Under the pieces are notes generated by a model. That model made no database searches and was not told the origin of the DNA. It saw nothing but the letters and a program-made list of their open reading frames with translations. Positions 1 through 43,689 of a DNA stretch of 43,689 nucleotides are shown here, one piece after another. Position 1 is the stretch's first letter, and each line of letters begins with the position of its first letter. Position numbers and translations under genes: made by a program. This DNA is from Selenomonadaceae bacterium (GTDB taxonomy: Bacteria > Bacillota > Negativicutes > Selenomonadales > Selenomonadaceae). The DNA lies in contig JAFXNB010000046.1 of the NCBI GenBank assembly GCA_017529935.1, forward strand, positions 1 to 43,689, read 5' to 3'.

Positions 1-2
1 TG

Positions 3-947
3 TACCTTGACGGCTGGGGCAATTATTTCTTCAATGAAAGTTACTTCAAAGCGGCGCAGCAGATGGACAAGGCGGGCGATATGCAATTCGTCTTGGGCTT
101 GACTTACGAATTTGAAAGCTGGATGGACATTGATAAAAATTTCGACAAGGCTCTTGGCGTTCAAAAGTACGCTTCCACTCACGTCAAACCTAATTGGGTT
201 AAACTTTTTATGGACGGCACAGTCGAAACGGGCACGGGCTTTGTCGACCCGCTGTATTCCGGCGGCAAGCAGGGCATTGTCAACTGGTCGGAAGAGGAAG
301 TAACCGACATCACGCGCAAGGCAAATTCAAACGGTTTGAGCATGCATATTCACACCATGGGCAATAAGGCGGTCAATCGCGCCGTCAACGCCTACATCAA
401 CGGCGGCAAGGACGAACTGCGCAATACTCTCGTTCACGTACACCAAGTTTTTCCGTCGGATTATAAGCGCATGGCGGATCACAATATCTACGTTACTTCT
501 GGCATGCTTTGGCATCATGTCGAAGACGAGGTTCAAGAGGTGTTGCCCAGCATGGTTCCCGAAGGCATGGGCGATAAAAGTTATCCGATGAAGTCTTTCT
601 TCGATAACGGCGTCAATGTGACTTCGCACTCTGATTTTCCTGCACTCTCCGGCAGCCCCGACGACCCGCTCGGCATTATTGAAGTTGCGGTTACAGGGCA
701 ATGCTACATGGAAACCGGAAAGCCTTGGTGGACTGAAGAACTTTTAACTCGCGAACAGGCTATCACCGCTCTGACTATCAACATCGCAAAGCAAATGTTC
801 CTTGAGAATGAACGCGGCAGGATCAGCACGGGCAAATATGCGGACTTCCTCCTTGTCAACAAAGATATTTTGTCTTGCCCCGCGACGGAAATTCACACCG
901 CAAAACTTGAGGCGACGTACTTTGAAGGCAAAAAAGTTTTCGGCTGA
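3..947 (+). CDS. YtcJ-like amidohydrolase (amidohydrolase family 3), 5' end outside the window
   Basis: The reading frame is open from base 3, so this is the C-terminal part (about 315 residues) of a longer protein. Visible family features are VKLFMDGTVETGTG, the histidine pair in MHIHTMGN, HVHQVFPSDY, a late aspartate in TSHSDFPALSGSPDDP, and a C-terminal GRISTGKYADFLLVN, which is the usual end of metal-dependent amidohydrolases. YtcJ-type enzymes are cytosolic hydrolases whose substrate is mostly unknown. The N-terminal metal-binding HxH would lie upstream and cannot be checked. The gene ends 43 nt before a carboxylesterase on the same strand, so the two may be co-transcribed. The family call is firm; the substrate is unknown. 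Confidence 0.85.
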   Translation, partial: YLDGWGNYFFNESYFKAAQQMDKAGDMQFVLGLTYEFESWMDIDKNFDKALGVQKYASTHVKPNWVKLFMDGTVETGTGFVDPLYSGGKQGIVNWSEEEVTDITRKANSNGLSMHIHTMGNKAVNRAVNAYINGGKDELRNTLVHVHQVFPSDYKRMADHNIYVTSGMLWHHVEDEVQEVLPSMVPEGMGDKSYPMKSFFDNGVNVTSHSDFPALSGSPDDPLGIIEVAVTGQCYMETGKPWWTEELLTREQAITALTINIAKQMFLENERGRISTGKYADFLLVNKDILSCPATEIHTAKLEATYFEGKKVFG

Positions 948-990
948 AAATGTTGTCGGATTCAAAGCGTGAGACTTGAAAGGAAAATAT

Positions 991-2559
991 ATGACTGATT
1001 TAAAAGCACTGCTTCGCGCACAATACGGCGAAAATCATAAAATTATCGATGGCAACTTTGACAAGTCGCTGGCGGTCAAATGCGTCAACGGGACATTCGT
1101 CGGCAAGCGGACGGAAAATATTATCGCTTACAGGGGCATTCCGTTCGTCGGCAAGCAACCCGTCGGCAATATGCGCTGGAAAGCCCCTGTGGACGTTTTG
1201 CCCGATAACGGCGTTTACGAGGCTTACTTCAACGCAAAAAGTGCCTACGGCAATGAAAATTTGGAGACTGGCTCGCTTTTCTATCTTGACGAAGATTGCT
1301 TGTATCTGAACGTGTGGAAGGCGGACGATTCTGCGATTAAAAAGCCCGTCATGGTCTGGATTCACGGCGGAGCTTTTGAGGCGGGCGGAACCGTCGACCC
1401 GATGTTTGACTGCCACAATTTTGTTAAAGAGAATCCAGAAGTTATCGTCGTAACAATCGCTTACAGGCTCGGCGTCTTCGGATTTTTGCACCTGTCACAC
1501 TTGGCGGACGGCAAGGACTATCCCGACGCGCAGAACCTCGGCTTGCTTGACCAAATCGCGGCGTTAAAGTGGATTCACGAAAATATTTCCAATTTCGGCG
1601 GCGACCCCGACAACGTGACGATTTTTGGCGAATCAGCTGGCGCGGGAAGTTGTACACTGCTCCCGCTAATCAAAGGCTCGCAAAAATATTTTAAGCGCGT
1701 CATTGCCCAAAGCGGCGCACCCAATCAAACGCGTTCTTCGGAAGAAGCAATCGCTTGCACAAATAAATTAATGGAAACGCTCGGTTGCAAAACTGTTGCC
1801 GACTTGCTGAAAATTGACGCCCAAAAAATTTTTGAGGCATCAGCTGTACTCTTAATGCGCCAATTTCCTGAACGTGACGGAAAACATTTGCCGTTGGAAC
1901 CGTTTGAGGCTTATGCGAACGGCGCGGCAAAGGACATCGATTTTATTCAAGGCTGCAACAAGGACGAAATGAATTTCTTCGTTTACGGCTTCGGACTGGA
2001 AGGCTGGAACGCGTGGACAGCTGACCGCAAGAAAGGTTTTGCCGTGATTCCGGCTGAAGAAAAAAAGCTTATGGAGAGTTTCTGCAACGACATGACGGGC
2101 GTCGAAAGCTGGGAACGCGACAGCCGTCTTTTAAGTCAGATTTGGTTCAATGCGCCGGTTATTAAGTTGGCGGAAAGTCAGACGCAGGGCGGCGGAAAAT
2201 CTTACGCCTATTACTTCACGCCGGAAGCTTCTTTGCCGATAATGAAATGCGGACACGCCATTGAACTTGCAAGCATATTCAATCATCCGGAAATGACTGA
2301 CGACACGGGCAGAGTTTTCGACGAAATTTTTTCCAAGACGATGCGCAAAATGTGGGTGCAATTCGCCAAAACCGGCGACCCGTCACTTAGCGCGGACATT
2401 TCCCCCGACGGCAAGGCTAAAACGTGGCCGCTCTACGACACCGAAAACAAGCGCGTTATGGTCTTCGACGAATTCGACATCCACCCCGAAAAAGAATCCG
2501 CACGAAAAATCGTCGATTGGGACAGAACCTATTTCCTGACAAAATATTACATGATTTGA
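991..2559 (+). CDS. Type B carboxylesterase (alpha/beta hydrolase)
   Basis: This 522-residue protein has the carboxylesterase/cholinesterase family landmarks in order: an N-terminal GIPF segment, EDCLYLNVW, the oxyanion-hole IHGGAFEAGG, the nucleophile elbow GESAG with Ser215, and the catalytic histidine in GHAIELASIF (His422). The acidic member is probably in GCNKDEMNFF, though this segment is less canonical. The start is ATG 991 because AAAGGA lies 6-7 nt upstream; a TTG at 976 is in frame but has no ribosome site. No signal peptide is seen, so the enzyme is probably cytosolic. It would hydrolyse carboxylic esters; the natural substrate is unknown. A second esterase-like protein lies downstream at 3284. 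Confidence 0.9.
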   Translation: MTDLKALLRAQYGENHKIIDGNFDKSLAVKCVNGTFVGKRTENIIAYRGIPFVGKQPVGNMRWKAPVDVLPDNGVYEAYFNAKSAYGNENLETGSLFYLDEDCLYLNVWKADDSAIKKPVMVWIHGGAFEAGGTVDPMFDCHNFVKENPEVIVVTIAYRLGVFGFLHLSHLADGKDYPDAQNLGLLDQIAALKWIHENISNFGGDPDNVTIFGESAGAGSCTLLPLIKGSQKYFKRVIAQSGAPNQTRSSEEAIACTNKLMETLGCKTVADLLKIDAQKIFEASAVLLMRQFPERDGKHLPLEPFEAYANGAAKDIDFIQGCNKDEMNFFVYGFGLEGWNAWTADRKKGFAVIPAEEKKLMESFCNDMTGVESWERDSRLLSQIWFNAPVIKLAESQTQGGGKSYAYYFTPEASLPIMKCGHAIELASIFNHPEMTDDTGRVFDEIFSKTMRKMWVQFAKTGDPSLSADISPDGKAKTWPLYDTENKRVMVFDEFDIHPEKESARKIVDWDRTYFLTKYYMI

Positions 2560-2632
2560 TTTTTAATCAGCAAGCCACAGGGCAGGGGGATTGACTCCCT
2601 CTGCCTTTCCTTGTGGCGAAAGGAGGAGTAGC

Positions 2633-3268
2633 ATGAAGAAACGCAATTTTATCCGATTGTTTGACCAGAAAAAAAGCCGCATAGATTCTCGCATAAAACG
2701 CGACTATATCGAGAACGGAATCGCGACGGTGCACTGTTGCATTTCCGGCTACAACGACATAATCAATGCATACAGCGCGAAAGACCAGGAGAGCTTGAAT
2801 CCGGATTTTGTCGATTATCTTCAAGACGCAGCCGGTCCCATTCCCGATGAATGTCCGCTGGTTTTGAACGTCATCGGGGATTGCTTGTCGGCTGAAGAGA
2901 AAAAAATTATCGCGGAAATTATTCGCGACGATTTTTCTTACAGGCTTGGTCTGGTCGAAAAGGAGCAGGAACACGAATTCGGATTTTTTATCTTCATGCT
3001 AATCGGATTAATCATCAGCGGATTGCTCTTGTGGTTGACAATTCCTCTTGACGAAGTGCCGCGCGAAATTTTTATCGTATTTTTTTGGTTTTTCGGCGAC
3101 AGAATGTTTGAATACCTTTTCATCACGAGGCGCGAACTTCGGCAAGAAAAGCGGCTCGCCGGACGTTTGGCAAGTATCAAAGTTAATTTCTCGGACACTT
3201 ACGAAAAGCCGCATTATACGGAAGAGCAAATCAGCCAGCTGTACGCCGAAATGGATTTGGAGCAATGA
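2633..3268 (+). CDS. Small membrane protein of unknown function
   Basis: This 211-residue protein was not recognised. The start is ATG 2633, preceded by a strong AAAGGAGGAG. The first 115 residues are charged and soluble. Two hydrophobic segments follow (roughly 116-136 and 145-160), separated by an acidic turn, and then a basic, charged tail of about 50 residues (RRELRQEKRLAGR). The topology therefore suggests two membrane spans with soluble domains on the same side. It lies between an active-looking esterase and a membrane-bound pseudo-esterase, 15 nt before the latter, so the three are probably one transcription unit. I infer that it is a partner of the downstream membrane esterase-like protein, without direct evidence. 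Confidence 0.6.
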   Translation: MKKRNFIRLFDQKKSRIDSRIKRDYIENGIATVHCCISGYNDIINAYSAKDQESLNPDFVDYLQDAAGPIPDECPLVLNVIGDCLSAEEKKIIAEIIRDDFSYRLGLVEKEQEHEFGFFIFMLIGLIISGLLLWLTIPLDEVPREIFIVFFWFFGDRMFEYLFITRRELRQEKRLAGRLASIKVNFSDTYEKPHYTEEQISQLYAEMDLEQ

Positions 3269-3283
3269 AAGTTAAGGTGACGC

Positions 3284-5269
3284 ATGAGAAAACTTTTTAC
3301 GATTGACGATTTATTTATTGCGCTCGTGGCGGCGGTCGGCTATGGTTTCAGCTTTGAAATACCAAAAATTTTAGGTTACCCAGAATGGCTGAGCATAGCG
3401 AGTTGCCTCGTTATCGGAATGGCTCTGGAAGGGCTAGAATACAAAATTGTTTTCAGCAAGACCGTACAGAATAAGCCCGCGTGCAGGTTTACGGCGTTTG
3501 CGGTGCTTATAATCATTTTTTTTGCCGCCGTGTATATCGCCACGACGACGGGCGTTTCAATACTCAATTACGTGGTGGAGCAATTCCAATTCGTTATAAT
3601 CCCGCCGATTTTGATTTTTGCGTTTAACATGGCTCTGCGCCAATATCGCATAAAAAAAATTCGCGAACGCTACGGCGACGGGAGCGACGGCTTTGTATTC
3701 GACGGTCAGCTGAAACAAAGCGAACTCGACAAACTGAATCAGCAGAATCAGCACATTCACGGCGCATTTGATAACAATCTCGCGGTTAAGACAAAAACGG
3801 GCATCTTCGTCGGAATAAAAGAGAAGAACGCCATAAATTTTTCGGGCATTCCCTACGCCAAACCTCCCGTCGGTGAACTTCGCTGGAAAGCTCCGGAGCC
3901 ATTGCCCGAATCGGAAAATGTGTTCGAGGCAAAACATTTGGGCGCGTCCGCCATTCAAGTCGATTACGACGGTTCGATTTTAAAACACCACAGGCAAAGC
4001 GAAGATTGCTTGACGCTCAACATTTGCATTGAAAGTAAACGTTCGAAGCGGAAAAAGCCTGTCCTCGTGATTTTTCACCACGGCGATTTTACTTACGGCG
4101 GTTCAGCCGACCCGCTATTTTACGGCGATGATTTCACCAAAATTTATCCGAACACGGTGGGCGTCATTTTTAATTACCGTCTGGGAGTTTTCGGCTTCAT
4201 CGATTTTTCCGAAGTTCCCGGCGGCGAAAAATATCCTGACGCGTTGAATCTCGGCTTGCTTGATCAGATTGCGGCACTTCGCTGGATTAAAGAAAATATT
4301 TCCGCGTTTGGCGGCGACCCCGAACAAATTACCGTCATGGGTTTTGAATCGGGCGCGTTGAGCTTAAGTTTGCTTGCGGCGTGTGAGCAGGCAAAGGGTT
4401 TGTTCAAAAGGGCGTTCATATTTTACGGCGACCCAATGTTTACTTACGCGACGCCGGAAACGTCCAGAAACTTGGCGAAAAAACTTTTGCAAGAAACTGC
4501 GACAACGAACATGGAAGAACTTATGCGACTTTCGACACAGCGGCTCAAAGACGCGCAACAAAAACTTGTATTGGATTTGGCGTCCGGACCGACCCGCGAC
4601 GGAAAATTAATTCCCGCAGATATGTACACCGCCTATCAGAACGGAGCCGCCGCCGGTATCGAATTCATTATCGGAATCCCCAGCAACGAAAAACAAATTT
4701 ATAAATCCCTTGTCGGCGAAAAAAAATACGAGGATTTCATATCCAAGGAGATTAATTCCATTGTGCGTTTCCTTGACGACAACTATCCCGCCGGAGCAAA
4801 AGCCGTAAGAAACTATATCGCGGAGCAAGCGGCGTCGATGTCCGAATTGGAAGCCAAAGCAAAGATGTACGAGCAATTTTACACTTTGAGCACCTATCGT
4901 TGTGCGCAAAATTTGACTGCGGGCGGAAACAAAGTTTATCTGCTCTATTGGAACGTCAAGCCGCTGATTGAAAATTTGGGTTCCGGCACCGTAGACGTTT
5001 TGGCGACGTTTTGCGGCAGTCGCAAAGCTGTTGAGTTGTATGGCAACGTGCTAAACAAGGATATAGCCGAGACACTCCAAAAACTTTTCCGGAAATTTCA
5101 AAGCGGCGACGAGCTACGACTTTTTAACAACGAAATCAAAGGAATCAACGCCATTGACTGGAAAGAATTTCCGCAGGCTCTAATTGTTTCCGAGAAATCC
5201 TTTAAATGCGAGCCGATTGCGGATAAGCTGACAGAAGTCAAATGCTTGCTGGAGTTTCTCAAAGAATAA
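3284..5269 (+). CDS. Membrane-anchored carboxylesterase-like protein, predicted catalytically dead
   Basis: This 661-residue protein has an N-terminal membrane domain with about four spans (near residues 8-28, 35-52, 70-90 and 98-118), a basic linker, and then a type B carboxylesterase fold from about residue 157 to the end. The fold is clear (GIPYAKPPVGELRWKAPE, EDCLTLNI, NLGLLDQIAALRWIKENI), but the active site is not. The nucleophile elbow reads GFESG at 353-357 where the upstream paralogue has GESAG, so the serine is displaced by one position. The oxyanion segment is HHGDF instead of HGGAF, and the region of the catalytic histidine has no histidine (GTVDVLATF). I infer a pseudoenzyme or binding protein. 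No frameshift is seen, and the long intact frame argues for selection. Confidence 0.8.
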   Translation: MRKLFTIDDLFIALVAAVGYGFSFEIPKILGYPEWLSIASCLVIGMALEGLEYKIVFSKTVQNKPACRFTAFAVLIIIFFAAVYIATTTGVSILNYVVEQFQFVIIPPILIFAFNMALRQYRIKKIRERYGDGSDGFVFDGQLKQSELDKLNQQNQHIHGAFDNNLAVKTKTGIFVGIKEKNAINFSGIPYAKPPVGELRWKAPEPLPESENVFEAKHLGASAIQVDYDGSILKHHRQSEDCLTLNICIESKRSKRKKPVLVIFHHGDFTYGGSADPLFYGDDFTKIYPNTVGVIFNYRLGVFGFIDFSEVPGGEKYPDALNLGLLDQIAALRWIKENISAFGGDPEQITVMGFESGALSLSLLAACEQAKGLFKRAFIFYGDPMFTYATPETSRNLAKKLLQETATTNMEELMRLSTQRLKDAQQKLVLDLASGPTRDGKLIPADMYTAYQNGAAAGIEFIIGIPSNEKQIYKSLVGEKKYEDFISKEINSIVRFLDDNYPAGAKAVRNYIAEQAASMSELEAKAKMYEQFYTLSTYRCAQNLTAGGNKVYLLYWNVKPLIENLGSGTVDVLATFCGSRKAVELYGNVLNKDIAETLQKLFRKFQSGDELRLFNNEIKGINAIDWKEFPQALIVSEKSFKCEPIADKLTEVKCLLEFLKE

Positions 5270-5530
5270 CTTTCCGTCATGATACGAAATCATTTGTCAA
5301 TAAAAATGCGCTTTGTCGTGAGGGATTTACAAAGTAATCCTATTAGTGCACCGATAAAAGTTAAGCGTCGCAAGTCAATCAACAACTTGTGCGGCACGCA
5401 AGCAATCGTTTCGCCGACATTTTTAATCGCGCCGCGCTTCACGCAAATTTTTTTTCCGAATCAAAAGCAACCGTCAACGGCATTAACGAAAAAATTATCC
5501 GCACGGCGATTAAAATTAAATCGTTGCGCG
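5270..5530. other. Gap with no recognisable gene
   Basis: The short frames here lack ribosome sites and convincing similarity. The minus strand carries short hydrophobic stretches that could be the tail of the decayed locus to the right, but nothing can be named. Confidence 0.4.
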
Positions 5531-5819
5531 TCACTTTGAAACCTCTTTAATCGCGTTGACGGCAATTTGAGCTTTTTTGTAGTCGGCATAATCTTTGCCA
5601 GTGAGCGAGCCGTAATTTTCCCTCTTGACGTTGCCAAATAAATCGTAGCCCGTGAATTCGGCGGCGGTAATTTTTTTGTCCTTAATCGTAAGCGTCAAAG
5701 TGCTGTTGCCCAATTTCTCGTCGCGTGAACTTTCAACAATATAAACTCCGTCTTTGGCGTTGGACAAGTCGATTTTATTTTGCGCGGGCTTCGGCGTGCA
5801 GTTCGTGGAAAATTTTCAT
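5531..5819 (-). pseudogene. FMN-binding domain protein fragment
   Basis: The minus-strand frame gives about 78 residues beginning NAKDGVYIVESSRDEK and continuing with LTLTIKDKKITAAEFTGYD, YGSLTGKDY and a C-terminal helix AQIAVNAIKEV. This is the pattern of the small FMN-binding domain found in secreted, covalently flavinylated proteins and membrane-anchored lipoproteins. Upstream in the same frame is a short NCTPKPAQNK stretch that looks like a mature lipoprotein N-terminus, but a TGA at 5816-5818 cuts it off, and no signal peptide is in frame. The domain is therefore probably a remnant; an internal TTG start at 5767 would give only the bare domain. The ApbE remnant at 8468 would encode the enzyme that flavinylates such domains. 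Confidence 0.6.
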
Positions 5820-6060
5820 GACTACAAACGCGCTGTTGTTCGCCGCCAGAAAGTTGGCTGGGCAAATGATTCGCTCTGTCTTACAAGCCAACATGTTTTA
5901 GTTTGGTCATCGCGTCGTTCAAGTCGGGCAAGCCGTGATAATATTGCGCAAATAAATCCCGCGCCCGCTACCCAATAAACCGCCGAACGCTCCCAGCAAA
6001 CAGCCTTCGCCCAAAAATTCGCGGACAATATTTTTATTCGCCGCGCCCCATGCTTTTTTC
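5820..6060 (-). pseudogene. Decayed MacB/LolD-type ABC transporter fragments
   Basis: Reading the minus strand from 6060, one frame gives AWGAANKNIVREFLGEG followed by LLGAFGGLLG, the usual FtsX-type permease C-terminal motif (a helix ending in a GGLLG-like turn). Another frame near 5880 gives DRANHLPSQLSGGEQQR, the ABC ATPase signature with its flanking LolD/MacB context, preceded by KLKHVGL and an in-frame TAA at 5881-5883. Frames change between the pieces and Walker A is absent. This is debris of an ABC exporter, its permease and ATPase fragments now fused by deletion. It precedes the FMN-binding remnant on the same strand. Confidence 0.65.
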
Positions 6061-6645
6061 AAGCCGATTTTAATTTGCTTAGTATGTTGAATTCCGAATT
6101 TGTGATTCAGTGGACGAGTTGCGGTTGAATCCCTTCGACGCCCGTTGAAATTTTTTCTTCGATTAATTACAAACTAAATTCCTGCCCGATAATTTCCTTC
6201 AATCTGCCAATACGAGCTGACTTTTTGCAGTTCGGCAAAATTCGTGCCCCGATAAAATTTAGCGAACGTCGGAAATTTTTTTTACATCAAAAGTCGCCGC
6301 CTCGTTCCCACTCGCCGACGCCAAAGCCGCACTCGTTGCCCTCGGTGGCGTGAATATCGATTTCAATACATCAAGACGCTTGTGAACAGGAAGAACAGCT
6401 TCAGCGGGATTTTTAAAACGCCCATTTGCAACGCGAAGAATAAAATTTCCACGACGACCCGCGACGAATCCCGCCCAAATCATTTTTACATCGCTCGACG
6501 AGTTATTGAACAGGGCTTGATGGAATAGAATCACTTCCGCGCCCTTGCGATAGACCGCCAAGGATGCCGCCAACGCCAGAGCCTTTGCCTTGCCTGTCGT
6601 CATCGATTTTTTATGTAGGAACTAGTTTAATTCCTAATTGATTTT
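6061..6645 (-). other. Decayed region with no intact gene
   Basis: The longest minus-strand frame (6259-6603, 114 codons) has no good ribosome site and no family pattern. Neighbouring frames contain short gene-like stretches: a hydrophobic run ILFFALQMGVLKIPLKLFF, a glycine-rich SGVGGILGG, and NFAELQKVSSYWQIEG near 6190-6250. They shift frame repeatedly. I read this as more of the decayed transporter locus, but I cannot name a parent gene. Confidence 0.4.
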
Positions 6646-7347
6646 TCAAGCCGCAGAAAATTTTTTGAAGTCAAACGTAATAATTTTATCGCAAACCATC
6701 GGCTTGCCGTTCTGGTCAAGTGCGGGCTTAAAAGTCCACTGCATAGCCGCCTTGCGTGCAATTTCATCGACGAAATATCTGCCCGAAGTTTGAACGACTT
6801 CAGCCGATTTGACTTTGCCGTCCTTGCCGATTCTCACCGCGATTGACACGTAGCCGCGATAGCCAAGCCCGCTGCCCTTTTCCGGATAAACTTCCATGAT
6901 CGCGACGGGCGGTCGTCCCATTTGCTGTTTAGCATTAGGAGGAACTACGACGACTTCTTTAGGCGGCTCCTCGCTCTGAACTTTTTGTTGAGATTCCTGC
7001 TCCGTCTTGACGACTTGCGGCGGCTTTGGCGGTTCAATCGGTTTAACTTCTGGCGGCGGCGGTTCGATTATCGGTTCGGGGATTGTCAATTCGGGAACAA
7101 ATAAATCTCGCGCGTTGAACGTCGGCAAAATTTCTTGAACGGTTTCAGTCGGAATTGCCTCCGCCTCGATAACTGTCACGTCGGGCGGCAATAAATCCAC
7201 GTCGACCCATTCAAATTCCGCTACGTCTTCAATCGTCGGCTCCGGCATTAAATGTGGCAGAACGTAGGAAAATCCCAACGCCGACAGGAAATGAAACGCT
7301 ATCGACGCAAAAATTGTTGTCCGCCAATAAGTGGAGTAGCCGCTCAT
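6646..7347 (-). CDS. tonB: TonB energy transducer
   Basis: This 233-residue protein has a single N-terminal membrane span (about 12-32), then a proline-rich periplasmic spacer containing PPPPEVKPIEPPKPPQ, and a C-terminal TonB domain: GRPPVAIMEVYPEKGSGLGY, an IGKDGKVKSAEVVQTSG strand pair, and AAMQWTFKPALDQNGKP. TonB couples the proton gradient harvested by ExbB-ExbD to outer-membrane receptors. Its ATG overlaps the exbD stop by 4 nt (ATGA), which implies translational coupling. It is the last intact gene of the operon; decayed genes follow. No TonB-dependent receptor is in the window, so the cargo is unknown. Confidence 0.92.
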   Translation of the reverse strand: MSGYSTYWRTTIFASIAFHFLSALGFSYVLPHLMPEPTIEDVAEFEWVDVDLLPPDVTVIEAEAIPTETVQEILPTFNARDLFVPELTIPEPIIEPPPPEVKPIEPPKPPQVVKTEQESQQKVQSEEPPKEVVVVPPNAKQQMGRPPVAIMEVYPEKGSGLGYRGYVSIAVRIGKDGKVKSAEVVQTSGRYFVDEIARKAAMQWTFKPALDQNGKPMVCDKIITFDFKKFSAA

Positions 7348-7754
7348 TTTTTCATCTCCGTCGCGATTGACACGCGATAAGCTCCCGATTTTTTCAGCAG
7401 GTCAAGCACCGCAACAACGCTTTCATATCGCGCAGATTTATCGCCGCGCAGGACGAAAATTGTATCCTTGTCCGCTGTCAAAGCCGCGTGAACTTTTTCT
7501 GCAAGTTCCTGATTCGGCACGCTGTCTTTATCAAAGAGCACGTCGCCACTTTCAAGGACGGTTATCGGCACGATATTCGGGCGAGTCTCCTGCTTTGCGG
7601 TCGACGATTGCGGTAAACTTACGGGCAAAGTATTTGTCTGCACCATGTAAATTGTACTAATCATGAAAAAAACCAGCAGGAAAAGCATTATGTCAATCAT
7701 CGGGATTATCATGACGAGCGGTTCTTTTTTTTCGCGAAAGTCACGGCGTCTCAT
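7344..7754 (-). CDS. exbD: ExbD/TolR family biopolymer transport protein
   Basis: This 136-residue protein begins at ATG 7754 with a GGAGGGG site 4-5 nt upstream; the frame is open further back, but this start fits best and overlaps exbB by 14 nt. It has the ExbD layout: a basic cytoplasmic N-terminus (RRRDFREKKEP), one membrane span with the essential aspartate (IIPMIDIMLFLLVFFM), and a periplasmic domain with ITVLESGDVLFDKDSV and a C-terminal VVAVLDLLKKSGAYRVSIATE. ExbD works with ExbB as the proton-driven motor that energises TonB. Confidence 0.93.
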   Translation of the reverse strand: MRRRDFREKKEPLVMIIPMIDIMLFLLVFFMISTIYMVQTNTLPVSLPQSSTAKQETRPNIVPITVLESGDVLFDKDSVPNQELAEKVHAALTADKDTIFVLRGDKSARYESVVAVLDLLKKSGAYRVSIATEMKK

Positions 7755-8370
7755 GTTGCCCCTCCAAACCCGCAAGCACTATGTTTACCGTTTTATCAAG
7801 CTTGGTTAAATTTTCGTCGAGTTTCTGCGCAAAGTAGGTGTGGACAATCAACGCGAAGATTGACACGCAAAGCCCCGTTGCCGTCGCGATTAGTGCCTCG
7901 CCGATGCCGCCGGTTATCGCCAGTGGTTGCCCCGCCTGTATGCTGAAAATATTAAATGATTCAATCATGCCGCTAATCGTTCCGAGCAGTCCGAGCAATG
8001 GAGCCAACGTCACAATCATGGAAAGATAATTCAAGCGGGCGCGCAGTCTCATTGCCTCTTCGTCATAGGAAGTATTCAAAGCAAGGGAGACATTTTCGCC
8101 CGCCACAGCCGCTTTAACGCCCGCCGCCGCAACAATCCCAACGCAAGAATTTTCCTGATTGCAAAAGTTCAAAACCTCGTCGAGATTTTGCCGCTTGAAA
8201 TTTTCCTTAAGCAAGGACAAAAAAGTTTCGCTCTCATGGCTGGCGTAGTTGTAAAATCTAAAACGCTCAATACCAATGGCGGCGACCGCTATCGAGCTGA
8301 TTAAAAGCAAGTACATGACGGGTCCGCCCTTAGCGAAAAGTTCAACGACTTCCAAAAAAAATCTCTCCAT
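7741..8370 (-). CDS. exbB: ExbB/TolQ/MotA family proton channel protein
   Basis: This 209-residue protein has three hydrophobic segments and the MotA/TolQ/ExbB signature: RARLNYLSMIVTLAPLLGLLGTISGMI, followed by GGIGEALIATATGLCVSIFALIVH. An N-terminal span (GGPVMYLLLISSIAVAAIGIE) precedes a large cytoplasmic loop. It forms the channel of the TonB motor with ExbD. The ATG at 8370 has only a weak ribosome site. It is first in the exbB-exbD-tonB operon and has a good promoter just upstream. TolQ is excluded mainly by the neighbouring tonB. Confidence 0.93.
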   Translation of the reverse strand: MERFFLEVVELFAKGGPVMYLLLISSIAVAAIGIERFRFYNYASHESETFLSLLKENFKRQNLDEVLNFCNQENSCVGIVAAAGVKAAVAGENVSLALNTSYDEEAMRLRARLNYLSMIVTLAPLLGLLGTISGMIESFNIFSIQAGQPLAITGGIGEALIATATGLCVSIFALIVHTYFAQKLDENLTKLDKTVNIVLAGLEGQHETP

Positions 8371-8392
8371 TCATGACTAATTTTAGCATGAT

Positions 8393-8421
8393 AATATAGC
8401 ACACAGCTTTTTTTACGACAA
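8393..8421 (-). promoter_or_regulatory. Sigma-A-type promoter for exbB-exbD-tonB
   Basis: On the minus strand, TTGTCG and TATATT are separated by 17 nt, about 23 nt before the exbB start. The leader is very short. I did not find a convincing Fur box. Confidence 0.55.
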
Positions 8422-8467
8422 TATCGGCTAAAAACCTGCACCGAGTTTTGAGCGCAGTGAAATTTTA

Positions 8468-8594
8468 ATGGGCACGGTCGTCACGCTGAGGGCGGAAGAA
8501 AAAAAATTCTCAAGCGGCAATCGAAGAAAGTTTCGCGCGAATTGCTCAGCTGGAGAAAAATATTTTCGCCGACGTAAATTGTACCGAAAAATAA
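8468..8594 (+). pseudogene. ApbE (FAD:protein FMN transferase) N-terminal fragment
   Basis: Two plus-strand frames join into an ApbE N-terminus. MGTVVTLRAEE comes from the ATG at 8468. After a frame change in an A8 run near 8499-8506, SQAAIEESFARIAQLEKNIF follows, ending at a TAA at 8592-8594. In ApbE proteins a 'GT.VTL.A' strand is followed by a helix 'A..AI.E.FARI..LE', as here. The FMN-transfer catalytic part is missing. ApbE attaches FMN covalently to secreted proteins, so this remnant pairs logically with the FMN-binding remnant at 5531. Confidence 0.5.
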
Positions 8595-8653
8595 TTTCTT
8601 GAGAGGTATTCCATAATTGTGTTGAGAGTTTTTAATCAAATCCTTGTCGAAAT

Positions 8654-9033
8654 ATGAGCGTCGAAATTTTTGCCGTGAATATCGCGGCGCAACTTAATCA
8701 GCCTGTCGACGATTGGCTAAAATATACCAGTAAGCCATATATCTCCGAATTTCCTGTTGAAATAAGTTTGTCACACAGCGGAAATTGAGTTGTTTGCAGT
8801 GTCGGCGAAATCAAAAGCAGCGTTGACATTGAAATTGATTCGACTGACGCTTTGGAAATTGCCGAGCATTTTTTTTGCGCAATGAATACGAGAAAATAAT
8901 TTCTTTGATAGAAAAGTTTCGCAGGCGGCAATTTTTGATATACTGGACGCTAAAAGAAAGTCATTTCAAACTCACGGGCGCGGAAAATTTTATGCAAGCG
9001 GACTGTGAAAAAATTCTTAGGGGTTGTTGGTAA
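8654..9033 (+). pseudogene. Sfp-type 4'-phosphopantetheinyl transferase remnant
   Basis: The plus-strand frame from ATG 8654 carries the Sfp family core: SKPYISEFPVEISLSHSGN, then a TGA at 8786-8788 where the family commonly has tryptophan, then VVCSVGEIKSSVDIEID with the metal-binding D-x-E, and EIAEHFF. An 8-T run at 8869-8876 then shifts the frame by one, and the next frame continues NEYEKIISLIEK and IYWTLKESHFKLTG, the WTxKES motif. The N-terminal 60 or so residues appear deleted, and the C-terminus is cut at a TAA at 9031-9033. One nonsense, one frameshift and two terminal losses make it clearly dead. PPTases activate carrier proteins for NRPS, PKS or fatty-acid synthesis. Confidence 0.75.
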
Positions 9034-9440
9034 AATCATCGGCAAAAATTTTTTCTTAAGCGATGGCGCGGTCGTGGGCGTTTGTATCTTTGCATCAAAA
9101 TTAATTTCTTTTTCTAATACGGCAACAACAGGAGAGTAATAAATAGACTTCTTGTCGCTGGAGAGAAAATAGTCCTCGGGGCTACTGGCGAAATTGAAAG
9201 TCAAGCCGTCAAAGGGAGCGGGAGTAGGATAAGGAGGATTAATGCCGCTCAAATTTAGCATGTAACCGTCGTTGATAAGGAATTCGATACCGTGACGACC
9301 TTTTCTTCCAAAGCGAGTCCGCTGAGAGATTTGACACCATTAACCTTCGGCAGTGTTTTTGTAGAGTTTGCATTATAAGTTATGGTGTTGGCGGCGAAAT
9401 AATAACCTTTCCTTATACAGTGCCGAAAGTAAGTACGCTA
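9034..9440 (-). pseudogene. Fragment of a repeat-rich secreted or surface protein
   Basis: On the minus strand one frame gives NTITYNANSTKTLPKVNGVK and LSGLALEEKVVTVSNSL, and after a frame change another gives MLNLSGINPPYP, FDGLTFNFASSPEDYFLSSD and KKSIYYSPVVAVLEKEI. The alternating short beta-type phrases resemble repeat segments of large secreted proteins of Selenomonas-type bacteria, but I recall the pattern only loosely and cannot name the family. It has no start, no ribosome site and at least one frameshift. It directly abuts the PPTase remnant from the opposite strand, so a rearrangement junction probably lies near 9030. Confidence 0.35.
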
Positions 9441-9459
9441 CGATTAGCAACTAATACGG

Positions 9460-9500
9460 CGGCGCGATTGTCTTTGCTGATAAGTGCGGGGGATTTTTTT
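9460..9500 (+). repeat. Scar of an RTX-gene 3' end and terminator, repeated from 13239-13346
   Basis: Bases 9460-9482 are identical to 13239-13261, near the 3' end of the large RTX gene. They are followed at once by the right half of the terminator (GTGCGGGGGATTTTTT) that follows that gene at 13330-13346. About 70 nt are missing in between. This looks like what was left when an RTX paralogue was deleted here. Confidence 0.6.
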
Positions 9501-9522
9501 TTGAGAAAATTGCGGTTCGGAA

Positions 9523-9552
9523 TTGACAAAAAAAAAAAACAATTATTATAAT
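9523..9552 (+). promoter_or_regulatory. Promoter of the CAP-RTX gene with an A12 tract in the spacer
   Basis: TTGACA (9523-9528) and TATAAT (9547-9552) are both perfect consensus, with an 18-nt spacer. A run of twelve A (9528-9539) fills most of the spacer. The same design with an A11 run precedes the second RTX-repeat gene at 35190. Slippage in the run would change promoter spacing. Confidence 0.75.
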
Positions 9553-9588
9553 GCCGGAAACTCCAAACTTTAAAAGGGAGATGATTTT

Positions 9589-12500
9589 ATGTCGAAAGTG
9601 CTTCACGGCGGCGAAGGTGTCGACACGCTCAACGCCAGCTCGGACAAGGCACAACTCTACGGCTTGAAGGGCAACGACACGCTGATTAGCGACGGCAAAA
9701 GCGACGTGCTCTTAGTCGGTGGCGGCGGCGAGGACAGCTTGATTGTCATGGGCGGCGAGGCAACGTTAAGCGGCGGCGACGGCTCCGATGTCTTCGAGTT
9801 TACTTACTCCGCTGACAAAAAAGTTTCTGCGGTGATTGAAGACCTCGAGCCGTCCAAAGACAAAATCGTTGTGAACTTCATCGGCAACACTGCGCCGCAA
9901 CTTTCCAGCGTTGCAAGCGGCAATGATGTCGTGTGGAGCGACGCGGACGGCAATTTTAATCTCACGCTGAAAAGTGTTCGCGAAAACGATTACTTCGACG
10001 GCGAGGCAAGCGACGAGGCTTGGAAAGTTTTGGAACTGACCAACGCCGAACGCGAAGCCGCAAGTTTATCGCCCTTAACGATGTCGCAAGGTTTGATGAC
10101 GGGCGCGCAAACTCGTGCGGAAGAAATTAAAATCCTTGGAGAGAGCGGCGCATTGGAGAACCACGACCGCCCCGATGCCGACGGCAAACCTGACCCAAAG
10201 AAACCTTATTACACGGTGCCGGTCGACGGAAATTTGACTTTACAAGAGAAATATCACAGCTATGGTGAAAACCTCGACGGCGGCGCAGTCTCACCTGCAG
10301 AAGTCGTGGCTCAATGGATGGGCTCGGAAAAACACAAAAAAAATATCCTCGACGAAGAAGGCAAAAATTTTTCAAAGCTCGGCGTCGGCTACGTTGAAGA
10401 CCATTATGACTCGAACGAATATTATTGGACGCAGTTGTTTGCCGACAGTGTTAAATCGCCCGAACCAATCAGCGCGGCTAATCTTTCTTCCGCCGCCATG
10501 AACAGCTACACCGTTTCAAAATCTATCGCGGGCGACGACAACGCCAACACTCTTGAAAATAATTTTTACGGCGTGACGATTGACGCGCTCGGCGGAAATG
10601 ATTCAATCAACAACGCGGGCTTGAACGTCTCCATTTCGGGCGGCGCGGGCAACGACACAATCGACAGTGGCGGCTCGTTCGGAACAATCAATGCGGGCAC
10701 GGGCGACGACCAAATTAATTTATCCGACGACGCAAGAGAAATTTTAATTGAATATTTTTCGGGCGAAGGTTCAGATACTATCAGCGGCTTGAACTCGACG
10801 GACACGCTCAGCATTTCGGGTAGCAAATTCACGCCCGCGATTGACGGCGACAATATTATCGTCGGGGTCGGCTCCGATTCAATCACTCTCTTTGGCGCGG
10901 CAAGTTCGGGCGTTCAAATCGAAGGCACGCAAAGCAAAATTATTCTCGGTACTCAAAACGCCGACTCTCTCAACAACACGGACGACGCCGCGACGATTGC
11001 GGCCATGGGCAACGACGACACAATCCAAAACAGCGGGGCGAACGTTTCAATCAGCGCGGGCGCGGGCAACGATTATATCAACAACAGTAGCGAAAATATT
11101 TTATTCTTCTACGAGAGCGGCAACGATACGATTCGCGGCTTTGATGAAACTTCGACGCTTCAAGTTGCTGGCGGCACTTATTCTTCCGTCATGATTGGCA
11201 AGGATTTAATTTTGTTCGGATCCGGCTCGACAGAGTCAATTAAAATTTTGGGAGCCTCAAACTTATCTTCTATAAATATTTTCGACGCGAACAACAACCC
11301 CGTCGAAATCGGCGACGCAAAAAATATCGTCGGGACGGAACAAGCCGACAGCCTTATAAATCCTGTCGACGGCGCAACAATTCAGGCTTTCGGCGGCGAT
11401 GACACAATCCAAAACAGCGGCGACAACGTTTCAATCGTCGGCGGAGAAGGCAACGATTCTATCGTCAATAACAAAGGATATTGGGTTACAATCCATGGCG
11501 GCGCGGGTGACGACCTAATCAACAATAATCAACAACTTCGCACGGCTTATTTTCACGAGAGCGGCAATGACACAATCCAAGGCTTTAACGATTCAGACAC
11601 ACTCTATATTGGAGGTTACACGTATGAGACCGTCACAAGCGACAATGATATTATCGTAAACATAATCGGCTACTTCGAGACTGTCAGCTCCGTCATACTG
11701 AAAGATTATCCTTCTGGTCAAAAAGTTAATATCAATCCCTTTGTTGTTAATGATCCTGAGCGCGGTGAAGAAGTTTATAACAGCACAGATTCCGTATCTG
11801 TCATAGGAACAGCAAACAACGATAACCTCAACAACAGCGGCAACAACGTCACAATCGCAGGTTTAGCAGGCAATGATATGATCTTTAACGAAAGCCTTAC
11901 TTCTAATGTCACGATAGACGGCGGCGAGGGCAGTGATTTAATTTACAATAATAAAGGTGCCAATGTTTCAATAGAAGGCGGTGCCGGACATGATAATATT
12001 TACAACATGGGCGGCTTTTTCGTTACAATCAATGGTGGTGACGGACAAGATTATATTATAAATGATAGTCTCGCTTCAAATGTTTCAATCGACGGCGGCG
12101 AAGGTGATGATACCGTCCTTAACATAGACGGCAATAACTTCAGTATAAAAGGCGGCGCAGGCGACGATTATATTGGCAATTACGGCGACAACGTGACAAT
12201 CGACGGCGGCTCTGGCAACGATACCATTTCCAACACTGGCGACTCTGTGACAATCGACGGTGGCGCGGGCAATGATTCCATTTACAACTGGTTCGACGAG
12301 AACGTCAGCATCAACGGCGGCGCGGGTGACGACTTAATCAGCTTGTCGAGTAGTTCACAAAATAATTTTATTAGATACGCTGCGGGCGACGGCAACGACA
12401 CCATTTGGGGAATCAGTGCAACCGATTCGATAAGCATTGCGGGCGGAAAATACACCAGACGTTTCGACCGCAATGATGTAATTTACGAAGTTGGCGAAGG

Positions 12501-13296
12501 TTCTATAACGCTCAAGGACGGCAGAAATAAACCGCTCCCGATAATTATCGGCGAGTCGGGCACATCGGGCGGCGGCTCCGGCGGCGGCAATAGTGGCGGC
12601 AGTGGCGGCGGCAGTTCTTCAGGCAACGGAGGCGGCTCAAGCGGCCAAAGCGGCGGCAACACTTCGGGCGGTACCTCTGCCAGCGAAGGCAACACCAGCG
12701 ACGCTACAAGCGGCATGTCGGCAACGGCGGGCGTTTCAGCAAGCAATAACAACAGCGGCGGCAGCAGTAGCAGCGGCAGAATCCATAGGACGATAACTTC
12801 TTCCACGTCAACAACTCCGTCCACGCCGTCCACGTCGACAACTTCTTCCACTGTCTCCGCCCAGCTTAATGCTGACGCTTCGCAACCTAATACTCCTTCC
12901 ACGGAGACGCCAAAAATCACCTTGAATGCTCCGACCTACGCTAATAATCCCTCCGGCGAAGATGTTGTTGCTGCTATACAAAGTGGCAACGAAAACTTCA
13001 AAAAACATTGGGGCACCGAAGGCAACGACACGCTTTACGGCGGCGAGGGCGTCGATATTTTCATAAGCGGCAAAAATCAAGGCTCGGACACTTTCCTCAA
13101 CATTTCTGCGGAGGATATTGTTTATTTGAGCGACGTGACCTTGAACGACTTGATTGGCATAAAGAAAACCGGCGACACCGTTTCCATTTCGCTAAAGACG
13201 GGCAACACCATGACGATTCAAAGTTCGGATAGCGTAAGCGGCGCGATTGTCTTTGCTGATACGACGTGGCATTTCACGCACAACACGCAAGCCTAA
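9589..13296 (+). CDS. Large calcium-binding-repeat (RTX) protein with an inserted CAP domain
   Basis: This 1235-residue, acidic, cysteine-poor protein starts at ATG 9589 after GGGAG. Residues 1-100 begin with RTX-type repeats (GGEGVDTL, LKGNDTL, GGDGSDVF). Residues 145-288 are a CAP/SCP domain: LTNAEREAASLSPL, HDRPDAD, YGENLDGG, VAQWMGSEKHKKNIL and YYWTQLF. From about 300 to 980 come dozens of GGxGNDxI nonapeptide-like repeats, alternating with NSGxNVxI phrases. A Gly/Ser/Thr-rich linker spans about 985-1105, and a C-terminal domain of about 125 residues follows. There is no signal peptide, consistent with type I secretion through a C-terminal signal, as known for RTX proteins; no T1SS genes are in the window. 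Such proteins are usually surface or extracellular adhesins or S-layer-like proteins. It has its own promoter and terminator. Confidence 0.88.
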   Translation: MSKVLHGGEGVDTLNASSDKAQLYGLKGNDTLISDGKSDVLLVGGGGEDSLIVMGGEATLSGGDGSDVFEFTYSADKKVSAVIEDLEPSKDKIVVNFIGNTAPQLSSVASGNDVVWSDADGNFNLTLKSVRENDYFDGEASDEAWKVLELTNAEREAASLSPLTMSQGLMTGAQTRAEEIKILGESGALENHDRPDADGKPDPKKPYYTVPVDGNLTLQEKYHSYGENLDGGAVSPAEVVAQWMGSEKHKKNILDEEGKNFSKLGVGYVEDHYDSNEYYWTQLFADSVKSPEPISAANLSSAAMNSYTVSKSIAGDDNANTLENNFYGVTIDALGGNDSINNAGLNVSISGGAGNDTIDSGGSFGTINAGTGDDQINLSDDAREILIEYFSGEGSDTISGLNSTDTLSISGSKFTPAIDGDNIIVGVGSDSITLFGAASSGVQIEGTQSKIILGTQNADSLNNTDDAATIAAMGNDDTIQNSGANVSISAGAGNDYINNSSENILFFYESGNDTIRGFDETSTLQVAGGTYSSVMIGKDLILFGSGSTESIKILGASNLSSINIFDANNNPVEIGDAKNIVGTEQADSLINPVDGATIQAFGGDDTIQNSGDNVSIVGGEGNDSIVNNKGYWVTIHGGAGDDLINNNQQLRTAYFHESGNDTIQGFNDSDTLYIGGYTYETVTSDNDIIVNIIGYFETVSSVILKDYPSGQKVNINPFVVNDPERGEEVYNSTDSVSVIGTANNDNLNNSGNNVTIAGLAGNDMIFNESLTSNVTIDGGEGSDLIYNNKGANVSIEGGAGHDNIYNMGGFFVTINGGDGQDYIINDSLASNVSIDGGEGDDTVLNIDGNNFSIKGGAGDDYIGNYGDNVTIDGGSGNDTISNTGDSVTIDGGAGNDSIYNWFDENVSINGGAGDDLISLSSSSQNNFIRYAAGDGNDTIWGISATDSISIAGGKYTRRFDRNDVIYEVGEGSITLKDGRNKPLPIIIGESGTSGGGSGGGNSGGSGGGSSSGNGGGSSGQSGGNTSGGTSASEGNTSDATSGMSATAGVSASNNNSGGSSSSGRIHRTITSSTSTTPSTPSTSTTSSTVSAQLNADASQPNTPSTETPKITLNAPTYANNPSGEDVVAAIQSGNENFKKHWGTEGNDTLYGGEGVDIFISGKNQGSDTFLNISAEDIVYLSDVTLNDLIGIKKTGDTVSISLKTGNTMTIQSSDSVSGAIVFADTTWHFTHNTQA

Positions 13297-13316
13297 AAAA
13301 CTTTTCTAAAAAATTA

Positions 13317-13346
13317 AATCCCCTGCAAAAGTGCGGGGGATTTTTT
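13317..13346 (+). terminator. Intrinsic terminator of the CAP-RTX gene
   Basis: The stem ATCCCC-TGC pairs with GC-GGGGGAT around an AAAAGT loop and is followed by six T. It sits between convergent genes; the next gene ends at 13348. Confidence 0.8.
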
Positions 13347-13347
13347 G

Positions 13348-15027
13348 TCAGGCTTTGTAGCCGAGTTTTTTAGCTTTGTCGAAGTCGGCTTGAGCTTTGC
13401 TCGCCTCGCCCATCGATTCATAGATTTTTCCGCGATTGTAGAAAAGCCAGCCTTCGGGCGAAAGTTTAATCGCCGTGTTCATATCGGCAAGAGCTTCCTC
13501 GTAACGTTTCAAGCCCGCGTAAGCACCTGCGCGGGTATCCAAAAAATTTGCTTCGTTCGGTTTCAAGCTGATAGCTCTGTTCGCGTCAACGAGAGCCTCC
13601 TCAAATTTTCCGATTTGACAATAAGACCAAGCGCGCCCGTTGTAAGCACTCGCGTAATTTTGGTCAAGGGCAATCGCCCGCCCGTAATCGGCAATGGCTT
13701 CGTCCCAACGCTTGAGCCGCCCATAAGCAATCGCGCGATTGTGATACGGCCACGAGAATTTGGGATTAATTTCAATCGTCTTGTTGTAATCGGCAATCGC
13801 CGCCTCATAGTCTCTGAAATAATTGTTGTAAATGTTGCCGCGGTTGACAAAGATGAATTGATTATCGGGGAAAATTTTGGCGGCTTCGTTTAAAAGTTTC
13901 AGCGCAGTTTTGAAGTCGCCGCGTTCGTTGTGCGCCAAAGCCTTCTCGATAACTTTATCGCCGCCCTCGTTGGAGCGAGTCAAATTTGCGGCGCGTCGAA
14001 GGTCGGCTTCCGCTTGTTTGGTGTTGCCCAAACCGAGCATAGCCTTGCCGCGATTTTCATAGGCTTTGATGTAGTTCGGCTTGAGTTCGATAGCTTTGTC
14101 ATAATCGGCGACGGCCGCCGGCATCTGTTGCAGCCACGACTTAGCCACACCGCGATTGTTCCACGCAATGGCGTATTTCGGATTTAGATCAATAACTTTG
14201 TCGTATTCTTTGATTGCCGCGTCGTATTTTTTCTGCTGATTATAAACCCAGCCGCGCCCGAAGTAAGGCAACTCGGAATTAGGATTCAGCTGCGCCGCTT
14301 TGTTGAAGTCGTTAAGAGCCTGTTGATATTTTTTCTGCTCGATTAAAGCCCAGCCGCGATTATGCCACGCCAAAAAGTTTTCGGGATTCAAAGCAATCGC
14401 CTCGGAAAAAAGTTTCTCCGCATTTTTATGGTTGCCCTCGTCGCGGAATTTATTGCCCTCGCGCAATTTCAAATTCGACAGAAAAACTTTGTCCTCTTCG
14501 ACAATCTGTTGAGCGATAACTTTTTTCTCTTCCGTCGTCTCGGCTTTAAGATATTTTTTCTTGAGAGATTCAATTTTCTGCTCTTGTTGCTCCTCCTGCA
14601 GACGGATGACTTTTTCGCCGGAGACAAGCTTAATAAGTTCCTCCGTGTCCTTCTGCAAAAATTTCTCCACGGTGCTCGTATCAATGTCCGCCTTGACTTT
14701 CGCGCGAACGAAATAGCCCTCCGTGTCGGTTAATTGAACAACCTCGTAGGAAGTTTCAAGGACGCGCAGGACGCCGCTTGCCACGGTGATAATTTCGTCT
14801 TCAAGCTCCCGCATGTTGAGTGCTCTGGAGATGGAGTGGATATAAACGCCGGCTTTTTCGCGGGCGTCGCGCAACGCCCTTTCGCGAGCACGCTCCCGCG
14901 CCACGTTAATATCTTCCACCGCGCCCAAAACATAGTATTCGTCCGTGCCCTCGTAAGTTTCAATTTCAGCACTGGCGATTGAGCCGAAAATCAAACTTAT
15001 CAGCACCACCACTAAAAATTTTTTCAT
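13348..15027 (-). CDS. Secreted tetratricopeptide-repeat protein with an LPP20/FlgT-like N-terminal domain
   Basis: This 559-residue protein has a clear signal peptide (MKKFLVVVLISLIFGSIASA, cleavage before Glu). Residues 25-130 resemble the LPP20/FlgT-N fold: an arginine-rich helix ARERARERALRDAREKAGVY followed by GYFVRAKVKADID. A charged coiled segment with runs such as RLQEEQQEQKIESLKKKYLK follows. From about 185 to the end there are roughly eleven TPR units with the pattern A-W-x-N-R-G and A-L-x-D-F-N-K-A-x-x-L-N-P. It is probably periplasmic or outer-membrane-associated and scaffolds an envelope complex; the partner is unknown. It is convergent with the RTX gene and shares the terminator region with it. 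Confidence 0.85.
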   Translation of the reverse strand: MKKFLVVVLISLIFGSIASAEIETYEGTDEYYVLGAVEDINVARERARERALRDAREKAGVYIHSISRALNMRELEDEIITVASGVLRVLETSYEVVQLTDTEGYFVRAKVKADIDTSTVEKFLQKDTEELIKLVSGEKVIRLQEEQQEQKIESLKKKYLKAETTEEKKVIAQQIVEEDKVFLSNLKLREGNKFRDEGNHKNAEKLFSEAIALNPENFLAWHNRGWALIEQKKYQQALNDFNKAAQLNPNSELPYFGRGWVYNQQKKYDAAIKEYDKVIDLNPKYAIAWNNRGVAKSWLQQMPAAVADYDKAIELKPNYIKAYENRGKAMLGLGNTKQAEADLRRAANLTRSNEGGDKVIEKALAHNERGDFKTALKLLNEAAKIFPDNQFIFVNRGNIYNNYFRDYEAAIADYNKTIEINPKFSWPYHNRAIAYGRLKRWDEAIADYGRAIALDQNYASAYNGRAWSYCQIGKFEEALVDANRAISLKPNEANFLDTRAGAYAGLKRYEEALADMNTAIKLSPEGWLFYNRGKIYESMGEASKAQADFDKAKKLGYKA

Positions 15028-15093
15028 AAGATATCACCCGCTAAGAAAATAAAACTGACCGCAATTTTTACAAAAATTTTTCCACGCGCCGCC

Positions 15094-18069
15094 TTATGAA
15101 TTGAGATAGCGGCTGCCTTCTTCGGCGAGTTTGTCATAAAGTTCCATTGCTTCGGCGTGATGAGCCTTGATAAACGTTTCAGCGTCGCGCTTGTCCGATT
15201 CTGAAGCGTTTACGTCTCTTAGAACATTGCCCGCCATTTCAAGTTCTTTAGCAATTTTTGCAGTCTGTTCGCCGCCGATAGAAAGCGCGGTTGATTTCAA
15301 GGCGTGAACAAAAATTGTGTAGTCCTTCCAATTCCCGCTCTCGAATGCCTTTTGAATTTTGCCTTTTTTATCGTCCTTGAGGCCACAGAAAATCTCCACG
15401 ACACTTTTAAACAAATCTTCCATGCCGTCGCTGTATTTCAAGCCCATGGCTATGTTCATGTACTTGTAATCGGCTTGGGGCGGTTTATTTTCAATCGCCG
15501 CGCCGATATTAGTAGCCGACGCCTCAATTTTTTCCGCCGGCAAATATTCCAACAACATTTCCTCCAATTTATCGGGATTAATCGGTTTGGTTAAATAATT
15601 GTCGAACCCAGCCGCAATGTATTTTTCCCGCGCGCCGGAAATGGCGTTGGCAGTGAGGCAAACGGCAACGGTGCGGCAATTTGGATTATTTTTTTGCGCT
15701 CTCAATTCCTGCAAAGTTTCGATACCGTCCTTGTCCGGCATCATGTGGTCTAAAAATATAACGTCGTATTTATTTTTTTGCGTTAAAAAGATTCCCGCGT
15801 CGCCGCTGATTGCCGTGTCAATTTTAATTTTAGTCTGCTTTAAAAGATTCGTGAAAACCATAAGATTCATAGAGTTATCGTCGACGACAAGAATTTGCGC
15901 GTTCGGAGCGGTAAATTTCTCCCTATATTTTTTCCGTTCGTGCAAGCCGGCTTTATATGACGCTTCATAATCGCCCAACGGCTCCCATTTAATTACTTTT
16001 TGCTTCAGTTCAAAGGAAAATTTCGAGCCTAAGCCGTAAATACTTTCAACTTTAAGGCTACTCTTCATCAAACGCAGCAAATTTTTTGTAATCGCCATGC
16101 CCAGCCCCGTGCCTTCAACATTGCGGTGGCGTTTTTCGTCGATACGTTCAAATTCCTCGAAAAGTTTTTTCATATCTTCCGGCTTAATTCCAATGCCCGT
16201 ATCTTTGATTGAAACCAAGAGAATCACGCTGTCCGGTTCTTGCGCGGCGCGTTTGAAACTGATTGAGAACGTCACAATTCCCTTTTCCGTGTATTTTACC
16301 GCATTGGTCAGCAGATTAGTAATAACTTGCTTGATTCGGACTTCGTCGCCGCATAATATTTTCGGCAAATTTTTATCAAACTCCAGCGACAAGGCAAGCC
16401 CTTTGTTGTCCGCCTTGATTTGAATCATGTTCACCAAGTCATTAATCAGCGACGAAAGGTCGTAATCGACAGGGATAATTTCAATTTTTCCGGCTTCAAT
16501 CTTTGAAAAGTCCAGAATGTCATTGATTATGCCCAAAAGCGTGTTGCCGGCGGTCTTAATATTTTCCGCATACGATATAATTTCCGAATCGTTGCACTCA
16601 CGGATAATCGTTTCGTTCATGCCCAAAATCGCATTAATCGGCGTGCGAATTTCGTGGCTCATATTGGAAAGGAAAGACGATTTTGCTTCGCTGGCGGCAA
16701 AAGCGCGTTCCGAAAGATTGAGGAGCTCATCGCGCTCCTTTTTTTCTTTGTCAATATCTTCGATAAGCCACAGCACATTGGAGACAATTCCATTTTTTAA
16801 GCGTTGCGAGGCGATAAACCGCGCCCGCCGCCAATTTTGCTCTATATTTTGATATTCAATCGCCACGGTGTCGGAATCTTTCAAGCGATCGTTCAAAGTG
16901 TCGAGTTTTATAAAGCGGAGCATATCCTCCAGAGATATTTTGCTTACCATTTGGCGCATCGTGCTTTCTATCATGGAGCTTGCGCTTTCGTAATTTGCCT
17001 TAGGCAATTTGCTGAGAAGGGAACGCGTCGATTGTATTTCCTTAAAAGTATTTTCGATAACATTTATATCGTAAACGGACAGATAAATATTCGACAGCGA
17101 AGAAAGTTGCTCGTTAAGTTCTTTTGCCATGGTGTAGCGTTGATTCGATTTGTTGAGGATATACGAGAGAATCACCACGATTATAACCACGACGATTATT
17201 GTAATTGCCAAAAGAAATTTCAGCGGCGTAAATATTTCCGTGGCATTTTTGACGGTCAAGCACCGCCAATTATTTTCAATCTTTTCGGCATAAACGACAT
17301 AATGCGCGCCTTTATAGTCAAATTCAAAGAAATCATTGTCGGCGAAGTTTGCTTTGTTTAAAATCACAGCCCAAAAGGTGTCTTTTTCCTTTCTGTAATT
17401 CTTGCCAATCTCCGTTTTTTCCGAATGGGCAACTACCATGTCGCGGCTATCTAAAATGAATTCGTAATCCGATTTGCCCGATTTTACGGACTCCTCCGTA
17501 ATATTTTGCACTTGGTCAAGGACAATATCCATTGCCACGATACTTTTGCCGTCAACGAGCCGCTTTGAAATTGTCATGGTCATTTTTCCGGTCTGTGCGT
17601 CGAGATACGGGTCGATAAGCGTCACTTCTCCATTGTTTTGCATAGTCTGGATATACCACGGGCGTTGCGTCGGCACAAAATCCGCGTCCGGAACCCAAAG
17701 CGCGCCGTCAAGATATTCGCCGTTGATGTAGCCGTAAAGTCCGGTCGTGTTTTCAAAAACGGTGCTGGTCACAGCGATAGATTGTCCAACCAAATAATCG
17801 AGAATTTCTTTATTCGTCTTTTTATTATTGAGCATGCCGTCAATCGTGTACGCCGTCAGCTTGATAGCGTCGATACTTGTGGAAAGATATTCGCTGAGAT
17901 AATTTTTCGACTGAATGGCGGCGGTTTGTCCGTTTTTGATGATGCTTTCGCGCGTTTGATTGTAAAGCATGTTGTAATATGACAACACGATACCGACAAA
18001 GAACGCAATCACCAGCGTGTAAAACAAAAGTTTTTTTATTTTAGCGCGTTTATTTTCGCTTTGATTCAT
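15094..18069 (-). CDS. Hybrid sensor histidine kinase (dCache-HisKA-HATPase-REC-HPt)
   Basis: The start is taken as ATG 18069, after GGAGG, giving 991 residues; longer in-frame starts lack a ribosome site. Domains in order are a membrane span (about 12-32), an extracytoplasmic dCache-like sensor (RPWYIQTMQ, MTMTISKRLVDG), a second span (about 300-322), a signal-relay region, HisKA with MSHEIRTPINAI (His472), an HATPase with NLLTNAVKYTEKG, DTGIGI and GTGLGMAI, a receiver domain with FLDHMMPDKDG (Asp774), and a C-terminal HPt domain with HALKSTALSIGG (His922). All phosphorelay residues are present. No DNA-binding output domain or cognate regulator lies nearby, so its target is elsewhere. It is transcribed divergently from the trp operon. 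Confidence 0.92.
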   Translation of the reverse strand: MNQSENKRAKIKKLLFYTLVIAFFVGIVLSYYNMLYNQTRESIIKNGQTAAIQSKNYLSEYLSTSIDAIKLTAYTIDGMLNNKKTNKEILDYLVGQSIAVTSTVFENTTGLYGYINGEYLDGALWVPDADFVPTQRPWYIQTMQNNGEVTLIDPYLDAQTGKMTMTISKRLVDGKSIVAMDIVLDQVQNITEESVKSGKSDYEFILDSRDMVVAHSEKTEIGKNYRKEKDTFWAVILNKANFADNDFFEFDYKGAHYVVYAEKIENNWRCLTVKNATEIFTPLKFLLAITIIVVVIIVVILSYILNKSNQRYTMAKELNEQLSSLSNIYLSVYDINVIENTFKEIQSTRSLLSKLPKANYESASSMIESTMRQMVSKISLEDMLRFIKLDTLNDRLKDSDTVAIEYQNIEQNWRRARFIASQRLKNGIVSNVLWLIEDIDKEKKERDELLNLSERAFAASEAKSSFLSNMSHEIRTPINAILGMNETIIRECNDSEIISYAENIKTAGNTLLGIINDILDFSKIEAGKIEIIPVDYDLSSLINDLVNMIQIKADNKGLALSLEFDKNLPKILCGDEVRIKQVITNLLTNAVKYTEKGIVTFSISFKRAAQEPDSVILLVSIKDTGIGIKPEDMKKLFEEFERIDEKRHRNVEGTGLGMAITKNLLRLMKSSLKVESIYGLGSKFSFELKQKVIKWEPLGDYEASYKAGLHERKKYREKFTAPNAQILVVDDNSMNLMVFTNLLKQTKIKIDTAISGDAGIFLTQKNKYDVIFLDHMMPDKDGIETLQELRAQKNNPNCRTVAVCLTANAISGAREKYIAAGFDNYLTKPINPDKLEEMLLEYLPAEKIEASATNIGAAIENKPPQADYKYMNIAMGLKYSDGMEDLFKSVVEIFCGLKDDKKGKIQKAFESGNWKDYTIFVHALKSTALSIGGEQTAKIAKELEMAGNVLRDVNASESDKRDAETFIKAHHAEAMELYDKLAEEGSRYLNS

Positions 18070-18124
18070 AACTTCCTCCAAACCGCTATCGAAAGATTGA
18101 ATCACGGTGTGTATCTTTAAGCGA

Positions 18125-18152
18125 ATTATAACACAGCGGATAATTTTGTCGA
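18125..18152 (-). promoter_or_regulatory. Promoter of the hybrid kinase
   Basis: On the minus strand, TCGACA and TATAAT are 16 nt apart, about 55 nt before the kinase start. The -10 is perfect and the -35 has one mismatch. Confidence 0.6.
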
Positions 18153-18223
18153 CAGTCACTTTTTTTTGTAATGATGTTAATGGCATCGTCAAAAAAATTG
18201 CGTGTGACTGTGTGAATGGCGCA

Positions 18224-18252
18224 TTGACATAAGGATACAATTTTTGTATAGT
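18224..18252 (+). promoter_or_regulatory. Promoter of the trp operon
   Basis: TTGACA (18224-18229) and TATAGT (18247-18252) are 17 nt apart. The leader to trpE is about 60 nt. It contains no obvious leader peptide with Trp codons, no T-box and no terminator hairpin, so regulation by attenuation is not apparent. Confidence 0.75.
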
Positions 18253-18318
18253 TCGCTAGAAATCTTCAGAGGAAGTACGATAGATTCGTTTTCCGGCTAG
18301 TTAAGGGGAGGTCGAGTC

Positions 18319-19785
18319 ATGAAGATTAAGCCGACCTTGGAAGAGGTCAAGAAAATTGTTTCGGCGGGCAAATTCAAAGTTGTCCCGATAAGTTGCGAAC
18401 TGCTGTCCGATTTCTGCACGCCGATTGAAGTTTTGCGCGTCCTCAAAAATGTTTCCGCGCATTGCTACTTGCTGGAGTCGGTCGCGGAAAAGGAGAATTG
18501 GGGACGCTATACCTTTTTGGGCTTCGAGCCGAAAATTTGCGTGACGTGTGCGGGCGGGTTGATGACAATCGACGGGAAAGAATTTTCCACGGACAACCCC
18601 TCCGAGCACATTCGCAAGATTTTGGACGACTACAAAAGCCCGCACCTTGCCGACATGCCGACGTTCACGGGCGGGCTTGTCGGTTATTTTGCTTACGATT
18701 ACTTGGGCTACTCCGAGCCGAAAATCAAGATGGAACTCGACGACGAAGAAAATTTCAAGGACGCCGATTTGATGTTGTTCGACAAGGTTATCGCCTTCGA
18801 CAACTTCCGCCAGAAAATTATTTTGATTGTGAACGTCGCCGCAGAAAATCTTGAGCAAAATTACAATCGGGGCGTCGCCGAACTGGAGCGCATGAAAAAT
18901 TTGAATCAGCACGGCGCGAAAAAAATTGAGCCGCCCGCCAAACTTTTGGGCGAGATTGAGCCGTTGTTTGAACGCGAAACTTATTGCGCGATGGTCGAGC
19001 GGGCGAAGAATTACATTCGCGAGGGCGACATTTTCCAAGTCGTGCTGTCGAATCGGCTGGCGGCAAAATTTGAGGGCAGTTTGCTAAATGCCTATCGCGT
19101 CTTGCGCACGACAAACCCGTCGCCGTACATGTTTTATTTTTCGGGCACGGATATGGAGGTCGCCGGCGCGAGTCCCGAAACTTTGGTTAAGCTGGAGAAC
19201 GGAATTTTGCACACGTTCCCGCTTGCCGGCACTCGTCCGCGCGGAAAAAATTCTGCGGAAGATTTGCGGCTCGAAAAAGAATTGCTTGCCGATGAAAAAG
19301 AACTTGCCGAACACAACATGCTCGTCGATTTGGGCAGGAACGACTTGGGCAAAATTTCCAAATTCGGGAGCGTGCAGGTCGAAAAACTCCACAGCGTAGA
19401 AAGATATTCGCACGTCATGCATATCGGCTCGGTCGTGCGCGGCGAGATTCGAGAAAAATTTGACGCGCTGTCTGCAATCGAGGCGGTTCTGCCGGCGGGA
19501 ACTTTATCTGGTGCTCCGAAAATTCGCGCCTGTCAACTTATCGGCGAGCTGGAGAAAAATAAGCGCGGCATTTACGGCGGGGCGATTGGCTATATTGACT
19601 TCGCGGGCAACATGGACACTTGCATTGCAATCCGAATCATCTACAAGAAGAACGGGAAAATTTTTGTGCGGTCGGGCGCGGGCATTGTCGCCGATTCCGT
19701 CGCTGAAAAAGAGTTTGATGAGTGCATGAATAAGGCGCGCGCTTGTCTTGAGGCTTTGAAGACGGCGGAGGAGTTGGAACAATGA
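18319..19785 (+). CDS. trpE: Anthranilate synthase component I
   Basis: This 488-residue enzyme makes anthranilate from chorismate with ammonia supplied by TrpG. The feedback-inhibition element LLES is present near the N-terminus (CYLLESVAEKENWGRYTFLG). Chorismate-binding motifs follow: GDIFQVVLSNR, PSPYMFYF, ASPETLVKLENG, GTRPRG, EHNMLVDLGRNDLG, LPAGTLSGAPKIRA and GAIGYIDFAGNMDT. GGGGAGG lies a few bases upstream of the ATG. Its stop overlaps the trpG start by 4 nt. It is the first gene of a full trp operon, so it is TrpE rather than PabB. Confidence 0.97.
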   Translation: MKIKPTLEEVKKIVSAGKFKVVPISCELLSDFCTPIEVLRVLKNVSAHCYLLESVAEKENWGRYTFLGFEPKICVTCAGGLMTIDGKEFSTDNPSEHIRKILDDYKSPHLADMPTFTGGLVGYFAYDYLGYSEPKIKMELDDEENFKDADLMLFDKVIAFDNFRQKIILIVNVAAENLEQNYNRGVAELERMKNLNQHGAKKIEPPAKLLGEIEPLFERETYCAMVERAKNYIREGDIFQVVLSNRLAAKFEGSLLNAYRVLRTTNPSPYMFYFSGTDMEVAGASPETLVKLENGILHTFPLAGTRPRGKNSAEDLRLEKELLADEKELAEHNMLVDLGRNDLGKISKFGSVQVEKLHSVERYSHVMHIGSVVRGEIREKFDALSAIEAVLPAGTLSGAPKIRACQLIGELEKNKRGIYGGAIGYIDFAGNMDTCIAIRIIYKKNGKIFVRSGAGIVADSVAEKEFDECMNKARACLEALKTAEELEQ

Positions 19786-20348
19786 TTTTGCTGATTGATA
19801 ACTACGACAGCTTTGCTTACAATCTTTATCAGCTCGTCGGCGAAATAAATCCGAACATTAAAGTTATTCGCAACGACGCGCTGACGGTGGAGGAAATCGG
19901 CGAGCTTAAGCCCGAAAAAATAATTCTGTCGCCTGGACCGGGCAGACCCGAAAACGCCGGCATTATTATTAACGTCGTCGGCAAGCTCGGAAAAAATATT
20001 CCGATTCTGGGCGTGTGCTTAGGTCATCAGGCAATCTGCGCGGCGTTCGGCGCGACGATAACTTACGCAAAAAAACTTATGCACGGCAAGCAATCCGAAA
20101 TCATTTGCGATAACGATTCGCCGCTTTTCCAAACTTGCCCGAAAAAATTTTTGGTCGGTCGCTATCACTCGTTGGCGGCGGACGAAAAAACTTTGCCGCC
20201 ATGTTTAAAAGTCACGGCGCGAACAATCGACAACGAGATTATGGCGGTGCAACACGCGCACGATAAAATTTTCGGCGTACAATTCCACCCCGAATCAATC
20301 TTGACGCCGCAGGGAAAAATTATCTTAAAGAATTTTTTAGAGTTGTAA
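19782..20348 (+). CDS. trpG: Anthranilate synthase component II (glutamine amidotransferase)
   Basis: This 188-residue class I amidotransferase opens with [14 protein letters not shown]. It has [11 protein letters not shown], the nucleophile in GVCLGHQAI (Cys79), a GRYHSL segment and the C-terminal QFHPESILT that supplies the catalytic His and Glu. It releases ammonia from glutamine for TrpE. In many bacteria the same subunit also serves folate synthesis (PabA), which the sequence cannot settle. It overlaps trpE (ATGA), and trpD starts 11 nt downstream after GGAGC. Confidence 0.96.
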
Positions 20349-20359
20349 GGAGCAGCACC

Positions 20360-21379
20360 ATGATTAAAGAAGCAATTATCAAAATCGTGAACAAGGAGGA
20401 TTTGAGCTATCAAGAGGCGTTCGACGCGATGAACGAGATAATGAGCGGGCAAACTTCCGCCACGCAGAACGCCGCATTTCTTGCCGCGCTGTCGACGAAG
20501 AGCGCAAAGGCTGAAACCGCCGATGAAATTTCCGGTTGCGCCGCCGCAATGAGAGCGCACGCCTTGAAAGTCGAAACGGACATGGATATTTTCGAGATTG
20601 TCGGCACGGGCGGCGATAATGCCCAAAGTTTTAACATTTCGACGACCGCCGCGCTTGTCGCCGCTGCCGGTGGCGTGAAGGTCGCTAAACACGGCAACCG
20701 CGCCGCCTCCTCCAAATGCGGCACGGCTGATTGTCTTGAGGCTTTGGGCGTGAATATAAATCAAAGTCCCGAAAAATGTCTTGAGCTTTTGGACGAGGTC
20801 GGGATTTGTTTTTTCTTCGCGCAGAAATATCACACGTCGATGAAATACGTCGGCGCAATTCGCAGGGAGCTGGGCTTCCGCACGGTGTTTAACATTCTCG
20901 GTCCGCTGACGAATCCTGCGCACCCCAAACGTCAACTGCTCGGCGTCTATGATGAATATCTCGTTGAGCCGCTGACGAAAGTTTTGATTGATTTGGGCTT
21001 GAAACGCGGCATGGTCGTTTACGGGCTGGACAAGCTGGACGAAATTTCCATGAGCGCGAAAACTCTAATCTGCGAATTCAAAGACGGCTGGTATCGTCAC
21101 TACACGATTTCGCCCGAAGATTTCGGCATGAACTTTTGCGATAAATCGGAGCTTAGAGGCGGCGAACCTGCCGAGAACGCGCAAATCACGCGCGAAATTT
21201 TATCGGGCTTCGACGTGACTCCGAAACGCGATGCCGTCTTGTTGAATGCGGGCGCGTCGCTTTACATTGCCGATAAAGTTCCCACATTCGCCGACGGCGT
21301 TAAACTCGCGCAAAGTTTGATTGACAGCGGCGCGGCGATAAATACCTTGAAAAAATTCGTCGAGGTCAGCAACCGATGA
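20360..21379 (+). CDS. trpD: Anthranilate phosphoribosyltransferase
   Basis: This 339-residue protein transfers the phosphoribosyl group of PRPP to anthranilate. The PRPP/anthranilate signature [18 protein letters not shown] is followed by [17 protein letters not shown], and [16 protein letters not shown] appears later, all canonical. The length is typical for the family. It is not fused to trpG, unlike in enterobacteria. Its stop overlaps the trpC ATG by 4 nt. Confidence 0.97.
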
Positions 21380-22155
21380 ACATTTTGGAGGAAATTGCAA
21401 AAGTTGCGCGTGAACGTGTCGCGGCGGATAAGGAAAAAATTTCACTCGACGCGCTTAAAGCGCAAAGTTCAACGTTCGGTGGCGGCGGAAAATTTCTTGC
21501 CGCGCTGAAACGTCCGGAGCTGTCGTTTATCTGCGAAATAAAAAAAGCCTCGCCGTCGAAAGGCATTATCGCGGAAAATTTTCCACACGTCGAAATTGCG
21601 CGGGAATACGAAGCGGCGGGCGCGGATTGCGTCTCGTGCTTGACTGAACCGAAATATTTTCTTGGCTCCGATAAAATTTTCCGTGACGTTCGCGCAGAAA
21701 TTTCCCTGCCGATGTTGCGCAAAGATTTCACGGTTGACGAGTACCAAATTTATCAGGCAAAAGTTCTGGGCGCGGACGCAGTTTTATTGATTTGCGCGAT
21801 TTTGGACACGGCGACGCTTGAAAAATTTTTGACAGTCTGTGCTGACTTGAAACTTACCGCGCTAGTCGAAACGCACGACGCGCAGGAGATAAAATCGGCG
21901 ATAGCGGCGGGCGCGGAAATTATCGGCGTGAACAATCGCAACTTGAAAAATTTTTCGGTCGATTTCTCCAACGCCGCACGACTCCGCGAGCTGATTCCGC
22001 CGGAAAAAATTTACGTTGCGGAAAGCGGAGTAAAAAATTCTGCGGACGTGGCGACGCTTAAAAAAATCGGCGCGGACGCAGTTTTAATCGGGGAAACGCT
22101 GATGAGAGCCGCTGACAAAAAAGCCGCGTTGCAAAATTTGAGGGCGGCGACATGA
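21376..22155 (+). CDS. trpC: Indole-3-glycerol phosphate synthase
   Basis: This 259-residue TIM barrel closes the indole ring from CdRP. Catalytic motifs are [11 protein letters not shown] (with the key lysine after the Glu), [61 protein letters not shown] and the C-terminal [11 protein letters not shown] and VLIGETLM. It is a separate enzyme, not the TrpC-TrpF fusion of enterobacteria. It overlaps both neighbours by 4 nt. Confidence 0.97.
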
Positions 22156-22739
22156 CTAAAATAAAATTGTGCGGGCTGAGCTGCGTTGAAGATATTCGCG
22201 CCGCCAACGAACTTTGCCCCGAATTTATCGGCTTTGTGTTCGCGGAAAAAAGTCGTCGATACATTTCGCCCGAAAAGGCCGCCGCGCTGAAAAAAATTTT
22301 GCGCAAGGAAATTTCTGCCGTCGGTGTGTTCGTCGACGCGGAAATTAAAACCGTCGCGACGCTGGCGAATCAGAATATCATCGACGCGATTCAACTGCAC
22401 GGCAACGAGGACGACGACTATATAAAAAATTTGCGCGCGCTCACTGACAAATTGATAATCAAAGCCGTCCACTTCGACGCGCTAAAAAATTTTGCCGCAG
22501 ATTTTTTGCTGATTGATTCGGGCGCGGGCGACGGGAAAATTTTCGATTGGAGCCTGATAAAAAATTTCAGCCGACCGTATTTTTTGGCGGGCGGTCTCAC
22601 TCCCGAAAATGTTTCCGCCGCGATAAAATTTTTGAAGCCGTTCGCGGTTGACGTTAGCTCCGGAATTGAAACGAACGGAAGGAAGGACGCCGCTAAGATG
22701 CGCGAATTCGTGACGGCGGTGAGAGGTGCAATTTTATGA
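22152..22739 (+). CDS. trpF: Phosphoribosylanthranilate isomerase
   Basis: This 195-residue beta/alpha barrel carries the family's motifs: KLCGLSC with the catalytic Cys, [27 protein letters not shown], an [15 protein letters not shown] segment with the general-acid Asp, [11 protein letters not shown] and the phosphate-binding [14 protein letters not shown]. It isomerises PRA to CdRP, feeding TrpC. It overlaps trpC and trpB by 4 nt each. AT-rich lysine and phenylalanine runs are frequent but the frame is clean. Confidence 0.96.
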
Positions 22740-23926
22740 CGAATGCAAAAGGGCGTTTTGGCGTTTACGGCGGGCAATACATTCCCGAAACTTTGATGAA
22801 CGCCGTTATCGAGTTGGAGGCGGCTTACGAGAAATTCAAAGCCGACGCCACCTTCAACGCCGAACTTGAAAAACTTTTCAACGAGTACGCGGGCAGACCG
22901 TCGCGGCTTTACTTCGCCGAACGAATGACGAACGATTTGGGCGGTGCGAAAATTTATCTAAAGCGCGAGGATTTGAATCACACGGGTGCGCACAAAATTA
23001 ACAACGTGCTCGGTCAAGCGTTGCTGGCGAAAAAAATGGGCAAGACGCGCTTAATTGCCGAAACCGGCGCAGGTCAACACGGCGTGGCAACCGCGACCGC
23101 CGCCGCGCTGATGAACATGGAATGCGTAATTTTCATGGGCGAGGAGGACACAATCCGCCAAGCTTTGAACGTCTACCGCATGAAACTTTTGGGCGCGGAA
23201 GTTGTCGCCGTGAAGACCGGCACAGCCACGTTGAAAGACGCCGTGTCAGAAACTTTCAGGGAGTGGACGCGCCGCATTTCCGACACGCATTATTGTTTAG
23301 GCTCGGTCATGGGTCCGCACCCGTTCCCGACGATTGTCCGCGATTTCCAAGCCGTCATCTCCAAAGAAATTAAATCGCAGATGTTGGAGCGCGAAGGAAA
23401 ATTGCCCGACGTCGTGATTGCGTGCGTGGGCGGCGGCTCCAATGCCATGGGGAGTTTTTGGAACTTCATCGACGACAAACAAGTCAAGCTGATTGGTTGC
23501 GAGGCGGCGGGCAGAGGTGTTGACACTTTCGAGACGGCGGCGACGATTGCTACGGGTAGGACGGGAATTTTCCACGGCATGAAAAGTTATTTTTGCCAAG
23601 ACGAATTCGGCGGCATTGCTCCGGTTTATTCAATTTCCGCCGGGCTTGATTATCCTGGCATCGGTCCCGAACATGCCCACTTGCACGACACTGGTCGCGC
23701 CGAATACGTGCCGATAACCGACGCCGAAGCCGTCGAGGCGTTTGAATATCTTTCGCGCACGGAGGGAATTATTCCCGCGATTGAATCCGCGCACGCCGTC
23801 GCCTACGCTCAAAAAATCGCGCCGAACATGCCCAAGGAAAAAATTATCGTGATAACAATTTCCGGGCGCGGCGATAAAGATTGCGCGTCGGTTGCCAAAT
23901 ACAGAGGAGTAAATATTGATGAGTAA
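22736..23926 (+). CDS. trpB: Tryptophan synthase beta chain
   Basis: This 396-residue PLP enzyme joins indole and serine. It has [15 protein letters not shown] with the Schiff-base lysine at Lys87, [17 protein letters not shown], the phosphate-binding [10 protein letters not shown] and HDTGRAEY. The N-terminus [15 protein letters not shown] is the TrpB1 type that pairs with TrpA. It overlaps trpF by 4 nt and trpA by 8 nt. Confidence 0.97.
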
Positions 23927-24710
23927 AATAAAAAATGCCTTCGCGGGCGGCAAGGCTTTTATTCCGTTCATCACGTGCGGCGACCCCGATTTGGCGACAA
24001 CTGCCGCGTGTGTTCGCGAGATGGTTAAAAATGGCGCGTCGCTGATTGAATTGGGCATACCTTTTTCCGACCCGACCGCTGAAGGCGTCGTGATTCAAAA
24101 TGCGAATTTGCGAGCCTTGCGCGGCGGCACGACGACTGATAAAGTTTTCGAGCTGGTAAAAGATTTGCGGCGCGATGTGAAAATTCCGCTGGTCTTCATG
24201 ACTTATGCGAACGTTGTTTTCGGCTATGGCGCGGAAAAATTTATTTCAACCTGCGCGGCACTCGGAATTGACGGGCTTATCCTTCCCGATTTGCCGTTTG
24301 AAGAGAAAGGAGAATTTTTGCCGCTGTGCAGGAAATACGGCGTGGATTTGATAAGCATGATTGCGCCGACTTCCGAAAATCGAATCGCAATGATTGTCCG
24401 CGAAGCCGAAGGATTTTTATATATCGTGTCGAGTTTGGGCGTGACGGGCACGCGCAACAAAATTGTCACTGACCTTGCTCCGATTATAAAAATTGTCCGC
24501 GAAAATACTAAAATTCCCTGCGCGATAGGTTTTGGCATTTCTACGCCCGAACAGGCAAGAGCCATGGCGAATTTGTCCGACGGAGCGATTATCGGTTCAG
24601 CGATTATAAAAATTTTGGCGGAACACGGCTCCAACGCGCCGAAATTCATCGGAGCTTACACAAAGACGATTGTCAATTCATTGCGCCGCAAATATGATTC
24701 AAATGTTTAA
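23919..24710 (+). CDS. trpA: Tryptophan synthase alpha chain
   Basis: This roughly 263-residue TIM barrel cleaves indole-3-glycerol phosphate and passes indole to TrpB. Motifs are [29 protein letters not shown] (catalytic Glu and loop), [14 protein letters not shown] with the catalytic Asp, and [18 protein letters not shown] 23919 follows AGAGGAG; a TTG immediately before is also in frame. It is the last trp gene. Its 3' end overlaps the convergent AraC-type gene by 38 nt, and no hairpin terminator was seen at the operon end. Confidence 0.96.
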
Positions 24711-25569
24711 ATTGCTCATTACCTACCCACAGCTTGCGATAATTTTGCGGCGACGTTCCAACATATTTTTTAAACTGATTGTTAAAATGTGTCACGTTGT
24801 CATAGCCTAGCTCCATGCTTATTTTGGTTATGCTCTTGTCCGTGCCAATCAACAATTTCTGACTCGCGCCAATTTTGAGGCGGATAAGATATTGCACCGG
24901 CGAAAGCCCGAAGACTTTTTTAAAGTAGTGCGAAAAGCCCGAAACGCTCATGTTCGCGATTTTGCTCATGTCTTCGACCGAAATATTTTCCGTGAAATTT
25001 TTATCGATAAAGTCTTTGCAACGTTGGAAGGAGTCATCAAATTTCCGGTGAGTCAAATTCTCGTGCGGCAGCTGATTTTCCAAAATTATCAACAGTGAAC
25101 AAATCAGGTGATGACAGACGGCGGCGGCGCGGAATTTTTTCTGCGATATTTGCTCGTAAAGCTCGTGAAATATCGCGCGAACGGTATCCGCCATGTCGTC
25201 GCTGTGCAAGACCGGCTTAATCCCCTGCGGCAACAGATGATTCTTCGGCAAGCACGCTGATTGAAAATTTTTCACGCCGCAGTTGTAGAAGCTCATGCCG
25301 CAATCAGGGTCGGCGCGCTCGTCGTGGAGGACACCCGCATTGTAGACAATTACGTCGCCTTCTTGCACGTCGTAGGCTTTTCCGTCGATTCGGATATGCG
25401 CCCTGCCGCCGCTTATGTATTGCAACTCCAAATGTTCTTCGTGGGCGTGCATTGCCGTCGGAATAATCGCGTTCTCAACGTCGGCTTGACAGACATACAG
25501 CAACTTGACATTCGGCTCACGAAGCGGATTTTCCTCAAAATTTTCGCTGTTGTAGTAGACGACCGCCAT
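24673..25569 (-). CDS. AraC-family transcriptional regulator
   Basis: This 298-residue protein has an N-terminal cupin sensor (HAHEEHLELQYISGGRAHI, DVQEGDVIVYNAGVLHDE) and a C-terminal double helix-turn-helix (ISVEDMSKIANMSVSGFSHYF, then DKSITKISMELGYDNVTHFNN and FKKYVGTSPQNYRK). The ATG follows GAGGAGGTG. It is divergent from the TIM-barrel epimerase gene, so it probably controls that gene and the permease beyond in response to a sugar or sugar acid. This is the usual genomic logic for such regulators, not proven here. Confidence 0.92.
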   Translation of the reverse strand: MAVVYYNSENFEENPLREPNVKLLYVCQADVENAIIPTAMHAHEEHLELQYISGGRAHIRIDGKAYDVQEGDVIVYNAGVLHDERADPDCGMSFYNCGVKNFQSACLPKNHLLPQGIKPVLHSDDMADTVRAIFHELYEQISQKKFRAAAVCHHLICSLLIILENQLPHENLTHRKFDDSFQRCKDFIDKNFTENISVEDMSKIANMSVSGFSHYFKKVFGLSPVQYLIRLKIGASQKLLIGTDKSITKISMELGYDNVTHFNNQFKKYVGTSPQNYRKLWVGNEQFKHLNHICGAMN

Positions 25570-25608
25570 ATCAACACCTCCTCAGTTATGGTGATATTTT
25601 TACCCAAA

Positions 25609-25638
25609 ACTATAAAATCCTGCTTAATTCTTTTCCAA
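25609..25638 (-). promoter_or_regulatory. Promoter of the AraC-type gene
   Basis: On the minus strand, TTGGAA and TATAGT are separated by 18 nt, about 40 nt before the start codon. Confidence 0.5.
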
Positions 25639-25662
25639 AGCCGCAAATTTTATTGCAAACTA

Positions 25663-25691
25663 TTGACAAGGTTTTTCTTATGTGATAGTTT
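25663..25691 (+). promoter_or_regulatory. Probable activator-dependent promoter of the epimerase gene
   Basis: A perfect TTGACA (25663-25668) is followed by only a poor -10 (TGTGATAGTTT, around 25681-25691). A good -35 with a weak -10 beside a divergent AraC gene fits an activated promoter. Confidence 0.45.
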
Positions 25692-25725
25692 ACGAAAACA
25701 GGAATTAATCAAAGGAGGGCTTGAA

Positions 25726-26646
25726 ATGAAGATTGCTTTTGATGTTGACGTGCTCGCCAAACAGATGAGCATCAACGATTATGTCCACAAGGTTGCCGAT
25801 TGGGGATACAAATATATTGAACAGTCCCCGCACCCGCGCATTAATCCGTTTTACAAGCACCCGCTTTTCTCCACGGAGTGCGAGGCGGAATATCGCAAGG
25901 CTCTGAAGGAAACCGGCGTTGAAATTTCGTCGTTCATCGTCGTCTATCGCTGGTCTGGTCCGACCGAGGAGCAGCGTCAACACGCCGTCGCCAACTGGAA
26001 AAAAATCATTGAAATCGCCGTAAACATGGGCGTGCCCGTCATCAACACCGAATTCAGCGGCGACCCCAATCAGCAGGAAATTTGCAACGGCATGTTCTTC
26101 CGTTCAATGGAGGAGCTTCTGCCGATAATCGAGCGCGAAGGTCTGCGCGTCGAAATTCAATCGCACCCCTACGACTTCTGCGAACTCAACGACGAGACTT
26201 GCGACATTGTTAAATCTTTCCGCTCAAAAAATCTCGGCTACGTTTACAGCGCGAGTCACGGCTTCTTCTACGACCAGGGCAAAGGCGACGTTCGCCACAT
26301 GCTCAAATATGCCGGCGACGAATTGACTCACGTCCTTTTGGCTGACACGTGGAATCAAACTATCGACTGCCGCTATATCGTCAATCCGCCTTGGCTCAAC
26401 GGGCGCGGCAAAGCTGATTACACGATTCACCAGCATACAGCAATGGGTGAGGGCGAAGTTGATTTCTACGGAATTTTTGAAACGCTCCGCGAAATGGACT
26501 TTGCTAACAAACAGCTCAAACCCGACGCGCCCAAAGTTGGCGGCGACAACATCATTTGCGTTAGCTACTTCGGCTTCCCCGAAAAAATGGACAAGCAGGC
26601 TCCTGAAGCCCTCGACCGCATTAAGCGCGAACTTCTTAGCAAATAA
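25726..26646 (+). CDS. Sugar phosphate isomerase/epimerase (xylose isomerase-like TIM barrel)
   Basis: The start is ATG 25726, preceded by AAAGGAGGG; the frame is open upstream, but that part has no start signal. The protein has 306 residues. The AP-endonuclease-2/xylose-isomerase barrel is seen in the acidic and histidine residues at strand ends: VINTEFSGDPNQ, LRVEIQSHPYDFCE, YVYSASHGFFYDQG, HVLLADTW and HTAMGEGEVDFYGIF. The last phrase (GEGxxDF) is typical. These enzymes interconvert keto-sugars or cleave sugar acids using a divalent metal. The neighbours (AraC regulator and GntP permease) suggest uptake and catabolism of a sugar acid or similar compound; the substrate is not readable. Confidence 0.85.
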   Translation: MKIAFDVDVLAKQMSINDYVHKVADWGYKYIEQSPHPRINPFYKHPLFSTECEAEYRKALKETGVEISSFIVVYRWSGPTEEQRQHAVANWKKIIEIAVNMGVPVINTEFSGDPNQQEICNGMFFRSMEELLPIIEREGLRVEIQSHPYDFCELNDETCDIVKSFRSKNLGYVYSASHGFFYDQGKGDVRHMLKYAGDELTHVLLADTWNQTIDCRYIVNPPWLNGRGKADYTIHQHTAMGEGEVDFYGIFETLREMDFANKQLKPDAPKVGGDNIICVSYFGFPEKMDKQAPEALDRIKRELLSK

Positions 26647-26676
26647 TTTTCTCAGCCTTACCTCCACAAGAAAAAA

Positions 26677-26706
26677 ATTCCCGTCAATCGTGGCGGGAGT
26701 TTTTTT
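26677..26706 (+). terminator. Intrinsic terminator after the epimerase gene
   Basis: ATTCCCG pairs with CGGGAGT (one G-U) around a ten-base loop, followed by seven T. The preceding A7 run lets the hairpin also act on the opposite strand, where gntP ends nearby. Confidence 0.7.
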
Positions 26707-26735
26707 GTATAAGAGACAGTTTCTTTACGCAAAAT

Positions 26736-28152
26736 TTATACGATGCCAGTCACGGCAAAAATCGCCAAGCAAATAAACGCAACCGAAGTTTTTAGCAACG
26801 TCAGGACAAAAACGTCGTAATAAGATTCCTTGTGACTTAGACCGCAGACCGCCATTAGCGTTATCAGCGCGCCCGAATGTGGCGGGGTGTCGATACACTC
26901 CGAGGCGAGCGCAACGATTCTGTGCAAAACTTCCGGATTCATGCCGATTTGATTTGCCATAGTTAGCCACTGTTCGCCCAACATGCCCAGCGCGATTGTT
27001 TCGCCCGCCCGACGCTGAACCCGTGATTCCGCACATGATTAGCGTCGTGATAACCGCCGAACCTAAAGGACCGTCGCCGATAGAAATTCCAAGCAGGGCT
27101 TCTTTAATCATCTCGAAGGCGGGAACTGCCGCGACCACGCAACCGAACGCGTAGCACGAGGCGACGTTCAAAATTGCCGCCATGGAGCCGACCGCGCCGG
27201 TATTAATCGGGTGAACGACGCCGCCTTTCGACGCCAAACATTTCCTGCCGATAATCGCCGCCGCTATACAGCTCAAAATTAACGCCGCGTTAATCGACCA
27301 AATCGCTTGCACTTTGCCGACGCCGCCCGCCAACAAGCTCAAGTTCAGACCTGCCAAACTGTCAAGACTGCTCTGATCCCAATGATAAGCCCAGCTCCAA
27401 TTAAACGGATTGCTGATAAATAAGTTCAAAACGATGACCATGACGAGCGGAATTGCGGAAAGTTTCCAATCGGGCAACTCTTCTTTGGAGACTTCAGGCT
27501 CGTTGATTAAATTCGTTCCGTAGCCTTCGCCCGCCGCTTGAAGTTTTTTCGCGCGATAATTAACCCAACCCCACGCCATGGCGAAATAAAGAACTGCGCC
27601 GATAAGTCCAAGTCCGATGCCCGCCCAAGTCGTCGTGCCGAAATAAGCCGTCGGGATAATGTTTTGGATTTGCGGAGTGCCGGGGATTGCGACCATGCTG
27701 TAAGTAAAAATGCCCATCCACAGCAAGCCCGGCAAAAGTTTTTTGGGATAGTTGGCTTGCTTGAATAAAATCGCCGCGAAAGGATACATGACGAACGCCA
27801 CGACGAACACGCTCAAGCCGCCGTAGGTGAGGACGCCGCAACCGATTAGAATTGCCAAGATTGCTTTTTCCTTGCCGAGCGTTTGAACGATTTTATTTGC
27901 GACCGAAGCGGCAAGCCCGCCTTCTTCCATGATTTTGGCGAAAATCGCGCCCAGCAAAAACACGGGATAATAAGTTTTGACGTACTCGGCCGCCTTTGTC
28001 ATGTAAATTTCGCTGAAAACGGGCATTGGGTCATGCCCGCTCCCGATACTCGCCACGACTGCGAACAGCGGCGCGATAAATATTATAGAGTAGCCGCGAT
28101 ACGCAAAGAATATCAGCAACACTAGGCTTAAAATAATCATCGTCAGTCCCAA
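26736..28152 (-). pseudogene. GntP-family permease with a C-terminal frameshift
   Basis: This is a multi-span permease with about 12-14 hydrophobic segments and GntP-like phrases: IIFIAPLFAVVASIGSG near the N-terminus, TYGGLSVFVVAFVMYPF, IPGTPQIQNIIPT and MCGITGSASGG. Just after SASGG the frame breaks at a GGGCGGGC sequence (about 27000-27012). The original frame runs on into a basic nonsense tail, while the next frame resumes with the expected LGMLGEQWLTMANQIGMNP and CIDTPPHSGALITLMAVCGLSH and stops at 26736. One extra base explains it. A TTG at 28152 with GAGGTGG, or ATG 28140, is the likely start. It may be a true inactivation or an assembly error. The family imports gluconate-type sugar acids. 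Confidence 0.8.
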
Positions 28153-28204
28153 ATTGTCCACCTCATTCCAAAAAATAAACCGCAACGCTTGAAACGTCGC
28201 GGCA

Positions 28205-28233
28205 ATTTTATATCATTGAGTTGTAAGTGGCAA
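28205..28233 (-). promoter_or_regulatory. Promoter of the gntP-like gene
   Basis: On the minus strand, TTGCCA and TAAAAT are separated by 17 nt, about 55 nt before the start. Confidence 0.5.
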
Positions 28234-28320
28234 TAGTTTTAACCAGAAAATATTCAACAGATAACAAAATTACTTGCACAGAGTTAGCGGCGTTTTTCGC
28301 TGAATATGACGACATTGTTG

Positions 28321-29949
28321 CTAAAAATTTTTCGAGACGCAAATCATGTAGGAATCGTCCTCGCCCTTGCCCAAAAGCACAATCGTAAAGCCGCGCTGTT
28401 CCAGAAATTTAATCTGGTCGACAGTCGCGGTGACGATAAAAAATTTGCTGTTGCGCTCGAACCAAAGCAAAGTTTTCATTGGAATATCCTGTTCGTTGGG
28501 GCGGAGTTGCGCCGAGTGCCAGCCGCGAAAAGTATTTAGCATTAATACGACGTCAATTTTATTTGCCAAATCGCCTTCGACCAAATGTTGAAGCCAGCCG
28601 CCGTAAAGTTTCACGCCGCGTTCGTGCGCCTGCTTGTGTGTGGAAAATTTTCCCTTGAAACAATCTTGAACGATTACTTCGGACAGCATGAAATGTTCTT
28701 TAATTTTGGTGCCGACAATGGCGTCGCCGCCGCAAATATCAGCCAGCACGAACGGATAAGAAATTTTGCCGCCGCGAATGAGTTTGCCGAGGCAATCGAT
28801 AATTAAACTTGAACGCGAGCGCGGGTCGTTAGTGTCGTAATCGGAAACTCCGACGCGCTGAAGAATTTCCCTTTCGCGTGAATCGGGCGGCGGAGGCGTG
28901 TTCGGCCAGAGATAAAAATCTTTAATGTCGACCGTCGCGGCTTTTTCTTCCAGCTTGCCAAAGAAATAATTTGCGGAAATTCTTTTGAGAATCACTTCGC
29001 AAAAACCCTTTACGACTGCCTCCGAAGCAAAAATTTCTTCCGAGACGAACGGCAAAATTTGCCCGCCGAACTTGAAAATTTCTCCGTTCCAAAAATCGAT
29101 GGGCGTGGTGCCGATTGTGTAAACGTCCGCGCCAGCAATCGCCAACACGTCGCGCCCCATGAACGGCGGAACGTAAATATGCGAGCCGAAATCATTTTCC
29201 GTGGTGAAGACGCAATCGGCGGCGTGTTTAATCAAAATCGCCTGCTCGTGAGCCGAAAAACTTTTCAGCACGCGGCAATTTTTTCCGCCGGCAATTTCGG
29301 AGCGACTGTCCCAAGCTCTGCCCGTGTTGAAATTCAAAACAACGACGGGAATTTTTTCGGCGAGTTTTTCAACGAGCAATTCAGTAGGGACGACGTGCTT
29401 TGAGCGGATAACAATGTCGCGCTTGCGCCCTTGAACTAAAACATACGGCTCTGACAAATTTATCTGCAAACGGTTTTCCAAATCGCTTTTAAGCTCCGCA
29501 GAATCGTAATCGATTTTGGCGTAAAGATTTTGCTTGTGACCTTCGCCACCGTAGATATTAAAAAATTTTTCCCACATGCCGAAGTGAACGCCGTTTATAA
29601 GATTTAAGTCCGAGCTGAAAATAAATTCCGGTCGCTCAATATTAAACGGTCTCAATTTTTCCGTAATGTAAGCTTGAACGGAAGCTTTAATCGCGTCTTG
29701 CGAATCTTTTCTGTAAAGCGTGGCGATGTCGTAGGCAAAGTAACCGTCGGCGCGGCTGGCTTTATAGAACGGGTCGGCGGAAATGTCGATAAAAATATCG
29801 GCGTAAGGATACCAGATATCCATGCCCGTTCTGCCGCCGATTATAATTATATCTTCAGGCGAGCAAGTCGTTTTGAATTTGCGAACAAGCCCTTGCCAGT
29901 TGAAAAGTTCGTAGCCGAATTCGCCCAAAAAAACAAATACGTAATTCAT
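28321..29949 (-). CDS. Two-domain protein: glycosyltransferase-like N-terminus and methyltransferase-like C-terminus
   Basis: I do not recognise this 542-residue protein as a named family. Residues 1-330 look like a GT-B-type glycosyltransferase: FLGEFGYELFNWQGLVRKF at the very start, a central LSEPYVLVQGRKRD strand, ARAWDSRSEIAGG-like sugar-nucleotide region, AILIKHAADCVFTTENDFGSHIYVPPFMG and a TTPIDFWN end. Residues 390-542 look like a Rossmann-type methyltransferase (FVLADICGGDAIVGTKIKEHF, KIDVVLMLNTFRGWHS, and a final FFIVTA strand). There is no signal peptide, so it is cytosolic. It follows a DegT aminotransferase by 21 nt and is probably co-transcribed with it. A role in building a methylated amino-sugar glycan is inferred. 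Confidence 0.55.
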   Translation of the reverse strand: MNYVFVFLGEFGYELFNWQGLVRKFKTTCSPEDIIIIGGRTGMDIWYPYADIFIDISADPFYKASRADGYFAYDIATLYRKDSQDAIKASVQAYITEKLRPFNIERPEFIFSSDLNLINGVHFGMWEKFFNIYGGEGHKQNLYAKIDYDSAELKSDLENRLQINLSEPYVLVQGRKRDIVIRSKHVVPTELLVEKLAEKIPVVVLNFNTGRAWDSRSEIAGGKNCRVLKSFSAHEQAILIKHAADCVFTTENDFGSHIYVPPFMGRDVLAIAGADVYTIGTTPIDFWNGEIFKFGGQILPFVSEEIFASEAVVKGFCEVILKRISANYFFGKLEEKAATVDIKDFYLWPNTPPPPDSREREILQRVGVSDYDTNDPRSRSSLIIDCLGKLIRGGKISYPFVLADICGGDAIVGTKIKEHFMLSEVIVQDCFKGKFSTHKQAHERGVKLYGGWLQHLVEGDLANKIDVVLMLNTFRGWHSAQLRPNEQDIPMKTLLWFERNSKFFIVTATVDQIKFLEQRGFTIVLLGKGEDDSYMICVSKNF

Positions 29950-29970
29950 GCGCTCACCCCTTGAACGAAA

Positions 29971-31088
29971 TTATTTGCCGGCAGATAAATTCAACTTCCC
30001 ATCCGCCAAAGATTGATGTATCGGCAAGCAAAGCGTACAAAGCGCGGCGGCTTCGGCGTTCGGCAGGTGTTCGAATTTTTGCCCGTACAAATTCACCCAA
30101 TGCAACGGATAATATCTGAACGTCGTGTAAATATTTTTTCCGCGCAAATATGACGCCAAGCGGTCGCGGTCTTCGGGATTTTTTGTTTGAACGTGGTACA
30201 TGTAGTAGGAGGATTTTTGATAATCTTTGAGCGGCGGCGGAAGTTTCAACCAATCGACATTCGCCAGCAACGAATCATAAAGCTCGGCGACGTGTTTGCG
30301 CTTGGCAATAAACTTTGGCAATTTTTCCAGCTGAACGAGTCCAATCGCCGAGGAAATGTCATTCATGATTGAGCGGCGTCCGAAGGTATCGATTTGAAAT
30401 TCCCACCACTTCGAGTCGACGGAATTTGTAAAGCCGCTCTGCGAAACCAAGCCCAGATAAATATTTTGCCGCAATTTTTTAAACTTGTCGGCGTCTTTAA
30501 CGTAAATCATGCCACCATCGCCGCAGACGAGAATTTTCATTGCGTCGAAAGACCACGTGCCCGCCTGCCCGAAAGTGCCGCACGCCTTGCCCTTGTAAAA
30601 AGAAGAGACAGCAGTCGCGCTGTCTTCAATCAGAGTGATATTTTTCGCCGCGCACAGTTCTACAATCTCGTCAAGTTCGCAGGGGACGCCGCCGAAATGC
30701 AAAATACAAACGGCTTTCGTTGCGGGCGAAATTTTTTCTTCGATGGCCTTCGCGGTCGCATTCAGCGTGAGTTTGTCCACGTCGCAAAAAACAACACGCG
30801 CTCCCCTGTCGACGACGGCATTGGCCGCCCCAACAAAAGAACACGTCGGCATAATAACTTCGTCGCTTGGCTCAACGAAACATTTCATGACTTGGAAAAG
30901 ACCTTCGGTGCAAGAATTGACGCTAAGACAATACCCCCCCCATTTATCGAATTTTCGCGGAGATGTTCAAGGAATTTTTCCTCGAATAATTTTGTCTTTG
31001 CGCCCTTGCCAATCCAATTCGACGCAAAAACTTTTTCGACGGCGAGCAATTCTTCTTTTCCTAAGTTCGGCTGAAATACATTTATCAT
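29971..31088 (-). pseudogene. DegT/DnrJ/EryC1-type sugar aminotransferase, out of frame at a G8 tract (candidate phase-off gene)
   Basis: From ATG 31088 one frame reads MINVFQPNLGKEELLAVEKV and FASNWIGKGAKTKLFEEKFL, the DegT N-terminus, and reaches eight G at 30934-30941 (C on the plus strand). It then runs off into nonsense. The next frame carries the rest: YCLSVNSCTEGLFQVMKCFV, PSDEVIMPTCSFVGAANAVV, LIEDSATAVSSFYKGKACG, the PLP-lysine segment SFDAMKILVCGDGG, and a C-terminus ending near 29971. Nine or six G would restore one 370-residue enzyme. Such enzymes aminate keto-sugar nucleotides for surface glycans. It lies 47 nt after a helicase gene. The break at a homopolymer suggests phase variation; assembly error is the alternative. 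Confidence 0.85.
30934..30941 (-). repeat. Homopolymeric G8 tract inside the DegT aminotransferase gene
   Basis: There are eight G in the coding strand, flanked AAAT before and TATT after. The frame before and after the tract differs by one base. A very similar tract with the same flanks, but G9, lies at 38305. Confidence 0.9.
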
Positions 31089-31135
31089 ATCATCACACTC
31101 CCACTTGAAACGTTATGACACGGATTATTCGCTTT

Positions 31136-32665
31136 TCAGATGAAACGCTCCGAACGGTGCGCAGGTCTGCGGCGATAATTGCTAGTTGAAGAAGATTTGC
31201 GTTCATCTTTAGGCCAGTTATAATAAGCCCAGCCGCGTTTATAGCCGCAAACTTCAGCGATATGGAGACAATCTTCGTAGGATTTAGCGTATTTAAGAGC
31301 TTGATGAGCGACCCAACCGACTTGATAATTTTTTTCCTTAGCAATTTCCATGAAGGCTTCGGGGGAGGTGGGCGCGTGAGTAATGCGGCGACTGGAAAAG
31401 TTGCCGATTTTGCGTTCGATGTGTAAAAGCGTGCCTTCGTGTTCGCGGAGGCGTTCTTCTTCGTCTTCCTCCGTGATAAATTCATAGCCGCAACAAGGAC
31501 AAACGTGAGTAGCCATAGGGACGACAAGCCCGCATTGGTTACAAAATTTAACTGGAGCGGAGAAATGTCTTTTCGGCGGATTGGGCGCGAGTGACCATTT
31601 ATGAATTGCGTTGGGCAAGCCGAAACGCGAATAATTTTGCACGTGGTCGATAATGACGGCGACCTTATTGGGGTCGGAGGGGTCGGGGCGCATGGGGCGC
31701 ATAGCCTGTTGAATAAAAAGCGTTAAAGATTGCGTAGGGCGGGCGAGGATAACGGCTTGCATATTGGGCACGTCGAAACCTTCGCTAAAAAGTTCGGCAT
31801 TGCACAGGATTTTAATTTTGCCGGCGCGAAAATCTTCGACGAGTTTAGCGCGTTTAATTTTGGGAGTTTCGCCGTCGCAATGGGCAGCACAGATACCTTT
31901 TTTGTTGAAGGCGTCAGCGACTTGCTTGGAGTGTTTAACGTTGACGCAATAACAAATGGCAGATTTACCGGCGGCGTGGCGATTGTAATTGTCAACGATA
32001 TTGCCGATGATTTTTTTATCGCCCATGACTTTGGCAAGGTCGGAGTTGACGTATTCGCCAAATTTTGTCCGCACATTGTGCAAATCAATTTTATCAGCGT
32101 GGGAAAAATATCTAAAATCGGTGAGGTTGCCGAGCTTAATAAGTTGGTCAACGGTGGGACCTTCAACCATGGAAGTGAAGACGTCGCCGAGATTAATGCC
32201 GCCCATACGCTGTGGCGTGGCAGTGACGCCCAAAAGATAAGCGTCGGGATAGGCGTCGAGAACTTGCCTGTAAGTGTTTGCAAGTATGTGGTGGCATTCA
32301 TCGCAGATAAGAAAATCGGGCGCGGGCACAGTTTTTAAACGTCTGGCGAGAGTTTGGATTGAGGCAATTTGAACGGGCAAATCGAGTTGGGATTTATAGC
32401 CGGCGGAAATGATGCCGTGCGGAATTTCAAGTTGTTCAAAAGTCTCGGAAGTTTGTCTGATTAACTCGTGCCTATGAACGAAAAAAATTACACGCTTGCC
32501 GCGCCTTTGAACTTCGCGAATCATCCAGCCGGTCATAATAGTTTTGCCCGCGCCGCAAGGAGCAACTCCGACCACGCGCTTGTGGTTTTGACTAAATTCG
32601 ATGCGAACGTCGTCAATGAATTGCTTCTGATAGGGGCGAAGAGAAATTTTATTCAAGATACTCAC
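31136..32665 (-). CDS. Superfamily II DEAD/DEAH-box helicase with a zinc ribbon
   Basis: This roughly 506-509-residue helicase begins with LRPYQKQFIDDVR and carries motif I (APCGAGKTIM), II (DECHH), III (TATPQRMGG), V (ELFSEGFDVPN) and a variant VI (FIQQAMRPMRP in place of QxxGRxxR). After the helicase core comes a four-cysteine zinc ribbon (CNQCG and CPCCG, about 385-408), then a basic C-terminal domain ending SNYRRRPAHRSERF. A GTG at 32665 or, better spaced from AAAGG, a TTG at 32656 may be the start. This architecture is common in prophages and mobile elements of Firmicutes. It is upstream of the DegT gene on the same strand but has no evident link to glycans. Confidence 0.82.
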   Translation of the reverse strand: MSILNKISLRPYQKQFIDDVRIEFSQNHKRVVGVAPCGAGKTIMTGWMIREVQRRGKRVIFFVHRHELIRQTSETFEQLEIPHGIISAGYKSQLDLPVQIASIQTLARRLKTVPAPDFLICDECHHILANTYRQVLDAYPDAYLLGVTATPQRMGGINLGDVFTSMVEGPTVDQLIKLGNLTDFRYFSHADKIDLHNVRTKFGEYVNSDLAKVMGDKKIIGNIVDNYNRHAAGKSAICYCVNVKHSKQVADAFNKKGICAAHCDGETPKIKRAKLVEDFRAGKIKILCNAELFSEGFDVPNMQAVILARPTQSLTLFIQQAMRPMRPDPSDPNKVAVIIDHVQNYSRFGLPNAIHKWSLAPNPPKRHFSAPVKFCNQCGLVVPMATHVCPCCGYEFITEEDEEERLREHEGTLLHIERKIGNFSSRRITHAPTSPEAFMEIAKEKNYQVGWVAHQALKYAKSYEDCLHIAEVCGYKRGWAYYNWPKDERKSSSTSNYRRRPAHRSERFI

Positions 32666-32745
32666 ACCTTTCAGTTGAATTCAATGATACGTTATTTTAT
32701 AATTTAAAGTAGCTATTAGTCAAATGATTTTTCTTGATAAAATGG

Positions 32746-32976
32746 CTAAATACTAACGTCGAATACAACAAAAAGTAATTGAAGATCAGCTATAAAAAAT
32801 AAAGTCGAAGTTGAAGCCGAAAGATACGGTTTGAGAGCAACGCCCGAACTGAATAACGTCGGCGAACAATCTGCTTTTCTTTGCGAATTTGACTCGGTTA
32901 ATACGCTGTTTCCACCTTTATCAATAATAGCAACTTCGTGAAACTTTTTGGCAATGTCAATACCGATAATGTACAT
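32746..32976 (-). mobile_element. IS110-family transposase N-terminal remnant
   Basis: The frame opens with MYIIGIDIAKKFHEVAIIDK, the start of the DEDD RuvC-like domain of IS110 transposases. Similarity is lost after about 28 residues, and the frame ends at 78 codons where an intact element would have about 400. No inverted repeats are seen, which is normal for IS110. It marks an old insertion between the helicase and dhaL. Confidence 0.7.
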
Positions 32977-33020
32977 ATTCAATTTTTAATATCTTATTTT
33001 TTATAACGGGAGGATTACAT

Positions 33021-33650
33021 ATGACACGGGCGGCGGCAGAGGCAGTTATCAAGGCGTTGTTAAGCGAGAAAGATTATTTGAACGGGCTGGACGAAAAGCT
33101 TGGCGACGGCGACCACGGCTCGAACATGGCAAGCGGCGCGTTGGCGGCGAAGGAGGCTTTGGACGAGGCGGGCGACGAGGCGGACTTGAAAAAAATTTTG
33201 CAAGCGGCGGGCGACGCGGTTATAATGAACGTCGGCGGCACGGCGGGACCACTTTACGGCGCGGCATTTTTAGCAGCGGCTGAAGTCGTCAATAAAAATT
33301 CCGCACTCGACGCGGCGACTTTGGAAAAAATTTTCGGGGCGGCGGTCGAAGAAATTCAGAAGCGCGGCAACGCTCAACTCGGCGATAAAACCATGCTCGA
33401 CGTTTTGATTCCGATTCGCGAGGCGTTCAATGCGGAAAACTGCGCGGGCAAATCGTTTGAAGAAATTTTGACGGCGGCACGCGACGCGGCTCGTGACGGT
33501 TTGGAATTCACGAAGACAATCGCGGCTAAAAAAGGTCGTGCGGCGTCGCTCGGCGAAAAATCTATCGGCTTTGAAGACCCTGGCGCGGCTTCGGCATTGA
33601 TAATTTTCCGCGCATTGTGCGGCTATTGGAAGGACAGCTTAAGAAATTAA
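33021..33650 (+). CDS. dhaL: Dihydroxyacetone kinase L subunit (DhaL-type)
   Basis: This 209-residue, all-alpha nucleotide-binding subunit has the metal/ADP motifs LGDGDHGSNM, VGGTAGPLYG, GDKTMLDVL and GRAASLGEKSIGFEDPGA. In PTS-dependent dihydroxyacetone kinases, DhaL holds ADP and phosphorylates dihydroxyacetone bound by DhaK. No dhaK or dhaM lies beside it here, so it either acts with a distant DhaK or has another role. The ATG follows GGGAGG. Its 3' end is duplicated immediately downstream. Confidence 0.9.
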   Translation: MTRAAAEAVIKALLSEKDYLNGLDEKLGDGDHGSNMASGALAAKEALDEAGDEADLKKILQAAGDAVIMNVGGTAGPLYGAAFLAAAEVVNKNSALDAATLEKIFGAAVEEIQKRGNAQLGDKTMLDVLIPIREAFNAENCAGKSFEEILTAARDAARDGLEFTKTIAAKKGRAASLGEKSIGFEDPGAASALIIFRALCGYWKDSLRN

Positions 33651-33838
33651 TCGGGCAGACAGCTTGAAAAATTTTCGTGACGGCTTGGAATTCACAAAGA
33701 CAATCGCGGCTAAGAAAGGTCGTGCGGCGTCGCTCGGCGAAAAATCTATCGGCTTTGAAGACCCTGGCGCGGCTTCGGCGTTGATAATTTTCCGCGCATT
33801 GTGCGGCTATTGGAAGGACAGTTTAAGAAATTAATCGG
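33491..33838 (+). repeat. Tandem duplication (period 184 nt) of the dhaL 3' end and gltX 5' edge
   Basis: Bases 33491-33654 recur at 33675-33838 with an offset of exactly 184 and about five mismatches, mostly at third codon positions. Between the copies, 33655-33674 contains a decayed version of the gltX start region (CTTGAAAAATTTTCGT against CTTGAAAAGAATTCGT). One event therefore duplicated a block running from inside dhaL to the first codons of gltX. The second copy has no start and encodes no separate protein. Confidence 0.9.
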
Positions 33839-33848
33839 AGGAGATAAC

Positions 33849-35168
33849 TTGAAAAGAATTCGTACACGCTTTGCGCCCAGCCCGACGGGCTACATGCACA
33901 TCGGCAATTTGCGCACGGCTCTTTATGCTTACTTGTTCGCCAAAAGTCAAGGCGGCGATTTTATTTTGCGCATAGAAGACACTGACCGCGCCCGTTACGT
34001 TCCCGACGCGGTGGAGTTTATCGAACGGACGCTTGCCGCCGCGAAAATTATTCCCGACGAGGGACCGCATCACGGCGGAAATTTTGCTCCCTACGTTCAA
34101 AGCGAGCGCATGGACATTTACAAAAAATATGCCGAGCAACTTGTCGAAAGCGGGCACGCTTACCACGAAGACGGCGCGATTCGTCAAAAAATGCCGCGCG
34201 TCGGCGAGACAACTTTTTACGACGTGCTCCACGGCAACATCACAATCGCCAACAGCGAACTTGAAGACCAAGTTTTATTGAAAAGCGACGGCATGCCCAC
34301 GTACAATTTCGCGAACGTGATTGACGACCACTTGATGGAAGTTTCGCACATAATCCGCGGCACGGAGTTTATCACGTCGACGCCCAAGCACGTCCTGCTT
34401 TACGAATTTTTCGGCTGGGAGTTGCCGACGTTTATTCATCTTGCGCCGGTCATGGGCAAGACGGAGGACGGCACCGTTTCCAAACTTAGCAAGCGGCACG
34501 GCGCAACGAGTTTCAACGACTTGATTGAGGCGGGCTACTTGCCCGAAGCCATTACAAATTACGTCGCGCTGTTGGGCTGGAGTCCTAAGAATTCTTGCCA
34601 AGAAATTTTTTCCATGGACGAGTTGATTGCAAATTTCAGCCTCGACGGCTTGAGTAAATCGCCCGCCGTGTTCGACTACGCCAAGCTTGACTGGATGAGC
34701 GGCGAATATTTTAAGGCGATGACTGATGAAAATTTTGCCACCGTTGCTGATAAATATCTCGCCGGCTACGATAAAATTTTCCTGGCAAGCTTGCTTAAAA
34801 CGCGCGTGGCGAAACTCTCCGATATTCCCGCGATGATTGCCTTTCTTAAAGAATTGCCGCCGTTCGATATTGAGCTGTTCACGAACAAGCGCAACAAAGT
34901 CACGCCGCAAAAATCCGCCGAGATACTTACGCCCGCGATAAAAATTTTGGAGACGGTCGACGATTGGACGCTAGACACGCTTAACGAAAAAATTTCGGCG
35001 TTCGTGGCGGAGTCGGGCTTGAAAGTCGGCGCGGTGATGTGGCCGCTTAGAATCGCGCTTTCCATGCAAAAAGTCACGCCCGGCGGCGTCACGGAAATTT
35101 TATATCTGCTGGGCAAAGAAATTTCGCTTGAACGACTGAACGCGGCATTAAATAATCTGCGTAGCTGA
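33849..35168 (+). CDS. gltX: Glutamyl-tRNA synthetase, shortened form
   Basis: This 439-residue class I synthetase starts at TTG 33849, five bases after GGAGGAG. HIGH-type HIGNLRTALYAY and KMSKS-type KLSKRHGATS are present, with DFILRIEDTDRAR, DGMPTYNFANVIDDHLM and IRGTEFITSTPKH between them. It charges tRNA-Glu. It is shorter than the usual 470-490 residues because the zinc-binding or linker insert is missing: the sequence jumps from SGHAYHEDGAIRQKMP to VGETTFYDVLHG with no CxC...C cluster. It may be a second, specialised GluRS; whether another copy exists is not visible. Confidence 0.92.
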   Translation: MKRIRTRFAPSPTGYMHIGNLRTALYAYLFAKSQGGDFILRIEDTDRARYVPDAVEFIERTLAAAKIIPDEGPHHGGNFAPYVQSERMDIYKKYAEQLVESGHAYHEDGAIRQKMPRVGETTFYDVLHGNITIANSELEDQVLLKSDGMPTYNFANVIDDHLMEVSHIIRGTEFITSTPKHVLLYEFFGWELPTFIHLAPVMGKTEDGTVSKLSKRHGATSFNDLIEAGYLPEAITNYVALLGWSPKNSCQEIFSMDELIANFSLDGLSKSPAVFDYAKLDWMSGEYFKAMTDENFATVADKYLAGYDKIFLASLLKTRVAKLSDIPAMIAFLKELPPFDIELFTNKRNKVTPQKSAEILTPAIKILETVDDWTLDTLNEKISAFVAESGLKVGAVMWPLRIALSMQKVTPGGVTEILYLLGKEISLERLNAALNNLRS

Positions 35169-35189
35169 AAAAATTTTTTGGCTAGGGAA

Positions 35190-35216
35190 TTGTCAAAAAA
35201 AAAAACAATTTATAAT
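35190..35216 (+). promoter_or_regulatory. Promoter of the second RTX-repeat gene with an A11 tract in the spacer
   Basis: TTGTCA (35190-35195) and TATAAT (35211-35216) are 15 nt apart, with eleven A (35195-35205) between them. It matches the promoter at 9523 in design and in the following AGATGATTT leader, but the spacing is 3 nt shorter and probably weaker. Confidence 0.7.
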
Positions 35217-35238
35217 GCGCAAGAAAGGAGATGATTTA

Positions 35239-36378
35239 ATGGCTACTAAAAACAATGATAAGGACGGCGCGCTCGTCAAGGGCACGTCTTCGGCGGACTT
35301 AATCACCAACGACGGCGGCAATAACGTCTTAATCGACGCGGGCAAGGGCAATGATACAATCCCTGTCAACGGCGGGCACAATGTCACGGTCAGCGGCGGC
35401 ACGGGCAACGATACAATTCGTAACTTTGGCGGCGCGAAAGTTTCAATCAATGCGGGCGCAGGCAACGATTATATTTCTAACGCCGGAAAAAATGTTTTGA
35501 TAAACTACGGCGGAGGCAATGATTCAATCAGAGGTTTCAACGCGACAAGCAAACTTAAAATCGCGTCGGGCAAAATGGATTCTGTTGTTAAGACGAACGG
35601 CTCCGATTATTTCTTGAGCGTCGGCAAAAATATCGTCAGGCTTAACGGCGTTGCAAGTCTCGACAAAGTTAATATCGTCAACAGCAAAAATAAAGCCGTC
35701 TCATTCAGCGTCGAAGATGTCAACACCGTTACCAATAAAAAAGCTAGTCAAAAAATCAACGGCACAGCTGACAGAGATAAAATCACCAACAGCGGCAAGA
35801 AGTCTTTGCTTTATGGTTTGGCGGGCGACGATACTATTTCAAACAGCGGCGCGAATTCAACGATAGAGGCGGGCGCAGGTGACGATTCCATTTCTAACAG
35901 CGCGGCGAATGTCTCAATCGTCGGCGGAAAAGGGCACGATTATATTTCCAACAACGGCAAGAAAATTACAATCAGCGGCGGAGCTGGCGATGACGTTATC
36001 GAAAACAGCGGCGCGAACGTCTCAATTAATGGCGGGGCGGGCAATGATAAACTTTACGGCAGTGGCAACAAAAACACGCTCTGGGGTGGCTCAGGTGACG
36101 ATTCCCTTTACGGCGGCTACAACAGCGCGGATATATTCATTTACAAACCTGGCGAGGGCACGGATACAATTTTCGATTGCCGAAGCGACGACATGCTCAA
36201 GATTCTCAAGACGAACGGCAAGGACGGCGGCACTTACTCTAAGGCGACGTTTAGCGACAACACTTTGACTTTGGCAATCAGCGGCGGCGGCTCCGTTATT
36301 TTCAACGGCGTGAACGAGGGCGACGCGATTAACATCAACGGCAAAATCCGCACAATCAGCGGCGAAGGTCTCAAATGA
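35239..36378 (+). CDS. RTX-type calcium-binding-repeat protein
   Basis: This 379-residue protein starts at ATG 35239 after AAGGAG. It consists almost wholly of GGxGNDxI-type repeats in two blocks (about 10-100 and 180-310): GKGNDTIPVNGGHNVTVSGG, AGNDYISNAGKNVL, GAGDDSISNS and GSGDDSLYGGYNSADIF. Between and after the blocks are beta-rich linkers (FNATSKLKIASGKMDS, a C-terminal DMLKILKTNG). It has no signal peptide, and secretion by a type I system is inferred. It resembles the repeat part of the larger protein at 9589 but lacks the CAP domain and linker. Its stop overlaps a glycosyltransferase start by 4 nt, suggesting that the two work together. Confidence 0.86.
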   Translation: MATKNNDKDGALVKGTSSADLITNDGGNNVLIDAGKGNDTIPVNGGHNVTVSGGTGNDTIRNFGGAKVSINAGAGNDYISNAGKNVLINYGGGNDSIRGFNATSKLKIASGKMDSVVKTNGSDYFLSVGKNIVRLNGVASLDKVNIVNSKNKAVSFSVEDVNTVTNKKASQKINGTADRDKITNSGKKSLLYGLAGDDTISNSGANSTIEAGAGDDSISNSAANVSIVGGKGHDYISNNGKKITISGGAGDDVIENSGANVSINGGAGNDKLYGSGNKNTLWGGSGDDSLYGGYNSADIFIYKPGEGTDTIFDCRSDDMLKILKTNGKDGGTYSKATFSDNTLTLAISGGGSVIFNGVNEGDAININGKIRTISGEGLK

Positions 36379-37226
36379 ACTGTGGCTTGATAATCCCGTC
36401 GCTCAACGCGGGCAGTCAATTTAAAAAATTATTATCACAGCTCGCCGCGCAGACTTTGCCGACAAAAAAGTTAATCGTGGATTCGGAATCGACGGACGGC
36501 ACGGCGGATTTGGCAAAAAGTTTCGGCTTGGAAGTTTTGACAATCCCGCGCAGAACTTTTAATCACGGAGCGACGCGGCAATTTGCGCTGGAAAAAATTT
36601 TGCCGCTCGACGTGGTAATTTTTTTGACGCAGGACGTTTTGCTCCACGACGACGAATCACTCGCCAAGCTGGTAAAAATTTTTTCGGAAGATTCGACAGT
36701 CGGCTTATCTTACGGGCGACAACTCCCGCACGAAGGCGCGACGAACGAGGCGGCGATTTTGCGGGCGTTTAACTATCCGCCGGAAAGTCAGTTGCGCTCC
36801 TTCGACGACAGAAAAAAATTCGGGATAAAAACGGCGTTCGCGTCGAATTCTTTTGCGGCTTATCGTGTGGCGGCGTTGCAACGTGTCGGCGGCTTCCCGT
36901 CGAATGTGCCGCTGTGCGAAGACATGTACGTTGCGGCGAAGATGTTGCTTGACGGCTGGAAAATTTTCTACGCGGCGACCGCGCAGGTTTATCATTCGCA
37001 CAACTACACGGCGGCACAGGAGTTTCGTCGCTACGTGCAGATAGGAAAATTTCACGCGCAAGAAAGTTGGATTCGCGAAACTTTCGGCTCGGCGGAGGGC
37101 GCGGGTAAAAAATTCGTCTTGATGAAACTCTCCATGTTAGCAAAAAAAAATCCCCTCGATTGCGTCGGTGCAATCTTCAGGGACGCCGCAAAATTTTTCG
37201 GCTATCGTTTCGGTAGGCTCGCTTGA
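36375..37226 (+). CDS. GT2-family glycosyltransferase (rhamnosyltransferase-like)
   Basis: This 283-residue GT-A enzyme opens with CGLIIPSLNAGSQFKKLLSQL and has the nucleotide-sugar site SESTDGTADLAKSFG, a DxD-like FLTQDVLLHDD, and the acceptor/catalytic region VGGFPSNVPLCEDMYVAAKM. HNYTAAQEFRRY near the end is typical of rhamnosyltransferases in O-antigen clusters. It has no membrane span. It is translationally coupled (ATGA) to the RTX-repeat gene, so it may modify that protein or its glycan; this is inference. It ends 3 nt before the convergent GT2 gene. An A9 run near its 3' end (37142-37150) is in frame. Confidence 0.86.
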   Translation: MNCGLIIPSLNAGSQFKKLLSQLAAQTLPTKKLIVDSESTDGTADLAKSFGLEVLTIPRRTFNHGATRQFALEKILPLDVVIFLTQDVLLHDDESLAKLVKIFSEDSTVGLSYGRQLPHEGATNEAAILRAFNYPPESQLRSFDDRKKFGIKTAFASNSFAAYRVAALQRVGGFPSNVPLCEDMYVAAKMLLDGWKIFYAATAQVYHSHNYTAAQEFRRYVQIGKFHAQESWIRETFGSAEGAGKKFVLMKLSMLAKKNPLDCVGAIFRDAAKFFGYRFGRLA

Positions 37227-37229
37227 GCC

Positions 37230-38329
37230 TTATTTTTTTGCGGCTTTGAGACTTTTGATTTCGTTTTCAAGTTGAGAGATGCGTTGATGAGCACCAATCA
37301 GTTGCAGGCGATAAGAATTCACCATGCTGAAAAGGAGCGTCGTCAAAGCTTTGTGATTGCCGTCGGAAAATTCTTTTTGCAAAAAAGCGTCGAGAGCGGG
37401 CGCGGGCACTTGCATATAAATTTCCATCACGCCGTTCAACAGTTCATTGATAAACATGTCAAACAAAATATATTTCAAATCGGGGCGGCGCGAAAAAAAT
37501 TCTCGGTCGCTCAAAAATTCTTCAATATATCTTATGACCGTTTTTAACGCCTTGACTTTTCGACTCAAAAATTCGGGCAATGTTTTTTTCGCGTGCGTGA
37601 TAGAACCTTCATTTTGGCGATAATAATAAATAACGTTGGGAAGCAGAACGTATCTTTTCGCGCTGCAAAGTTCGCAAATGGTGAACAACATATCTTCGGC
37701 GGTGATGTCGCAGAATTGAATTTCATTGTTCACTATAAAGTCACGGCGGACAAGCTGATTACACATGTTCCAAATGAGTTTTCTTTGTCCGAAAAATTTA
37801 ATTCGTTCCTCAAAATTGTTTTCCCAAACGAGCGGCTCCGTTATTAAAACTTTTTCGCCCGTCAAATAGTTCCAAGGCTTCAAATGCTTTCTAAATTCCG
37901 AGTGATACGAAAATTCATCGGGAACCACATAAAATTTTTCGCAATGAACAACGTCCGCGTCAAATTTTTTTGCTTGAGCGTAAAGCTCTTCAAGGGCGGT
38001 CGGCGTGACGAAGTCGTCGCTGTCCATGTTGAAAATATATTCGCCGCGAGAAAATTCAATGCCCTTGTTGCGCGGGAAGCCTGCGCTACCCGTGTTCTTT
38101 TTCATGTGCGCAAGCTTGAGCCGCCCACCGAATTTTTCCGCATAACTTTGGAGAATCGCGGGGCTTGAGTCGGTTGAGCAATCGTCCACGACAATCACTT
38201 CAAAATTTTTTAGCGTCTGGGCAAGAAGGCTGTCTAGGCAATCTCGAACATATTTTTCCACGTTGTACATGGGAATGATGACCGAAACCGCAGGATATGC
38301 AAATGGGGGGGGGTATTATTGAACGGCAT
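37230..38329 (-). pseudogene. GT2 glycosyltransferase, out of frame at a C9 tract (candidate phase-off gene)
   Basis: A strong AAAGGAG lies 8 nt before ATG 38329, which opens a frame MPFNNTPPP and reaches nine C (G on the plus strand, 38305-38313). After the tract this frame is nonsense. The true GT2 N-terminus, FAYPAVSVIIPMYNVEKYVR, is in another frame, which meets a TAA a few codons upstream and so has no start of its own before the internal ATG 38270. Ten or seven C would fuse both parts into one 366-residue enzyme. The rest is intact: VIVVDDCSTDSSPAIL, YIFNMDSDDFVTPTALEEL and a C-terminal coiled tail ending SLKAAKK. It belongs to the surface-glycan cluster. Confidence 0.85.
38305..38313 (-). 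repeat. Homopolymeric C9 tract (coding strand) near the start of a GT2 gene
   Basis: There are nine C in the coding strand, nine codons' distance from the start codon. The plus strand reads AAAT, G9, TATT, the same flanks as the tract in the DegT gene. The frame is wrong by one base at the present length. Confidence 0.9.
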
Positions 38330-38378
38330 AAAGTTTTCTCCTTTGCAAAAAATTTTGTCGGGCTATTCGCCTTAAAAG

Positions 38379-38414
38379 AAAAATTTTCCTGTAGCAAATC
38401 GCAGGAAAATTTTT
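38379..38414 (-). terminator. Intrinsic terminator of the hisIE-deacetylase unit
   Basis: A perfect 13-bp inverted repeat (AAAAATTTTCCTG and its complement) with a ten-base loop, giving a T run on the minus strand just after the deacetylase stop. Confidence 0.8.
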
Positions 38415-38423
38415 ATCGCAAAA

Positions 38424-39218
38424 TTATTTTTTTGTCCAGCCGAATTCTTCAAAGCTCTGTCGCCAAGCAATTCGTTCGTAAAAATCTTTCATGGTCTTTT
38501 GCTCGGTATTGAAAATCGGGACGCGCTCCAACGCGAAAAAATTACTGCCCTTGTCAACGACGCCGTATTTAATCGTGAACGCGCCTTTGTAGCCCAAATC
38601 CTGCGCGATACCGGCAATGTGCAAGTTGTAAGTGCCGGTCGGGTAGGCGAGGAATTCGACGGGGTGCCCCAAATTTTCCTCAAGCATATTTTTGGAGTTC
38701 AAAAGTTCGTTGCGGATTTCGTCGTCGGGCAATTCCTCAAGCTTTGGGTGGCTGAACGTGTGCGATTCAATCGTTATGCCGCCCGCTTCCATCTCCTTGA
38801 GCTGTTCCCACGTCATGTAGCCGGGATAAACGCTCGTGAACGCGGGGATAATAAAAATCGTCGCCCGCAAATTGTACTTTTTTAAAATCGGGAAGGCGTT
38901 GGTGTAGTTGTCAAGATAGCCGTCGTCGAAAGTTATCAGCACGGGCTTTGGCGGCAGTTCAATTTCTCCGTTCAAGCCCGCGTAAAGTTCGTCGGGCGTT
39001 ATCGTTATGCAGCCGCTGTCGACGAGAAATTTCATCTGCGCCTCAAAATTGGCGGGCGACACGCTTAACGGATTTGCTTTGTTGTCGATTTGATGATAAT
39101 TCAGCACCAAAATTTTTGAGCCGTCAGCAATGGCGGAAATTTCGTCGATATTCTGCGCCTGCGAATGATAGAAGCCAAGCCCGATAACAATCAGCGCGAT
39201 TAGAAAAATTTTTTTCAT
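38424..39218 (-). CDS. Secreted polysaccharide deacetylase (NodB domain)
   Basis: This 264-residue protein has a signal peptide (KKIFLIALIVIGLGFYHSQA) and a NodB homology domain: ILVLNYHQID, the metal/catalytic ITFDDGYLDNY, IESHTFSHPKLEEL with the two metal-binding histidines, and EFLAYPTGTYN. These enzymes remove N- or O-acetyl groups from surface polysaccharide or peptidoglycan. The ATG is 1 nt after the hisIE stop, so it is co-translated with a histidine-synthesis gene, an odd pairing. It sits among glycosyltransferases, which fits a role in exopolysaccharide or glycan trimming. Confidence 0.9.
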   Translation of the reverse strand: MKKIFLIALIVIGLGFYHSQAQNIDEISAIADGSKILVLNYHQIDNKANPLSVSPANFEAQMKFLVDSGCITITPDELYAGLNGEIELPPKPVLITFDDGYLDNYTNAFPILKKYNLRATIFIIPAFTSVYPGYMTWEQLKEMEAGGITIESHTFSHPKLEELPDDEIRNELLNSKNMLEENLGHPVEFLAYPTGTYNLHIAGIAQDLGYKGAFTIKYGVVDKGSNFFALERVPIFNTEQKTMKDFYERIAWRQSFEEFGWTKK

Positions 39219-39219
39219 G

Positions 39220-39918
39220 TCAATCAGCGGGACGCTCGCCGCTCTTGCCGGTGAACTTGTGATACGCGCCGCCCTTGCGACGATTCATCAGCTCGGCAAA
39301 AAGTTCTTCGGGCTTGATTCCGTGCCACGCCAGCAAAACTAAGCAGTGATACCACAAATCGCCCATCTCGTAAATAATTTTATCGTGGTCGCCGTTCTTC
39401 GAGGCTATGATAGTTTCGACAGCCTCCTCGCCGACTTTCTTTAAAATTTTGTCGTGCCCCATGTTGAAAAGATAATTGGTGTAGGAGCCTTCGACGGGGT
39501 GGCGTTGGCGGTCTTTGATGACGGAGTAAAGTTCGTAGAGCACAAGCGACAAATCTTCGGGCGGCTGGTCGACGACGGCGGGAAGATTTTTATTTTCGTC
39601 GAGCCTGCGCCCGCTGAAGCACGAATAAGTTCCCGTGTGGCAAGCGACGCCCGTCTGGTGAACTTTAATTAAAAGTGTGTCGCCGTCGCAGTCGTAGTAA
39701 AGAGCTTTGACTTGCTGAACGTTGCCGCTGGTCTCGCCCTTCTTCCAGAGCGTTTGGCGGCTACGGCTATAAAAATGCGTGTAGCCCGTCTCAATCGTTT
39801 TCTTTAGCGATTCTTCGTTCATATAGGCGAGCATCAAAACTTGCCCGCTTTCTTCCTGCACAATCGCGGGGACAAGTCCGCGTTCGTCGAATTTTATCTT
39901 GCTGATGTCAATTTCCAT
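39220..39918 (-). CDS. hisIE: Bifunctional phosphoribosyl-AMP cyclohydrolase / phosphoribosyl-ATP pyrophosphatase
   Basis: The start is ATG 39918 with GGAGGTC upstream; the frame is open further back without a start signal. The 232 residues split into HisI ([40 protein letters not shown] with the zinc ligands) and HisE ([45 protein letters not shown]). Together they catalyse steps 2 and 3 of histidine synthesis. No other his gene is in the window. Its promoter lies in the end of the upstream fkbM gene. Confidence 0.95.
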
Positions 39919-39945
39919 AGAAAAGACCTCCTTTTTGACGCGCCT

Positions 39946-39974
39946 ATTGTAGCGAATTTTGAAAGGAGTGGCAA
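39946..39974 (-). promoter_or_regulatory. Promoter of hisIE
   Basis: On the minus strand, TTGCCA and TACAAT are separated by 17 nt, about 28 nt before the start. It sits immediately after the fkbM stop codon. Confidence 0.6.
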
Positions 39975-39976
39975 GC

Positions 39977-41152
39977 TTAATCAATCGCGCCCTTTTTGAT
40001 GAGGAAAATATCGCCAATCTGTCCACCAAGGTTATTAGGTCTTTTAATCGTTCGCAAAGCCTCAAGGGGATAAACGGTTTCGCCGCCTTGAACGTGAATA
40101 AAATGCGAGTAGTTCTTCGTTAGCAAAGTCATCATCGATTCAAAGTAGCCAGAATTGTCCCAAAGTCGCAGGTTACACTCCATAAAAATTGGCGCGGGAT
40201 TTTTTGCCAACAGATTTTTCGCGCCGAGCAAAACTTGCGGCTCGAAGCCCTCCGTGTCAATCCAAATGTATTTGATTTCCTCCGCCGCGATATTTTTTTC
40301 GGCAAGGTAAGAGTCAAGCGGAATAATTTTAACCGTTTCAGTCAGAGAGCCATCATTGAATTTAAATAATCCATCACCACTAAAAAGACCATTGCCGCCC
40401 GGATTTTCCAAGTATCTGTACATAGTCATCTCGTCGAATTTGTCGCCAAGCCCGCAGTTGACGAGCTTCGCTCTATCTTCCATGTCGTTGAGTATTGTGT
40501 TGACGCGCAGGAGTTTGAAATTTTCGGCATCGGGTTCAAAGGCAAGCAAATTTAAATTCGGCGAGAGCTTCTTGCAAAAATAAATTCCCGTCGTGCCGAT
40601 ATTCGCGCCCAAGTCGAGGAAGTAGCCTGCGCTGTCGTCGACGCCGTAATATTTCTTCGACAGGTCGCGGAAAATTTTCATTTCATGCGCCGCGTGATTT
40701 TTGCTAATCAAATACATATATTCAATTACAAAATCATCTGCGGACGTGGCAACATAATTAAGCCCTTCGGCAGAGGCGGCGATATAGTGGTGCCAAAGTC
40801 TATGATTGAAGAAATTGCAAAGCCGTTGAATAGTGTCATGCATCGGAGTCTCCGGCTTCAAGAGCGCGTAGACAGCGGCAAAATTATTCTGCCAGCTATC
40901 CAAATCGTTCGCAAAAACGATATTTTTCGTGGAAACTTTCATCTCGCGCATCGTCTTGAAAATCGCATTAAATATTTCGCGCTGACCTTTCTCGAAAATC
41001 AGAACGAAATCCCAATCGCCGCGCATGATAACTTCGGCTTGGTCGGGGTCGTCGGGGCGCAACGTGCGGATAACTTTGACGTCGCTTTTCAAAAAAGTTT
41101 CCGCCCAATTTGCACTTTCGCCTGTGTAGTCCCACAGCACAACTTTAAACAT
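39977..41152 (-). CDS. FkbM-family methyltransferase
   Basis: This 391-residue protein has an N-terminal domain of about 170 residues that I do not recognise ([17 protein letters not shown], then [12 protein letters not shown]), followed by a FkbM-type SAM-dependent methyltransferase: [17 protein letters not shown] (SAM-binding), [35 protein letters not shown] and a final IGDIFLIKK. FkbM enzymes O-methylate sugars or other small molecules and are frequent in surface-glycan clusters. It starts 4 nt after the radical SAM gene, whose stop codon overlaps its GGAGG site. Confidence 0.87.
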
Positions 41153-41156
41153 TCAA

Positions 41157-42335
41157 TCAGCCTCCAAAAATTTCGGCGTCGGTTAAATAACAAGATGGGT
41201 CGCTAGCCCAAAAATCGCCGGTGACAGCTTCGGCGCGCGTGCGGAAATTGCCGTTGCAGTTATCCAAAAATTTACAGCGGGCGCAACGTCCTTTCAACAG
41301 CGGCTTGCGATTTTTTAAGCCGGCGAGAATCGGATTGCTTAAGTCAGTCCAGATGTCGCCGAATTTTTTTTCGCGGACGTTGCCAAAGGTGTGGTGTTGA
41401 GTGAATTGGTCAGGGTGCACGTAGCCGAGCGGGTCAACTTCGCCGAACGCAATGCCCGAACGATTGCCGCCGTTCATGCTGATAAATTTTTTAATCTGCG
41501 AGGCTTGAGCGTCGTCGCCTTCCGCCAAAGCTTTCAAGTACATGTAGACGCCGTCGCAGTGATTGTCAACGGTCAAAATTTCCTTAGCCAGCCCGCGTGC
41601 GGCAAAATCTTTCGTGCGGCGGATAATCGTATCCATGGCTTGGCGCGATTCGGCGGGCGTGACGTCCTCGGCAAGCATTTGACTGCCGCGACCGGAGTAA
41701 ACCAGATGATAAAAGCAGACGCGATTAATTTTCTCCGCCTCGATGAAGTCAAAAATTTTGTCAAACTCCTCGAAGTTGTGATGATTAATCGTGAAGCGCA
41801 AGCCGACGCGTTGCCCGACAGCCACGCAATTTTCTATGCCGCGCATGGCAAGTTTGAAAGCTCCTTTAACGCCGCGAAATTTATCGTTGACATCTTCCAA
41901 GCCGTCAAGGGAAATGCCCACGTAGCCCACGCCGATATTTTTAATTTCCTGCGCGACGGAGCGGGTGATTAAAGTTCCGTTCGTCGAAAGCGTCGGGCGA
42001 ACTTTTTTTTGCGCGGCATAAGCGGCAAGTTCAAAAAAATCCGGACGAATCAACGGCTCGCCGCCCGAAAACAACAGCACGGGAACTTTGAACTCGGCAA
42101 GGTCGTCGATAAATTTTTTAGCTTCGGCGGTCGTCAGCTCGTTTTGATATCTGCGCGAATCCGAATCCATGTAGCAATGGCGGCATTTCAAATTGCAAGT
42201 TCGCGTTGAATTCCACACGACAACCGGACCCATGCCCGCCGCCGCGCCGTTAGTCATCTTGTGCGCGTCTTTGGTGTAGCGCAGGGTGTCGCCGAAATAT
42301 TCCTCGGCAAAAAGCAGTTTCGTTACGCTTATCAT
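41157..42335 (-). CDS. ahbC: Radical SAM/SPASM enzyme of the AhbC/NirJ type (alternative heme synthesis)
   Basis: This 392-residue protein has the radical SAM cluster CNLKCRHCYMD, the LFSGGEPLIRPDFFELA motif, GVGYVGISLDGLEDVNDKFRG, RFTINHHNFEEF and a SPASM-like C-terminal cysteine set (CARCKFLDNC, then DPSCYL). The opening MISVTKLLFAEEYFGDTLRY and the phrases NSTRTCNLKCRHCY, VCFYHLVYSGRG, VDNHCDGVYMYL and PDQFTQHHTFGNVR match my memory of 12,18-didecarboxysiroheme deacetylase (AhbC) and related NirJ proteins. These act on siroheme-derived porphyrins. No other heme gene is nearby, so the symbol is tentative; peptide-modifying SPASM enzymes are the alternative. ATG follows AGGAG, and a TATAAT lies at 42361-42366 on the minus strand. 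Confidence 0.72.
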   Translation of the reverse strand: MISVTKLLFAEEYFGDTLRYTKDAHKMTNGAAAGMGPVVVWNSTRTCNLKCRHCYMDSDSRRYQNELTTAEAKKFIDDLAEFKVPVLLFSGGEPLIRPDFFELAAYAAQKKVRPTLSTNGTLITRSVAQEIKNIGVGYVGISLDGLEDVNDKFRGVKGAFKLAMRGIENCVAVGQRVGLRFTINHHNFEEFDKIFDFIEAEKINRVCFYHLVYSGRGSQMLAEDVTPAESRQAMDTIIRRTKDFAARGLAKEILTVDNHCDGVYMYLKALAEGDDAQASQIKKFISMNGGNRSGIAFGEVDPLGYVHPDQFTQHHTFGNVREKKFGDIWTDLSNPILAGLKNRKPLLKGRCARCKFLDNCNGNFRTRAEAVTGDFWASDPSCYLTDAEIFGG

Positions 42336-42408
42336 AAAAATTTTACTCCTGAATTTTATTATTATAACAAGGCTTTTACTTATTTCGTTCGCAATTTGTC
42401 TGCAAAAT

Positions 42409-42528
42409 TTAGTGGTTAGATATTTTCCCTAATTTCAGTTTTGAGCGTCGTGAAATAATGACCGCGTTTGAAAAGCAATGCGTAATGATTTTGGTTTTAA
42501 TTGCGCATTTCGCCTTGAACTGCGCCAT
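42409..42528 (-). CDS. Possible small basic protein, 39 residues
   Basis: An ATG at 42528 opens MAQFKAKCAIKTKIITHC and a basic tail, and stops at 42409. The nearest purine-rich stretch is GGGTGAGTG. I see no family, and it may be chance. Confidence 0.2.
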   Translation of the reverse strand: MAQFKAKCAIKTKIITHCFSNAVIISRRSKLKLGKISNH

Positions 42529-42551
42529 GTCACTCACCCCCGAAAAAAATT

Positions 42552-42580
42552 CCCTCCGACATGGAGGGCTTTTTTATTTT
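42552..42580. terminator. Bidirectional intrinsic terminator
   Basis: CCCTCC pairs with GGAGGG around GACAT, with a T run on the right (plus) and an A7 run on the left that serves the minus strand. It separates the radical SAM region from the phage-like segment. Confidence 0.7.
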
Positions 42581-42749
42581 ATTTTGCATAATACCCCCTG
42601 CGCAATCACACTGCCACCATATTTTAATCAATAAAATTATAGCACATACAGCAGAGGTTTACAATACGACGGGGAAAAACACTAACCCCTAACCACTAAT
42701 GCGCTGACGCCACCACAAAATACGGGCAAAAAAATTTGACCCGCGAATC

Positions 42750-43487
42750 GTGCATAACAAGAACAGGGCGGCGGTTGACACCTACAATCAGTTCATCCAG
42801 AAAGAATTCGCGGAGCTCGACTTCAAAGCCGTGCTTGACCGCATAAAAGGCGCACTGGCGGGATTAGCCGCTGATTATTCGACGGAAGCCAATGCCGCCG
42901 CCGATAATCAAAACGACCTCGCGGGCGCGTTGAACGACAAGCTTGCGGACACAATCAACAGCTTGAATTCAATTTACAATTCGCTGAAAGATTGCGACCA
43001 CGTTGCAAAAAACTCTCGGCAGTACAGTCAACGAGCTGGCACAATAGCGGTATACAAATCGGCTGAACACGAGCACCACGAACGCAGAACTTTCCAATCG
43101 CAAAAAGATTTAGACGCTATTCGGTCGAGCGAAGAACGGAACGAAAACGAATACATTGCGGACGCAAAACAAAACGGCACCTATGTGCTTAGGCAAACCG
43201 AACTTGAAGCTGAAGCTAAAACGCAGGATTCTTTATATCAAAACTTCGGCTGGATTTCGGCGTTAAACTATCCGACGTTCAGTCTTTTTTATAATGCAGG
43301 AAAGTTTGCATTGGGGCTTTTCCCAATGGCGAAAAGAATTGCCGGCGGCTCTTTTGCTGAAGCCTTAGAAGAATTTGGGCAGGAAGTTATAAACTTGCGG
43401 TCGCTTGACAAACCGCCCGACCCTGTTAGCCTCCGTGAATCATTCCGCAAATTCGGCAAGGAATACAGTGAGCTACGGCAATTTTAA
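42750..43487 (+). CDS. Hypothetical protein, possibly a truncated phage structural protein
   Basis: This frame of 245 codons begins at a GTG with no ribosome site and is open for 14 codons further upstream, so the true N-terminus may be missing. The protein is hydrophilic and alanine-, asparagine- and glutamate-rich (AADYSTEANAAADNQNDLAG, EHEHHERRTFQSQKDLDAI), with one moderately hydrophobic segment near residues 165-190. I do not recognise a domain. The next frame downstream has a phage-like look, and I suspect that both belonged to one virion or tail gene. Confidence 0.4.
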   Translation: MHNKNRAAVDTYNQFIQKEFAELDFKAVLDRIKGALAGLAADYSTEANAAADNQNDLAGALNDKLADTINSLNSIYNSLKDCDHVAKNSRQYSQRAGTIAVYKSAEHEHHERRTFQSQKDLDAIRSSEERNENEYIADAKQNGTYVLRQTELEAEAKTQDSLYQNFGWISALNYPTFSLFYNAGKFALGLFPMAKRIAGGSFAEALEEFGQEVINLRSLDKPPDPVSLRESFRKFGKEYSELRQF

Positions 43488-43689
43488 GGAGGAAGTTCAA
43501 GACGCTCTCGACAAAGGCAACGTTTATCGCGGCGAAAACGGCGGAGCTGAAGGAAAATATTGAGTGCGCAATCCCAACATGAATGTTTCTACGGAAGGTA
43601 TGCGCCCCGAATCCTTAAACGCGCTGGACATGTTAGGCAAGTATTTCTTTGAACACACTGGCAAGCCCTTGATACTAAACGCGGGCACA
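43468..43689 (+). pseudogene. Broken frame resembling a phage or cell-wall peptidase-like protein, 3' end outside the window
   Basis: From about 43468 a frame reads VSYGNFKEEVQDALDKGNVY and RGENGGAEGKY, meets a TGA at 43561-43563, and continues in the same frame with VRNPNMNVSTEGMRPESLNA and ALDMLGKYFFEHTGKPLIL to the window end. The phrase 'LRPE.L..LD.L...Y...TGKPL.L.' resembles the start of D-Ala-D-Ala carboxypeptidase-like domains in phage proteins. The nonsense codon and the frame difference from the upstream gene suggest decay. Confidence 0.35.

Follow-up and report, generated by a model that had tools for sequence, protein, structure and literature searches.

Hypermutable G/C runs within open reading frames make up the phasome of Campylobacter, where they are mostly 9–10 long and number 18–39 per genome in C. 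jejuni and 5–81 across strains (PMC6321876). In the gut commensal Bifidobacterium breve, G-tract switches lie in two pilus clusters; an intragenic tract parts a short start ORF from a long body, and slippage, which was measured, restores the frame (PMC9187656). Genes with homopolymeric tracts are also described from Helicobacter canadensis (PMC2823697), which belongs to another phylum than the rumen Selenomonadaceae. The poly-G phase-variable sets that we found in the literature come mostly from mucosal pathogens. Our literature search for Selenomonas and Negativicutes found no paper on such switches, which is weak evidence because subscription papers were mostly outside its coverage.

The locus that we describe here is a DegT aminotransferase gene of a rumen Selenomonadaceae bacterium, divided at a run of eight G. 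The kind of switch is already known; what is new is that a large rumen Selenomonadaceae genus joins the bacteria with big poly-G phase-variable sets. As in Campylobacter (PMC6321876), the G/C runs lie inside ORFs and there are tens of them per genome, but the host is unrelated and the bases flanking the tracts are species-specific. As in B. breve (PMC9187656), the tract separates a short start from a long body, but there two pilus clusters are switched and slippage was measured, whereas here we infer slippage and find the tracts in glycan genes genome-wide.

The DegT gene and its G8 tract

The sequence belongs to Selenomonadaceae bacterium GCA_017529935.1, an uncultured rumen MAG of 2.49 Mb in 196 contigs that is 82.8% complete. 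By the window we mean the whole stretch analysed, positions 1–43,689 of contig JAFXNB010000046.1. A protein search gave one orthologue of the gene, L054, in the roe-deer rumen Selenomonadaceae MAG RGIG4976 (74–75% identical). The relevant features, all on the minus strand, are:

31098–31102, minus strand: GGGAG, a likely ribosome-binding site 9 nt ahead of the ATG (read from the sequence)
30942–31088, minus strand: N-terminal 49 codons of DegT, ATG at 31088; the alignment with TlmJ starts at TlmJ residue 6
30934–30941, minus strand: G8 tract (C8 on the plus strand), the proposed slippage switch, read directly; the homologous tract of L054 is G11
30885–31088, minus strand: truncated 67-aa product of the present (OFF) length state, from translation
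29971–30933, minus strand: C-terminal 320 codons of DegT, PF01041, TlmJ-like, open in another frame than the N-terminal part
30535–30537, minus strand: presumed PLP lysine codon, from the alignment of WSFDAMK with WSFDAMK of TlmJ
29998–30000, minus strand: second one-base frameshift, in GGG, relative to L054; alters the 3' end of DegT
28321–29949, minus strand: 542-aa partner gene downstream of DegT, found behind DegT in L054 as well

The original prediction was that one DegT enzyme is split at the G8 tract. This holds, with eight C on the plus strand between 49 N-terminal codons and 320 codons in another frame, and the coordinates and residue counts given for it were right. The tract lies in the DegT ORF and is above the cut-off that we used for G/C homopolymers in ORFs or promoters (at least 7, as in PMC6321876). 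From its ATG the leader reads MINVFQPNLG...ENSIN, 49 aa, and with G8 it continues as GGG-IVLASILAPKVFSKS-stop (run-on GGGIVLASILAPKVFSKS), ending at 30885. Nine or six G had been proposed to restore the frame, and lengths 9 and 6 are indeed the in-frame classes. Tract length thus sets whether the product is truncated or full-length, with about the last 10 residues staying altered by the second frameshift.

The two parts read together as one member of the DegT family. The C part alone matches PF01041 at 3e-70 in a profile search, with no internal stop in its 320 codons, and the read-through protein, with X at the tract, scores 274.9 bits against a curated cut-off of 19.8 and covers profile positions 3–351 of 360. 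The read-through can also be aligned with TlmJ (5uid; DegT/DnrJ/EryC1/StrS family) over its whole length, with an E value of 6e-120, compared to 8e-103 for the C part alone. This alignment takes in the N-terminal 49 residues as well as the lysine of WSFDAMK, the presumed PLP lysine that had been predicted. Unlike our gene, TlmJ has no tract in the alignment and is four residues shorter at the tract site, where a variable loop directly precedes the conserved cofactor-binding motif. None of the NCBIfam equivalogs (PseC, WecE, ArnB, DesI and others) scored above its cut-off; the best was NF008687 with 201.5 bits against 375, and the rest were far below. The aminotransferase probably supplies a surface glycan with an amino sugar. 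Rescue of the OFF gene from an internal ATG at 30888 is unlikely, because the product would be without VNSCTEGLFQV, the segment that aligns to a conserved motif in the N-terminal part of TlmJ.

It had also been claimed that everything else in the gene is intact, and this we had to correct. The C-terminus of L054 is SLSDDEVEKICDLIIKYKE, while that of the window gene is SLADGKLNLSAGK, with GEVEFICRQIISFKG readable in the neighbouring frame. Comparing these three ends led us to a second one-base frameshift, in GGG at 29998–30000, which alters about the last 10 residues; about 14 residues at the end are replaced by 8–9 others. It fits decay or error as well as switching.

The 542-aa partner had no match in Pfam, NCBIfam or PDB; by eye, its C-terminal part resembles a methyltransferase. 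Elsewhere in the window, at 26725–28185 on the minus strand, there is a transporter ORF with a weak GntP match whose last ~90 residues look out-of-frame, possibly a frameshift without a long G run.

DegT is present in two of the 66 congeneric genomes, this one and that of L054. The L054 copy is also out of frame at its G11 and is otherwise open, so both known copies are OFF in their assemblies. Between the two genes dN is 0.21 for the C part and 0.22 for the N part, and synonymous differences per site (pS) are 0.81 and 0.66, near saturation. The low dN beside nearly saturated synonymous sites indicates that both halves, one on each side of the tract, are kept by purifying selection. A DNA search for DegT in 40 relatives returned only chance pieces of 25–35 nt, and in a 398-genome sample of the phylum there was no further close DegT homologue and no tract-free DegT orthologue for comparison. 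One scan of viral contigs for other tract lengths found nothing.

Long G runs in the genome and the genus

Exact G-run counts in the 2.49-Mb genome were 48 for G6, 7 for G7, 4 for G8, 8 for G9, 7 for G10, 1 for G11 and 2 for G12. The lengths are bimodal. If the drop between G6 and G7 is extrapolated as a geometric tail, ~1.2 runs of at least G8 are expected. The genome has 22 (G8–G12), more than chance would give; in the window alone, G7 matches are in mild excess only. Another species of the genus, G024, shows the same gap: its loci have 19 runs of G5 and 21 of at least G8, with G6 and G7 absent, and no run in its control loci exceeds G6. Every one of the 60 congeneric genomes searched has runs of at least G8, between 2 and 90 of them. 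Such runs are not peculiar to the genus, an idea that we rejected, as most members of the class have some, usually fewer. We also rejected the idea that the tracts stem from lost mismatch repair, with MutS_V found in 41 of 41 genomes; since MutS is present throughout the genus, general mismatch-repair loss is not the driver of the variation.

Two of the 22 tracts are within 25 nt of a contig end, where ~0.09 would be expected. This excess fits mixed tract lengths breaking the assembly, and poor poly-G coverage would do likewise. Contig ends at or near long G runs can be seen at G000:C100:1-8, G000:C193:13-22 and L054:3508-3519.

Tract lengths differ among relatives. For five orthologous tracts shared by the sibling species G059 and this genome, with flanks 92, 94, 95, 87 and 97% identical, the lengths are 9/10, 10/8, 10/12, 7/8 and 9/9, so that four of the five differ. 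Three tandem DUF1919-type paralogues in another species, G017, have tracts of G10, G8 and G13 within 100-nt flanks that are 90–97% identical and have no indels. Over all comparable pairs, tract length differs in 22 and agrees in 13.

The window has a second switch of this kind, in a glycosyltransferase gene:

38314–38329, minus strand: glycosyltransferase leader MPFNN up to the tract, ATG at 38329; the starts of homologues L121 and L122 fall on the matching codon
38305–38313, minus strand: C9 on the coding strand near the glycosyltransferase start, second switch, OFF
37230–38270, minus strand: glycosyltransferase family 2 body, out of frame with the leader; PF00535, 5.5e-33, match from profile position 6

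Many GT2 homologues in the genus have C8, C9 or C10 at one N-terminal site. In L121 (76% identical) a C9 leaves the gene in frame, or ON; L122 (74%) lacks a tract, and its frame is open from the matching start codon. With ON, OFF and tract-free versions, leader tracts are thus gained or lost while the enzyme stays unchanged.

We read gene content from the stretches around tracts and controls. The genes with tracts in three species are rich in those for glycosyltransferases (families 2, 8, 9 and 92), capsule synthesis proteins, acyltransferases of the hexapeptide type and of family 3, methyltransferases and DUF1919 proteins, and they also include genes for epimerases and RTX-repeat proteins. 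The 20 control genes of G024 are mostly housekeeping genes (elongation factor, tRNA synthetase, sigma factor). Eight tracts lie between TTGACA and a -10 box, with a spacing of 16–20: L045:3978, L053:3963(-), L068:2044, L077:6076, L080:1906(-), L084:1559(-), L091:2029 and L095:2057, where minus-strand positions are counted on the reverse complement. At least one of them is upstream of an RTX-repeat protein. These promoter-spacer tracts are likely a form of transcriptional phase variation and would vary promoter strength.

Two other loci are worth recording. At L051:3696-4785, where two response-regulator genes stand in tandem, the first has a G11 at its end and may encode a phase-variable regulator. 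An Asp/Glu racemase at L037:3404-4180 has an in-frame G10, and a metabolic or cell-wall enzyme may thus be phase variable too.

Probable slippage switching and its alternatives

We consider it likely that the DegT tract is a contingency locus with ON/OFF switching by slippage, and DegT very probably belongs to a large group of genes of the genus that are switched in this way. Polymerase slippage on the poly-G during replication would add or remove single G. Two of the three length classes would part the 49-codon start from the 320-codon body (OFF, as with G8 here) and the third would join them (ON). Only ON cells would produce the precursor, an amino sugar destined for a surface glycan, and the population would stay mixed under pressure from phage, protozoal grazing or the host. 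Slippage as the cause, reversibility in the population, the glycan product and the benefit are what we infer; for slippage, reversibility and benefit we draw on the work on Campylobacter (PMC6321876) and Bifidobacterium (PMC9187656). Phase variation is well supported as a reading of the sequences, and the earlier proposal of a reversible switch gains from the relatives. The tract is conserved and variable in length among them (G8 here and G11 in L054, along with the other orthologous tracts and the paralogous ones), both halves of the gene are under purifying selection, the glycosyltransferase of the window has ON, OFF and tract-free versions, and there is a genus-wide set of such tracts in glycan genes and promoters. 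With such switching, cells of one population of these rumen bacteria would differ in their surface glycans. This matters for phage sensitivity, for protozoal grazing and for strain-level metagenomics, and the last would misread such switched genes as pseudogenes.

DegT could instead be a decaying pseudogene in which the tract once worked as a switch and the copy is now permanently off. The second frameshift, which is outside any long repeat, and the rarity of the gene, with both known copies OFF, are in line with this. However, no more than about 10 residues at the C-terminus are touched by that frameshift, and all the rest can be aligned with TlmJ. The 320 codons have no internal stop, and dN stays low in both halves of the gene, where synonymous sites are nearly saturated. 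We find decay quite unlikely. An assembly or sequencing artefact, with the true tract in frame and the 3' frameshift perhaps an error too, would be easiest to believe in a fragmented and incomplete metagenome assembly, where a homopolymer consensus can be off by one and where tracts are found at contig ends more often than expected. An off-by-one error would alter the called state and not the existence of the tract, though, and the tract recurs at the same site in the independent assembly of L054, with long G runs in every congeneric genome searched. This makes an artefact very unlikely.

Homopolymer runs of such length can cause RNA polymerase to slip, so the G8 gene might be expressed with no change in the DNA, by transcriptional slippage or by ribosomal frameshifting on the G run. 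This would leave unexplained why tract lengths differ between orthologues and between paralogues and why L122 is in frame with no tract at all, and frameshifting would be meaningless for the tracts that lie in promoter spacers. We regard expression by this route as extremely unlikely and keep to replication slippage as the preferred reading for DegT.

Species-specific bases next to the tracts

The bases next to the tracts differ between species. For 1265 tracts in 60 genomes, the heterogeneity chi-square is 334 for T before the tract and 390 for T after it, with 59 degrees of freedom; each tract was counted as independent, and paralogues make the counts somewhat too high. In G064, T follows 50 of 50 tracts and precedes none. 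In G024 (L057-L076), T precedes 23 of 23 tracts, compared to 26% of its shorter G runs, and it does so whether the G or the C strand codes and in unrelated genes. Codon context is therefore unlikely to be the whole cause of the bias in G024, and neither codon context nor gene duplication is a full explanation.

A species-specific motif is not predicted by simple random slippage. Candidate causes are recombination that spreads the tract, slippage that depends on context, and a dedicated factor, which by recognising the flank could seed, protect or mutate the tract. That a sequence-specific process, differing between species, makes or keeps the poly-G tracts of the genus is a tentative idea that we hold to be rather unlikely. 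Species-specific flanks, if confirmed, raise the question of how contingency tracts arise.

The flank consensus is GT-Gn-YGTA in G024 and CAGT-Gn in G066 (L172-L185). In G053 (L132-L151), which was sampled for T before the tract, it is AT-Gn-TGA/TTG. The flanks are AT-rich in G000, G017 and G059.
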